DNA of 38,228 bases. Origin: a bacterium. GTDB lineage: Bacteria; Cyanobacteriota; Vampirovibrionia; Gastranaerophilales; Gastranaerophilaceae. The stretch is from NCBI GenBank assembly GCA_017467605.1, contig JAFUSQ010000028.1:1-38228 (forward strand), written 5' to 3'. Below the pieces are notes generated by a model that was not told where the DNA came from, did not search any database, and was given only the letters and a program-made list of their open reading frames with translations. The position numbers were made by a program, and so were the translations under genes. This document shows, piece by piece, positions 1-38,228 of the stretch (position 1 is the first letter of the stretch; every line of letters begins with the position of its first letter).

Positions 1-40
1 TATACAAAGTAGATAAAAAATAAGCAATTTTTAAATCAAA

Positions 41-55
41 AAATACTTTATATAA
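41..55 (+). promoter_or_regulatory. Putative promoter of the small ORF at 89
   Basis: The 15-mer AAATACTTTATATAA contains a TATATAA -10-like element about 35 bases before the ORF start. The same 15-mer recurs at 26034-26048 ahead of another small soluble protein, which supports a shared promoter or regulator site. No clear -35 box is visible. Confidence 0.4.
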
Positions 56-88
56 ATGTAAGGGAATTGATATTAAGGGGAACAGATT

Positions 89-259
89 ATGAGAAATGAT
101 TATGAAATGGTAACAGTAGCAGCATACGTTGAAAGCTTAGACGAAGTAAAATATACATCAGTAACAGAAAAAGAAATTCAAGCAGAATTAGAAAGATATT
201 TATTAAATACAAGAAGATCAGAAACTAACGCAAAAATTGTTGAAGCATTGATTGCATAG
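89..259 (+). CDS. Small protein of unknown function (56 aa)
   Basis: A 56-residue ORF starting at ATG 89 with an AAGGGG ribosome-binding site about 8 bases upstream and ending in TAG just before a strong terminator hairpin. The product (MRNDYEMVTV... to ...KIVEALIA) is hydrophilic and predicted helical, with no signal peptide, membrane segment or cysteines. I do not recognise the family. The good RBS, the promoter-like sequence and the clean terminator argue that it is a real gene. It converges on clpB. No function can be assigned. Confidence 0.6.
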   Translation: MRNDYEMVTVAAYVESLDEVKYTSVTEKEIQAELERYLLNTRRSETNAKIVEALIA

Positions 260-262
260 ATA

Positions 263-288
263 GACCCTGAAACAAGTTCAGGGTGACA
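263..288. repeat. Dispersed CCCTGAA/TTCAGGG palindrome (family R3)
   Basis: Inverted repeat ACCCTGAA-ACAAG-TTCAGGGT followed by GACA. Related palindromes occur at 18452, 19922 and 24482, each followed or preceded by similar flanks, so this is one copy of a short dispersed repeat and not just a local hairpin. Confidence 0.6.
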
Positions 289-294
289 CATAAT

Positions 295-325
295 CGGGCG
301 GAATTATTAAATTCCGCCCGTCTTG
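295..325. terminator. Strong hairpin terminator between convergent genes
   Basis: Perfect 11-bp stem CGGGCGGAATT / AATTCCGCCCG (295-305 with 310-320) and a 4-base loop, then TCTTGATTTT on the plus strand. It sits between the end of the small ORF and the end of clpB and could serve both directions. Confidence 0.8.
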
Positions 326-328
326 ATT

Positions 329-2977
329 TTAAGCCTTTTGAAATATAAGGTTATCGTTATCTAAATCAATTTTTATGGTATCACCTTTAAAAAATTTCTG
401 AGAAAGAAGTTCTTTAGACAGAGGATTTTCTACCATTTGGCGAATAACACGTTTTAATGGTCTTGCGCCGTACACAGGATTGAATCCTTGAGTTGCAAGA
501 AATTCTTTAGCTTCATCTGACATAACAAAGTCTAATTCTTGATCTTTTAAGAGTTTTCGCAAATAATCCATTTGAATATCAACGATTTTGCTCAATTGTT
601 GAAGCGTTAATGCTCTAAAGAATATCGTTTCATCAATTCTGTTCAGAAATTCCGGTTTGAAATGGCTTCTTAGGACTTCCATAACTTTATCTTTTGTATC
701 ATTGTATTGTTCAGGAGAAAGCATTGCATTGAGCGTATTTTCCAATATAATATCGCTGCCGATATTACTTGTCATAATGATAAGTGTGTTTTTAAAATCA
801 ATTGTTCTACCTTTTGAATCCGTCAAACGGCCGTCATCAAATATTTGCAGCATAATGTTAAAAACATCGGGGTGTGCTTTTTCTATTTCATCAAACAATA
901 CAACAGAATATGGCTTACGTCTTACGGCTTCGGTTAATTGACCGCCTTCTTCGTAACCGACATATCCCGGAGGAGCTCCGACAAGTCGTGCAACATTATG
1001 TTTTTCCATATATTCTGACATATCGATACGAATCAGGGCATCTTCATCATTAAACATAAATTCTGCCAATGACTTTGCAAGTTCTGTTTTCCCGACCCCT
1101 GTCGGACCTAAGAATAAGAAGGTTCCTATCGGACGTTTAGGGTCTTTTAACCCTGAACGTGCACGTCTTATTGCATCTGAAACTGTATCTACGGCTTCAT
1201 CTTGACCAACAAGACGTTTGTGCAGGATTTCTTCCATATTTAAAAGTTTTTGCATTTCTGACTCAACAAGTTTAGTTACAGGAATGCCTGTCCATTTTGA
1301 AACAACTTGGGCAATATCAGAACCGTCAATTTCTTCTTTTAAGAGTTTGTTTTCAGAATGTTCTTTATTTTGACAAGCTTTTAATTGCTTTTCCAGCTCA
1401 AGCAGCTTGCCGTATTTCAGTTCGGCTGCTGTTTGAAGATCGGTATTCCTTTCTGCTTCTTCAATTTTATTTTTAACATTGTTGATTTCATCTTTAATAT
1501 CTGCCTCTGAGGTGATTGATGCTTTTTCTTTTTCCCATTGAGCTTTTAAAACATTAATTTTGCTTTCAAGTTCTGAAACCTGACGGGAAATATCTTCAAC
1601 TTTTTTTTGAATGGTACTATCACCCTCCCCTTGAGGGAGGGTCGAAATCTCTGATTTCGGGGAGGGGTCAAGTTCTTTTTTCAAAGCTTCTCGTTCAATT
1701 TCGAGTTGAATTTTTTGACGAAGCATAGTATCAATTTCTTCAGGCATAGAATCAATTTCAATACGCAAAGAACTTGCGGCTTCATCAATCAAGTCAATCG
1801 CTTTATCGGGTAAAAATCGGTCTGTTATGTAGCGGTCTGATAATTTTGCAGCCTCAATAATTGCGCTGTCCAAAATTCTTACTCCATGGTGAACTTCGTA
1901 TTTTTCTTTCAAACCGCGCAGAATTGAAATAGTATCTTCAACAGACGGCTCATCAACCATTACAGGTTGAAAACGTCTTTCTAATGCGGGATCTTTTTCG
2001 ATATATTTGCGGTATTCGTTAATTGTTGTCGCCCCGATTGTTCTCAAAACTCCGCGGGCAAGCATTGGTTTTAACAAGTTTCCGGCATCCATTGAGCCTT
2101 CTGTTGAACCTGCACCAACAACTGTATGAAGTTCATCAATAAACATTACAATTTCGCCGTTTGAATCTTCAACTTCTTTTAAAACAGCTTTCAGACGTTC
2201 TTCAAATTCTCCTCTATATTTTGCACCTGCGACAAGAGCCCCCAAATCCAAAGAAATAAGTTTAACTTCTTTCAAACTTTCAGGAACATCACCTCGGACT
2301 ATACGTTGAGCAAGACCTTCGACAATTGCAGTCTTACCAACACCGGGTTCCCCGATTAAGACGGGATTGTTTTTAGTACGTCTGTTTAAAACTTGAATAA
2401 TTCTTCTGACTTCTTCATCTCTGCCAATTACTGGGTCTAATTTTCCTTTGCGTGCCAAATCAGTTAAATTGGTTGAATATTTTTCTAAAGCCTTAATATT
2501 TTCTTCTGCGTTTTTGCTATCCACTTTTTTATTACCTCTTATTTTTTTCATTGTGCCAAGAATTGATCCGGAATTTACATTAAAACTATCGAGTAAAGCT
2601 TTAATGTTACTGTTGTCAAGCTTTGTCATAGCAAGAAGTATTGATTCAATTCCGACAAATTCATCTTTTAATTTTTCGCTTTCTTCAATGGCAATTTCCA
2701 AAAGTCTGCGGGTATCGTTTGAAAGATACAAACCTTGTGAATTGATTGGACCTGTTATTTTTGGGAAACCTTCAACGCGCGAAACAATTTTGTTAATAAA
2801 ATTTTGATTTAGCAGTTTTAATTCCGTCAAATAATCTTTAATTATTCCGTTATCTTTTATCATAGCAAGCATAATATGCTCAGGCTCCATCTGAGAATTT
2901 TGGTGTGAACTCATCAAATTGCTTGCAGATGAAAGAATTTCTTGAGAATAATTTGTAAACTTGTCAAAATCTAACAT
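329..2977 (-). CDS. clpB: ClpB disaggregase (Hsp100 AAA+ ATPase)
   Basis: ClpB is a cytoplasmic hexameric unfoldase that rescues aggregated proteins together with DnaK/DnaJ. Visible in order are the Clp N-terminal repeat domain, AAA+ domain 1 with Walker A GEPGVGKT, the coiled-coil middle domain, AAA+ domain 2 with Walker A GPTGVGKT, the GYVG pore loop ([12 protein letters not shown]) and the C-terminal ClpB domain. I place the start at the third in-frame Met (MLDFDKF, 2977), since GGAG lies 9 bases upstream; ATG codons at 2992 and 2983 are possible. The product is 882 aa, about 20 longer than usual. The excess is explained by a 17-residue, repeat-derived insert ([17 protein letters not shown]) at about residues 437-453 near the start of the middle domain. 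No CIRCE operator is visible upstream. Identification is secure. Confidence 0.98.
1619..1669. repeat. Palindromic repeat inserted in frame inside clpB (family R2)
   Basis: A 51-bp GC-richer block within AT-rich clpB. It contains CCCTCCC-CTTGA-GGGAGGG, then GAAATC-TCT-GATTTC, all bracketed by ACCCTCCCC (1622-1630) and GGGGAGGGGT (1659-1668). The CCCTCNCCCTTG..GGGAGGG core resembles the intergenic copies at 18163, 20000, 38026 and 18569. Its length is a multiple of three, and it encodes 17 residues bounded by aspartate codons at both ends. Confidence 0.75.
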
Positions 2978-3109
2978 ATGCATCAACTCCATTCATATAA
3001 TTTTCTATATTTATATATTAACGTTATTTTGAACAAAGTCATTGCAAATTAACTTTTATTTAATGATTTTGGGTAAATATAATCTAATTTTCTAAAATAC
3101 AAACTTCTA

Positions 3110-3265
3110 TTATTCTTTTTCGGCTTTTTCAAAAATAATTTTATTACCTTCGAGAGACATTTTTACATCATCTTTTGCAGGGTCAATATTCAGTAATTGA
3201 AGTAATATTGAAGGAATAAGTGCATAATAGCTTCTGCCGACTTTAACAAGTTTTTTAATATACAT
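3110..3265 (-). CDS. Small AbrB/MazE-like DNA-binding protein (51 aa)
   Basis: A 51-residue ORF (MYIKKLVKVGRSYYALIPSI..., ending ...IIFEKAEKE). The KVGRSYYALIP...LLNIDPAKDDVKMSLEGNK pattern matches the swapped-hairpin AbrB/SpoVT/MazE fold: K-x-G-x-S-x-x-(L/I)P, then a leucine-rich helix and a D-x-V-x-(L/M) strand. Proteins of this size are usually antitoxins or local transcription regulators. No toxin gene lies next to it; it is instead divergent from prepilin 1 with only about 105 bp between starts, so control of that pilin is a plausible role (inference). The ribosome-binding site is weak, which lowers confidence in the exact start. Confidence 0.65.
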   Translation of the reverse strand: MYIKKLVKVGRSYYALIPSILLQLLNIDPAKDDVKMSLEGNKIIFEKAEKE

Positions 3266-3293
3266 ATCTACAATTATAACAATCAAACTACCC

Positions 3294-3322
3294 TTGACAA
3301 ATTTAATAACTGAATTTATAAT
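3294..3322 (+). promoter_or_regulatory. Perfect-consensus sigma-70 promoter of prepilin 1
   Basis: TTGACA (3294-3299), a 17-base spacer, then TATAAT (3317-3322): an exact housekeeping consensus. It lies 48 bases before the prepilin ATG and inside the divergent region shared with the AbrB-like gene. So strong a promoter would be expected to need repression. Confidence 0.8.
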
Positions 3323-3370
3323 TAATTTATATTTGATTTAACCCAGATTAAACCAAGAAAGGAAGTTCGT

Positions 3371-4150
3371 ATGAAAAAAAAAGGATTTACACTCGCACAA
3401 GCTCCTCGCCGGAGCGGGTATTCTGCCATCAACATTAGTAAGACTACACAATTATTGCGCTCCGCGGGGTTTACCCTTGCAGAAGTCCTGATAACCCTCG
3501 GCATAATTGGGGTTGTCGCAGCAATGACTATACCGACATTACTCGCAAATATAAATGGACAACGCTATCGCTCACAATTTAAAAAAGCTATTTCAACACT
3601 ATCACAAGCTGCCCGTATGGCAGATGCCCAATACGGATTTGATTATGCAGGGATTGATGTACATGCTTATGAAAGAACAGAAACCGAAAAAAGAAGTGCA
3701 AACCCGGAAACCGAAAAATCTATAGCTGCATTATTTAACGGAACATTAACCGGGATACAATATCTAGGGGGAGTTGATGCATGGGTGGGGGGTTACGGTT
3801 ATATTGGAGGACCGGATATAACTGTTTCTCATGACAATGTTTACCAAGACCAAGATGCATATCAATTATCTGACGGAACTATAATAGGGATTGAGTTTGG
3901 CACTGGTGGGTGCACAAAAGATAGCATGTGTGAAGGTTTTATAGATGTAAACGGATTCACTCTGCCAAATAAGGAAGTAACTTGTTCTGACGGTAAAGAT
4001 ACAGTAAGTTTAAACAAAGATAATTATGAGGATTGCGTTGTTAAAAATGATGCACAACATATGACAGATATTTTCCCCATATATTTTTATGACAGTATAG
4101 TAATTCCAAAAACAAACGCAGCAAAGTATGTACTTAATACTGCAAAATAG
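3371..4150 (+). CDS. Prepilin-like secreted protein 1, with duplicated cleavage motif
   Basis: A type IV pilin/pseudopilin-like protein of 259 aa starting after an AAGGAAG ribosome-binding site. Residues 33-57 carry the class III signal G|FTLAEVLITLGIIG plus the hydrophobic helix. The same motif appears first at residues 5-9 (KKKG|FTLAQ), so the normal short leader is followed by a 28-residue, 84-bp insertion and a second motif. Only the second has the Glu at mature position 5 that pilin assembly normally needs, so cleavage probably occurs before Phe34. The globular part has paired cysteines (GGCTKDSMCEGF, VTCSDG, YEDCVV) and ends TNAAKYVLNTAK. That tail is shared with prepilins 2 and 3 in this window. 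No pilus assembly genes lie nearby. Specific role unknown. Confidence 0.9.
   Translation: MKKKGFTLAQAPRRSGYSAINISKTTQLLRSAGFTLAEVLITLGIIGVVAAMTIPTLLANINGQRYRSQFKKAISTLSQAARMADAQYGFDYAGIDVHAYERTETEKRSANPETEKSIAALFNGTLTGIQYLGGVDAWVGGYGYIGGPDITVSHDNVYQDQDAYQLSDGTIIGIEFGTGGCTKDSMCEGFIDVNGFTLPNKEVTCSDGKDTVSLNKDNYEDCVVKNDAQHMTDIFPIYFYDSIVIPKTNAAKYVLNTAK
3398..3481 (+). other. 84-bp in-frame insertion in prepilin 1
   Basis: The block separates two copies of the GFTLA codons (3383-3397 and 3467-3481). It is GC-richer than its surroundings and has inverted arms CGGAGCG (3410-3416) and CGCTCCG (3458-3464). Prepilins 2 and 3 lack it. The pattern fits insertion of a small palindromic element with duplication of the target codons. 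Confidence 0.6.
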
Positions 4151-4155
4151 CTCAT

Positions 4156-4446
4156 CTACAAGCCAAGAATATATTTATTCACATTTGCATTCATATTAAG
4201 CATTTGAACTATTACATCATAATTTTTATTGGTTTCGGATTCAGCTTCCGAAACCATTTTTTGCTCAAAGGTTTGTGCTTCATCTACTGCTCTTTTTCTT
4301 AAAGCATCTTTTATAAGTATATATGCCTGACTCTCAGATGTTACATTCTGCGGATCTATTCCAAGTGCGCGAAGTTTTCTTTTCGTTTCTTCGCTCAAGG
4401 CTGAACCCGTAAATATGTAAAATGAGCCAATTCCGTTTACAGACAT
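4156..4446 (-). CDS. Small protein of unknown function (96 aa)
   Basis: A 96-residue protein beginning MSVNGIGSFYIFTG and followed by a predicted helical, charged body (ALSEETKRKLRALGIDP...). It ends in MLNMNANVNKYILGL. There is no signal peptide or membrane helix and no recognised domain. The gene converges on prepilin 1 with 5 bases between stop codons, and is divergent from pgk. Its promoter (TTGACT at 4493-4498, TATATA at 4471-4476) overlaps a perfect palindrome, which suggests repression. Its N-terminus loosely recalls the small unknown protein at 26550-26927, but I cannot establish homology by eye. Confidence 0.75.
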   Translation of the reverse strand: MSVNGIGSFYIFTGSALSEETKRKLRALGIDPQNVTSESQAYILIKDALRKRAVDEAQTFEQKMVSEAESETNKNYDVIVQMLNMNANVNKYILGL

Positions 4447-4463
4447 AAATTTATACCTTTCTT

Positions 4464-4498
4464 ATTGTCATATATAATGACAATTTTACCCAAGTCAA
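4464..4498 (-). promoter_or_regulatory. Promoter with overlapping ATTGTCA palindrome
   Basis: On the minus strand, TTGACT and TATATA are separated by 16 bases. The -10 box sits in the 7-base centre of a perfect inverted repeat ATTGTCA-N7-TGACAAT (4464-4484). This is the arrangement expected of a repressor operator. It faces the 96-aa gene. Confidence 0.5.
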
Positions 4499-4591
4499 CA
4501 TTATTCTTATCGGTATAATTTTTTAAAACTTTAAAATTAATCATGTTTCTTGTACTATAGTCATGCACTACATTTAAGAAGGAGATAAAAA

Positions 4592-5794
4592 ATGAAAAAA
4601 TCAATCAAAGACCTTGGTGATATCAAGGGTAAAAGAGCGTTAATCAGAGTTGATGTCAATGTGCCTCTTGACGCTGACAAGAATGTTACAGATGATACAA
4701 GAATTCAAGCTATTTTACCTACCGTAAAATATTTAAAAGATAAAGGAGCTAAAATTATTTTAATGGCTCACTTAGGCAGACCAAAAGGTGAATGGAATTT
4801 AGAATTTTCATTGGAACCTGTCGCAAAATATTTATCAAAAGTTTTAGGTGAAGAAGTTAAATTTGTTTCAACACCTGTTGGACAAGGTGCAGAAAAAGAT
4901 TTGGCTGATTTAGCTGACGGTCAGGTTGCACTTTTAGAAAATATCAGATTTTACAAAGCTGAAGAAGCTAAAGATGATGATATGACTTTCGCTCAAGAAC
5001 TTGCTAAGTTAGGTGACTTCTATGTAAATGACGCTTTTGGTGCTGCTCACAGAAATCATACTTCAACAGCTAAAGTTGCAAAACTTGTTAAACCTGCAGT
5101 TTCAGGATTGTTAATGGAAAAAGAATTAAGATGCTTATCACAAGCTCTTGATAATCCGACTCGTCCGTTTACTGCAGTTGTTGGCGGGGCTAAAGTTTCA
5201 TCAAAAATCGGCGTTTTGGAAAACTTGTTAGACAAAGTAGATAATATGATTATCGGCGGAGGTATGGCTTATACTTTCGTTAAAGCTAACGGCGGTAAAA
5301 TCGGTAATTCAATTTGTGAAGATGACCAAATTGATGTTGCAAAAGCAATCGAAAAGAAAGCCGCAGATAAAAGTGTAAAACTTGTTATGGCTACAGATGT
5401 TTTAGTTGCTGATGATTTTTCTGGCAACGGAACAAATAAATTCGTTGCAATCAATGAAATCCCTGACGGTTTTGAAGGCGTTGACGCAGGTATGGATTCA
5501 AGAAAAGCCTTTGCAGAAGTTTTAAAATCTTCAAAAACCATCTTGATGAACGGTCCTGTCGGGGCTTTTGAAAATCCTAAATTTTCCGAAGGTACAAAAG
5601 CTGTATTAGAAGCAATTGTTGAAGCTACTAAAAACGGTGCTACTTCTGTTATCGGCGGCGGGGATTCTGTTTCTGCAGCTAAGAAATTCTGTAAAGCAGA
5701 AGACTTTACTCACGTTTCAACAGGCGGCGGAGCTTCATTAGAATTTATTGAAGGTAAAGTTTTGCCGGGTGTTGCAGCTTTAGATGAAGCTTAG
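4592..5794 (+). CDS. pgk: Phosphoglycerate kinase
   Basis: Transfers phosphate between 1,3-bisphosphoglycerate and ADP in glycolysis/gluconeogenesis; cytoplasmic and monomeric. At 400 aa it has the usual length. Visible hallmarks are the N-terminal RVDVNVPLD substrate-binding segment, HLGRP, the LLENIRFYKAEE stretch, NDAFGAAHRNHTS, VGGAKVSSKIGVL, and the C-terminal nucleotide-binding GGGDSVSAAKKF...STGGGASLEFIEG. The start has a good AAGGAG box, and a TACTAT -10-like element lies at 4553. It is a single gene followed by its own terminator; no other glycolytic gene is adjacent. Confidence 0.99.
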   Translation: MKKSIKDLGDIKGKRALIRVDVNVPLDADKNVTDDTRIQAILPTVKYLKDKGAKIILMAHLGRPKGEWNLEFSLEPVAKYLSKVLGEEVKFVSTPVGQGAEKDLADLADGQVALLENIRFYKAEEAKDDDMTFAQELAKLGDFYVNDAFGAAHRNHTSTAKVAKLVKPAVSGLLMEKELRCLSQALDNPTRPFTAVVGGAKVSSKIGVLENLLDKVDNMIIGGGMAYTFVKANGGKIGNSICEDDQIDVAKAIEKKAADKSVKLVMATDVLVADDFSGNGTNKFVAINEIPDGFEGVDAGMDSRKAFAEVLKSSKTILMNGPVGAFENPKFSEGTKAVLEAIVEATKNGATSVIGGGDSVSAAKKFCKAEDFTHVSTGGGASLEFIEGKVLPGVAALDEA

Positions 5795-5810
5795 TGGTAA
5801 ATATATTATA

Positions 5811-5843
5811 TAAATTCCCTCTTTTATTATATGAGGGAATTTA
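5811..5843 (+). terminator. Terminator of pgk
   Basis: Perfect 11-bp stem TAAATTCCCTC / GAGGGAATTTA with an 11-base loop, 16 bases after the pgk stop and directly before the tRNA gene. Confidence 0.8.
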
Positions 5844-5844
5844 A

Positions 5845-5914
5845 TCCCGGATCGTCTAGCGGCAGGACGAAAGATTCTGGCTCTTTTAACGGTGGTTCGA
5901 ATCCATCTCCGGGA
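5845..5914 (+). tRNA. tRNA-Gln (anticodon CUG)
   Basis: Seventy bases fold as a full cloverleaf. The acceptor stem pairs TCCCGGA with TCCGGGA, the D arm is GTCT-AGCGGCA-GGAC, and the anticodon arm is AAAGA-TTCTGGC-TCTTT, giving anticodon CTG at loop positions 3-5. A 4-base variable loop precedes the T arm GGTGG-TTCGAAT-CCATC. CCA is not encoded. The GTCTAG D-arm body resembles tRNA-Glu as much as typical tRNA-Gln. Its 3' end is copied twice downstream (see repeats). Confidence 0.92.
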
Positions 5915-5957
5915 AAATAAATATAAAAGTCGGGATTAATCTCGACTTTTATATTTA
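5911..5957 (+). repeat. tRNA 3' end plus terminator, direct-repeat copy 1
   Basis: The last four tRNA bases run into the hairpin AAATATAAAAGTCGGGATTA..CGACTTTTATATTT, a plausible tRNA terminator. The 47-bp block recurs at 7164-7210 with a single mismatch, so it marks one edge of a 1.25-kb segment. Confidence 0.85.
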
Positions 5958-5980
5958 CGCTTTCGTAGAAATGAGACAGA

Positions 5981-6100
5981 ACCACACTGACTGATAGGTC
6001 AGTATGGTTCGAGCGAGTTGCGAGCAGAGTGCGAAGCCTTGCCCGCAAGATATTAAATATCGTAGCGGGTAAGCGTAGATACGTTTAATGCGAGCAACTC
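5981..6100. other. Nested palindromes, possible structured RNA or element end
   Basis: This gene-free stretch holds a hairpin ACCACACTGAC / GTCAGTATGGT (5981-5991 with 5998-6008). It is followed by three nested stems: GAGTTGC / GCAACTC (6015-6021 with 6094-6100), CTTGCCCGC / GCGGGTAAG (6038-6046 with 6065-6073, one G-T pair) and GATAT / ATATC (6049-6053 with 6057-6061). It is GC-richer than its surroundings. No convincing ORF is present. It could be a structured RNA or the recombination end of a small element. Confidence 0.55.
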
Positions 6101-6105
6101 AAGAC

Positions 6106-6124
6106 AATCCATCTCCGGGAAAAT
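6106..6124 (+). repeat. 19-bp copy of the tRNA-Gln 3' end
   Basis: Exact repeat of 5900-5918 (end of the T loop, T stem, acceptor 3' strand and first trailing bases) 206 bp downstream. Duplication of a tRNA 3' end is the classic footprint of site-specific integration, though no integrase is present. Confidence 0.8.
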
Positions 6125-6153
6125 TTTTTAGAATTAACCAGTAAATTGAGTTT

Positions 6154-6339
6154 TTATTTACGCTGTTTATACAAGAAATTATAACCTAAAATTATAATAC
6201 TTACTCCAATTAATCCACTTGTATATATCCAATATAAATCTTCTTGCGAATAATATTGTTTAAATGTAACAACTTTTGCATATACGGATAAGCATGTTCC
6301 CCAAAATATTAATGGTATTAGTAAAAATTTCTTTATCAT
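6154..6339 (-). CDS. Small membrane protein (61 aa)
   Basis: From ATG 6339 the product is MIKKFLLIPLIFWGTCLSVYA, a signal-peptide or first membrane helix, then a short polar loop (KVVTFKQYYSQEDLYW). A second hydrophobic helix (IYTSGLIGVSIIILGYNFL) and the basic tail YKQRK follow. A TTG start at 6360 would add seven residues but is less likely. The family is not recognised. It lies downstream of the Abi-like gene on the same strand within the tRNA-bounded segment, so it may be its partner, but the 60-bp gap and unclear promoter leave this open. Confidence 0.55.
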   Translation of the reverse strand: MIKKFLLIPLIFWGTCLSVYAKVVTFKQYYSQEDLYWIYTSGLIGVSIIILGYNFLYKQRK

Positions 6340-6423
6340 GTTTTTCGCTCTACTTGACAAAAGTCAAATTATCGTAAATAATATTAGTGTATAACCCTAG
6401 ATGACTTCCATTAAGTTGAGTTG

Positions 6424-7092
6424 CTAGGGTTTTTGCTTGTAAACTTTTTCAAAATCACAAATTTTATCTAAAAATTGCAAACAATCTTGTGAAATATAAC
6501 CAAGAAGTTTTTTTAAGTCTATATAACAATTTTTTATTCCATAAGGGTGATTGATTATTATTTCATGGTGGGAAACACGATTTCTTAATTGTAGCATAAT
6601 TTGCAATATAGGAAAAATTTTACTTAGTTTATCAAACTCAGAAAAATTTGGATAATCTGCAAATACAGTTCTGAAAAATCCTTGAGCGTGCCATAGTTTT
6701 GTTTTATATCGCTTAGTGCAAAGATGTATCCAAAAACCTAATGACAATTCTGCAATTAAATCATCTTTGTTGATATTTTTATGACCTTTTTTGATAAGTT
6801 TTTGTTTGGCATCAAGTAATTTTTTATATTCACCGTTAAGTAAAATATCTTGCCTTTCAAATTCTTGAATAAGCCAATTTGATTTGATAGTTTTTTCAAT
6901 GGCTTGATTTATTCTATTACGCAAAGTAATTTCAAGCAGTGATAACAATGGATATAACGATTTTGAAAGTTCAATATTATACAAATATCTTTCAAGTACA
7001 ATGTAATTATCATCGGTAAAGTCAAATTTGTATGAACTTAAACGACTTTCACTAAATAATTTAACGATATCATCAGTTAAAATATTATCCAT
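6424..7092 (-). CDS. Abi_2-family abortive-infection protein (HEPN-like)
   Basis: A 222-aa protein from ATG 7092 (a GTG at 7125 would give 233 aa). Features typical of the Abi_2/AbiD-AbiF family are present: an N-terminal LFSESRLSSYKF segment, LYPLLSLLEITLRNRINQAI in the middle, the ELSLGFWIHLCTKRYKTKLW motif, and near the C-terminus LRNRVSHHEIIINHPYG. The R-x4-H signature (RNRVSH) is the HEPN ribonuclease active-site pattern. Known relatives stop phage growth by damaging host or phage RNA. The gene lies inside a segment bounded by copies of the tRNA-Gln 3' region, consistent with horizontal acquisition. Phage defence is inferred from family; a toxin-antitoxin role is possible. Confidence 0.8.
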   Translation of the reverse strand: MDNILTDDIVKLFSESRLSSYKFDFTDDNYIVLERYLYNIELSKSLYPLLSLLEITLRNRINQAIEKTIKSNWLIQEFERQDILLNGEYKKLLDAKQKLIKKGHKNINKDDLIAELSLGFWIHLCTKRYKTKLWHAQGFFRTVFADYPNFSEFDKLSKIFPILQIMLQLRNRVSHHEIIINHPYGIKNCYIDLKKLLGYISQDCLQFLDKICDFEKVYKQKP

Positions 7093-7142
7093 ATAAAAGT
7101 TATAACATAAAAATTTATGCGGCACATTTGAGTATCTTCCAA

Positions 7143-7210
7143 GTTCGAAACTTGTCCACTACAGGGAAAATAAATATAAAAGTCGGGATTAATCCCGACT
7201 TTTATATTTA
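7143..7210 (+). repeat. Decayed tRNA 3' end plus terminator, direct-repeat copy 2
   Basis: Positions 7164-7210 match 5911-5957 in 46 of 47 bases. Immediately upstream, GTTCGAA (7143-7149) and TCCA align with the T loop and T stem of the tRNA with a few extra bases between. This looks like a decayed copy of the tRNA 3' half. It ends the segment carrying the Abi gene and places a terminator hairpin after the convergent XRE gene. Confidence 0.8.
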
Positions 7211-7238
7211 TACTAACAAACTACTTCTTTTTCTGCTT

Positions 7239-7583
7239 CTATTCAGCTTTAAGTATATCTATACCTTTTTGAGCTTGGCGTAAAAACGTGTAATAATATT
7301 CAAGTTCAGTTTCGGAATTTGCGCTATTTAAGATTTGCAATGATTTTACGTAAAAAGGATTGTCATTATAATTTCTCGTTAAATCAAGTCCGACATCTTC
7401 AATATTCAAATTCAGTGCATTCAGAATTTTTGTTAGCGTAGTATACGTCGGGAAATAAACACCAGTTTCAATCTTAGAAATGTGTTTCTCGTTCATGCCA
7501 GCAAGCTCAGCCAACTGCTCCTGCGTAAGATTCTTTGATTTCCTGATTTGTTTTAATTTATAACCAAAACTGTTTTTTGTCAT
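7239..7583 (-). CDS. XRE-family regulator divergent from prepilin 2
   Basis: A 114-aa protein from ATG 7583, preceded by AAGGAT; an upstream ATG at 7604 has no better signal. Residues 8-62 form a Cro/CI-type helix-turn-helix (LKQIRKSKNLTQEQLAELAGMNEKHISKIETG...PTYTTLTKILNALNLNIEDV). The remaining C-terminal part is helical (SETELEYYYTFLRQAQKGIDIL) and may dimerise. The family usually represses its own promoter and neighbouring genes. It is divergent from prepilin 2 with about 160 bp between starts, so that pilin is the obvious candidate target. Confidence 0.88.
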   Translation of the reverse strand: MTKNSFGYKLKQIRKSKNLTQEQLAELAGMNEKHISKIETGVYFPTYTTLTKILNALNLNIEDVGLDLTRNYNDNPFYVKSLQILNSANSETELEYYYTFLRQAQKGIDILKAE

Positions 7584-7742
7584 ATATATCCTTTTTTTAA
7601 TCATAGAGAATTATTACGGGTAAATTAACAACGATTATGTAGAATTGTAAATTAGTAATTCGTATTATATAGGATATTTTCGTATATTAATGCTACTATT
7701 TCATCTAGATAAGTTTTGTAATATGATAGAAAGAAGGTTGAA

Positions 7743-8438
7743 ATGAAAAATTTAAAAAATGGATTTACTCTTGCGGAAGTACTTATTACACTGGGCGTAA
7801 TCGGAGTTGTCGCGGCAATGACAATCCCGACATTGATTGCAAATATTAACGGACAACGTTACAGAAGCCAATTCAAAAAGACACTGTCTACACTAAACCA
7901 GGCAGGTAGAATGGCACAAGCACAGTATGATTTTAGTTTTGCTGATATTGATGTTCAGGGTTGGAGGCAAACTAAAGAAGAAATAGAAAAAGCAAACCCC
8001 GAAACAGAAAAATCACTTGCCGCAATATTGAATGGTACAATAACAGGCATAACATACATTATACATAATGCTACTTCCGATGCTCCATATAAGCAAATAA
8101 ACGCGACTCTCACCAAAAACACCCTAATCGGTGATTATGACGGTTGGCTCTTACCTGATGGAGCACTTGTTATGTTTAGCGTAGGAATTGATGGTTACTG
8201 TGATAATTTAGACGAACGATGCGAGGGATTTATAGATGTAAACGGAATATCTTTACCAAATAAAGAAGTATCTTGTTCTTCAGGTGAAACTAAAACTATT
8301 TGGAATGAAGATTACGAAGAATGTGTTGTGAAAAACAATGCAAATGATATGACAGATATTTTTCCTATCGTAATATACAAAAATCAAGTTATTCCTGCAA
8401 CAAATGCAGCAAAATATGTTTTAGATACAACTAAATAA
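7743..8438 (+). CDS. Prepilin-like secreted protein 2
   Basis: A 231-aa prepilin with the short leader MKNLKNG, cleavage motif G|FTLAEVLITLG and a hydrophobic helix to about residue 30. The globular C-terminal half has cysteines matching prepilin 1 (YCDNLDERCEGF, VSCSSG, YEECVV) and ends TNAAKYVLDTTK. By eye, much of the helix and the following 40 residues match prepilin 1, so the two are recent paralogues; this one lacks the 84-bp insertion. The RBS AGAAGG precedes ATG 7743. A bidirectional hairpin follows. Surface pilin or minor pseudopilin; substrate or adhesive role unknown. Confidence 0.93.
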   Translation: MKNLKNGFTLAEVLITLGVIGVVAAMTIPTLIANINGQRYRSQFKKTLSTLNQAGRMAQAQYDFSFADIDVQGWRQTKEEIEKANPETEKSLAAILNGTITGITYIIHNATSDAPYKQINATLTKNTLIGDYDGWLLPDGALVMFSVGIDGYCDNLDERCEGFIDVNGISLPNKEVSCSSGETKTIWNEDYEECVVKNNANDMTDIFPIVIYKNQVIPATNAAKYVLDTTK

Positions 8439-8470
8439 TATAAATACAAAATTTTTTGAGAAGCGTAAAC

Positions 8471-8517
8471 AAAGCAAAATTTGGGTAAATTTTATTTGAC
8501 CCTAATTTTGCTTTTTA
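8471..8517. terminator. Hairpin terminator after prepilin 2
   Basis: Eleven-base perfect outer stem AAAGCAAAATT / AATTTTGCTTT (8471-8481 with 8504-8514), continued inward by TGGGT / ACCC-type pairing, with a T run on the plus strand. It overlaps the end of the small minus-strand ORF that follows. Confidence 0.8.
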
Positions 8518-8651
8518 TCATAAGCCAACACTTCCGCTAATTTTCCACCGCGGTTATTATTAAAATGTATTTCAATTTTATCGGGGTTTTTGGGTTTAAA
8601 ATCTTCTTTTTGATATCCGTACAAAAATTTTAAAAACTCTTTACTGTACAT
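8502..8651 (-). CDS. Possible small protein (49 aa)
   Basis: A 49-codon ORF, MYSKEFLKFLYGYQKEDF..., continuing KIEIHFNNNRGGKLAEVLAYDKK. It has a balanced, protein-like composition with alternating hydrophobic residues. The ribosome-binding site is weak and the stop codon lies in the terminator hairpin of prepilin 2. I do not recognise it. It could be a genuine small gene or a fragment of a larger one. Confidence 0.4.
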   Translation of the reverse strand: MYSKEFLKFLYGYQKEDFKPKNPDKIEIHFNNNRGGKLAEVLAYDKKQN

Positions 8652-8888
8652 ACACACCTACACAACACAATATTTACTTCACATATATATAAAAACATTA
8701 AACTCTCATTTTTTGCCATATATAAAGAATTTGTTACAAACTTAGCAGTTTTAAATATTAGCCGGTTGAATAAGTAATTTTACTAATGTTTTAAGCTTCG
8801 CAAAAAGTACATAATCTGGTATAAGTTTGTTTTTTAAATAAAACTTTTGTTTATTTTAAACAAAACTCACACAAACAAGGAGGTAAAA

Positions 8889-10886
8889 ATGTCAATTAAA
8901 AAACTAACTCTGGCAGCTGCGATTGCCGTTGGAATAGCAACGAGTTCCTTGAATTCAGCAATGGCAGCCTGCCCTTGCAGTTCAACAGAAAAGTTGCCTG
9001 TTGTAACGGGTCCGGCTTGTCCTTTAGAAACTGCTCAACCACAGACTACTTGCTCAAAATGTAAGAGAGCAAAATCTGATTGTGGTTGTAAAAAACATCG
9101 CAAAGTTTATCGTAAAAGCGGCTGTAACGACGATATCAGTTGTGACAGAACATCAGGACCTTCAACTGCATTGTGTCCTCAATCAGGTAAACCATCAAGA
9201 GCAGACATGAAACAAGTTTACGGTTATCCGCAAGCAATTTATGGTACAAACAACTATGTCGGAGAACCTGCAAACTCAATTTTCTCAACAGAAGCAGCAC
9301 TAAATGGTTACAATTGTCCGTCTGATGGTATGATATCAGGTATTAGCGGAACAACTATTACAAGAGATGGCCAAATTACTGGGGCAGCAGCCCAAATGCC
9401 TTGTCTGAACGAATGTCCTGACAGATACAATGGTGTTATGATTGATCGTAATAACAGAAAAATGGACGGAAATGCTTGTCCTATAGATTTTCAATCATCA
9501 AATTCAATTAATGCGGTCAAAAAATCATTAGTTCCTTATGAAATTCCGCAGCAAATCCAAAATATCACAGGTGCAGCATCACCCTTAGGCGGCTGCATGT
9601 TCCCTGATGTTCCAAATAGCCATTGGGCAGCGTGTGATATTGATAAATTAGCTATTAATGATGTTGTTGTAGGTTATCCTGACGGATTATTCAAGCCTAA
9701 CAAAAATATATCAAGAGCAGAATTTGCAACAATGCTTGTTAAAGGTTTTAATTTAACTCCAAGTTACGGTGCAAAAACTCAATTTACTGACGTTGCACAA
9801 AATAACTGGGCAAATGCCGCAATTGCAAAGGCTGTAGATGAAGATTTATTAGCAGGTTATCCAAATAAAACATTCAGACCAAAAGCACCTGTAACACGTG
9901 TTGAAGCTTTAACTTCAATTGCAAAAGGTATGACTTGTGATATGGATCAATGCAAGGCTGATGAAATTTTAAGCAAATACTCTGACGGGAACAAAATTCC
10001 CGGCTGGGCAAGAATTCCTGTTGCTAAATCTTTGCAAAACGGTGCTTTAAAGGATTCTCCTGTACCTAATATGATTATGCCTAATAAAGATGCTTCTCGT
10101 GCAGATATAGCTTCAATGATGCAAACAGTTCGTGTCGCTTTAGGATACGATACAAACCCTCAAACTGCACACAATGCTTGTCCTGCATGCCCGATAGAAA
10201 AAAATGCGTTGATTGAACGCGAAGAAATCGTAAAAATTCCTACATTGAAATTATCAATGATAGACCAATTGACAGCAAAATCATCTCATGTCGGACAATA
10301 TTTCAGAGCAAACACTCTTGAAGATGTCACAATCAACGGTGTAACATATCCATGCGGCTCAACTGTTACAGGTCAAGTTGTAGAAGTTATCAGACCTTCA
10401 GGCTGCGAAAAAGGCGCATTAAAACTTGCATTTACTGAAATCAAAAACGGTGATTGTAAAACAAAATTACCAAAACAAATTCTACAAGCACAAGTTAACA
10501 AATCAAAACAAGTTAACCCTGTTGCAAGACTTGTTGAAATGCCATTCACATGGGCAGGCTCACTTGTCGGTGTTGTAGGAAGAACTGCAGGCGGTATTTT
10601 AACTAACGTAGGTAACGCAGCAGAAAATGTTTCAAACAACGCAGGTTATACTTTAGGACACGTTTTCCAAGGTCAATTCGGTGCGGCATCAAGAAACCTT
10701 GCAACAGGTATCTTTGAAACAGTCAAAGCTCCGGTTGACGTTACAAGAACAGCACTTTCAGGTACAATGGGCTTGTTCCAAACAACCGGCGACGAATTTG
10801 CTTACCTTGTAGACCCGCGCGGATACAAAATCTCAGCAGTTAACCCTCGCGAACACTTAACAATCGCATTTGGCTGCAATGAGTAG
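8889..10886 (+). CDS. Secreted triple-SLH envelope protein
   Basis: Starts at ATG 8889, just after AAGGAGGT; the product is 665 aa. Residues 1-26 form a signal peptide ending AMA|A. Residues 27-90 are cysteine-rich and basic (ACPCSS, CSKCKRAKSDCGCKKHRK). Three S-layer homology repeats follow at about 238-290 (FPDVPNSHWAACDIDKL), 298-350 (FTDVAQNNWANAAIAKA) and 363-420 (more divergent). SLH repeats bind secondary cell-wall polymer on peptidoglycan. From about residue 451 comes a beta-rich domain (YFRANTLEDVTINGVTYPCGS...) like that in the 344-aa protein at 16675, then a glycine-rich hydrophobic region. The architecture suggests a link between peptidoglycan and outer membrane, as with cyanobacterial SLH proteins, but there is no OprB barrel. 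Function is inferred. Confidence 0.88.
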   Translation: MSIKKLTLAAAIAVGIATSSLNSAMAACPCSSTEKLPVVTGPACPLETAQPQTTCSKCKRAKSDCGCKKHRKVYRKSGCNDDISCDRTSGPSTALCPQSGKPSRADMKQVYGYPQAIYGTNNYVGEPANSIFSTEAALNGYNCPSDGMISGISGTTITRDGQITGAAAQMPCLNECPDRYNGVMIDRNNRKMDGNACPIDFQSSNSINAVKKSLVPYEIPQQIQNITGAASPLGGCMFPDVPNSHWAACDIDKLAINDVVVGYPDGLFKPNKNISRAEFATMLVKGFNLTPSYGAKTQFTDVAQNNWANAAIAKAVDEDLLAGYPNKTFRPKAPVTRVEALTSIAKGMTCDMDQCKADEILSKYSDGNKIPGWARIPVAKSLQNGALKDSPVPNMIMPNKDASRADIASMMQTVRVALGYDTNPQTAHNACPACPIEKNALIEREEIVKIPTLKLSMIDQLTAKSSHVGQYFRANTLEDVTINGVTYPCGSTVTGQVVEVIRPSGCEKGALKLAFTEIKNGDCKTKLPKQILQAQVNKSKQVNPVARLVEMPFTWAGSLVGVVGRTAGGILTNVGNAAENVSNNAGYTLGHVFQGQFGAASRNLATGIFETVKAPVDVTRTALSGTMGLFQTTGDEFAYLVDPRGYKISAVNPREHLTIAFGCNE

Positions 10887-10924
10887 GATTAAGGGGTAAT
10901 AAATATAATATCCCAAAATAACAA

Positions 10925-10959
10925 AGTACAGATGTTGTTATACGGCATCTGTACTTTTG
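10925..10959 (+). terminator. Terminator of the SLH gene
   Basis: Ten-base perfect stem AGTACAGATG / CATCTGTACT followed by TTTTGT, 38 bases after the stop codon. Confidence 0.85.
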
Positions 10960-10996
10960 TATTCAGTTATAATTGAATGCAATTATAACTGAATAC
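10959..10996. promoter_or_regulatory. 38-bp near-perfect palindrome upstream of the XRE gene
   Basis: Seventeen perfectly paired bases, GTATTCAGTTATAATTG / CAATTATAACTGAATAC, around a 4-base AATG. It directly follows the SLH terminator and lies 50 bases before the regulator start, and it contains TATAAT-like sequence on both strands. It may be an operator or a second terminator. Confidence 0.55.
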
Positions 10997-10999
10997 ACT

Positions 11000-11027
11000 A
11001 ATATGTCCATACAAAAATATGTCCATA
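11000..11027 (+). promoter_or_regulatory. Tandem AATATGTCCATA direct repeats
   Basis: Two 12-base copies (11000-11011 and 11016-11027) at a 16-base spacing, with the related inverted TTATGGATA at the ORF start. They probably form binding sites for the downstream regulator. An in-frame ATG at 11019 falls inside the second copy. Confidence 0.45.
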
Positions 11028-11045
11028 ATAATAGATAATAATTTT

Positions 11046-11264
11046 ATGGATAAAAAAAATGTGTTGAAGCAAATAGGAAAAAATATTCAAAAGGTCAGAA
11101 TAGAAAAAGGTTATACGCAAGAATCTTTTTCCGAATTAATGGGTGTATCTTGGAGTTATGTAGCAAAAATTGAGTCAGGAATCCTGAATTTATCAGTCGG
11201 GAAAATCACAGAACTTGCAAATTATTTAAAAACAGATATCAACACCCTTTTAAAAATCAAATAA
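11046..11264 (+). CDS. XRE-family regulator upstream of the VWA lipoprotein
   Basis: A 72-aa protein from ATG 11046 (an in-frame ATG at 11019 would add nine residues but lies within the direct repeats). Almost the whole chain is a helix-turn-helix: LKQIGKNIQKVRIEKGYTQ, then ESFSELMGVSWSYVAKIESG and the C-terminal helix LANYLKTDINTLLKI. Neither start has a visible ribosome-binding site, so the mRNA could be leaderless. It precedes the VWA lipoprotein gene on the same strand by 47 bp, but that gene has its own extended -10 promoter. The target is not known; the repeats just upstream suggest autoregulation. Confidence 0.82.
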   Translation: MDKKNVLKQIGKNIQKVRIEKGYTQESFSELMGVSWSYVAKIESGILNLSVGKITELANYLKTDINTLLKIK

Positions 11265-11311
11265 TAATGAACAAAATTTGTGATATAATCGTTTATATAA
11301 GGGTGCTTGAT

Positions 11312-12223
11312 ATGAAAAGATTAACATTATTAATTTTGGTTTTAAGTATAGTTTCTTGTTGCTGCGCCATAGCATCAACTTATAAGGTAAACACCTCAGG
11401 TGTAGTAAAAACCCCGACAGGAAAGGTTATTTCTTCACCCTCAAATGCAGTTAATCAAAATTATTATAATAATTTTAGTGCACCTAATTATATAAGCTCA
11501 AATCAAGTTAATTCAGGTAATGTGGATACTATAGAGATTGTTATGGATTATTCCGGAAGCATGGCAAATTGGATTGGCGTAGCAAAAAGAAGTATGGCTT
11601 CTATTATTGCACAAATTCCAAACTCAACAAAATTGGGGTTTAGAGTATTCGGGCACGATAATTACGGGAATAATCCGTCAAATATAAACACTATTCAAGA
11701 TATAAAACAAATTGTAAAAAAAGGAAATAAAATTTCCGTTATAACCCAAAAAGGGCCTTTAGGTTCAACATCAGGTGTTTGTAGCGCAACCCAACAAGTT
11801 GCAGGAGTTGTTAGTGCAAATGAAGCAGCATTAATAAACGGAATGAATTCTGTCGGAATAGGCGGTGCAACGCCATTGGTTTACGCTCTGGACAGGGCAG
11901 TTTATCAGGATTTTTCAGTTTTTGACACAACAAGCCCAAAAAAAATTGTACTTATAACAGACGGCGGAGAAAATTGCGGAGGTGATCCTTGCGCATTTGC
12001 CAGAAAACTAATGAGCAAAAGAAGTGATATACATATTGATGTAGTTTTGGTTTCTTCAAATTCAAGAGCATTAAGCTGCTTAGCTTCAACAACGGGCGGT
12101 CATTTTTATAATATTGATAATTTGACTGATTTTTCCGGCACTTTAACCCGTTCAATCCAGGCTCAACCCACAATTGCACCAAAACAACAAACCCAGCAGC
12201 AATATGAATTTATAAAAGACTAA
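11312..12223 (+). CDS. VWA-domain lipoprotein
   Basis: A 303-aa protein from ATG 11312 (AAGGG 8 bases upstream; extended -10 TGATATAAT at 11281-11289). The N-terminus MKRLTLLILVLSIVSC has a lipobox I-V-S-C16, so export and lipidation are likely. The VWA domain begins at about residue 72 with a complete MIDAS motif, D79-Y-S81-G-S83. It continues with the conserved Thr (GGATPLVYAL) and Asp (LITDGGENC) and ends at about residue 285; a glutamine-rich tail follows. Domains of this type bind protein partners through a divalent metal. The gene converges on the six-gene minus-strand operon with a 4-base overlap, and that operon encodes another VWA protein. They may work together, but this is inferred. 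Confidence 0.9.
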   Translation: MKRLTLLILVLSIVSCCCAIASTYKVNTSGVVKTPTGKVISSPSNAVNQNYYNNFSAPNYISSNQVNSGNVDTIEIVMDYSGSMANWIGVAKRSMASIIAQIPNSTKLGFRVFGHDNYGNNPSNINTIQDIKQIVKKGNKISVITQKGPLGSTSGVCSATQQVAGVVSANEAALINGMNSVGIGGATPLVYALDRAVYQDFSVFDTTSPKKIVLITDGGENCGGDPCAFARKLMSKRSDIHIDVVLVSSNSRALSCLASTTGGHFYNIDNLTDFSGTLTRSIQAQPTIAPKQQTQQQYEFIKD

Positions 12224-13458
12224 TTTAGAGAAATTTCAAAGTTTCCATTGTAAAATTTAACACTAAAGGTTAAAGTTTCATTTTTATAACCTTCCGGAGG
12301 TGCATTAAATGTCGGGGTAGACATCATTGCTAAATAAACTGCATCATTTAATGTTATATTTGATGATTGCTGCGAAAACTTACGTTCAATAAGCTTTCCG
12401 CTCGAATTAATTTTAAATGTTACGGAACAATTGCCGTCCCCTACTACGTTTGCAAAATTAATTTTCTTCCCGAGAGTGTTCCTTAATGAGGCTTTGTAAG
12501 CATTTAATTCCTGCTTTAATTCAGCAGAACTTTTTACAGGAATTTCTGTTTTTTGACGCAAAACAGGTTTTGCAGTTTGAGTTTGAGTTTGAGCCTGTAC
12601 TTGTGATTGAACATGAGCCTGAGAAGGAGCACTATTTACAGTTGTATGCACAGATTTATTAGATTGAACAACAGAAGATTTCTTTGCCGCTTGCGAATTT
12701 TGAGAACTAGCCTGAGCATTTTTTTGAATTCTTGCAAGTAAATCTTTTGTCGCCTTATCTTGAGGAGATGAAGGCATATTAACAACAGGTTTTGCTGCAG
12801 AATTTGTTACGGGTTGAGTTTTTTTAGAAACTTGTTGTGTATTATTTTTTTGAATAGCGTTAGTTTTAGGAGGTTGAACAGTCACAGGCTTAACTGCTTG
12901 TGTTTGAACAGGTTGTTTGTGTTCAACAGGCGGTTCTTGAACTTCTGTTTTCTTTAAAAAATCTTCAATCATCTTAACAGGATCTTTTATTTGATTTTCT
13001 TCCTCAGATTGAATTTCCTTTTTCATATTTTGTTCAATCACAGGGGGAGTATTATCCCAAAAATCATCAACTGACGGAATATTTTGGCTTATTTGTTCAT
13101 TTTTTGGAGTTTCATTATCGGAAGATTTAATTTTATCTTCAGGATTACCGACAAACGCCACCACAATGCCGGACAAGACCAAACATAAAATAAATATAAT
13201 TAAAGAAATCGGATCAAGGGATTTTTTTAATCTTGAGAATTCCGGATACTGTTCATCAAAAGATTTTACTTTTTCTACTCTTACGGATTGCTTAGATATA
13301 ACTTTTATTTCAGGAGTTTTATGAAATTCTTTTTTAACATTTGATGGATTAACACCATTTTTAGCAATGTTTTTTATTTCTTCGAAAATATCATTACCAC
13401 AATCACAATAGTCCGGTTTAATTTCAAATTCAGTTCCGCATTCTACACATTTAAACAT
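12220..13458 (-). CDS. Zinc-ribbon, single-pass TonB/TolA-like protein
   Basis: A 412-aa protein and the last gene of the operon. Residues 1-22 form a small zinc ribbon (C4-x2-C7 ... C18-x-C20), which would be cytoplasmic. A single transmembrane helix follows at about 84-104 (ISLIIFILCLVLSGIVVAFVG). A long Pro/Gln/Lys/Val-rich linker (about 110-310) could span the periplasm. The C-terminal 95 residues (ELKQELNAYKASLRNTLGKK, then NCSVTFKINSSGKLIERKFS) resemble the TonB/TolA C-terminal fold: a helix, then strands with the G-x-(V/L)-x-x-x-x pattern. TonB-like proteins transmit inner-membrane energy or contact outer-membrane partners. The coding sequence starts 2 bases after the upstream gene ends. 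Confidence 0.8.
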   Translation of the reverse strand: MFKCVECGTEFEIKPDYCDCGNDIFEEIKNIAKNGVNPSNVKKEFHKTPEIKVISKQSVRVEKVKSFDEQYPEFSRLKKSLDPISLIIFILCLVLSGIVVAFVGNPEDKIKSSDNETPKNEQISQNIPSVDDFWDNTPPVIEQNMKKEIQSEEENQIKDPVKMIEDFLKKTEVQEPPVEHKQPVQTQAVKPVTVQPPKTNAIQKNNTQQVSKKTQPVTNSAAKPVVNMPSSPQDKATKDLLARIQKNAQASSQNSQAAKKSSVVQSNKSVHTTVNSAPSQAHVQSQVQAQTQTQTAKPVLRQKTEIPVKSSAELKQELNAYKASLRNTLGKKINFANVVGDGNCSVTFKINSSGKLIERKFSQQSSNITLNDAVYLAMMSTPTFNAPPEGYKNETLTFSVKFYNGNFEISLN

Positions 13459-13460
13459 TA

Positions 13461-14384
13461 TTAACGGGAAATCCTTTCTATATCATTATAATCTTGAGGA
13501 GTACTGTATTTAGCAGTATCAGACAATTTCCAGGCTCCTTGTGCTACGGTTGTTATTCTGCTTGAACCGGTTGGGAAATTCAAAATTGAACGGCCCTGAT
13601 AGCTTCTTATCACAGGTGCTATATATTGAATCGCATAAGGTGTATATTTTGAATCAGTTGACCAAGTTTTTACGTTCGTTACCTTTCCGTATTTATCAAC
13701 CGTAAAAGAGTATTTGAAAACAATTCCGTTCGGAAGATTAGGCAAAGCTACATCTGACATTAACTTATTTTGCAGATTAGAACGCCATATGTTCCAAGCA
13801 ATTTCTTCCTGCTGAGGAGTAACAGTGTTTGATTTTATTGGTTGCGGAGCCTGCGTAACTTTTTGAGGTGCAGGAGCAGTTGTTATTTGAACATCTTTTA
13901 TCTTAGATGTTGTTTGATTAGGAATCGGGGCAGTATTTACAATAGGTAAAGACTTTTGGGTTTCTTGAATTTTTTTATTATTAGCAACAATCTTATTTAA
14001 ATCAATCTGAGGAGTTTGAGATTTTAGCGCAACATTTTGGGTAACGGTTTTAGGTTTAGTTACATTAGTTTGATTTGTAACAGTAACATTTTTTTCTTTC
14101 ACTGGTTGATTATAAATTGGCTTTTGGGGATAATTTACAACTGTTTTTTGAGAAGAAGTTTCAACATCAAATGTCTTAATAGTTCTTGGAATATATACCG
14201 AATTCTGTTCAACAGTCGGTAATACTTCAACACTTTCAGTTTTTGCTTCCTGTTCAGGCTCAATTGTAAATTCTGAACTATAAACCAAAACAGACTTGTG
14301 CATTTGAGGTTTCATCATACAAATGCACACAGTCGAAATAAATGCCAATATTAATAGTATTGATAAAAATAATCTGTAATTCAT
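13461..14384 (-). CDS. Single-pass TonB-like protein with KPQMHK motif
   Basis: A 307-aa protein. Its N-terminal transmembrane helix (residues 5-23) runs directly into MMKPQMHKSVLVYSSEF. Residues 45-190 form a Thr/Pro/Gln/Val-rich linker. The C-terminal 110 residues (WNIWRSNLQNKLMSDVALPN, then IVFKYSFTVDKYGKVTNVKT) fit a TonB-like domain. The start overlaps the stop of the upstream gene in TAATG, so translation is probably coupled. The juxtamembrane KPQMHK is shared with the small membrane protein at 17709-17966, pointing to a common origin or a common partner. Function within the operon is unknown. Confidence 0.78.
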   Translation of the reverse strand: MNYRLFLSILLILAFISTVCICMMKPQMHKSVLVYSSEFTIEPEQEAKTESVEVLPTVEQNSVYIPRTIKTFDVETSSQKTVVNYPQKPIYNQPVKEKNVTVTNQTNVTKPKTVTQNVALKSQTPQIDLNKIVANNKKIQETQKSLPIVNTAPIPNQTTSKIKDVQITTAPAPQKVTQAPQPIKSNTVTPQQEEIAWNIWRSNLQNKLMSDVALPNLPNGIVFKYSFTVDKYGKVTNVKTWSTDSKYTPYAIQYIAPVIRSYQGRSILNFPTGSSRITTVAQGAWKLSDTAKYSTPQDYNDIERISR

Positions 14385-15982
14385 TAATCTCTGTCTGATT
14401 TAGCTACTAATTCTTCACAAGCAAACGTTTCAAATTTTGTTTGGCTCAACATAAATGTTTCGGCAATCAATAATGCAGTCGGAACAAGTGCCGCTACGGC
14501 AGATAATAATATACCACCTAAATCACCGCCGATTGACTGCATAAAATATGAAACGTTCATAGAAAATTCAATTATAATAATCGCTATGCCGATTATAAAA
14601 GATCTTCTCATTTCAGTATCAAGTTTTTTTACACCTTCAAGTCCGTATATTTCAACTCCATGTTGTATAAAATTACTAAAACCGTCTTGTTTTAAAACAT
14701 TTGAAGCTTGAATTTTTTTATTACAGAAAAATCCGTTAACAAAAGAGAAAAAGGCAAATATAATTAAAAAAGTTGCCAAGACTAAAAATATCGGACTTAA
14801 TCTTAAACCTGAAATTCTTATCCAACCTGCAGCCTCAGGGAAACACATAGCCAAAGTATTGGAAACACCATAAGCCAAAAATGGCGCAGTTAAAATACCT
14901 AACAATGTTTCACCCATAGATTTCACAAACAAATTAAATTGTTTATCTTTAGCAGAGCGTATTTTAGCAGGAGATAAAGTATTTGCATACCTTTCTATCC
15001 ATTGTTGATATTCTTTTATAACGTGTTCAAAATCTTCTCTGTATTCATATTCGTCCAATTCTTTGCGGGTTACGGCATTAGAATGTTTAAAATATCCGCA
15101 AGCCATAGCTAATGTTGCACAAGTTCCTACAAAGAATAAAGAAATCAATACGGCAAATAAAGAAATAGTTTTTGGTGCTAAGTAATATAAAACATTTATT
15201 AAATAAATCGCAACAAAAAATATTGAAGCTAAACAAATCATAAATTTTTCAGCAATAGTTGAAGTTGTGGTATCTTCGCCCAATTTATTTTGTAAAAACA
15301 AATAAATTCCCTGCTTTAAAATTAAACCTACTCCAAAAACTATTAAAGCATATATAAATATTAATTTTAAATTTGTAGGCATTTGAATAACACTTCCTGC
15401 ATCACTCAACGGTAAACCTGTCAAATAATTTGAAACCCCGAAAGCACAAACAAATGAAGCTAAAAATAATGCCACATGAAGTAAAATTCCGCCTTTTGAA
15501 TTCATTGAGATTTTACGTTTTAATTCATTAATTTTTGCTCCTACTTCTTTTATAATTGAAACTCTTGCTTGTTCAATTTCAGATTTTCTTTTTTCGATTT
15601 TCAATCTGGCAGCAGGATTAATGTCATTTCCGTATATCGCGCGAATATCATCTTCCGTCATTTGTTCCTGAGCAATTTCACGATTTACGGTACTGCCCAG
15701 AATTTTAATTGTTATAAATTCATCAGAACCGTCAGCCATAATCTTACAAACCTTATCTATCTCAAGTCTTGCAGGAATAGGCTTTCCTTTGAACAAAAAC
15801 TTTTGATTATTAAATTGATTTAAAAGTACACACTTATTTGTTTTTGGATCATATTGAACCGTTAACATAAATTCAAAACCTGTATTAACCTGAAAATCAA
15901 ATCCGGGTTTTGAACTAATATTTATAAGTTCTTTGTCGGAAAAGGTTTTTTCGTTATTTTTTGAAATAATTGTAAATGCCAT
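14384..15982 (-). CDS. Polytopic membrane protein with possible FHA-like N-terminus
   Basis: A 532-aa protein with a good AAGGAAT ribosome-binding site. Residues 1-95 are soluble and beta-rich (NTGFEFMLTVQYDPKTNKCV, then FNNQKFLFKGKPI and SDEFITIKIL). They recall the FHA-like domains at the N-termini of secretion-system components, although I see no phosphothreonine-binding motif. After a helical segment (about 115-160), about nine hydrophobic helices span residues 165-520. They are interrupted near residue 300 by a charged cytoplasmic-type region (RKELDEYEYREDFEHVIKEY). This is the largest integral membrane component of the operon and the natural candidate for its core channel, scaffold or motor. 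No transporter family is recognised. Confidence 0.75.
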   Translation of the reverse strand: MAFTIISKNNEKTFSDKELINISSKPGFDFQVNTGFEFMLTVQYDPKTNKCVLLNQFNNQKFLFKGKPIPARLEIDKVCKIMADGSDEFITIKILGSTVNREIAQEQMTEDDIRAIYGNDINPAARLKIEKRKSEIEQARVSIIKEVGAKINELKRKISMNSKGGILLHVALFLASFVCAFGVSNYLTGLPLSDAGSVIQMPTNLKLIFIYALIVFGVGLILKQGIYLFLQNKLGEDTTTSTIAEKFMICLASIFFVAIYLINVLYYLAPKTISLFAVLISLFFVGTCATLAMACGYFKHSNAVTRKELDEYEYREDFEHVIKEYQQWIERYANTLSPAKIRSAKDKQFNLFVKSMGETLLGILTAPFLAYGVSNTLAMCFPEAAGWIRISGLRLSPIFLVLATFLIIFAFFSFVNGFFCNKKIQASNVLKQDGFSNFIQHGVEIYGLEGVKKLDTEMRRSFIIGIAIIIIEFSMNVSYFMQSIGGDLGGILLSAVAALVPTALLIAETFMLSQTKFETFACEELVAKSDRD

Positions 15983-15995
15983 ATATTATTCCTTT

Positions 15996-16664
15996 CTATC
16001 TTCCTATTGCTTTCAAAAATCTTAAATTTGCTTTATCAACATTTTCACTATTTGCAATGATAAGTTTTTTCTCCCCCAATACAGGATTTAATTTGGTTTT
16101 CACTAAATCCAACTTTTCAGGCGGCGCATACACGAACATCATTGCCAATTCCGGAATATATTGTTGAGCTTTTTTTATATTATCAGGCAAAATTTGCCAA
16201 TTAATCCTTGCCGAAGCAGGACCTTCATCAGCCAAATCACCCACAACCACAATTGAAGGAACAAATCCTTCCTTTTTCATTGTTAAAGTATAATTAACCG
16301 CTTTTTTTAAAGCCTGAGAATATGCAGTTTCATCAATTCCGCCCTCAGACTTTGTAAAGGCAGAAATTGCATTATTTATTCCTTTTGTATCACCGGGAGA
16401 ACCTTCGTAAATTAAATAAGAACTATTTGCTGTTTTTAATATCTTGACAGAATCTTCAGGATCTAATATTGCACATAAAGACTTTATATATTTAATTTCT
16501 TCCGGAAGCATTTTTTGATTAGATTGAGATGAGTCTAATATAAAAATTACCGAAGCTTTATGGAACTCATCAACTTTAATATTACGGCTCAAAACGAACA
16601 AAAACTTACCGACAATTGCGGTTAGTAAAATTAAAAATCCGATTTTGATAAGTCTTTTATTCAT
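15996..16664 (-). CDS. Membrane-anchored VWA-like protein
   Basis: A 222-aa protein with RBS AGGTGG before ATG 16664. A transmembrane helix at residues 7-26 is followed by an outward-facing VWA-like domain: first strand ASVIFILDSSQSN containing D44-S-S46-Q-S48 (MIDAS pattern), and SIVVVGDLADEG as a later strand with the conserved Asp. It ends NLRFLKAIGR. It is smaller than the VWA lipoprotein at 11312-12223 and not closely similar. The gene lies 10 bases after the upstream gene. A metal-dependent adhesion or assembly role is inferred from the domain. Confidence 0.8.
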   Translation of the reverse strand: MNKRLIKIGFLILLTAIVGKFLFVLSRNIKVDEFHKASVIFILDSSQSNQKMLPEEIKYIKSLCAILDPEDSVKILKTANSSYLIYEGSPGDTKGINNAISAFTKSEGGIDETAYSQALKKAVNYTLTMKKEGFVPSIVVVGDLADEGPASARINWQILPDNIKKAQQYIPELAMMFVYAPPEKLDLVKTKLNPVLGEKKLIIANSENVDKANLRFLKAIGR

Positions 16665-16674
16665 AAATTACCAC

Positions 16675-17709
16675 CTAATAAGAACTAACCGTAGCATTGA
16701 ACGGTTTCGTAAGTGTCAGTTCCAATTCAGTAAAAGAAGGAATTTCGGCATCAACGCCATGTTCTGCGGTTGCACCAATTAACGCTCCGCCGGCACCAAC
16801 TCCGGCTCCGATAGCGGTAGAAGTTCCGATATTTGTTGAAGATGACATTGCACCGACTAATAAGCCTAACAATGCCCCAACAACTGCACCTGTAACAGCA
16901 CTTTTAACGGTTCCGGCGACTTTCCCGTCATTTGTGACGGTAAAATCGACTTTTTCGGTTGAAATACTATAAGTTCTGTTATCCGGAGTAACCAATTGAT
17001 TAAATTCTATTACTACTCTGCCATTTCTTGAACCGTAAGTTGCGTGACGTGCAGTAGTAAGTGTTCCATATATCAAGCTTCCTTGAGGTGCAATTGTATA
17101 GCCGTTATATTTCAAATCATCAGTAAGAACAACTATTACCTGATCTCCCTTTTGCGCGGTTGCCGTATTGATAGAATTTTGTAAATAAGTATTCAATTTA
17201 GTTCCCGCCGTAACTTGTGCAACATAACCGCTATATGTAGTCGGCTGCACAGTTTGAGTTTTATTAACAGGAGTCAAATGTATTTCTTCTTCGTCATCAA
17301 AATTATATCTGTATAAATCATTTTGAGACATAAGTTTTTGAGCTAAATTATCATAAATATTTATAATATTTGTATTATATGATTGTTCATAAACAATACC
17401 GTAATTCTTAACCCCTTTTAATATTGTATTATTAATTTTTTTATTATCGTTAGATTGATAATAATAGAACATATTTTGTCCGCTTTGCTGCAAAATTACA
17501 ACTGCATAATCCTGATTATTTTTATAAGAAACGCCATAATAAGGACTAGTTTTAATCAATTGAAAATTTTGAGAAGAAAAAGCATTAGCAACAAGAGGAT
17601 TTATCGTTGTTTCGTTTGTATTTTTAAGATAATACAATTCGCTAAACGCCAAAGCCGAATTTGCAGCAAGATAAAAAAGTGTTATAATCAGTGCAAATAT
17701 TTTTTTCAT
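16675..17709 (-). CDS. Secreted protein with TrbI-like beta domain and glycine zipper
   Basis: A 344-aa protein with signal peptide MKKIFALIITLFYLAANSAL|A (cleavage near residue 21). Residues 22-150 are a soluble domain of unknown type. Residues 155-255 look like the beta domain of TrbI/VirB10-type proteins (KLNTYLQNSINTATAQKGDQ, then APQGSLIYGTLTTARHA and GRVVIEFNQLVTPDNRTYSI). A glycine-zipper membrane segment follows at about 263-310 (VTGAVVGALLGLLVGAMSSS, AIGAGVGAGGALIGA). The SLH protein at 8889-10886 has the same order at its C-terminus. Its start overlaps the upstream stop in TAATG. It probably sits in the outer membrane or periplasm. Confidence 0.78.
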   Translation of the reverse strand: MKKIFALIITLFYLAANSALAFSELYYLKNTNETTINPLVANAFSSQNFQLIKTSPYYGVSYKNNQDYAVVILQQSGQNMFYYYQSNDNKKINNTILKGVKNYGIVYEQSYNTNIINIYDNLAQKLMSQNDLYRYNFDDEEEIHLTPVNKTQTVQPTTYSGYVAQVTAGTKLNTYLQNSINTATAQKGDQVIVVLTDDLKYNGYTIAPQGSLIYGTLTTARHATYGSRNGRVVIEFNQLVTPDNRTYSISTEKVDFTVTNDGKVAGTVKSAVTGAVVGALLGLLVGAMSSSTNIGTSTAIGAGVGAGGALIGATAEHGVDAEIPSFTELELTLTKPFNATVSSY

Positions 17710-17966
17710 TACTTCACATCTTTTCTTAATATAGTTTTAGTTGTTTGTTTTGTTGTAGTCATAGAACCGTCATCATTAATCTTGATAAAGTATTCAATAA
17801 CATCAATAGAAAAAGGCTTGTGCATCTGAGGTTTTACAACACAAATACCCAGAGTTATCAAAATTGCCATAAGTGCAATTATTATACCGGCAAGTTTCAA
17901 CGGTAAGAATTTAATTAACGCAAAGGCAATAGCCAAAATTAAAAGTAAAAATATCGCTAAACCCAT
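17709..17966 (-). CDS. Two-helix membrane protein with KPQMHK motif, first gene of the envelope operon
   Basis: An 85-aa protein from ATG 17966, 6 bases after AAGGAAGT; an upstream start at 17999 would add an unlikely charged extension. Two hydrophobic helices (about 2-20 and 25-44) are followed by a 40-residue soluble tail starting VVKPQMHKPFSIDVIEYFIK and rich in Thr and Lys. The tail motif matches that of the TonB-like protein at 13461-14384. It opens a six-gene run in which the largest gap is 13 bases, so all six are probably one transcript. Function unknown. Confidence 0.75.
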   Translation of the reverse strand: MGLAIFLLLILAIAFALIKFLPLKLAGIIIALMAILITLGICVVKPQMHKPFSIDVIEYFIKINDDGSMTTTKQTTKTILRKDVK

Positions 17967-18054
17967 ACATACTTCCTTTTCCTTAACTAAATTATACATA
18001 TAAAAGAATAGAAAGAGTAAAATTTATTTAAAAATTTTACAATTAATAGAATCA

Positions 18055-18147
18055 CAATATTGTTCAAAGTCCGTTAAGACCGATAAGACCGTTAAGTCCA
18101 ATACGGTGCTAAAGCACAAATTAATAAATCGTAAATGTCATTGCGAG
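18055..18147 (+). repeat. 93-bp dispersed repeat R5, copy A
   Basis: First of three copies (18237-18329 and, truncated by the window end, 38159-38228). Near its left end are three imperfect 9-mers in tandem: GTTAAGACC, GATAAGACC, GTTAAGTCC. The right end is ATGTCATTGCGAG, which leads into other repeat families. The 18.0-18.7 kb stretch has no convincing gene and consists almost entirely of such repeats. Confidence 0.85.
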
Positions 18148-18148
18148 C

Positions 18149-18211
18149 GAGGAACATTCTACTCCCTCGCCCCTTGTGGGAGAGGGTTGGGGTGAGGGGG
18201 CAGCATGTCAT
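18149..18211 (+). repeat. CCCTCGCCCCTTGTGGGAGAGGG palindrome (family R2), copy 2
   Basis: GC-rich block AGGAACATTCTACTCCCTCG...GGGGGCAGCATGTCATT. Its reverse complement recurs at 19995-20061 including the flanking AGGAACATTCTA and CAGCATGTCATT, so the mobile unit is longer than the palindrome alone. Confidence 0.85.
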
Positions 18212-18236
18212 TCAGAGGGCGAAGCCCGAAGAATCT

Positions 18237-18329
18237 CAATATTGTCCAAAGTCCGTTAAGACCGATAAGACCGTTAGGTCCAATACGGTGCTAAAGCACA
18301 AATTAATAAATCGTAAATGTCATTGCGAG
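18237..18329 (+). repeat. 93-bp dispersed repeat R5, copy B
   Basis: Differs from copy A at only a few positions and has the same length and orientation, 182 bp away. It is preceded by GAAGAATCTC, as is the copy at 38159. Confidence 0.85.
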
Positions 18330-18403
18330 GAAGGGGTAAATGTACGAACTTTTAAATTTGCTTTATTTACCCCCGTTGCAATCGCAACACCTTGCAAAAC
18401 TTG

Positions 18404-18441
18404 CATGTCATTGCGAGGGAGGAACAACCGAAGCAATCCAG
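18404..18441 (+). repeat. CATTGCGAGG...GAAGCAATCC repeat (family R1)
   Basis: Complete copy of a short element whose ends ATTGC / GCAAT are inverted. Others lie at 19958-19998 (reverse) and 38089-38123. Similar sequences occur between genes in many bacteria and are often mistranslated as small proteins. Confidence 0.8.
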
Positions 18442-18451
18442 TTGATGTGTT

Positions 18452-18560
18452 ACCCTGAACTCGTTTCAGGGGCTATATTTAAAATAGATTCTGAATCACC
18501 GAGTAGGAACAGAAAATTATGTTTCGCAAGCTCAACTAATTTTCTAGTCAGTTCAGAATG
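18452..18560. repeat. Composite CCTGAA/TTCAGG repeat (family R3)
   Basis: ACCCTGAACTCGTTTCAGGGGCT followed by a larger inverted pair (ATTCTGAA at 18490 with TTCAGAAT at 18552) enclosing an AAAATTA / TAATTTT stem. The left part matches the reverse complement of 19892-19945, including the CTATATT..A..AGATTCTGAA spacer. Confidence 0.7.
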
Positions 18561-18568
18561 ACATGACC

Positions 18569-18607
18569 GTACCCCACCCTAACCCTCCTCCATTTGGGGA
18601 GGGAAGT
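18569..18607 (-). repeat. Divergent CCCTCC..GGAGGG palindrome (family R2), copy 3
   Basis: ACCCCACCCTAACCCTCCTC then CATTTGGGGAGGGA. It is the copy most like the one embedded in clpB in its ATTTGGGGAGG side. Confidence 0.65.
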
Positions 18608-18658
18608 AATGTAGGTTGTGTACTTGTCCAACACGTAACTATTTTGCATTAATGTAGG

Positions 18659-18678
18659 TCGGCATTGCTATGCCGACA
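18659..18678. repeat. GTCGGCAT-TGCT-ATGCCGAC palindrome (family R4)
   Basis: Perfect 8-bp arms. The exact reverse complement, with flanking GTAGGTC, lies at 29204-29223. It sits just after the end of prepilin 3 and could double as its terminator. Confidence 0.8.
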
Positions 18679-18690
18679 GTAAATTTACCC

Positions 18691-19491
18691 CTATTTTGCA
18701 GTATTCAAAAGATATTTGCCTGCGTTTGTTGCAGGTTCTACTGCTCCATCGTGGAATACTACAGGAATTACATCACTGATATTTTTATTACTAACAACAC
18801 ATGGATTTTGCGGGTCTAACGCTGCAGTACCGTCTGCGCATGTTACTTCTTTGTTTGGTAATGAAGTTCCGTTTACATCAATGAATCCAATACACTGCTT
18901 TAATCCTGGGGTAAATCCCGCCTGAGAACTCATCTCAGCATTTCTAGCAAGATTTGTAGAACTTAATACTTCACCTGCAGACAAAGAACAATATTCCAGA
19001 GCATAATTAAAACCCAAAATAGCACCATCTGGTAATTGGTATAATAAATTATGACTTGCATAGCCATATCCACCCCAATTAGTAATTTCAGGACTATAGT
19101 CGGAATAGCTGAATATAGTAGAACCAAAACTTCTTATACGTCCGACAAAACTTGCCCCTTTAAGCGTTCCATTGAGTAGTGCACACATCGTTTTTGTCGT
19201 TTCAGGGTTATCCGAAGCACATGAATTATCTCTACCAGCACCTTCTATAGCACCAAAATCCCAATCATATTGTGCTTGAGCCATTCGACCTGCTTGGTTG
19301 AGGGTTGATAATGTTTTTTTGAATTGACTTCTCACCCTTTGACCTTGGATATTTGCAATTAGTGTCGGAATAGTCATTGCTGCAACAACTCCAATTATAC
19401 CGAGTGTAATCAACACTTCTGCGAGTGTAAACCCATCATTTTTCTTTAGTTCAATCAATGACTTACGTAAAAATTTGTAGTACTTTTTCAT
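18691..19491 (-). CDS. Prepilin-like secreted protein 3
   Basis: A 266-aa prepilin with a longer, basic leader of 20 residues (MKKYYKFLRKSLIELKKNDG), cleavage motif G|FTLAEVLITLGIIG and hydrophobic helix. After the helix, NIQGQRVRSQFKKTLSTLNQ continues the match to prepilins 1 and 2. The middle is longer and glycine/serine/tyrosine-rich (ITNWGGYGYASHNLLYQLPD). The end carries CIGFIDVNG, VTCADG, PCVVS and TNAGKYLLNTAK. The ribosome-binding site GGAGGC precedes ATG 19491. The gene is divergent from an XRE regulator with 110 bp between starts. Confidence 0.93.
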   Translation of the reverse strand: MKKYYKFLRKSLIELKKNDGFTLAEVLITLGIIGVVAAMTIPTLIANIQGQRVRSQFKKTLSTLNQAGRMAQAQYDWDFGAIEGAGRDNSCASDNPETTKTMCALLNGTLKGASFVGRIRSFGSTIFSYSDYSPEITNWGGYGYASHNLLYQLPDGAILGFNYALEYCSLSAGEVLSSTNLARNAEMSSQAGFTPGLKQCIGFIDVNGTSLPNKEVTCADGTAALDPQNPCVVSNKNISDVIPVVFHDGAVEPATNAGKYLLNTAK

Positions 19492-19540
19492 GCCATGCCT
19501 CCAATATTTTTAAATATATTACATATTATTATAAATAAAT

Positions 19541-19573
19541 AACATGTATCATGTATTATAATACGTATAATGA
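19541..19573. promoter_or_regulatory. Divergent promoter/operator region of prepilin 3 and XRE
   Basis: Contains a CATGTATCATGTAT direct repeat, the perfect 12-bp palindrome GTATTATAATAC (19553-19564) and a second TATAAT (19566-19571). A regulator bound here could control both directions. Confidence 0.5.
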
Positions 19574-19601
19574 GAAATGTCAATAGTATAGAATATATAG
19601 T

Positions 19602-19820
19602 ATGATTGATATGAAGGATTACTATGAAGAACTGGCACGAAATATGCGTATTGAACGTGCAAGATTAAACATCTCTCAATTAGAACTTGCAGAAATGGCT
19701 GATGTATCTTTAGAGACAGTTAATCTTATTGAGCGGTGTGTCGGAAACCCAAAATTATGCACAATTATATCCATAGCAAAAGCACTCAATGTTGATTTAA
19801 ATACCCTTGTTAAAGTATAA
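19602..19820 (+). CDS. XRE-family regulator divergent from prepilin 3
   Basis: A 72-aa single-domain Cro/CI-type protein: NMRIERARLNISQLELAEMA, DVSLETVNLIERCVGNPKLC and the closing helix ISIAKALNVDLNTLVKV. Starts at ATG 19602 or 19611 are both possible; neither has a clear ribosome-binding site. The recognition helix differs from those at 7239 and 11046, so its DNA target should differ. Position suggests autoregulation and control of prepilin 3. It is followed by a strong terminator. Confidence 0.85.
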   Translation: MIDMKDYYEELARNMRIERARLNISQLELAEMADVSLETVNLIERCVGNPKLCTIISIAKALNVDLNTLVKV

Positions 19821-19853
19821 AAAAGACCTTGAAACTAAATTCAAGGTCTTTTT
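19820..19853 (+). terminator. Terminator of the XRE gene
   Basis: Stem AAAAAGACCTTGAA / TTCAAGGTCTTTTT with a 6-base loop, starting at the stop codon. Confidence 0.88.
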
Positions 19854-19891
19854 AGTATTGTTGAACACCAAAACTCAATTATATTGTCATT

Positions 19892-19949
19892 ATGAACTCG
19901 TTTCAGAATCTTTTTTAATATAGCCCCTGAATTTAATTCAGGGTGACAG
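19892..19949 (-). repeat. Composite CCTGAA/TTCAGG repeat (family R3)
   Basis: Reverse-oriented relative of 18452-18497: GAACTCGTTTCAGAATC, an A/T spacer with TATAGCCCCTGAA, then TTCAGGGTGACA. The 19854-20096 stretch between the XRE terminator and minE holds only repeats. Confidence 0.7.
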
Positions 19950-19957
19950 AAAAGATC

Positions 19958-20061
19958 GGATTGCTTCGTAGGACATACGTCCTCCTCGCAATGACATGCT
20001 GCCCCCTCTCCCGCCTTACAGGCACCCTCTCCCACAAGGGGCGAGGGTTGTAGAATGTTCC
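19958..20061 (-). repeat. Joined R1 and R2 repeats, reverse orientation
   Basis: GGATTGCTTCG...CCTCCTCGCAATGACATG (R1, 19958-19998) runs straight into GCTGCCCCCTCTCCCG...CACAAGGGGCGAGGG (R2) and then TAGAATGTTCCTT. The order is the reverse complement of the block at 18149-18211, with an extra GCCTTACAGGC hairpin also present in the copy at 38026. Confidence 0.82.
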
Positions 20062-20096
20062 TTCCACCAGAGGGAAGTTAAGGGTAACAATTTCTA

Positions 20097-20660
20097 TTAT
20101 TTTGTTTCTTTTTTTGAAGCTTTATCTTCAGAAACTTCCTCTTTTTCAGAATCCACTGAGTCACTTTCTTCTGCTTCTTCAACTTCTTCTTCTGAATCAG
20201 AATTATCTTCTTCAATATCTTCTGTATTTTCTTCGGTTTCGTTTTCTTCTTCGGAAGCATCTTCATCAGATTCTTGAGCTTCTTCTGTTTCAGCTTCTTC
20301 TTCGACTTCTTCTGCTTCGGTTTCTTCTTTTTCTTTGTCCTCTTTTTCCAATTCAGCCTTAATTTCAGCTTCATCTTTTGCACGAATTACAGGAATAGAA
20401 AGCATCAAAGCCATTTGATCTCCGTCTTGATCTAAATTAAGTTCAAGAGCTTCCTTATCCATTTCAACATATTTGGAAAGAAGTTCGACAAGTTCTTTTC
20501 TCATACGCTGCAAAAGCTCAGGTGTCAAATTGGTTCTATCTTGCATTAGAACAACGCGAAGTCTGTTTCTTGCAACATCTTTTGCATTTTCTTCTTTTTC
20601 GGTTTGTTTGAAAAGGCTCAAAACCTTATTATATAGTTCTCTTAAAATATTATCGCCCAT
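20097..20660 (-). CDS. minE: MinE with a long acidic C-terminal tail
   Basis: MinE is the topological factor that stimulates MinD ATPase and sets up pole-to-pole oscillation, which confines the Z ring to midcell. Residues 1-100 fit the family: AKDVARNRLRVVLMQDRTNL is the MinD-contacting segment, then LLQRMRKELVELLSKYVEMD and the beta strand MALMLSIPVI. Usual length is about 90-110 aa. Here about 85 further residues are almost entirely Glu, Asp, Ser, Ala and Lys (EEVEEEAETEEAQESDEDAS) with no hydrophobic core. The ribosome-binding site AAGGAG overlaps the minD end, and only one base separates the genes. The tail is in frame and has no internal stop; its role is unknown. Confidence 0.93.
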   Translation of the reverse strand: MGDNILRELYNKVLSLFKQTEKEENAKDVARNRLRVVLMQDRTNLTPELLQRMRKELVELLSKYVEMDKEALELNLDQDGDQMALMLSIPVIRAKDEAEIKAELEKEDKEKEETEAEEVEEEAETEEAQESDEDASEEENETEENTEDIEEDNSDSEEEVEEAEESDSVDSEKEEVSEDKASKKETK

Positions 20661-20661
20661 A

Positions 20662-21477
20662 TTACTTCTCCTTACCTACAAGTTTAGAGAAGAATTTTTT
20701 AACCTTAGCCACAACGCTTGTTTCTTCTTCCAAGTTCAAAAACGGAACATCTTCACCCATAATACGTCTTGCAACATTTCTGTATGCAGTACCCGCAAGA
20801 GATTTTTCATCATTAACAATAGGTTCACCTTTGTTTGTTGATGTAATAATTCCTGTATCTTCCGGAATAATTCCGATAAGTTCAGCCGATAATATTTCAA
20901 CAACATCATCAACACTCATCATATCGTTTGATTTGATTAAGTTAGGTCTTACTCTGTTGATTAAAAGTTTGTAAGATTTAATTTCTTCTTTAGCTTCCAA
21001 AAGTCCGATAATTCTATCTGCGTCCCTAACTGCGGACATTTCAGGTGTTGTTACAACGATAGCTTCAGAAGCCCCTGCAACCGCGTTTTGGAAACCTTGT
21101 TCGATTCCCGCAGGACAGTCAACAAGAATAAAATCATAATCTTTTTTCAATTTTTCGCATATATCTTTTAATTGTTCTTCCGTTACTGCGGTTTTATCTC
21201 TTGTTTGAGCCGCAGCAAGCAAGCACAAATTAGGATTTTTCTTATCTTTAACAAGAGCTTGTTTAAGTTTGCAGCGTTCTTCAACGACATCAACGATTGT
21301 ATAAACAATTCTGTTTTCCAACCCTAAAAGCAAGTCAAGGTTACGCAATCCTAAATCCGTATCAATCATTACAACCTTGTTTCCGGCTCTTGCAAGTGCC
21401 GTTCCGATATTAGCGTTTGTTGTAGTTTTTCCTACACCGCCTTTTCCGGACGTAATTACTATAACTCTACCGGTCAT
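20662..21477 (-). CDS. minD: MinD septum-site ATPase
   Basis: A 271-aa membrane-associating ATPase that recruits MinC and is displaced by MinE. The deviant Walker A motif with signature lysine is SGKGGVGKTT at residues 10-19. DTDLGLRNLDLLLGLENRIV, LVDCPAGIEQGF and TTPEMSAVRDADR are typical. The C-terminal amphipathic helix (VAKVKKFFSKLVGKEK) is the membrane-targeting sequence. It lies between minC (10 bases) and minE (1 base). Confidence 0.99.
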   Translation of the reverse strand: MTGRVIVITSGKGGVGKTTTNANIGTALARAGNKVVMIDTDLGLRNLDLLLGLENRIVYTIVDVVEERCKLKQALVKDKKNPNLCLLAAAQTRDKTAVTEEQLKDICEKLKKDYDFILVDCPAGIEQGFQNAVAGASEAIVVTTPEMSAVRDADRIIGLLEAKEEIKSYKLLINRVRPNLIKSNDMMSVDDVVEILSAELIGIIPEDTGIITSTNKGEPIVNDEKSLAGTAYRNVARRIMGEDVPFLNLEEETSVVAKVKKFFSKLVGKEK

Positions 21478-21487
21478 ATATTTCTCC

Positions 21488-22348
21488 TTAATTTCCTTCG
21501 TGAATTTTTCTTATTACAATACTTCCTTTATATGTAAATGCTTCTTCCGGAATATATTCGCTAGTTTTTTGAATATACGGAAGATTAACCGTATCCGGTC
21601 TGCGTGCAAATACTTCTCCTATTCTTATTTGAACAGGATTAAGTTTTAGAGCGCGAATTCGGGCATAATTATTACCGTCAGAACCGGCATGAGCAATACC
21701 GCCCAAAATACCCCAAACAGTAATATCGCCTTTAGCAATTATTTCCGCACCAGGATTTACATCACCAATAATTACCATATTTCCGTCAGATGATATGCTT
21801 TGTCCTGAACGAATTGTTTTTCTTAAATATAAAGTCGGAAGATTTTCTGCTTCATTTTTCTTTGCAGTAATTTCTTCGTCTGTTTCTTCTTTTAGCTCTT
21901 GAGCTTCAACTTGTCCTGCAATAAATTCGTTATTTTGAATTATCGGAGATATTTCGTTATCTTCTTTTTTAGTATTCTCTCCATCTTCTCCAAAAATGTG
22001 ATCTAATGCATTTGAAACTTCTTCTGTCGGTTCATTTTCAGTAAATGTCGGAGCTTCAATCTGTTCCGTAAATTCTGAAATTTTAATATCCAAAGCCGTT
22101 GCAGATTCTAATGTAACCTCAGAACTTGTACTGATAAATGCAAGTTGAGATTCCATCAATTCAACCAAAGTTTTTATACTTGTTAATTCTGATTGAGAAA
22201 GATTAACAGAACCAAGTTTTAAGCAAATATGTTTGTCTTTAGATTCAGGCATGTCCAAGACTCTTGAAAGTTCATAAATGATTTCAGAAGTCTTTTTAGC
22301 CCCCGTCAAATCGACAATAAATCCATTGTCTATATATCCCTTATCCAT
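21488..22348 (-). CDS. minC: MinC septum-site inhibitor
   Basis: A 286-aa inhibitor of FtsZ assembly. The N-terminal 100 residues resemble the MinC N-domain (LKLGSVNLSQSELTSIKTLV) but are divergent. An acidic linker (about 105-165) follows. The C-terminal domain is a clear right-handed beta helix that binds MinD: RKTIRSGQSISSDGNMVIIG, DVNPGAEIIAKGDITVWGIL, GGIAHAGSDGNNYARIRALK, then QIRIG. First gene of minCDE, the order found in cyanobacteria and other bacteria. Confidence 0.96.
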   Translation of the reverse strand: MDKGYIDNGFIVDLTGAKKTSEIIYELSRVLDMPESKDKHICLKLGSVNLSQSELTSIKTLVELMESQLAFISTSSEVTLESATALDIKISEFTEQIEAPTFTENEPTEEVSNALDHIFGEDGENTKKEDNEISPIIQNNEFIAGQVEAQELKEETDEEITAKKNEAENLPTLYLRKTIRSGQSISSDGNMVIIGDVNPGAEIIAKGDITVWGILGGIAHAGSDGNNYARIRALKLNPVQIRIGEVFARRPDTVNLPYIQKTSEYIPEEAFTYKGSIVIRKIHEGN

Positions 22349-22447
22349 TTTTCCCTTTCCAAAAAAAATTTCACCTACATGGATAAGTTACACAAAAAAT
22401 TTTAATTCTTCAAGAAAATGGTTAATTTTTGTAATTAATTATTAACT

Positions 22448-23335
22448 TTAGCAAACCGCTGAATATTGTTTTACTCTGGAATTATACATTTTTCTTACAC
22501 GTTCAGCCCAAACACCTTCTTCACAATAATGTCTGCCAATATTATCAAGGTTAGCAAAATCTACTTTAGAAACATCACTATATCTTGTATAACCCGCAAG
22601 ATTTTTAATCATAGCTTCCAAGCCTTTTTCGGGAGTTGAAAAATAACCGAAACCTTTTTCATTTTTTCCTAAATCACCCGCAGCCCTGTATCCGCCAAAG
22701 TTATTATGCATAGCAAGATTACTCGTACCCCAGCCGGATTCCAGTCCGATAATTGATGCTACAAGTTGTGGCGAAACTCCATATTTTCTGCAAATTTTTG
22801 TGACTAATGCTTCCTTTCCTGCTAGTGCTCCTTTAAATAATCCCGGTTTTAAATCAGAATTTGAATCGGTAATATCTTCAATACTCTCATTTGAAACAGG
22901 TGATGTTTTTGTTGATGATATTTCAGATAAATTAACATTTGGAGCTTTGAAGAAATTCTGTAAATTTGGAAGTTTTAATCCGGATAAATCAAATAAAGCT
23001 CCAAAATTATTGGTATTTAATGACGGAAGTTGAAAAGGCATCGGTTCAATATTGTTGTAACCGAATGGAGTATAGTTACCCGGCATATTAAAACTTGGCA
23101 AAGTATACGGTTGATAAGGAAGCGGTTGATATGTCATTGTTCCAAAATTAGGATAGCAATTGTACTGAAAAAGCGAGTATCCCATCGGTATAGCAGGATA
23201 CATCGGCATAGCAGGCATGGCGGTCGCCATTGCTACTCCCATATAAAAATTCCTTCGCGGATTCATTGCCATAAAACCCATATCAAATGGGTTTGAGCAA
23301 AAATTATGTGGTCTGTTCATTGGACTATCAAACAT
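22448..23335 (-). CDS. GH73-like glucosaminidase / murein hydrolase
   Basis: A 295-aa protein. The C-terminal domain (about 165-290) matches GH73/FlgJ-type N-acetylglucosaminidases: ALVTKICRKYGVSPQLVASI, IGLESGWGTSNLAMHNNFGG with E199 the likely catalytic acid, then GYFSTPEKGLEAMIKNLAGY. The first 130 residues are low-complexity, rich in Met, Pro, Tyr and Asn, and contain no classical signal peptide, although residues 30-50 are mildly hydrophobic. Export therefore needs another route, or the enzyme acts after lysis. It lies 99 bp upstream of minC on the same strand with no clear terminator between, so it may be co-expressed with the division genes. Confidence 0.8.
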   Translation of the reverse strand: MFDSPMNRPHNFCSNPFDMGFMAMNPRRNFYMGVAMATAMPAMPMYPAIPMGYSLFQYNCYPNFGTMTYQPLPYQPYTLPSFNMPGNYTPFGYNNIEPMPFQLPSLNTNNFGALFDLSGLKLPNLQNFFKAPNVNLSEISSTKTSPVSNESIEDITDSNSDLKPGLFKGALAGKEALVTKICRKYGVSPQLVASIIGLESGWGTSNLAMHNNFGGYRAAGDLGKNEKGFGYFSTPEKGLEAMIKNLAGYTRYSDVSKVDFANLDNIGRHYCEEGVWAERVRKMYNSRVKQYSAVC

Positions 23336-23375
23336 AGTACTTCTCTTTTAATATCCGCTATATTTATATAAAGAT

Positions 23376-23404
23376 AAAAAGTATATACAAATTGCATACT
23401 TTTT
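23376..23404. promoter_or_regulatory. AAAAAGTAT inverted repeat between divergent genes
   Basis: Nine-base perfect arms AAAAAGTAT / ATACTTTTT with an 11-base spacer, between the murein hydrolase (minus) and the NrtR-like regulator (plus). The length suits a dimeric regulator such as NrtR, but this is untested. Confidence 0.35.
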
Positions 23405-23540
23405 AATTTTTTGTAAACAAATATTAATGAAATTAATAGATTGATTTATGGAATCAGTTATGTTTATTATATAAATGATAAAGGGCAGGTTGGAAGATTT
23501 TGCGCCTGCTTGCAAGGTTTTAAAGACAAAGGTAAAGAGT

Positions 23541-24218
23541 ATGTTCAGCGTAACAAAAACACACGAAATCACTGTCGACGTAGTTATTTTAACTATTAAG
23601 AACAATAGTATACAAGTTCTTTTAGTAAAACGTACGACCGAGCCTTTTAAAGGCAAATGGGCAATCCCCGGCGGATATATCAGGTTATCCGAAAATCTTG
23701 ATGAAGCTGCTTTGCGCGTTTTAAAAGAAAAAACAGCAGTCGACAACATTTATCTTGAACAACTTTATACTTTCGGTGATCCGCTTCGTCACCCTAATGC
23801 TCGTGTAATTACCTGTGCATATTTTGCTCTTGTTCGTTCCGAAGATATAACGATTACTTCATCTCCGGAATTAGGCTGGCATAAAGTTAATGATCTTCCG
23901 GCAATGGCATACGACCACAAAGAAATTATTCAATATTCACTAAAAAGAACCCGAGAAAGACTTGAACTTTGCCCTGTTGCTTATCAGCTTTTGCCTGAAA
24001 AATTTACTCTTACTGAAATGCAAAAAGCTTATGAGCTTATTATGGAAAAGAAACTTGATAAACGTAATTTCAGGAAAAAAGCTCTTGCAACTCCCGGATT
24101 AATTGAGCTTGATGAATATACAAAATCATCTTCAAAACGCCCGGCAAGGTTATATACTTTTGAAAATATTGAGCTAAACTCAAAAAGAGCACATTTTATT
24201 AAAAAAGGAGAAAAATAA
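23541..24218 (+). CDS. NrtR-like regulator (degenerate Nudix plus winged helix)
   Basis: A 226-aa protein from ATG 23541 (AAGGTAAAGAG upstream); longer in-frame starts lack support. Residues 8-135 are a Nudix domain. The Nudix box G45-x5-E51-x7-R59 continues V60-L-K-E63-K64 where active hydrolases have R-E-x-x-E-E, so two catalytic glutamates are lost. The YLEQLYTFGDPLRHPNARVI segment and the C-terminal winged helix (about 150-220) are typical of NrtR, a transcription regulator that senses ADP-ribose and controls NAD metabolism genes. No NAD gene is next to it; secG follows after 3 bases, its ribosome-binding site lying within the end of this gene. Confidence 0.85.
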   Translation: MFSVTKTHEITVDVVILTIKNNSIQVLLVKRTTEPFKGKWAIPGGYIRLSENLDEAALRVLKEKTAVDNIYLEQLYTFGDPLRHPNARVITCAYFALVRSEDITITSSPELGWHKVNDLPAMAYDHKEIIQYSLKRTRERLELCPVAYQLLPEKFTLTEMQKAYELIMEKKLDKRNFRKKALATPGLIELDEYTKSSSKRPARLYTFENIELNSKRAHFIKKGEK

Positions 24219-24221
24219 AAA

Positions 24222-24446
24222 ATGGTAAATATATTATGGGGAATTTCAACAGCCTCAGCACTATTGTTAATAGTATTAATCTTATTGCACTCTCCAAAAG
24301 GTGACGGAATCGCAGGAATTGGCGGAGCTTCTCATGTTTTTGCGTCACAAAAAAGTGCGGAAAAAGGTTTGAATAAATTAACAGGTATCGTTTGTGCGGT
24401 ATTTATTGTATGTATTTTCCTTATAGGATTTGGCATAGTAAAATAG
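24222..24446 (+). CDS. secG: SecG preprotein translocase subunit
   Basis: A 74-aa membrane protein with the SecG plan: helix 1 (ILWGISTASALLLIVLILL), the conserved loop HSPKGDGIAGIGGASHVFAS, and helix 2 (LNKLTGIVCAVFIVCIFLIG). SecG associates with SecYE and aids protein export. It is expressed from the NrtR-like transcript by position. Confidence 0.95.
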   Translation: MVNILWGISTASALLLIVLILLHSPKGDGIAGIGGASHVFASQKSAEKGLNKLTGIVCAVFIVCIFLIGFGIVK

Positions 24447-24481
24447 AATACGAAAATTTAGCACAAAATCGGATTTTTAAA

Positions 24482-24553
24482 TTCTGAAATAAATTCAGAA
24501 TGACAAAATCGGATTATAACAATGTAAGTCGGGATTACTATCCCGACATTTAA
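24482..24553. repeat. TTCTGAA/TTCAGAA and GTCGGGAT/ATCCCGAC hairpins
   Basis: An R3-like palindrome ATTCTGAAATAAATTCAGAAT followed by GACAAAATCGG, then AAGTCGGGATTACTATCCCGAC. The second hairpin resembles the tRNA-region hairpins at 5927 and 7180. Together they probably terminate secG. Confidence 0.65.
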
Positions 24554-24570
24554 ATATAAAAAGGAATTAC

Positions 24571-25278
24571 ATGAATATACTTGTAACAGGCGCATCAAAA
24601 GGTATAGGAAAAGCAATCACACTTAAATTAAAAAGTTTAGGCAATGTTTATGCTACCGCAAGAAATGAAAATGCGCTAAAAGAATTGGATTGTGCCGGAT
24701 ATTTTGTTTGTGATTTAGCTAATTTTGAAGAATTACAAAAGCTTGGACAATATATAAAAGAGAAACAAATTGATATACTTGTGAATAATGCCGGAGAATA
24801 CATTTACTCCCCAATCGATAAAATTAATACTAATGATTTGGCGCATATTATTGATGTAAATTTGAAAGCACCTATTTATCTGGCAAATTGTGCCATTCCT
24901 TATATGAAACAGAATAAATTTGGCAGAATTATAAATATAGGTTCAATTTCAGGGGTTATGGGAGAAGCTAACGCAAGCCTATATTCTGCGACAAAAGCAG
25001 GACTTATAGGTTTTTCTAAGGCTATAGGATTAGAAGTTGCAGAGTATGGAATTACAGTTAATACAATAAATCCCGGTTGGGTTGATACAGAATTAGGGAA
25101 TTCTTCAATCAACGATAGCGAATTTTCAAAAGAGGAAATATTAGATTGTATTCCTCAAAAAAGATTTGTAACTCCTGATGAAGTTGCAGATCTTGTAAAA
25201 TATTTGATATCAGATGAAGCAAAAGGAATTACAGGTCAATCCATAAATCTTTGTGCCGGATTATCAGTCGGTATTTAA
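24571..25278 (+). CDS. SDR-family oxidoreductase
   Basis: A 235-aa classical short-chain dehydrogenase/reductase. Cofactor-binding TGASKGIG is at residues 6-13 and NNAG at 72-75. The active-site residues are S125, Y138 and K142 (YSATK). GITVNTINPGWVDTEL follows and the C-terminus is GITGQSINLCAGLSVGI. Overall it resembles FabG 3-oxoacyl-ACP reductase, but no fatty-acid genes are adjacent, so the substrate is not assigned. RBS AAGGA precedes ATG 24571. It appears to be a single gene. Confidence 0.93.
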   Translation: MNILVTGASKGIGKAITLKLKSLGNVYATARNENALKELDCAGYFVCDLANFEELQKLGQYIKEKQIDILVNNAGEYIYSPIDKINTNDLAHIIDVNLKAPIYLANCAIPYMKQNKFGRIINIGSISGVMGEANASLYSATKAGLIGFSKAIGLEVAEYGITVNTINPGWVDTELGNSSINDSEFSKEEILDCIPQKRFVTPDEVADLVKYLISDEAKGITGQSINLCAGLSVGI

Positions 25279-25372
25279 GAAATGTAAATATTACCTATTA
25301 TCCATAGCAAAATTTATTTTTAGAGTTTTTATTACAAAAGTAATAACTCAATAATTCGGAAAGGTAAAATTT

Positions 25373-25909
25373 ATGGAAGTAAGAAACAATGTACAATCCC
25401 CTTATTTTGGTATGGCTCTAAGAATTAAAAAGTCAGAAAAAATAGCAGAAAAATTAAGCGAATTACCTATAGAAACAATAAGAAAAATTGAAAAGGCAGG
25501 CGAAAGATTAAAAGATACTCAATTTTATCATGTTGAATTAGGGGAAGATTTAGTTCCTCGATTGGTTAGTAAAGAGGGTGCCTATTGGGGACTGAATATT
25601 GAAAATGCCGCCCCTGTAAGATACGGTGAAGGAGATAATATAATGCTTGGTTCCAGATATGGTATATCCAGATTATCTGGAGGTAAAGCTGAGGACGGAT
25701 TTGTTCGCCATAATGCATGGGATAGTTGTGGGGCATTGAATAAAATTACTGATATCGATGACCTTACTGACATAGCATTAAAACTTGACAGTGCAGCAGT
25801 TAAACAAGCAAGACAACAAGCAAATCTAATTGCAGCACAAGAAGTAGCTAAGAAAGAAGCAAGTTCAGCTGCAAACACTCTATTAAGTAAATTTTCGGTA
25901 GAAGGATAA
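25373..25909 (+). CDS. Protein of unknown function with SPYFGMA N-terminus (178 aa)
   Basis: A soluble 178-aa protein starting MEVRNNVQSPYFGMALRIKK. Residues 20-70 are helical (KIAEKLSELPIETIRKIEKA) and lead to a central, probably beta-rich part (GAYWGLNIENAAPVRYGEGD, IMLGSRYGISRLSGGK). A long Ala/Gln/Lys-rich helix runs from about 140 to the end. There is no signal peptide, membrane helix or known catalytic motif. The start (P-x-F-x3) recalls the small protein at 26550-26927 (GSNPAFTSNVKVL), suggesting a lineage-specific group. It has its own ribosome-binding site (AAAGG) and terminator. Confidence 0.85.
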   Translation: MEVRNNVQSPYFGMALRIKKSEKIAEKLSELPIETIRKIEKAGERLKDTQFYHVELGEDLVPRLVSKEGAYWGLNIENAAPVRYGEGDNIMLGSRYGISRLSGGKAEDGFVRHNAWDSCGALNKITDIDDLTDIALKLDSAAVKQARQQANLIAAQEVAKKEASSAANTLLSKFSVEG

Positions 25910-25930
25910 ATTATCTGTTATGGTATCAAT

Positions 25931-25960
25931 AAAACGGAGACATCATCTGTCTCCGTTTTT
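25931..25960 (+). terminator. Terminator of the 178-aa gene
   Basis: Perfect stem AAAACGGAGACA / TGTCTCCGTTTT with a 5-base loop and following T run. Confidence 0.9.
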
Positions 25961-26033
25961 TATATGATGTTAATTTGTTATTAATATTACGAAATGTAAC
26001 AGAAAATATAAACTCTGAAATTCGACCTTTTTA

Positions 26034-26048
26034 AAATACTTTATATAA
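26034..26048 (+). promoter_or_regulatory. Putative promoter, same 15-mer as at 41-55
   Basis: AAATACTTTATATAA lies 35 bases before the ATG at 26083, almost the same spacing as for the ORF at 89. Confidence 0.45.
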
Positions 26049-26082
26049 TCAAGAGAGATTTAATAAGAAGAGGTCGCAGATT

Positions 26083-26481
26083 ATGGCTATTGCAAACTTA
26101 CAAGAAAAACTATTATTCTTTACACAGCAAAAAAGCAGAATTTCAATGAAATTATCTGATGTTCAGTTAAGACAATTATCTGCTTCAAAAAGCGTACAAA
26201 CAAAACAACAAGAATTTAATGCTAAACTTAGTGCTTTATATTATGATGAAGAATTCGGATACGGAACACCTGAATATTCAGAGTTGTTATTAGAACTTCA
26301 AAATGAACACGAATTTGAATTAGCAAGCATAAACTCTTGGGAATCTCAACTTGACCTTGAAAAAGAAAGTTTAGAAACTCAATTAAATGAAATTTCTACA
26401 TATGAAACAACATACCAAAAAATGCTAGGATCTGCTATCAAAAATGACTTTTCATACGGCGGTTCCGGTGGCGGTAAATAA
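26083..26481 (+). CDS. Coiled-coil protein of unknown function (132 aa)
   Basis: A 132-aa, mostly helical protein. Two amphipathic coiled-coil segments (about 4-50, LQEKLLFFTQQKSRISMKLS; about 65-115, LLLELQNEHEFELASINSWE) are joined by a short turn with YYDEEFGYGTPEYSE. It ends in SYGGSGGGK. No signal peptide. The hairpin-of-helices shape resembles small chaperones or export substrates, but no family is recognised and no secretion genes are adjacent. It is a monocistronic gene with its own promoter-like 15-mer and a very strong terminator, which suggests high expression. Confidence 0.82.
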   Translation: MAIANLQEKLLFFTQQKSRISMKLSDVQLRQLSASKSVQTKQQEFNAKLSALYYDEEFGYGTPEYSELLLELQNEHEFELASINSWESQLDLEKESLETQLNEISTYETTYQKMLGSAIKNDFSYGGSGGGK

Positions 26482-26504
26482 ACAATATTCTAAAGGAAGG
26501 ATAA

Positions 26505-26545
26505 AATTTGGCGGTGAGATTAAAATCTCACCGCCAAATTAATTA
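26505..26545. terminator. Strong terminator between convergent genes
   Basis: Seventeen-base perfect stem AATTTGGCGGTGAGATT / AATCTCACCGCCAAATT with a 2-base loop (26505-26521 with 26524-26540), able to serve both convergent neighbours. Confidence 0.88.
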
Positions 26546-26549
26546 TTAT

Positions 26550-26927
26550 TTATATTATATAAAGAAGAATATCCGATTGCAGATCTTTTCGTACTACCTG
26601 AACATTTTCTTCGAGTTTTAAACTTTCTTTTGCTTCTTTGTATGCCTTCAAAATTTCGTCCGGCTCATATGCATATTGTGTAGTATATAAAATATTTTCC
26701 CCGTCTTTTGATTTTTGCATTACCTGAACTGCAATCCTCGGAGCTTTTTCATATCTGCCCGGTTCGGGAATTAATGCTACAGTATCGTTTTTCCCGTTTA
26801 AATTTAAAGTATGAATTTGTTCTTTCATTACCGGAGAAGCATAAAAACTTTTCAAGCCGAAATCTCTATTATATAAAACTTTTACATTTGATGTAAATGC
26901 AGGATTAGAGCCAATTTTACCAATCAT
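26550..26927 (-). CDS. Small protein of unknown function (125 aa)
   Basis: A 125-aa protein from ATG 26927, 7 bases after AAGGAG (an upstream start at 26957 is unlikely). The N-terminus is MIGKIGSNPAFTSNVKVLYN, followed by a probably beta-rich part (VALIPEPGRYEKAPRIAVQV, ENILYTTQYAYEPDEI) and a C-terminal helix. No signal peptide, cysteines or membrane helix. It lies downstream of fusA beyond a terminator. Similarity of its N-terminus to the 178-aa protein at 25373 is suggestive only. Confidence 0.82.
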   Translation of the reverse strand: MIGKIGSNPAFTSNVKVLYNRDFGLKSFYASPVMKEQIHTLNLNGKNDTVALIPEPGRYEKAPRIAVQVMQKSKDGENILYTTQYAYEPDEILKAYKEAKESLKLEENVQVVRKDLQSDILLYII

Positions 26928-27001
26928 AAATATTCTCCTTTTGAGTTTATAAAACAAATAATAATAATTTTTGTTACTATATTAAATATTATTTACAAAA
27001 C

Positions 27002-27034
27002 AAAAGTCCTATAAAATTATAGGACTTTTATTTT
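27002..27034 (-). terminator. Terminator of fusA
   Basis: Stem AAAAGTCCTATAA / TTATAGGACTTTT with an AA centre, flanked by an A run and a T run, 20 bases beyond the fusA stop. Confidence 0.85.
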
Positions 27035-27053
27035 AATAATTATAACTTAGAGG

Positions 27054-29144
27054 TTAGGCTTTAACCGCACCTGATTTAGATATAATTTCTTCTTCAACGT
27101 TTCTAGGAACTTGTTCGTAGCATTGGAATTCCATAGAGAATGTACCGCGGCCCTGAGTATTAGATCTCAAATCTGTCGCATATCCGAACATGTTAGCCAA
27201 CGGAACAATTGCTCTTACGATAACGTTTCCTGTGTTTCCTAAAGGTTCTTGACCTTCAATTCTACCTCTACGACGAGAGATATCACCGATAATTGTACCT
27301 GTAAATTCGTCAGGGATTTCGATTTCAACTTTCATCATAGGTTCAAGGATACAAGGTTGTGCTTTTTTAACACCGTCTTTAATAGCCATAGAACCGGCAA
27401 CTTTAAATGCCATTTCTGATGAGTCGACTTCGTGATAAGATCCGTCATAAAGTTCAACTTTAACGTCTATCATTGGATATCCTGCCAAAATACCGCCTTC
27501 TAATGCTTCTTCCATACCTTTTCTTGCAGGTTCAATGTATTCTTTCGGAATAGCACCACCAACGATTTTATTTTCAAATACAAATCCGGCATTTTCTTCA
27601 GCAGGAGAAATTCTAACTTTAACGTGTCCGTATTGACCTTTACCACCTGATTGACGAACAAATTTAGAATCTTGATCTGCAGTACCTCTGATTGTTTCAC
27701 GATAAGCAACTTGAGGTTTACCGATATTAGCTTCTACTTTGAATTCTCTTAACATACGGTCTACAATAATATCAAGGTGAAGTTCACCCATACCTGAAAT
27801 AATTGTTTGACCTGTTTCTTCATCAGATTTAACTCTGAAAGAAGGATCTTCTTCTGCCAATTTTTGAAGTGCAATACCCATTTTATCCTGGTCTGCTTTT
27901 GTTTTTGGTTCAATTGCAACAGAAATAACCGGTTCAGGGAAAGTCATTCTTTCTAAGATAATCGGATCTTTTTCATCACACAAGGTATCACCTGTTGTTG
28001 TATCTTTTAAACCTACAGCAGCGCAAATGTCACCTGCATATACTTCATTTTCTTCAAGTCTTTGATCAGCATACATACGAACCAAACGAGAAATACGTTC
28101 TTTTTTACCTGTTGTAGAGTTCAATACATATGAACCTGAAGTAATTTTACCTGAATATACTCTTAAGAATGTTAAACGGCCAACAAACGGGTCAGTCATA
28201 ACCTTGAATGATAAAGCTGAGAATGGTTCATCATCAGATGAATGTCTTTCTGTTTTTGTTCCGTCTTCAAGTTCACCTTCGATAGCTTTAACATCTACAG
28301 GTGAAGGCATATAATCAACAACGTTGTTCAACAACAATTGAACCCCTTTGTTTTTGAATGCTGTACCGCAAGTTACAGGAACGATTTTGTTTTCACAAAC
28401 TGCTTTTCTCAAACCTGCTTTTAATTCTTCAACAGTGATTGAATCAGGATCTTCAAAGAATTTTTCCATCAAAGCATCATCTTCAGATGCAATAGCTTCA
28501 ACCATAGCATCATGATATTCTTTTGCTTTTTCTGCCAAATCAGCAGGAATTTCTTCTTCTCTGATATCAGTACCTAAATCGTTTGTATAAATTTCGGCTT
28601 TCATTGTCATCAAGTCAATTAAACCTGTGAATTTATCTTCTGCACCGATAGGTAATTGAATAGGAACAGCATTAGCACCTAATCTTGTTTTAATTTGTTC
28701 GGCTACACGATAAAAATCTGCACCTGTTCTGTCCATTTTGTTAACAAATACCATACGAGGAACTTCGTAACGGTTAGCTTGACGCCATACTGTTTCTGAT
28801 TGTGATTGAACACCGCCAACTGCACAGAATACAGCAACAACACCGTCTAATACACGAAGTGAACGTTCAACTTCGATAGTGAAGTCAACGTGTCCGGGGG
28901 TATCGATAATGTTAATTTGGTGTCCTTTCCATTCAGCCGTAACTGCTGCTGATTGAATAGTAATACCACGTTCTCTTTCTTGTTCCATAAAGTCGGTAAC
29001 TGCTGCACCATCGTGAACTTCACCTAATTTGTGAGTCTTACCTGTATAAAACAAAATACGTTCTGTTGTAGTTGTTTTACCCGCGTCGATGTGAGCTGCA
29101 ATACCAATGTTTCTAATTTTTTCCAATGGAGTTAATCTTGCCAT
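27054..29144 (-). CDS. fusA: Elongation factor G
   Basis: The translocation GTPase of protein synthesis, 696 aa and full length. G-domain motifs are [10 protein letters not shown] (G1), RGITIQSAA (G2), DTPGHVDF (G3) and NKMD (G4). Domains II-V follow, with [14 protein letters not shown], the domain IV loop [11 protein letters not shown] and the C-terminal [18 protein letters not shown]. It is not next to rpsL, rpsG or tuf, unlike the str operon of many bacteria, and appears to be transcribed alone. Confidence 0.99.
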
Positions 29145-29203
29145 TTTTCTTTTTCCTTTTTTATTTATTATAGTGTGTACAACTCTTGCTATTTATATTT
29201 TAT

Positions 29204-29223
29204 GTCGGCATAGCAATGCCGAC
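29204..29223. repeat. GTCGGCAT-AGCA-ATGCCGAC palindrome (family R4)
   Basis: Exact reverse complement of 18659-18678, with CTACA flank. It lies upstream of fusA in a 200-bp gene-free region. Confidence 0.8.
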
Positions 29224-29343
29224 CTACACAAAAATTATCACACAAACAAATTTTTTTTCAAATAACATTAAACTTTTATGAATGAATATTAAATTTGAAA
29301 GTATATTCATTGACAAGTTTTTATTCTTCATTAAAAAAATTGT

Positions 29344-29712
29344 ATGCAATGGAGTGAAATATTCGGATTTAATAAAAAATGTCAGCATAATAGTGTTCCA
29401 ATGGACGTTGAAATCGGTTATTGTCCGGATTGCGGGGAATTGATTGAAAATCATTGGTACATAACAAGATGTGCTTGCTGCGGGGTAAAAGAAAGAGCCA
29501 CTATTAAAAATGGAGAAGTCGTTCCTCAAGATGCTTTTTGTCATAATTGCGGAGGAAAAGCTTATACTGTAGAACAAGTTAAACTTGATTGCATAAATAT
29601 TAATTACGCAGTTTTAGTAAGAGAAATCGTTCAAAACGAAATATCAGAATATACGCAAAGCTGGATTGATGCTATGCAAACATCAGGTTACATACCAAAA
29701 CTGCTGAAATAA
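29344..29712 (+). CDS. Double zinc-ribbon protein of unknown function (122 aa)
   Basis: A 122-aa protein. Cysteine pairs occur at residues 27/30 (YCPDCGEL), 43-46 (RCACCG) and 66/69 (FCHNCGG), with C13 and H15 near the start, so two zinc sites are likely. The C-terminal 45 residues are helical (INYAVLVREIVQNEISEYTQ). No recognisable ribosome-binding site precedes ATG 29344. The last 41 bases overlap the end of spmB on the opposite strand. Zinc ribbons of this size are often nucleic-acid-binding or adaptor proteins; no specific role is assigned. Confidence 0.75.
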   Translation: MQWSEIFGFNKKCQHNSVPMDVEIGYCPDCGELIENHWYITRCACCGVKERATIKNGEVVPQDAFCHNCGGKAYTVEQVKLDCININYAVLVREIVQNEISEYTQSWIDAMQTSGYIPKLLK

Positions 29713-30205
29713 TTCCTATTAAATCGGCTAAAATACCAATGATTACAGCATGCCTGAATTTTGTAATTCCAATTGCACCAAAATAAACCGCCAAGACGTA
29801 AAATGTCGTTTCACTGCTACCAAGCATTATTGCGGCAAGTTTGGTTGAATAAGCATCAGGACCCGCAGAATTAGCAATATCGGAAAAAATTCCCAATGCT
29901 CCTGAACCGGACAATGAACGAACTATCATCAGCGGCAGGATATCAGCAGGTATATTAAATTTTACAAGAACAGGAGCTAAAATTTGAGCGAGAAGTTCAA
30001 TCGCCCCGCTTGCTCTAAGCATTGAAATTGCAACAATTATTGCAACCAAATACGGGATTATTCGCACCGCAACATCAAAACCGCCTTTCGCACCTTTAGT
30101 GAATTCCTCATAAATCGGAACTTTTTTTACCAGCCCTATTGTTAATACTAAAATAATAATTAGCGGTAAAATCCAAAGAGATACAAGGTTAAGAATGCTT
30201 GTCAT
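29672..30205 (-). CDS. spmB: SpmB-like membrane protein
   Basis: A 177-aa polytopic protein with the nucleoside-recognition (Gate) domain typical of SpmB: GGFDVAVRIIPYLVAIIVAI, LPLMIVRSLSGSGALGIFSD and LGSSETTFYVLAVYFGAIGI. In Bacillus, SpmA and SpmB take part in spore-core dehydration. They also occur in non-sporulating bacteria, where the substrate is unknown. The gene overlaps spmA by 17 bases, with AAGGAGGT inside the spmA end. Confidence 0.92.
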   Translation of the reverse strand: MTSILNLVSLWILPLIIILVLTIGLVKKVPIYEEFTKGAKGGFDVAVRIIPYLVAIIVAISMLRASGAIELLAQILAPVLVKFNIPADILPLMIVRSLSGSGALGIFSDIANSAGPDAYSTKLAAIMLGSSETTFYVLAVYFGAIGITKFRHAVIIGILADLIGIISAVLVCNLMFA

Positions 30206-30797
30206 CTTGCACCTCCTTATTTATTTTGTATAAACGTTGAAACATTTTAGAAAGTATAATTGCAGAAATAAAAGCAATCGTTGTAACTAAAAGGGTAGGC
30301 GCAATTATTTCAGTAGGGTTTTTGTAACCAATTCCGACTAAAACTGCCAAAACCGTTGTTGGAATTAACTGAAATCCGGCAGTATTCATACCCAAAAACA
30401 AACACATAGAATTTGATGCCGTTGTCTTATCTTTATTTTCTGCCTGTAAATCTTCCATTGCCTTTATTCCGAAAGGGGTTGCTGCATTTGCCAACCCAAA
30501 GGCATTTGCCGTAAAATTCATTGCAATATTTCCTATTGCAGGAGAATCAGATGGAATTTCATCAAATAAAACTTTAGTTATAGGTTTAAGGCATTTTGAA
30601 ATAAACTTTATTAGTCCTGATTGTTCGGCAACTTTCATAATACCAAGCCAAAACGCCATTATACCAATTAAAGAAAATGCAACCTTTACTGATAATTCGG
30701 CTCCTGACATTATCGAATTAACAACTTCCTGAAGCCTTCCGTTAACTGCCCCCACAATTATAGAAATTACTATTAAAAAGAAAAATATATAATTCAT
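30189..30797 (-). CDS. spmA: SpmA-like membrane protein
   Basis: A 202-aa polytopic partner of SpmB. The diagnostic sequences are LIGIMAFWLGIMKVAEQSGL, SPAIGNIAMNFTANAFGLAN and SMCLFLGMNTAGFQLIPTTV. About five membrane helices; charged C-terminus. First gene of a two-gene operon with spmB. No sporulation gene is seen elsewhere in the window, so a role in spores should not be assumed. Confidence 0.93.
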   Translation of the reverse strand: MNYIFFFLIVISIIVGAVNGRLQEVVNSIMSGAELSVKVAFSLIGIMAFWLGIMKVAEQSGLIKFISKCLKPITKVLFDEIPSDSPAIGNIAMNFTANAFGLANAATPFGIKAMEDLQAENKDKTTASNSMCLFLGMNTAGFQLIPTTVLAVLVGIGYKNPTEIIAPTLLVTTIAFISAIILSKMFQRLYKINKEVQDDKHS

Positions 30798-30893
30798 ACT
30801 CTGATTAAATCAAAAACCAGTGCTAATATCAATTATTGAAAAACTCTGTTAAATATAGTATAATAAAAAAGGAAATAGCAAAGGAGTTTATTT

Positions 30894-31823
30894 ATGAATA
30901 TTAAGAATTTTGGGATTTATGCATTTTTATGCGGATTATTTGTGTTGTTTGCCTGTATTTCTGCAAGTGCTGATACAAAACTCACAGAAAACCAGGTAAA
31001 CGATGCATTAATAAAATTAAATCAAGAACTTGTGTTTAATAATAAATGTGATGCCGGTGTGATATCAGAATATGATAAATTAATTCCACAAGTAAAAGAT
31101 AAACAAATGTTAATGAATGTTTATTCATTTAGAGCTGAGTGTAAAAAGAGATTAGGATTACCTTGGAAAGAGGATAATGAAAAAAGTATACAAACACGTT
31201 TTGATTTCATTATTGAAAGAAGTGCACAACGCTACAATAACAAACCGTATGAAGCAATGATGTATGATGCAAATATGGCAGCAGCACATAAGGAGCCTGA
31301 ACTTGCAATAAGAGCATACAGTGAGGCAATTAAATTAAGTCCTTCACCTTATCCTGCCGCTTATTTAAATCGAGCTAATACAAAATTAATGTTAAATGAT
31401 ATTGACGGAGCAATAGCTGACTACCAAAAAGCTTTAAGCGAAAACGCTAAGATAACTTCAGCAAAATCCGAATTTAAAATGTCAAAAGAAGGGGTTGCAG
31501 GGGCATATTCAGGTTTAGCGGGAGCTTACAGTATTAAGGGTGATAATAAGTCAGCATTAACTTATATAACTAAATCCATCAATTTAAATCCTAACAATCT
31601 GCCTGCTTTGTATAATAGAGCTTTAATCAGAAAAGATATGAAACAATACTCTTTAGCTCTGGCTGATGTAAAAAAGATAAAAGAATTAAATAAAACTACT
31701 AAAGTTGAAACTCCAAAAAATGTTTCAGAAGTTATGGCAACAACGCTTGGCGGCAAAAAAGATGATGCTTTTGAAAAGGATATAGATAAGTTGTACAATG
31801 AACTCTTAAAACTTAATAAATAA
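30894..31823 (+). CDS. Secreted TPR-repeat protein
   Basis: A 309-aa protein with signal peptide to about residue 26 (FACISASA|D) and good RBS AAAGGAG. At least three tetratricopeptide repeats can be read: about 125-160 (PELAIRAYSEAIKLSPSPYP), 160-195 (AAYLNRANTKLMLNDIDGAI) and 225-275 (SALTYITKSINLNPNNLPAL, YNRALIRKDMKQYSLALADV). TPRs scaffold protein complexes, here probably in the periplasm. The partner is unknown. Confidence 0.9.
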   Translation: MNIKNFGIYAFLCGLFVLFACISASADTKLTENQVNDALIKLNQELVFNNKCDAGVISEYDKLIPQVKDKQMLMNVYSFRAECKKRLGLPWKEDNEKSIQTRFDFIIERSAQRYNNKPYEAMMYDANMAAAHKEPELAIRAYSEAIKLSPSPYPAAYLNRANTKLMLNDIDGAIADYQKALSENAKITSAKSEFKMSKEGVAGAYSGLAGAYSIKGDNKSALTYITKSINLNPNNLPALYNRALIRKDMKQYSLALADVKKIKELNKTTKVETPKNVSEVMATTLGGKKDDAFEKDIDKLYNELLKLNK

Positions 31824-31832
31824 ATTATTAAT

Positions 31833-31862
31833 AAGAGGAAGGTTTAAAAACCTTCCTCTTTA
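31833..31862. terminator. Bidirectional terminator
   Basis: Stem AAGAGGAAGGTTT / AACCTTCCTCTT between the TPR gene and the convergent nuclease gene, with T or A runs on both sides. Confidence 0.88.
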
Positions 31863-32495
31863 TTTATTACATATTTTTGAATATTCACAATATTTACAGT
31901 TTTCCGTATTACATTGATAAACAGTATCAGAGTTTATTTTTTTACAAATTTCTGCGATACGCTTTTCGTAATCATTTTTCAAATCTGTATTAAATTTAAT
32001 TACATGATTATTTTTATCTCTTAGATTTATATAAACAAAAGAAATTGTTTCGTAATTTTTTAAATATTTATCCAAACATAGCAAATAAATCATTGTTTGA
32101 TAGTCATACTGAGGGTTTTTAGGGGTTGAGCCGGTCTTGTAATCCAAAATATAATAATTCATGCCCTCAAACACAATAGCATCTATTCTTCCTCCTATCC
32201 AAAAATCTTCGACCTTAGAGGATAAATTATACTCTGACTTGTAATAATCCTTTTTAAAAAACGGATTTTCCAATAGTAAATTCCAAACCAGTCTTTCATC
32301 ATCTGTCAAAGATGTTTCAATACGTGAAATATTTACCCCCTGAAGATAGTAATTTGCAAGAGCATGAATTTTTTTACCCTTCTCAAACGGAATTACTGAA
32401 TGAGGAACATTTAATTTTTCTATATATTGATAATAAAATTTTTTAGGACAAAGTTGATATGTTTTTAACATATTAGGAGAAAAACTTATAATCAC
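31860..32495 (-). CDS. PD-(D/E)XK nuclease with iron-sulfur motif (AddB/Cas4-like)
   Basis: A 211-aa RecB-family exonuclease. Active-site residues are visible in order: H44, D105 (GGRIDAIV), D118-Y-K120 (ILDYKTG), and Q133-x3-Y137 (motif Q-x3-Y). Cysteines C16, C200-x2-C203 and C209 give the C...C-x2-C-x5-C pattern that holds a 4Fe-4S cluster in AddB and Cas4. The start is GTG 32495, overlapping the helicase stop in GTGA, with AAAGGAGGT upstream. There are no cas genes, so it is best read as the nuclease subunit of the adjacent helicase, acting on DNA ends during recombination. Confidence 0.9.
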   Translation of the reverse strand: MIISFSPNMLKTYQLCPKKFYYQYIEKLNVPHSVIPFEKGKKIHALANYYLQGVNISRIETSLTDDERLVWNLLLENPFFKKDYYKSEYNLSSKVEDFWIGGRIDAIVFEGMNYYILDYKTGSTPKNPQYDYQTMIYLLCLDKYLKNYETISFVYINLRDKNNHVIKFNTDLKNDYEKRIAEICKKINSDTVYQCNTENCKYCEYSKICNK

Positions 32496-35400
32496 AAAGC
32501 ACCTCCTTTAGATTTCATTGCAGTATTTAGAAGATTTTCAAAAATTATACTTGGCTCATTTTTTTGTTCTTTACCAAACTTGTTTTTCAATTTTTCGCTG
32601 ACACTTATAATAAGTCTGTTTTTGGCCCGAGTAATTGCGACATATAAAAGCCTTAAATTTTCGGATAAAATTTCCTGCTTAATTTCGTACTCTGATTTTG
32701 GCTTATAATTCGGATTTAGGGCTTTTACGGATTCAATAAATTCAGAGGATTTTAAATTTATTGACTCGATTGATAATGACAGATTTTTTTCCGACATTTC
32801 CGGCAAAAATACCAAATTAAATTCATCACCTTTAGATTTATGCATTGTCATAATCTGAACTTTTCCCGCTAAAAAAGATTTATCATCTTCATCTTCTTCC
32901 GAAAAGAACTTAAACCCGCTCAAATTAGGTTTTTTAGATAATTCACCCAGTCTTGACACCGCATATTCAAGTGAATTATTTTTTACACAAATACGTTTTA
33001 TTAGTGTAGAAATCAGATAAATATTGGATTTTTCTATATCACTATTGAAGAAATTTAATCCTATTTTTATTGCAAGCTCGTTAGGCAAAAGATAACAAAG
33101 AGATACCCAATAGTTTAAATCCCAATAAAATCTCTGCAAATCTACACTATCTATATCATCAGCGTTAACCTGAATAAAAGGCTTATCCGATTTTAAAATC
33201 TCACTTGCAAGCCCACGTTTATAAAAGCCTAAATCTGCAAGTGTAGTGTAATTATCAGCAACAACTTTATTGTCAAAAGGAGTTAGAACTATTTTCATAA
33301 CGGCAAAAATTGCTATAAATATTGATTTTTGTTCTAAACATTGATTTCTCGTAATAACTTTCAATCCGCTATTTTCAATTAAATTTTTCCATGCTTCTAC
33401 CTGATAATTATTTCTTAAAAGAATTCCTACAGTATAATCATGGTGTTTTGAAAGCGTTTCTTTTATAAATTTCAGTACATAATTTTTTTCTTCAATTCCG
33501 TTATCAAATATCATTCCAGAAACTGCGCTGCCAACACCGGAATATTGAGGATTTTTACCTTCTACAGGCTGCATAAACATTTTAAAAAATGAATTTTGAC
33601 TATCTTTATTTAAACCCGAATATTCAACAAGTTTGTTGGCAAACTCCCAAACATCTTTAGTACAACGTTGAGAACAGTTCATTGAAACATTATTGTTTTC
33701 TGTAATAAATTTCCTAAACCCTTCAACATCAGCATTAGAAAAAGTTGCAGTAATAGATTGATTAACATCTCCGCACCTTATAACATTTTTGTGCTTTCCT
33801 GACAAAAGCGATATTAATTCCTGCTGAACTCCCGAAGAATCCTGAGCTTCATCTTCTATAACATATTCACAAATATCCTGATAATGCTTTAATATATCCG
33901 GATTTTCTTTCAAAATTCTCACCGAACCCGTCAGCATATCATCATAGTCAATAAGATTATTGTCGCGTAAAGTCTGTTCATATAATTGATAAAAATTCAG
34001 AAAACGATTTAATTTTTCATCAGAATTATTTGTATTCAGAACTTTTCCGCCTCCAATTTTAAAAATTGAAACAGCCCTGTCAAATTCTTCGGAAGTTTTA
34101 TTATTAATTTTCATATTCGCGGAAATTTCACGCAAAATTCTACCTCTTTGAGAATCATCACAAATTTCGAAATCCTCTGATAATCCGAGTTTTTCAAAGT
34201 TTCCGTTTTCTTTTAAAATTCTTAGCGCAAGCCCATGAATTGTGCTAATATTCGGCAATTTAGAAGAATTTTTGCGGACATTTTTTATTCTTTCCCTAAA
34301 ATTCCTTGCAGCCGAATCCATATAAGTCAAAACAAAAATCTTTTCCGGATCTGCACCCTGTTCTAACAATTTAATAATCAAAGCCAATAAAATTGTAGTT
34401 TTTCCCGCGCCCGGCACCGCAGAAATACCCATATATCCGTTTTTATACTCAAGCACAGGCCTTTGATCTGCTCGTGGAATAATTTTAAAACCTGAAGAAT
34501 TTTCATTGGAATCTTCGTCTTTTGAATTTTCAACCAAAATATACGGCTCAATTCCTCCGTAATTTTCGACCCCATTTGAATCAAACAGACTTGAATAACA
34601 AAATATTTTATCTTTTGCACCAAGTGATAATTTTCTTAATACTCTGGCATTTTTATCTTTTGACAGAGAAATATTATCTTCTATCGTATAATCCGATTTA
34701 TCCCAATCCTTTTGAAATACCCACGCATTATATAACGGGCCGGTGTCTGATTTAATCCATTCGGAACTCGTTATATCCAGCCAAATTTGATATTTCGTTT
34801 TAATATGATTATCAATAACTTTTTGCGGGGTTGAAATTATAATATCATTTTGAGAAATTTCCAAAATCGAATAAGGATTTTCCGAAATTATTGAATTTTC
34901 AACCTGCAATATTATATCTGTCTTACGTTTATTAAATTGTTCACCGAAAATGTTTTCAAAATCCGTAATTTGCTTTATGAAAAAATTAAATTTATTAATT
35001 TCTGCATTTTTTAACACACCAAGAGTAAACAGTTCATTGTAAATTTTGATTATTTGCTCGGAAATTTTTTCTTTTGAAACAGACAGTTCTTCAACTAATT
35101 CCTGAAATTTTTTATATTTTTCATTGTATTCCTCATCTTTGAAATCATATGGAATTAGAACTTTATCAGAATGAAATGTTTTCAAAATTTCTTCACAATA
35201 TTTTAACGGAATTAACAAAAATTCTGATAAAATAATCCTTATATCAAATTCGCTTAATGTACTTTTTAATTCGGTATTCAATTTAAGAATCGTAATTGCA
35301 GCTTGAACAAGACGATTTTGAATAAGTTTCTCACTTCCCGAAAGATACAAAAGATTTATGTTTGATTTTAAATTTTCACGAAAAGAAAATTTCAACATTT

Positions 35401-36400
35401 CATCAATTACAGGTGAAACAACAGAAATTTCGCAAGGTCTAACTTTATTTTTTAAGAGTTTTTTTATTTTTAATATCGCATTTTCAAGCATTGCTGAACG
35501 CTTTGAAAAAGATTCATAACTGAAATTCGGCAGAATATTACTTTCATCAAAACATACATTTTTATATAATAAATTTGATTTTTTTTCTGCCGGACTATCC
35601 TCAAGTTTTATAATTTCTGTTTTAAAGATACTCTTTAATTTTTCATAATTATTTTTATCAGCACTTAAATAACCGCAGCGGCTTGAACCCAAAGTATCAA
35701 TGGTAATGAAAGCATCTTTTAATTGTTTTGATAAATATTCAATAAAATCCATACAAATAGGAGTGCATTCATCTGCATCATCTATAACCAAATACTTTAT
35801 ATCTTTAAAGTAATCGGTATTTTTATAAATAAAATTGAACAATAAGCATTGTCTGAGATAGTCAAAATCCCGCAATTCTAAAGTCTTTTTTAAGAATTTT
35901 TTTATAACAAGACTTGCATCATCAGAAAAACCCTCTTTAAGAATTTTTGCTCTTTCTTCTACATCTTTTTGAGATAAATTATTTTGTACAATAAGAGAAT
36001 ATCGTCTGAATATTTGATGCAGTAATGACATTCTGGAATTGTATCCTTTAAATTTCACATCATTCAAAATATCCTTCAGAATAAATTGAGAAACTTCAAG
36101 ACCTGCGAGATTAGGCAATATAACAGGATTATCAAACACATTTCTATCTTCTAAAAATGCCCAATTATCAGATACGGTATTATAAACAAGCGAAAAAAAT
36201 GAATGAACTTGTAATTTTTCAACCGCATCTATGGTGAGTTTTTCAAGAGTTTTGTCAATAAATTTGTTTTTTAACGTAGAATTTTGAACCAGTACAAGAA
36301 TTTCAGAAGCAGGAACTCCGGAATTAAGCAATTGAATATATTTTTCAATCAGCATATCTGTTTTGTCAGATGCAATACTTCCCTCAATCAGCAAATTCAA
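32492..36400 (-). CDS. Large SF1 helicase: degenerate helicase fused to UvrD/AddA-like helicase
   Basis: A 1302-aa protein with RBS AAGGAG. The C-terminal half is a complete SF1A helicase: Walker A SAVPGAGKTT (about 658), FVLTYMDSAARNFRERI (Ia), VIEDEAQDSS (II, about 848), IRCGDVNQSI (III), VQIMTMHKSKGDEFN (V, about 1182) and LLYVAITRAKNRLI (VI, about 1251). The first 640 residues look like a second, decayed helicase: G7-S-I-A-S-D-K13-T14 in place of Walker A, VLVQNSTLKNKFI like motif Ia, and LVIDDADE (about 208) like motif II. AddB also has an inactive helicase fold. There is no C-terminal nuclease; the neighbouring gene supplies one. Likely role: DNA end resection or break repair. Confidence 0.88.
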   Translation of the reverse strand: MNLLIEGSIASDKTDMLIEKYIQLLNSGVPASEILVLVQNSTLKNKFIDKTLEKLTIDAVEKLQVHSFFSLVYNTVSDNWAFLEDRNVFDNPVILPNLAGLEVSQFILKDILNDVKFKGYNSRMSLLHQIFRRYSLIVQNNLSQKDVEERAKILKEGFSDDASLVIKKFLKKTLELRDFDYLRQCLLFNFIYKNTDYFKDIKYLVIDDADECTPICMDFIEYLSKQLKDAFITIDTLGSSRCGYLSADKNNYEKLKSIFKTEIIKLEDSPAEKKSNLLYKNVCFDESNILPNFSYESFSKRSAMLENAILKIKKLLKNKVRPCEISVVSPVIDEMLKFSFRENLKSNINLLYLSGSEKLIQNRLVQAAITILKLNTELKSTLSEFDIRIILSEFLLIPLKYCEEILKTFHSDKVLIPYDFKDEEYNEKYKKFQELVEELSVSKEKISEQIIKIYNELFTLGVLKNAEINKFNFFIKQITDFENIFGEQFNKRKTDIILQVENSIISENPYSILEISQNDIIISTPQKVIDNHIKTKYQIWLDITSSEWIKSDTGPLYNAWVFQKDWDKSDYTIEDNISLSKDKNARVLRKLSLGAKDKIFCYSSLFDSNGVENYGGIEPYILVENSKDEDSNENSSGFKIIPRADQRPVLEYKNGYMGISAVPGAGKTTILLALIIKLLEQGADPEKIFVLTYMDSAARNFRERIKNVRKNSSKLPNISTIHGLALRILKENGNFEKLGLSEDFEICDDSQRGRILREISANMKINNKTSEEFDRAVSIFKIGGGKVLNTNNSDEKLNRFLNFYQLYEQTLRDNNLIDYDDMLTGSVRILKENPDILKHYQDICEYVIEDEAQDSSGVQQELISLLSGKHKNVIRCGDVNQSITATFSNADVEGFRKFITENNNVSMNCSQRCTKDVWEFANKLVEYSGLNKDSQNSFFKMFMQPVEGKNPQYSGVGSAVSGMIFDNGIEEKNYVLKFIKETLSKHHDYTVGILLRNNYQVEAWKNLIENSGLKVITRNQCLEQKSIFIAIFAVMKIVLTPFDNKVVADNYTTLADLGFYKRGLASEILKSDKPFIQVNADDIDSVDLQRFYWDLNYWVSLCYLLPNELAIKIGLNFFNSDIEKSNIYLISTLIKRICVKNNSLEYAVSRLGELSKKPNLSGFKFFSEEDEDDKSFLAGKVQIMTMHKSKGDEFNLVFLPEMSEKNLSLSIESINLKSSEFIESVKALNPNYKPKSEYEIKQEILSENLRLLYVAITRAKNRLIISVSEKLKNKFGKEQKNEPSIIFENLLNTAMKSKGGAL

Positions 36401-36538
36401 TACTCCTTATGATGTAATTCTAACACAAAATATACTAAAAACTACACCCTTGAAATGATTGTCAAAAATCTATAAATAGCCTATGATTTGAGTATCGAAA
36501 AAGTGTTAGTTGGACAATTAATCAAAGGAGAAAAAATT

Positions 36539-36760
36539 ATGGCAAAAAAAGTTAGCTTGACATTAGAAGAACAAATCGGATTTTCAGCAGGTGAAATTTA
36601 TAACTATCTTCACCAAAACGGAACAACTTCATTTGCAAAAATGAAAAAAGAATTAGATTTAAAAGGTAATTTTGCAGACTTAGGTCTAGGCTGGTTAGCA
36701 AGAGAAAACAAAGTTGAAATCGAACAAAAAGGACCTGCTGTAAAAGTTAGCCTTAGATAG
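36539..36760 (+). CDS. Winged-helix protein (DUF2582 type)
   Basis: A 73-aa protein from ATG 36539, 9 bases after AAAGGAG. It matches the small winged-helix family DUF2582: GFSAGEIYNYLHQNGTTSFA, then KMKKELDLKGNFADLGLGWL and AREN-K. The C-terminal wing is VEIEQKGPAVKVSL. These single-domain proteins are presumed DNA-binding but their targets are mostly unknown. It stands 90 bp upstream of the J-protein gene on the same strand and may be co-regulated with it. Confidence 0.85.
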   Translation: MAKKVSLTLEEQIGFSAGEIYNYLHQNGTTSFAKMKKELDLKGNFADLGLGWLARENKVEIEQKGPAVKVSLR

Positions 36761-36849
36761 TTTTAACCATATTTACACATTATTAAAAAATAATTAAAAA
36801 TCAAAAAAATCTTCTATTCTTATATTATCATTAGGATAGGAGATTTTTT

Positions 36850-37890
36850 ATGAAGTATAAAGATTACTATGAAACGTTAGGCGTAAAAAGAGAAGCTACG
36901 GAAGCAGAAATTAAATCCGCATACAGAAAACTTGCCAGAAAATATCACCCTGACGTAAATAAAACAAAAGAAGCCGAAGAAAAATTCAAAGAAATAAATG
37001 AAGCATACGAAGTTTTAGGCGATAAACAGAAGCGTCAAAGATATGACAGTCTTGGAGCCAATTGGCAAGGCGGTGCAGATTATACCCCGCCTCCCGGGTT
37101 TGAAAATTTTGGATTTCAAGGTGGAAACGGTTATCAACAATTCAGTTTCGGCGGTGGCGATATGGGCGGGTTTTCCGACTTTTTCAGTTCACTATTCGGC
37201 GATATGATGGGAGGAGCAGCAGGAGCTTCAAGAGGTGGATTTTCAAGTTTTGACTTTGGAGATTTGGGCGGACAACAAGCTTATACCCGTCAAAGAAGGT
37301 CTAAAACCCAACCGAAACAAGAAGACTTAGATATAACCAAAACCCTTAACGTTACTGCAAAGGACTTGTTTTCAGATTCTCCTATAACAGTAAAATTTAA
37401 CGACATGAGAAAATGTACTCAATGCCCGCCAAACGGAGGTTACTGTACACATTGCGGAAGCACAGGCATAATTAATGATAATAAATCCATAAAAGTCAAA
37501 CTTCCAAAAGAAATTAAAGAAGGGCAAAAAGTTCGTATAAAAGGAGAAGGCAAAGAAAACGCTTACGGACAAAAAGGTGATTTATATTTAATAATAACCC
37601 CTTGTGATAATGAATACGAAATAAAGGGTTCGGATTTAACAAAAGATGTTGAAATAACCCCGCCGGAAGCCGTTTTAGGGTGTAAAAAAGAAATAAAAAC
37701 ACTTCATGGTACTATCGGCATAAAAATTCCGCCAATGACTTCAAGCGGGAAAACTTTAAGATTGAAAGATTTAGGCTTACCTAAAAAATCCGGTGGCTAT
37801 GGGAATTTGAATGCAAGAATTAAAATAGTTTTACCCGAAAAACTTTCAGCAAAAGAAATTGAATTATATAAACAACTCTTTAAAATGTGA
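36850..37890 (+). CDS. CbpA-type J-domain co-chaperone with a half zinc finger
   Basis: A 346-aa Hsp40. The J domain occupies residues 1-70 with the HPD motif (KYHPDVNK). A Gly/Phe-rich region covers about 75-150 ([18 protein letters not shown]). The C-terminal substrate-binding beta domains follow ([40 protein letters not shown]). True DnaJ has four CxxCxGxG repeats between G/F and C-terminal regions. Here only two CxxC pairs remain ([19 protein letters not shown]), enough for one zinc ion. CbpA proteins usually have none, so this is intermediate. It would stimulate DnaK, and ClpB in this window is the usual partner in disaggregation. RBS AGGAG. Confidence 0.93.
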
Positions 37891-38025
37891 GTTGGAAATT
37901 AGTAAGCTATTAATGTAATAGGGTAATGAGGATTTAACGGTCTTATTACTTACTTTCCATTTCCCTGCGGGATAATTCCCCTTTGGCACTTCGTGCCGCT
38001 TCCTATTGTGGAGGAACCGTTAACA

Positions 38026-38160
38026 CTCCCTCGCCCCTTGTGGGAGAGGGTGGCTGTAAGGCGGGGGAGGGGGCAAGGTCTACGGATTCGTCATTGCGAG
38101 GGAGGAACGACCGAAGCAATCCAGTCTGCTTCGTCATTGCGAGCGAAGCGAAGAATCTCA
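38026..38160 (+). repeat. Joined R2 and R1 repeats
   Basis: CTCCCTCGCCCCTTGTGGGA...GGCGGGGGAGGGGGC (R2, 38026-38077), then CATTGCGAGGGAGGAACGAC...AAGCAATCCAG (R1), then a variant CATTGCGAGCGAAGCGAAGA ending AATCTCA. The 37891-38228 stretch after the J-protein has no convincing gene; 37985-37997 also holds a small GGCAC-TTC-GTGCC hairpin. Confidence 0.82.
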
Positions 38161-38228
38161 ATATTGTTCAAAGACTGTTAAGACCGCTAAGACCGTTAAG
38201 TCCAATACGGTGCTGAAGCACAGATTAA
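38159..38228 (+). repeat. 93-bp dispersed repeat R5, copy C (cut by window end)
   Basis: Matches 18055-18124 with a few substitutions, including the tandem GTTAAGACC units. Preceded by GAAGAATCTC, as is copy B. Confidence 0.85.

Follow-up and report, generated by a model that had tools for sequence, protein, structure and literature searches.

A conserved gene cluster of Gastranaerophilales combines VirB10-like, TonB-like, FHA and VWA proteins and may encode a trans-envelope complex

The window, i.e., the whole stretch of 38,228 nucleotides analysed here (contig JAFUSQ010000028.1 of assembly GCA_017467605.1), contains at positions 12220-17966 a tight operon of six minus-strand genes, g1 to g6 counted from the 5'-end, which is met by a convergent plus-strand gene, g7. 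In the sequence the intergenic gaps from g1 to g6 amount to -1, 10, 13, -1, and 2 bases, with TAATG overlaps at g1/g2 and g4/g5, and g7 and g6 overlap by 4 bases; the close packing reported in the first-pass annotation (no gap above 13 bases, a pair of TAATG motifs, a 4-base convergent overlap) was thus found again in full. Approximately 690 bases 5' of g1 are free of genes on the same strand, and scans for promoters and terminators gave signals no better than chance. The genes and their features are as follows:

17709-17966, minus strand: g1, small membrane protein of 85 aa with a conserved transmembrane helix (TM) and the motif KPxMHKPFxxNxIEY
16675-17709, minus strand: g2, secreted protein with signal peptide, alpha/beta domain, and VirB10-CTD-like domain
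16678-17232, minus strand: g2 residues 160-344, VirB10/TrbI C-terminal domain fold
16789-16899, minus strand: g2 residues 271-307, glycine-zipper helical hairpin at the position of the VirB10 antenna
15996-16664, minus strand: g3, N-terminal TM and VWA domain, with an invariant C-terminal AIGR
14384-15982, minus strand: g4, FHA domain and eight TM helices, without known family
15695-15982, minus strand: g4 residues 1-96, FHA fold
14396-15496, minus strand: g4 residues 163-529, eight TM helices arranged as two sets of four; in either set the first helix is followed by a beta-hairpin
13461-14384, minus strand: g5, KPxMHK anchor, Pro/Gln linker, and a C-terminal domain that is possibly TonB-like
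12220-13458, minus strand: g6, cytoplasmic zinc ribbon, TM, Pro/Gln linker, and TonB C-terminal domain
12253-12501, minus strand: g6 residues 320-402, TonB_2 domain (E 1.2e-5, above the Pfam cut-off)
11312-12223, plus strand: g7, secreted VWA protein in which the MIDAS is invariant and cysteines are conserved

Searches of all seven proteins against Pfam, NCBIfam, PADLOC, and PHROGs returned no system-level match, and neither the EssC/EccC ATPase nor GldKLMN of type VII and IX secretion was matched among them in Pfam or NCBIfam. PDB sequence profiles yielded nothing useful for g2 to g5, the TonB matches obtained with g6 being weak, and a description of this gene set as a system was not found in the openly licensed literature. 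The genes do stay together in related genomes, with synteny over 29 genera. Among 78 distinct loci with complete flanks, g4 is adjoined by g3 in 75 and by g5 in 77, and the cluster includes g2 in 63, g6 in 59, g1 in 46, and g7 in 30. As gene order is kept in relatives, the grouping goes beyond chance, and co-inheritance of the gene set is well supported. With the exception of one contig, the cluster is restricted to a single Gastranaerophilales family in the sampled genomes. The g3-g4-g5 core is also found alone, in the window's own genome (C76) and in a separate clade, and since 15/78 loci, mostly such bare cores, have no g2 in the cluster, g2 is dispensable for some versions; in several genomes of the genus g22 only an orphan FHA piece is left and the system is therefore dispensable there. 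The solitary cores would fit with two separate functional units lying side by side, a core of g3-g4-g5 and an outer-membrane unit of g2, g6, and g7. However, in the clade of the window g2 and g6 flank the core with unchanged gene order at most loci, and g1 at the 5'-end has an anchor in common with g5 of the core, and we consider such a division quite improbable.

The central membrane protein g4 had been read as a protein of about nine helices with a possible FHA-like N-terminus. Its AlphaFold2 (AF2) model (m50f15c327e5a) shows eight TM helices instead, while the N-terminal domain does have an FHA fold (VIA Z 12.3 against 6ccd, 93 residues, 2.4 A); the usual GR...S..H phosphothreonine pattern is not visible in the sequence consensus from which these residues were read. 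E358, E472, and N476 are invariant and E508 is present in 54/55, and model and consensus together place invariant glutamates in buried positions. An internal repeat is suggested by a weak sequence signal (38 columns, E 7e-4). Kinship to ExbB/MotA is not supported by sequence: 18 members gave no Pfam match to MotA_ExbB, whose only match in the genus is a separate ExbB gene. As to the pentameric fold of 3-4 TM typical of that family, the PDB fold search with the whole model is dominated by FHA matches, the TM part being barely probed. The MATE and ABC transporter folds (E>0.03, rmsd of approximately 20 A or more) were meaningless as matches, and the tetraspanin match (0.002) lies far below the cut-off. 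It appears unlikely that g4 acts as an ion-driven motor of a novel type in the inner membrane, in which E472, E508, E358, and N476 would line the ion path and g3-g4-g5 would form a motor-transducer unit, energised by itself without ExbBD or ATPase and driving an outer-membrane ring of g2 via g5 and g6.

For g3, the membrane anchor and the intact DxSxS motif noticed before hold in the window, and 90/98 sequences counted, the window included, preserve the motif; the idea of a degenerate MIDAS, apparent in a sample of 18 sequences, was dropped for this reason. In g7 the MIDAS is intact in every member examined. Its earlier description as a lipoprotein is not borne out by the family, in which most members carry an AxA site of the signal-peptidase-I type and no lipobox cysteine. 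In the three full-flank loci without g3, g7 is adjacent in each, with four copies in one, which are too few cases to prove that g7 replaces g3. The state of the MIDAS, as read from the sequences, would permit adhesion and demonstrates none; adhesion by the VWA proteins and export of g7 are guesses.

The secreted protein g2 was characterised by its fold. Its AF2 model (m666df6c3c684, mean pLDDT 81) has 20 matches in the PDB at E<1e-3, which are without exception of the VirB10/ComB10/CagY/TrwE type; the VIA comparison gave a Z of 13.2 and an rmsd of 2.7 over 117 residues, and its C-terminal domain is thus modelled as having the fold of the VirB10/ComB10/CagY outer-membrane pores. The likeness to VirB10 is one of fold only, sequence matches to TrbI being mostly under the curated cut-off, with one g2 member matching Pfam TrbI at 4e-8. 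The hairpin helices (residues 271-288 and 294-307) have low pLDDT in the model and match glycine-zipper Pfam families weakly; in VirB10 the antennae at this position are the pore helices (PMC6536674). The N-terminus of g2 adopts an alpha/beta fold of KA1/BamC-like, generic resemblance (Z 6-8). The features from which g2 had been called a beta-domain/glycine-zipper protein are redefined by the PDB fold matches as a VirB10-CTD fold.

Given this fold, a type IV secretion system (T4SS) in minimal or relic form has to be considered. In VirB10 itself a Pro-rich linker and an inner-membrane TM are present (PMC6536674), an architecture that might here be split over g5/g6 and g2. Presence and absence at the level of the genus were determined in 28 congeners, and neither VirB9 (CagX) nor a VirB4-type ATPase was found in any of them, a control genome being positive in each case. 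The locus itself, as reported before, has no secretion ATPase, and g3, g4, and g6 have no T4SS match. With ATPase and VirB9 missing, this origin is largely refuted and highly improbable. TolB (TolB_N) of Tol-Pal and the sheath protein VipB/TssC of type VI secretion were likewise found in 0/28 congeners, with E. coli as positive control. The earlier statement that no known system has this gene set holds insofar as the tested systems do not fit; however, the outer partner is VirB10-like, and through this part the set does have a link to a known secretion family.

Two of the remaining proteins, g5 and g6, had been credited with TonB-like C-termini. At sequence level this is firm for g6, in which Pfam TonB_2 is present in 43 of 44 members and which matches the TonB of its own genome at a profile E of 8e-10; it was over-read for g5, whose 45 members gave no Pfam match, TonB included, and whose C-terminus matches g6 in a profile comparison (E 2e-5), which makes a TonB-like domain moderately supported. 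The zinc ribbon of g6 has four invariant Cys. The N-terminus of g5 is related to g1 (hhalign E 4e-12) through the common anchor KPxMHKP, and this anchor is the conserved part of g1, which is the two-helix protein described earlier in the window but has one TM in other lineages. Proteins of this kind could also serve an envelope-tethering or peptidoglycan-organising complex, in which g5, g6, and g2 would connect the two membranes and the wall between them, and the g4 FHA domain and g6 zinc ribbon would couple this to a factor for division or shape in the cytoplasm, with neither transport nor motor. The locus has no ATPase or ExbB, the N-terminal fold of g2 is compatible with a scaffold, and SjdR, a cyanobacterial TonB-like protein, shapes septal peptidoglycan, siderophore transport not requiring SjdR (PMC8262864). 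However, the fold family of g2 is pore-forming, g2 carries the glycine-zipper hairpin, and a tether would have no need of the invariant buried glutamates of g4, and we regard tethering as rather unlikely.

The absence of ExbB and ExbD stated previously is correct for the operon proteins but not for the genome, whose single ExbB locus lies unlinked on contig C69, where a g2 paralog (E 6.6e-42 against the g2 profile) directly precedes TonB-ExbB-ExbD-ExbD and a TPR protein is encoded nearby. In 12/28 congeners TrbI-like and ExbB matches are no more than 3 kb apart, and from both arrangements this lineage pairs VirB10-type with TonB-type proteins. The Plug domain of TonB receptors was found in 1/28 congeners and not in the own genome; TonB proteins are left without their usual partner in the other 27. 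A motor of this ExbB-ExbD-ExbD type might pull the g6/g5 arms in a force-transducing machine for surface motility or adhesion of the Agl-Glt kind, with VWA adhesins outside, and Myxococcus GltG does combine a cytosolic FHA domain with a TonB C-terminus and bind the ExbB-like AglR (PMC3169522). FHA (g4) and TonB (g6) occur in one operon here, the genome has one ExbB and two ExbD, and most VWA proteins retain an intact MIDAS; however, FHA and TonB sit on separate proteins and the ExbB locus is unlinked, and such a machine is improbable. To our knowledge, gliding has not been reported for these bacteria.

We favour, with a probability of about one in two, the reading of the operon as a Ton-like trans-envelope complex with a VirB10-type ring as outer-membrane partner and VWA proteins in the periplasm or at the surface. 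The trans-envelope apparatus proposed at first keeps its conserved gene set, inner-membrane core, Pro/Gln arms, TonB domain, and VWA proteins, and its outer partner is now VirB10-like. The parts list is well supported; the mechanism and cargo we infer as follows. In bacteria inferred to be Gram-negative (Melainabacteria; PMC3787301), g4 and g3 would form an inner-membrane platform on which g1 and g5 dock via their common anchor, and the long linkers of g5 and g6 would span the periplasm. With its TonB domain, g6 would contact the g2 ring, whose hairpins would cross the outer membrane as VirB10 antennae do. Energy could come from the unlinked ExbB-ExbD-ExbD set or from g4 itself, and the output would most likely be gating of the ring for export or display of envelope or surface proteins, with g7 as best candidate.

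If this reading is right, uncultured gut Gastranaerophilales have a dedicated envelope machine, the TonB-type arms of this gut lineage have VirB10-type outer-membrane rings as their target in place of TonB receptors, and two protein families usually studied apart become linked. It also makes testable the question which role TonB plays in bacteria that possess it together with ExbBD although TonB-dependent receptors are nearly absent.

Compared with known systems, g2 resembles VirB10/TrbI/ComB10 of T4SS outer-membrane core complexes in its C-terminal fold and the two-helix insertion at the antenna position, but in place of an inner-membrane anchor it has a signal peptide and another N-terminal domain, and VirB9 and VirB4 are lacking in this genus. 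With TonB-ExbB-ExbD the operon shares a TonB_2 domain behind a TM and Pro/Gln linker in g6, whereas the cytoplasmic zinc ribbon is an addition, ExbB/ExbD are not part of the operon, g4 has no ExbB match, and the genus is nearly devoid of TonB receptors. The Myxococcus Agl-Glt machinery of gliding and sporulation (GltG, GltJ, AglRQS), in which AglRQS drives surface movement, is alike in the cytoplasmic FHA domain, the TonB C-terminus, and the genomic ExbB with two ExbD, but unites FHA and TonB on the bitopic GltG, while here FHA is on the 8-TM g4 and TonB on g6; VWA and VirB10-type parts are undescribed there. TssNOPQR, the membrane complex of the Bacteroidota T6SS-iii, likewise unites a VWA protein with a polytopic core and periplasmic proteins of one TM each (PMC10781749), but TssN has five TM and no FHA domain, and this candidate was rejected with weak TssR_VWA matches and the VipB/TssC sheath gene absent from the genus. 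SjdR of Anabaena, finally, is like g6 of cyanobacterial lineage, with one TM, a cytosolic N-terminus, and a Pro-rich periplasmic part (PMC8262864), but differs from g6 in having no TonB C-terminal domain and no described partner operon.

The six minus-strand genes and the convergent VWA gene, from which the first-pass annotation had predicted a trans-envelope apparatus, are present in the window exactly as claimed, on a contig (C79; 38,228 bases) of a 2.19 Mb genome with 96.5% completeness. The intergenic gaps from g1 to g6 amount to -1, 10, 13, -1 and 2 bases; g6, at the end of the operon, shares 4 bases with the convergent g7:

17709-17966, minus strand, g1, small membrane protein
12220-13458, minus strand, g6, linker arm
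11312-12223, plus strand, g7, convergent VWA protein

We give roughly even odds to the reading that the operon encodes a Ton-like trans-envelope complex with an outer ring of the VirB10 type, which builds on directly observed gene set, folds, conservation and genomic context. The region upstream of the operon (18000-18690) is non-coding and contains repeated segments, likely a dispersed repeat, with translations (RPLWERVGVRGQ and similar) resembling sequence at two other loci (L200, L204). Three scattered type IV pilin-like proteins (3371-4150, 7743-8438, 18691-19491) have nearly identical N-termini (GFTLAEVLITLGxIGVVAAMTIPTL), and a row of MinE-, MinD- and MinC-like genes (20097-22348) includes a MinE-like protein with a long acidic C-terminal tail of ~90 residues.

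The structure of g2, modeled from 54 homologues (mean pLDDT 81, pTM 0.45), has an alpha/beta domain (21-131) behind a signal peptide; a low-confidence linker then leads to a beta domain (160-344), in which two helices (271-288 and 294-307), modeled at low confidence, precede the final strands. All 20 PDB fold matches with E < 1e-3 were C-terminal domains of VirB10, TrwE, CagY or ComB10; the VIA-align comparison with the X. citri protein (Z 13.2, 2.7 A, 117 residues) stood well over unrelated rows, and one g2 family member matched Pfam TrbI at 4e-8. In VirB10, a two-helix antenna makes the outer-membrane pore, while its disordered, Pro-rich N-terminal part has an inner-membrane anchor (PMC6536674). 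The pore domain is retained in g2, and the inner-membrane anchor is not. SLH-domain proteins of the lineage are encoded in the window (8847-10886) and on contig C33 (L204:4392-5666); the latter also has a TrbI/VirB10-like C-terminal domain, for which the window protein is a marginal match only.

The arm protein g6 has four invariant cysteines in its N-terminal part and one TM helix, from which a Pro/Gln linker leads to a TonB_2 domain; this domain was found in 43 of 44 members, and the g6 profile matches the TonB of its own genome (E 8e-10). Pfam searches on 45 members of g5 returned nothing relevant; its end is likely TonB-like, because its C-terminus aligns with that of g6 in profile alignment (E 2e-5). 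The N-terminus of g5 is homologous to g1 (E 4e-12) around the TM helix and a following C..KPxMHKP motif, which suggests that both might have a common docking partner; the first-pass annotation did not mention this relationship.

Among 28 congeners of 95% or more completeness, 27 contain one MotA_ExbB gene. The genome of the window carries this gene on contig C69, in a row (L200:3232-10652) that encodes a TPR protein, dus, a small g2-like protein, a paralog of g2 (E 6.6e-42 to the g2 profile), TonB, ExbB and two ExbD proteins. The same row was read directly in three further congeners (L201-L203), and TrbI-like and ExbB matches lie less than 3 kb apart in 12 of the 28. In this TonB-type motor locus on C69, two VirB10/TrbI-like proteins stand where receptors would. 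VirB9, VirB4, TolB and VipB were searched in the 28 congeners and none was found, and a TonB-receptor plug occurs in one only (G245:C66:1487-1804), where it could be acquired or lie on a contaminant contig. Operon, C69 row and absent partners taken together, the lineage therefore pairs TonB with VirB10-type proteins twice, and the usual TonB partners are absent. The contacts between the parts, the energy source and the cargo of the proposed complex are inferred.

The model of g4, built from 55 homologues (mean pLDDT 84), shows a beta sandwich (3-94) of FHA fold (Z 12.3, 2.4 A, 93 residues) before long helices; the usual R/S/H ligand pattern is not visible in the g4 consensus. The membrane part is modeled as eight TM helices split into two sets of four; in both sets a beta-hairpin follows the first helix. 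All 55 sequences share E358, E472 and N476, and 54 of them have E508; E472 is placed midway in a hydrophobic stretch. No Pfam or PDB sequence family matched g4, and a fold search with the whole model gave no useful match for the TM part. One genus has the g4 FHA domain left as an orphan 99-aa protein adjoining an MFS/HlyD-type efflux gene cluster:

L170:9539-9838, orphan g4-type FHA protein
L171:8798-9097, orphan g4-type FHA protein
L172:9021-9320, orphan g4-type FHA protein
L173:9506-9805, orphan g4-type FHA protein

In 78 distinct loci with full flanks, g4 is adjoined by g3 in 75 and by g5 in 77, and the cluster includes g2 in 63, g6 in 59, g1 in 46 and g7 in 30, being convergent as in the window in 28 of these 30. 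The complete set with convergent g7 is the most frequent layout (19/78), followed by g1 to g6 without g7 (17/78) and the core g3-g4-g5 alone (10/78). Gene content is clustered over the g4 tree (12 changes vs. 26 in shuffles). The TM-anchored VWA protein g3 has an intact DxSxS motif in 70 of 78 members of one group and 20 of 20 of the other; in the 25 members of g7 the MIDAS set is invariant and cysteines are conserved, and most of these proteins have a signal-peptidase-I site. All three full-flank loci without g3 have an adjacent g7, one of them in four tandem copies. At L183:2672-6439, four g7-like VWA genes stand in tandem, divergent from a g2-g4-g5-g6 operon without g3.

Relatives of g4 turned up within the own genus, among them a second copy in the same genome (contig C76, 43% identity) that stands in a bare g3-g4-g5 cluster; the own-genus core copies split from all others in the tree (branch 1.68, support 100), and one genome holds both operon types 1.3 kb apart (L033). 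Order-wide, 160 of 240 genomes and 29 of 49 genera carry g4, every carrier in one family, to which all 82 g4-matching genomes of a class-wide sample belong as well. The sole exception is an 8.7 kb contig (C152, L045) of G051, whose 66% complete genome is placed in another family; its full g2-g6 operon is nested within the tree of the family that carries g4, and it may represent contamination or transfer. A GTDB contig scan turned up 334 encoded relatives, of which 80 were retained, with records named Candidatus Gastranaerophilales, Melainabacteria, Cyanobacteria bacterium or uncultured bacterium, among them Candidatus Gastranaerophilus phascolarctosicola; a few labeled Acinetobacter are presumably misnamed bins.

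A literature search in openly licensed papers found no system with the g1-g7 gene set, and we know of none. Known sequence families or folds cover g2, g3, g6 and g7 at least partly and g4 for its FHA domain alone, while g1 and g5 have none. We therefore rate the operon as a new variant among TonB-type complexes that span the envelope, and give a lower probability to g4 being a wholly new motor. The nearest functional analogue of the combination of FHA, TonB, one ExbB and two ExbD is the Agl-Glt machinery, of which GltJ has a zinc ribbon. Its GltG combines FHA with TonB and binds the ExbB-like AglR (PMC3169522), and the closest phylogenetic precedent is SjdR of Anabaena, a TonB-like protein acting outside transport (PMC8262864).
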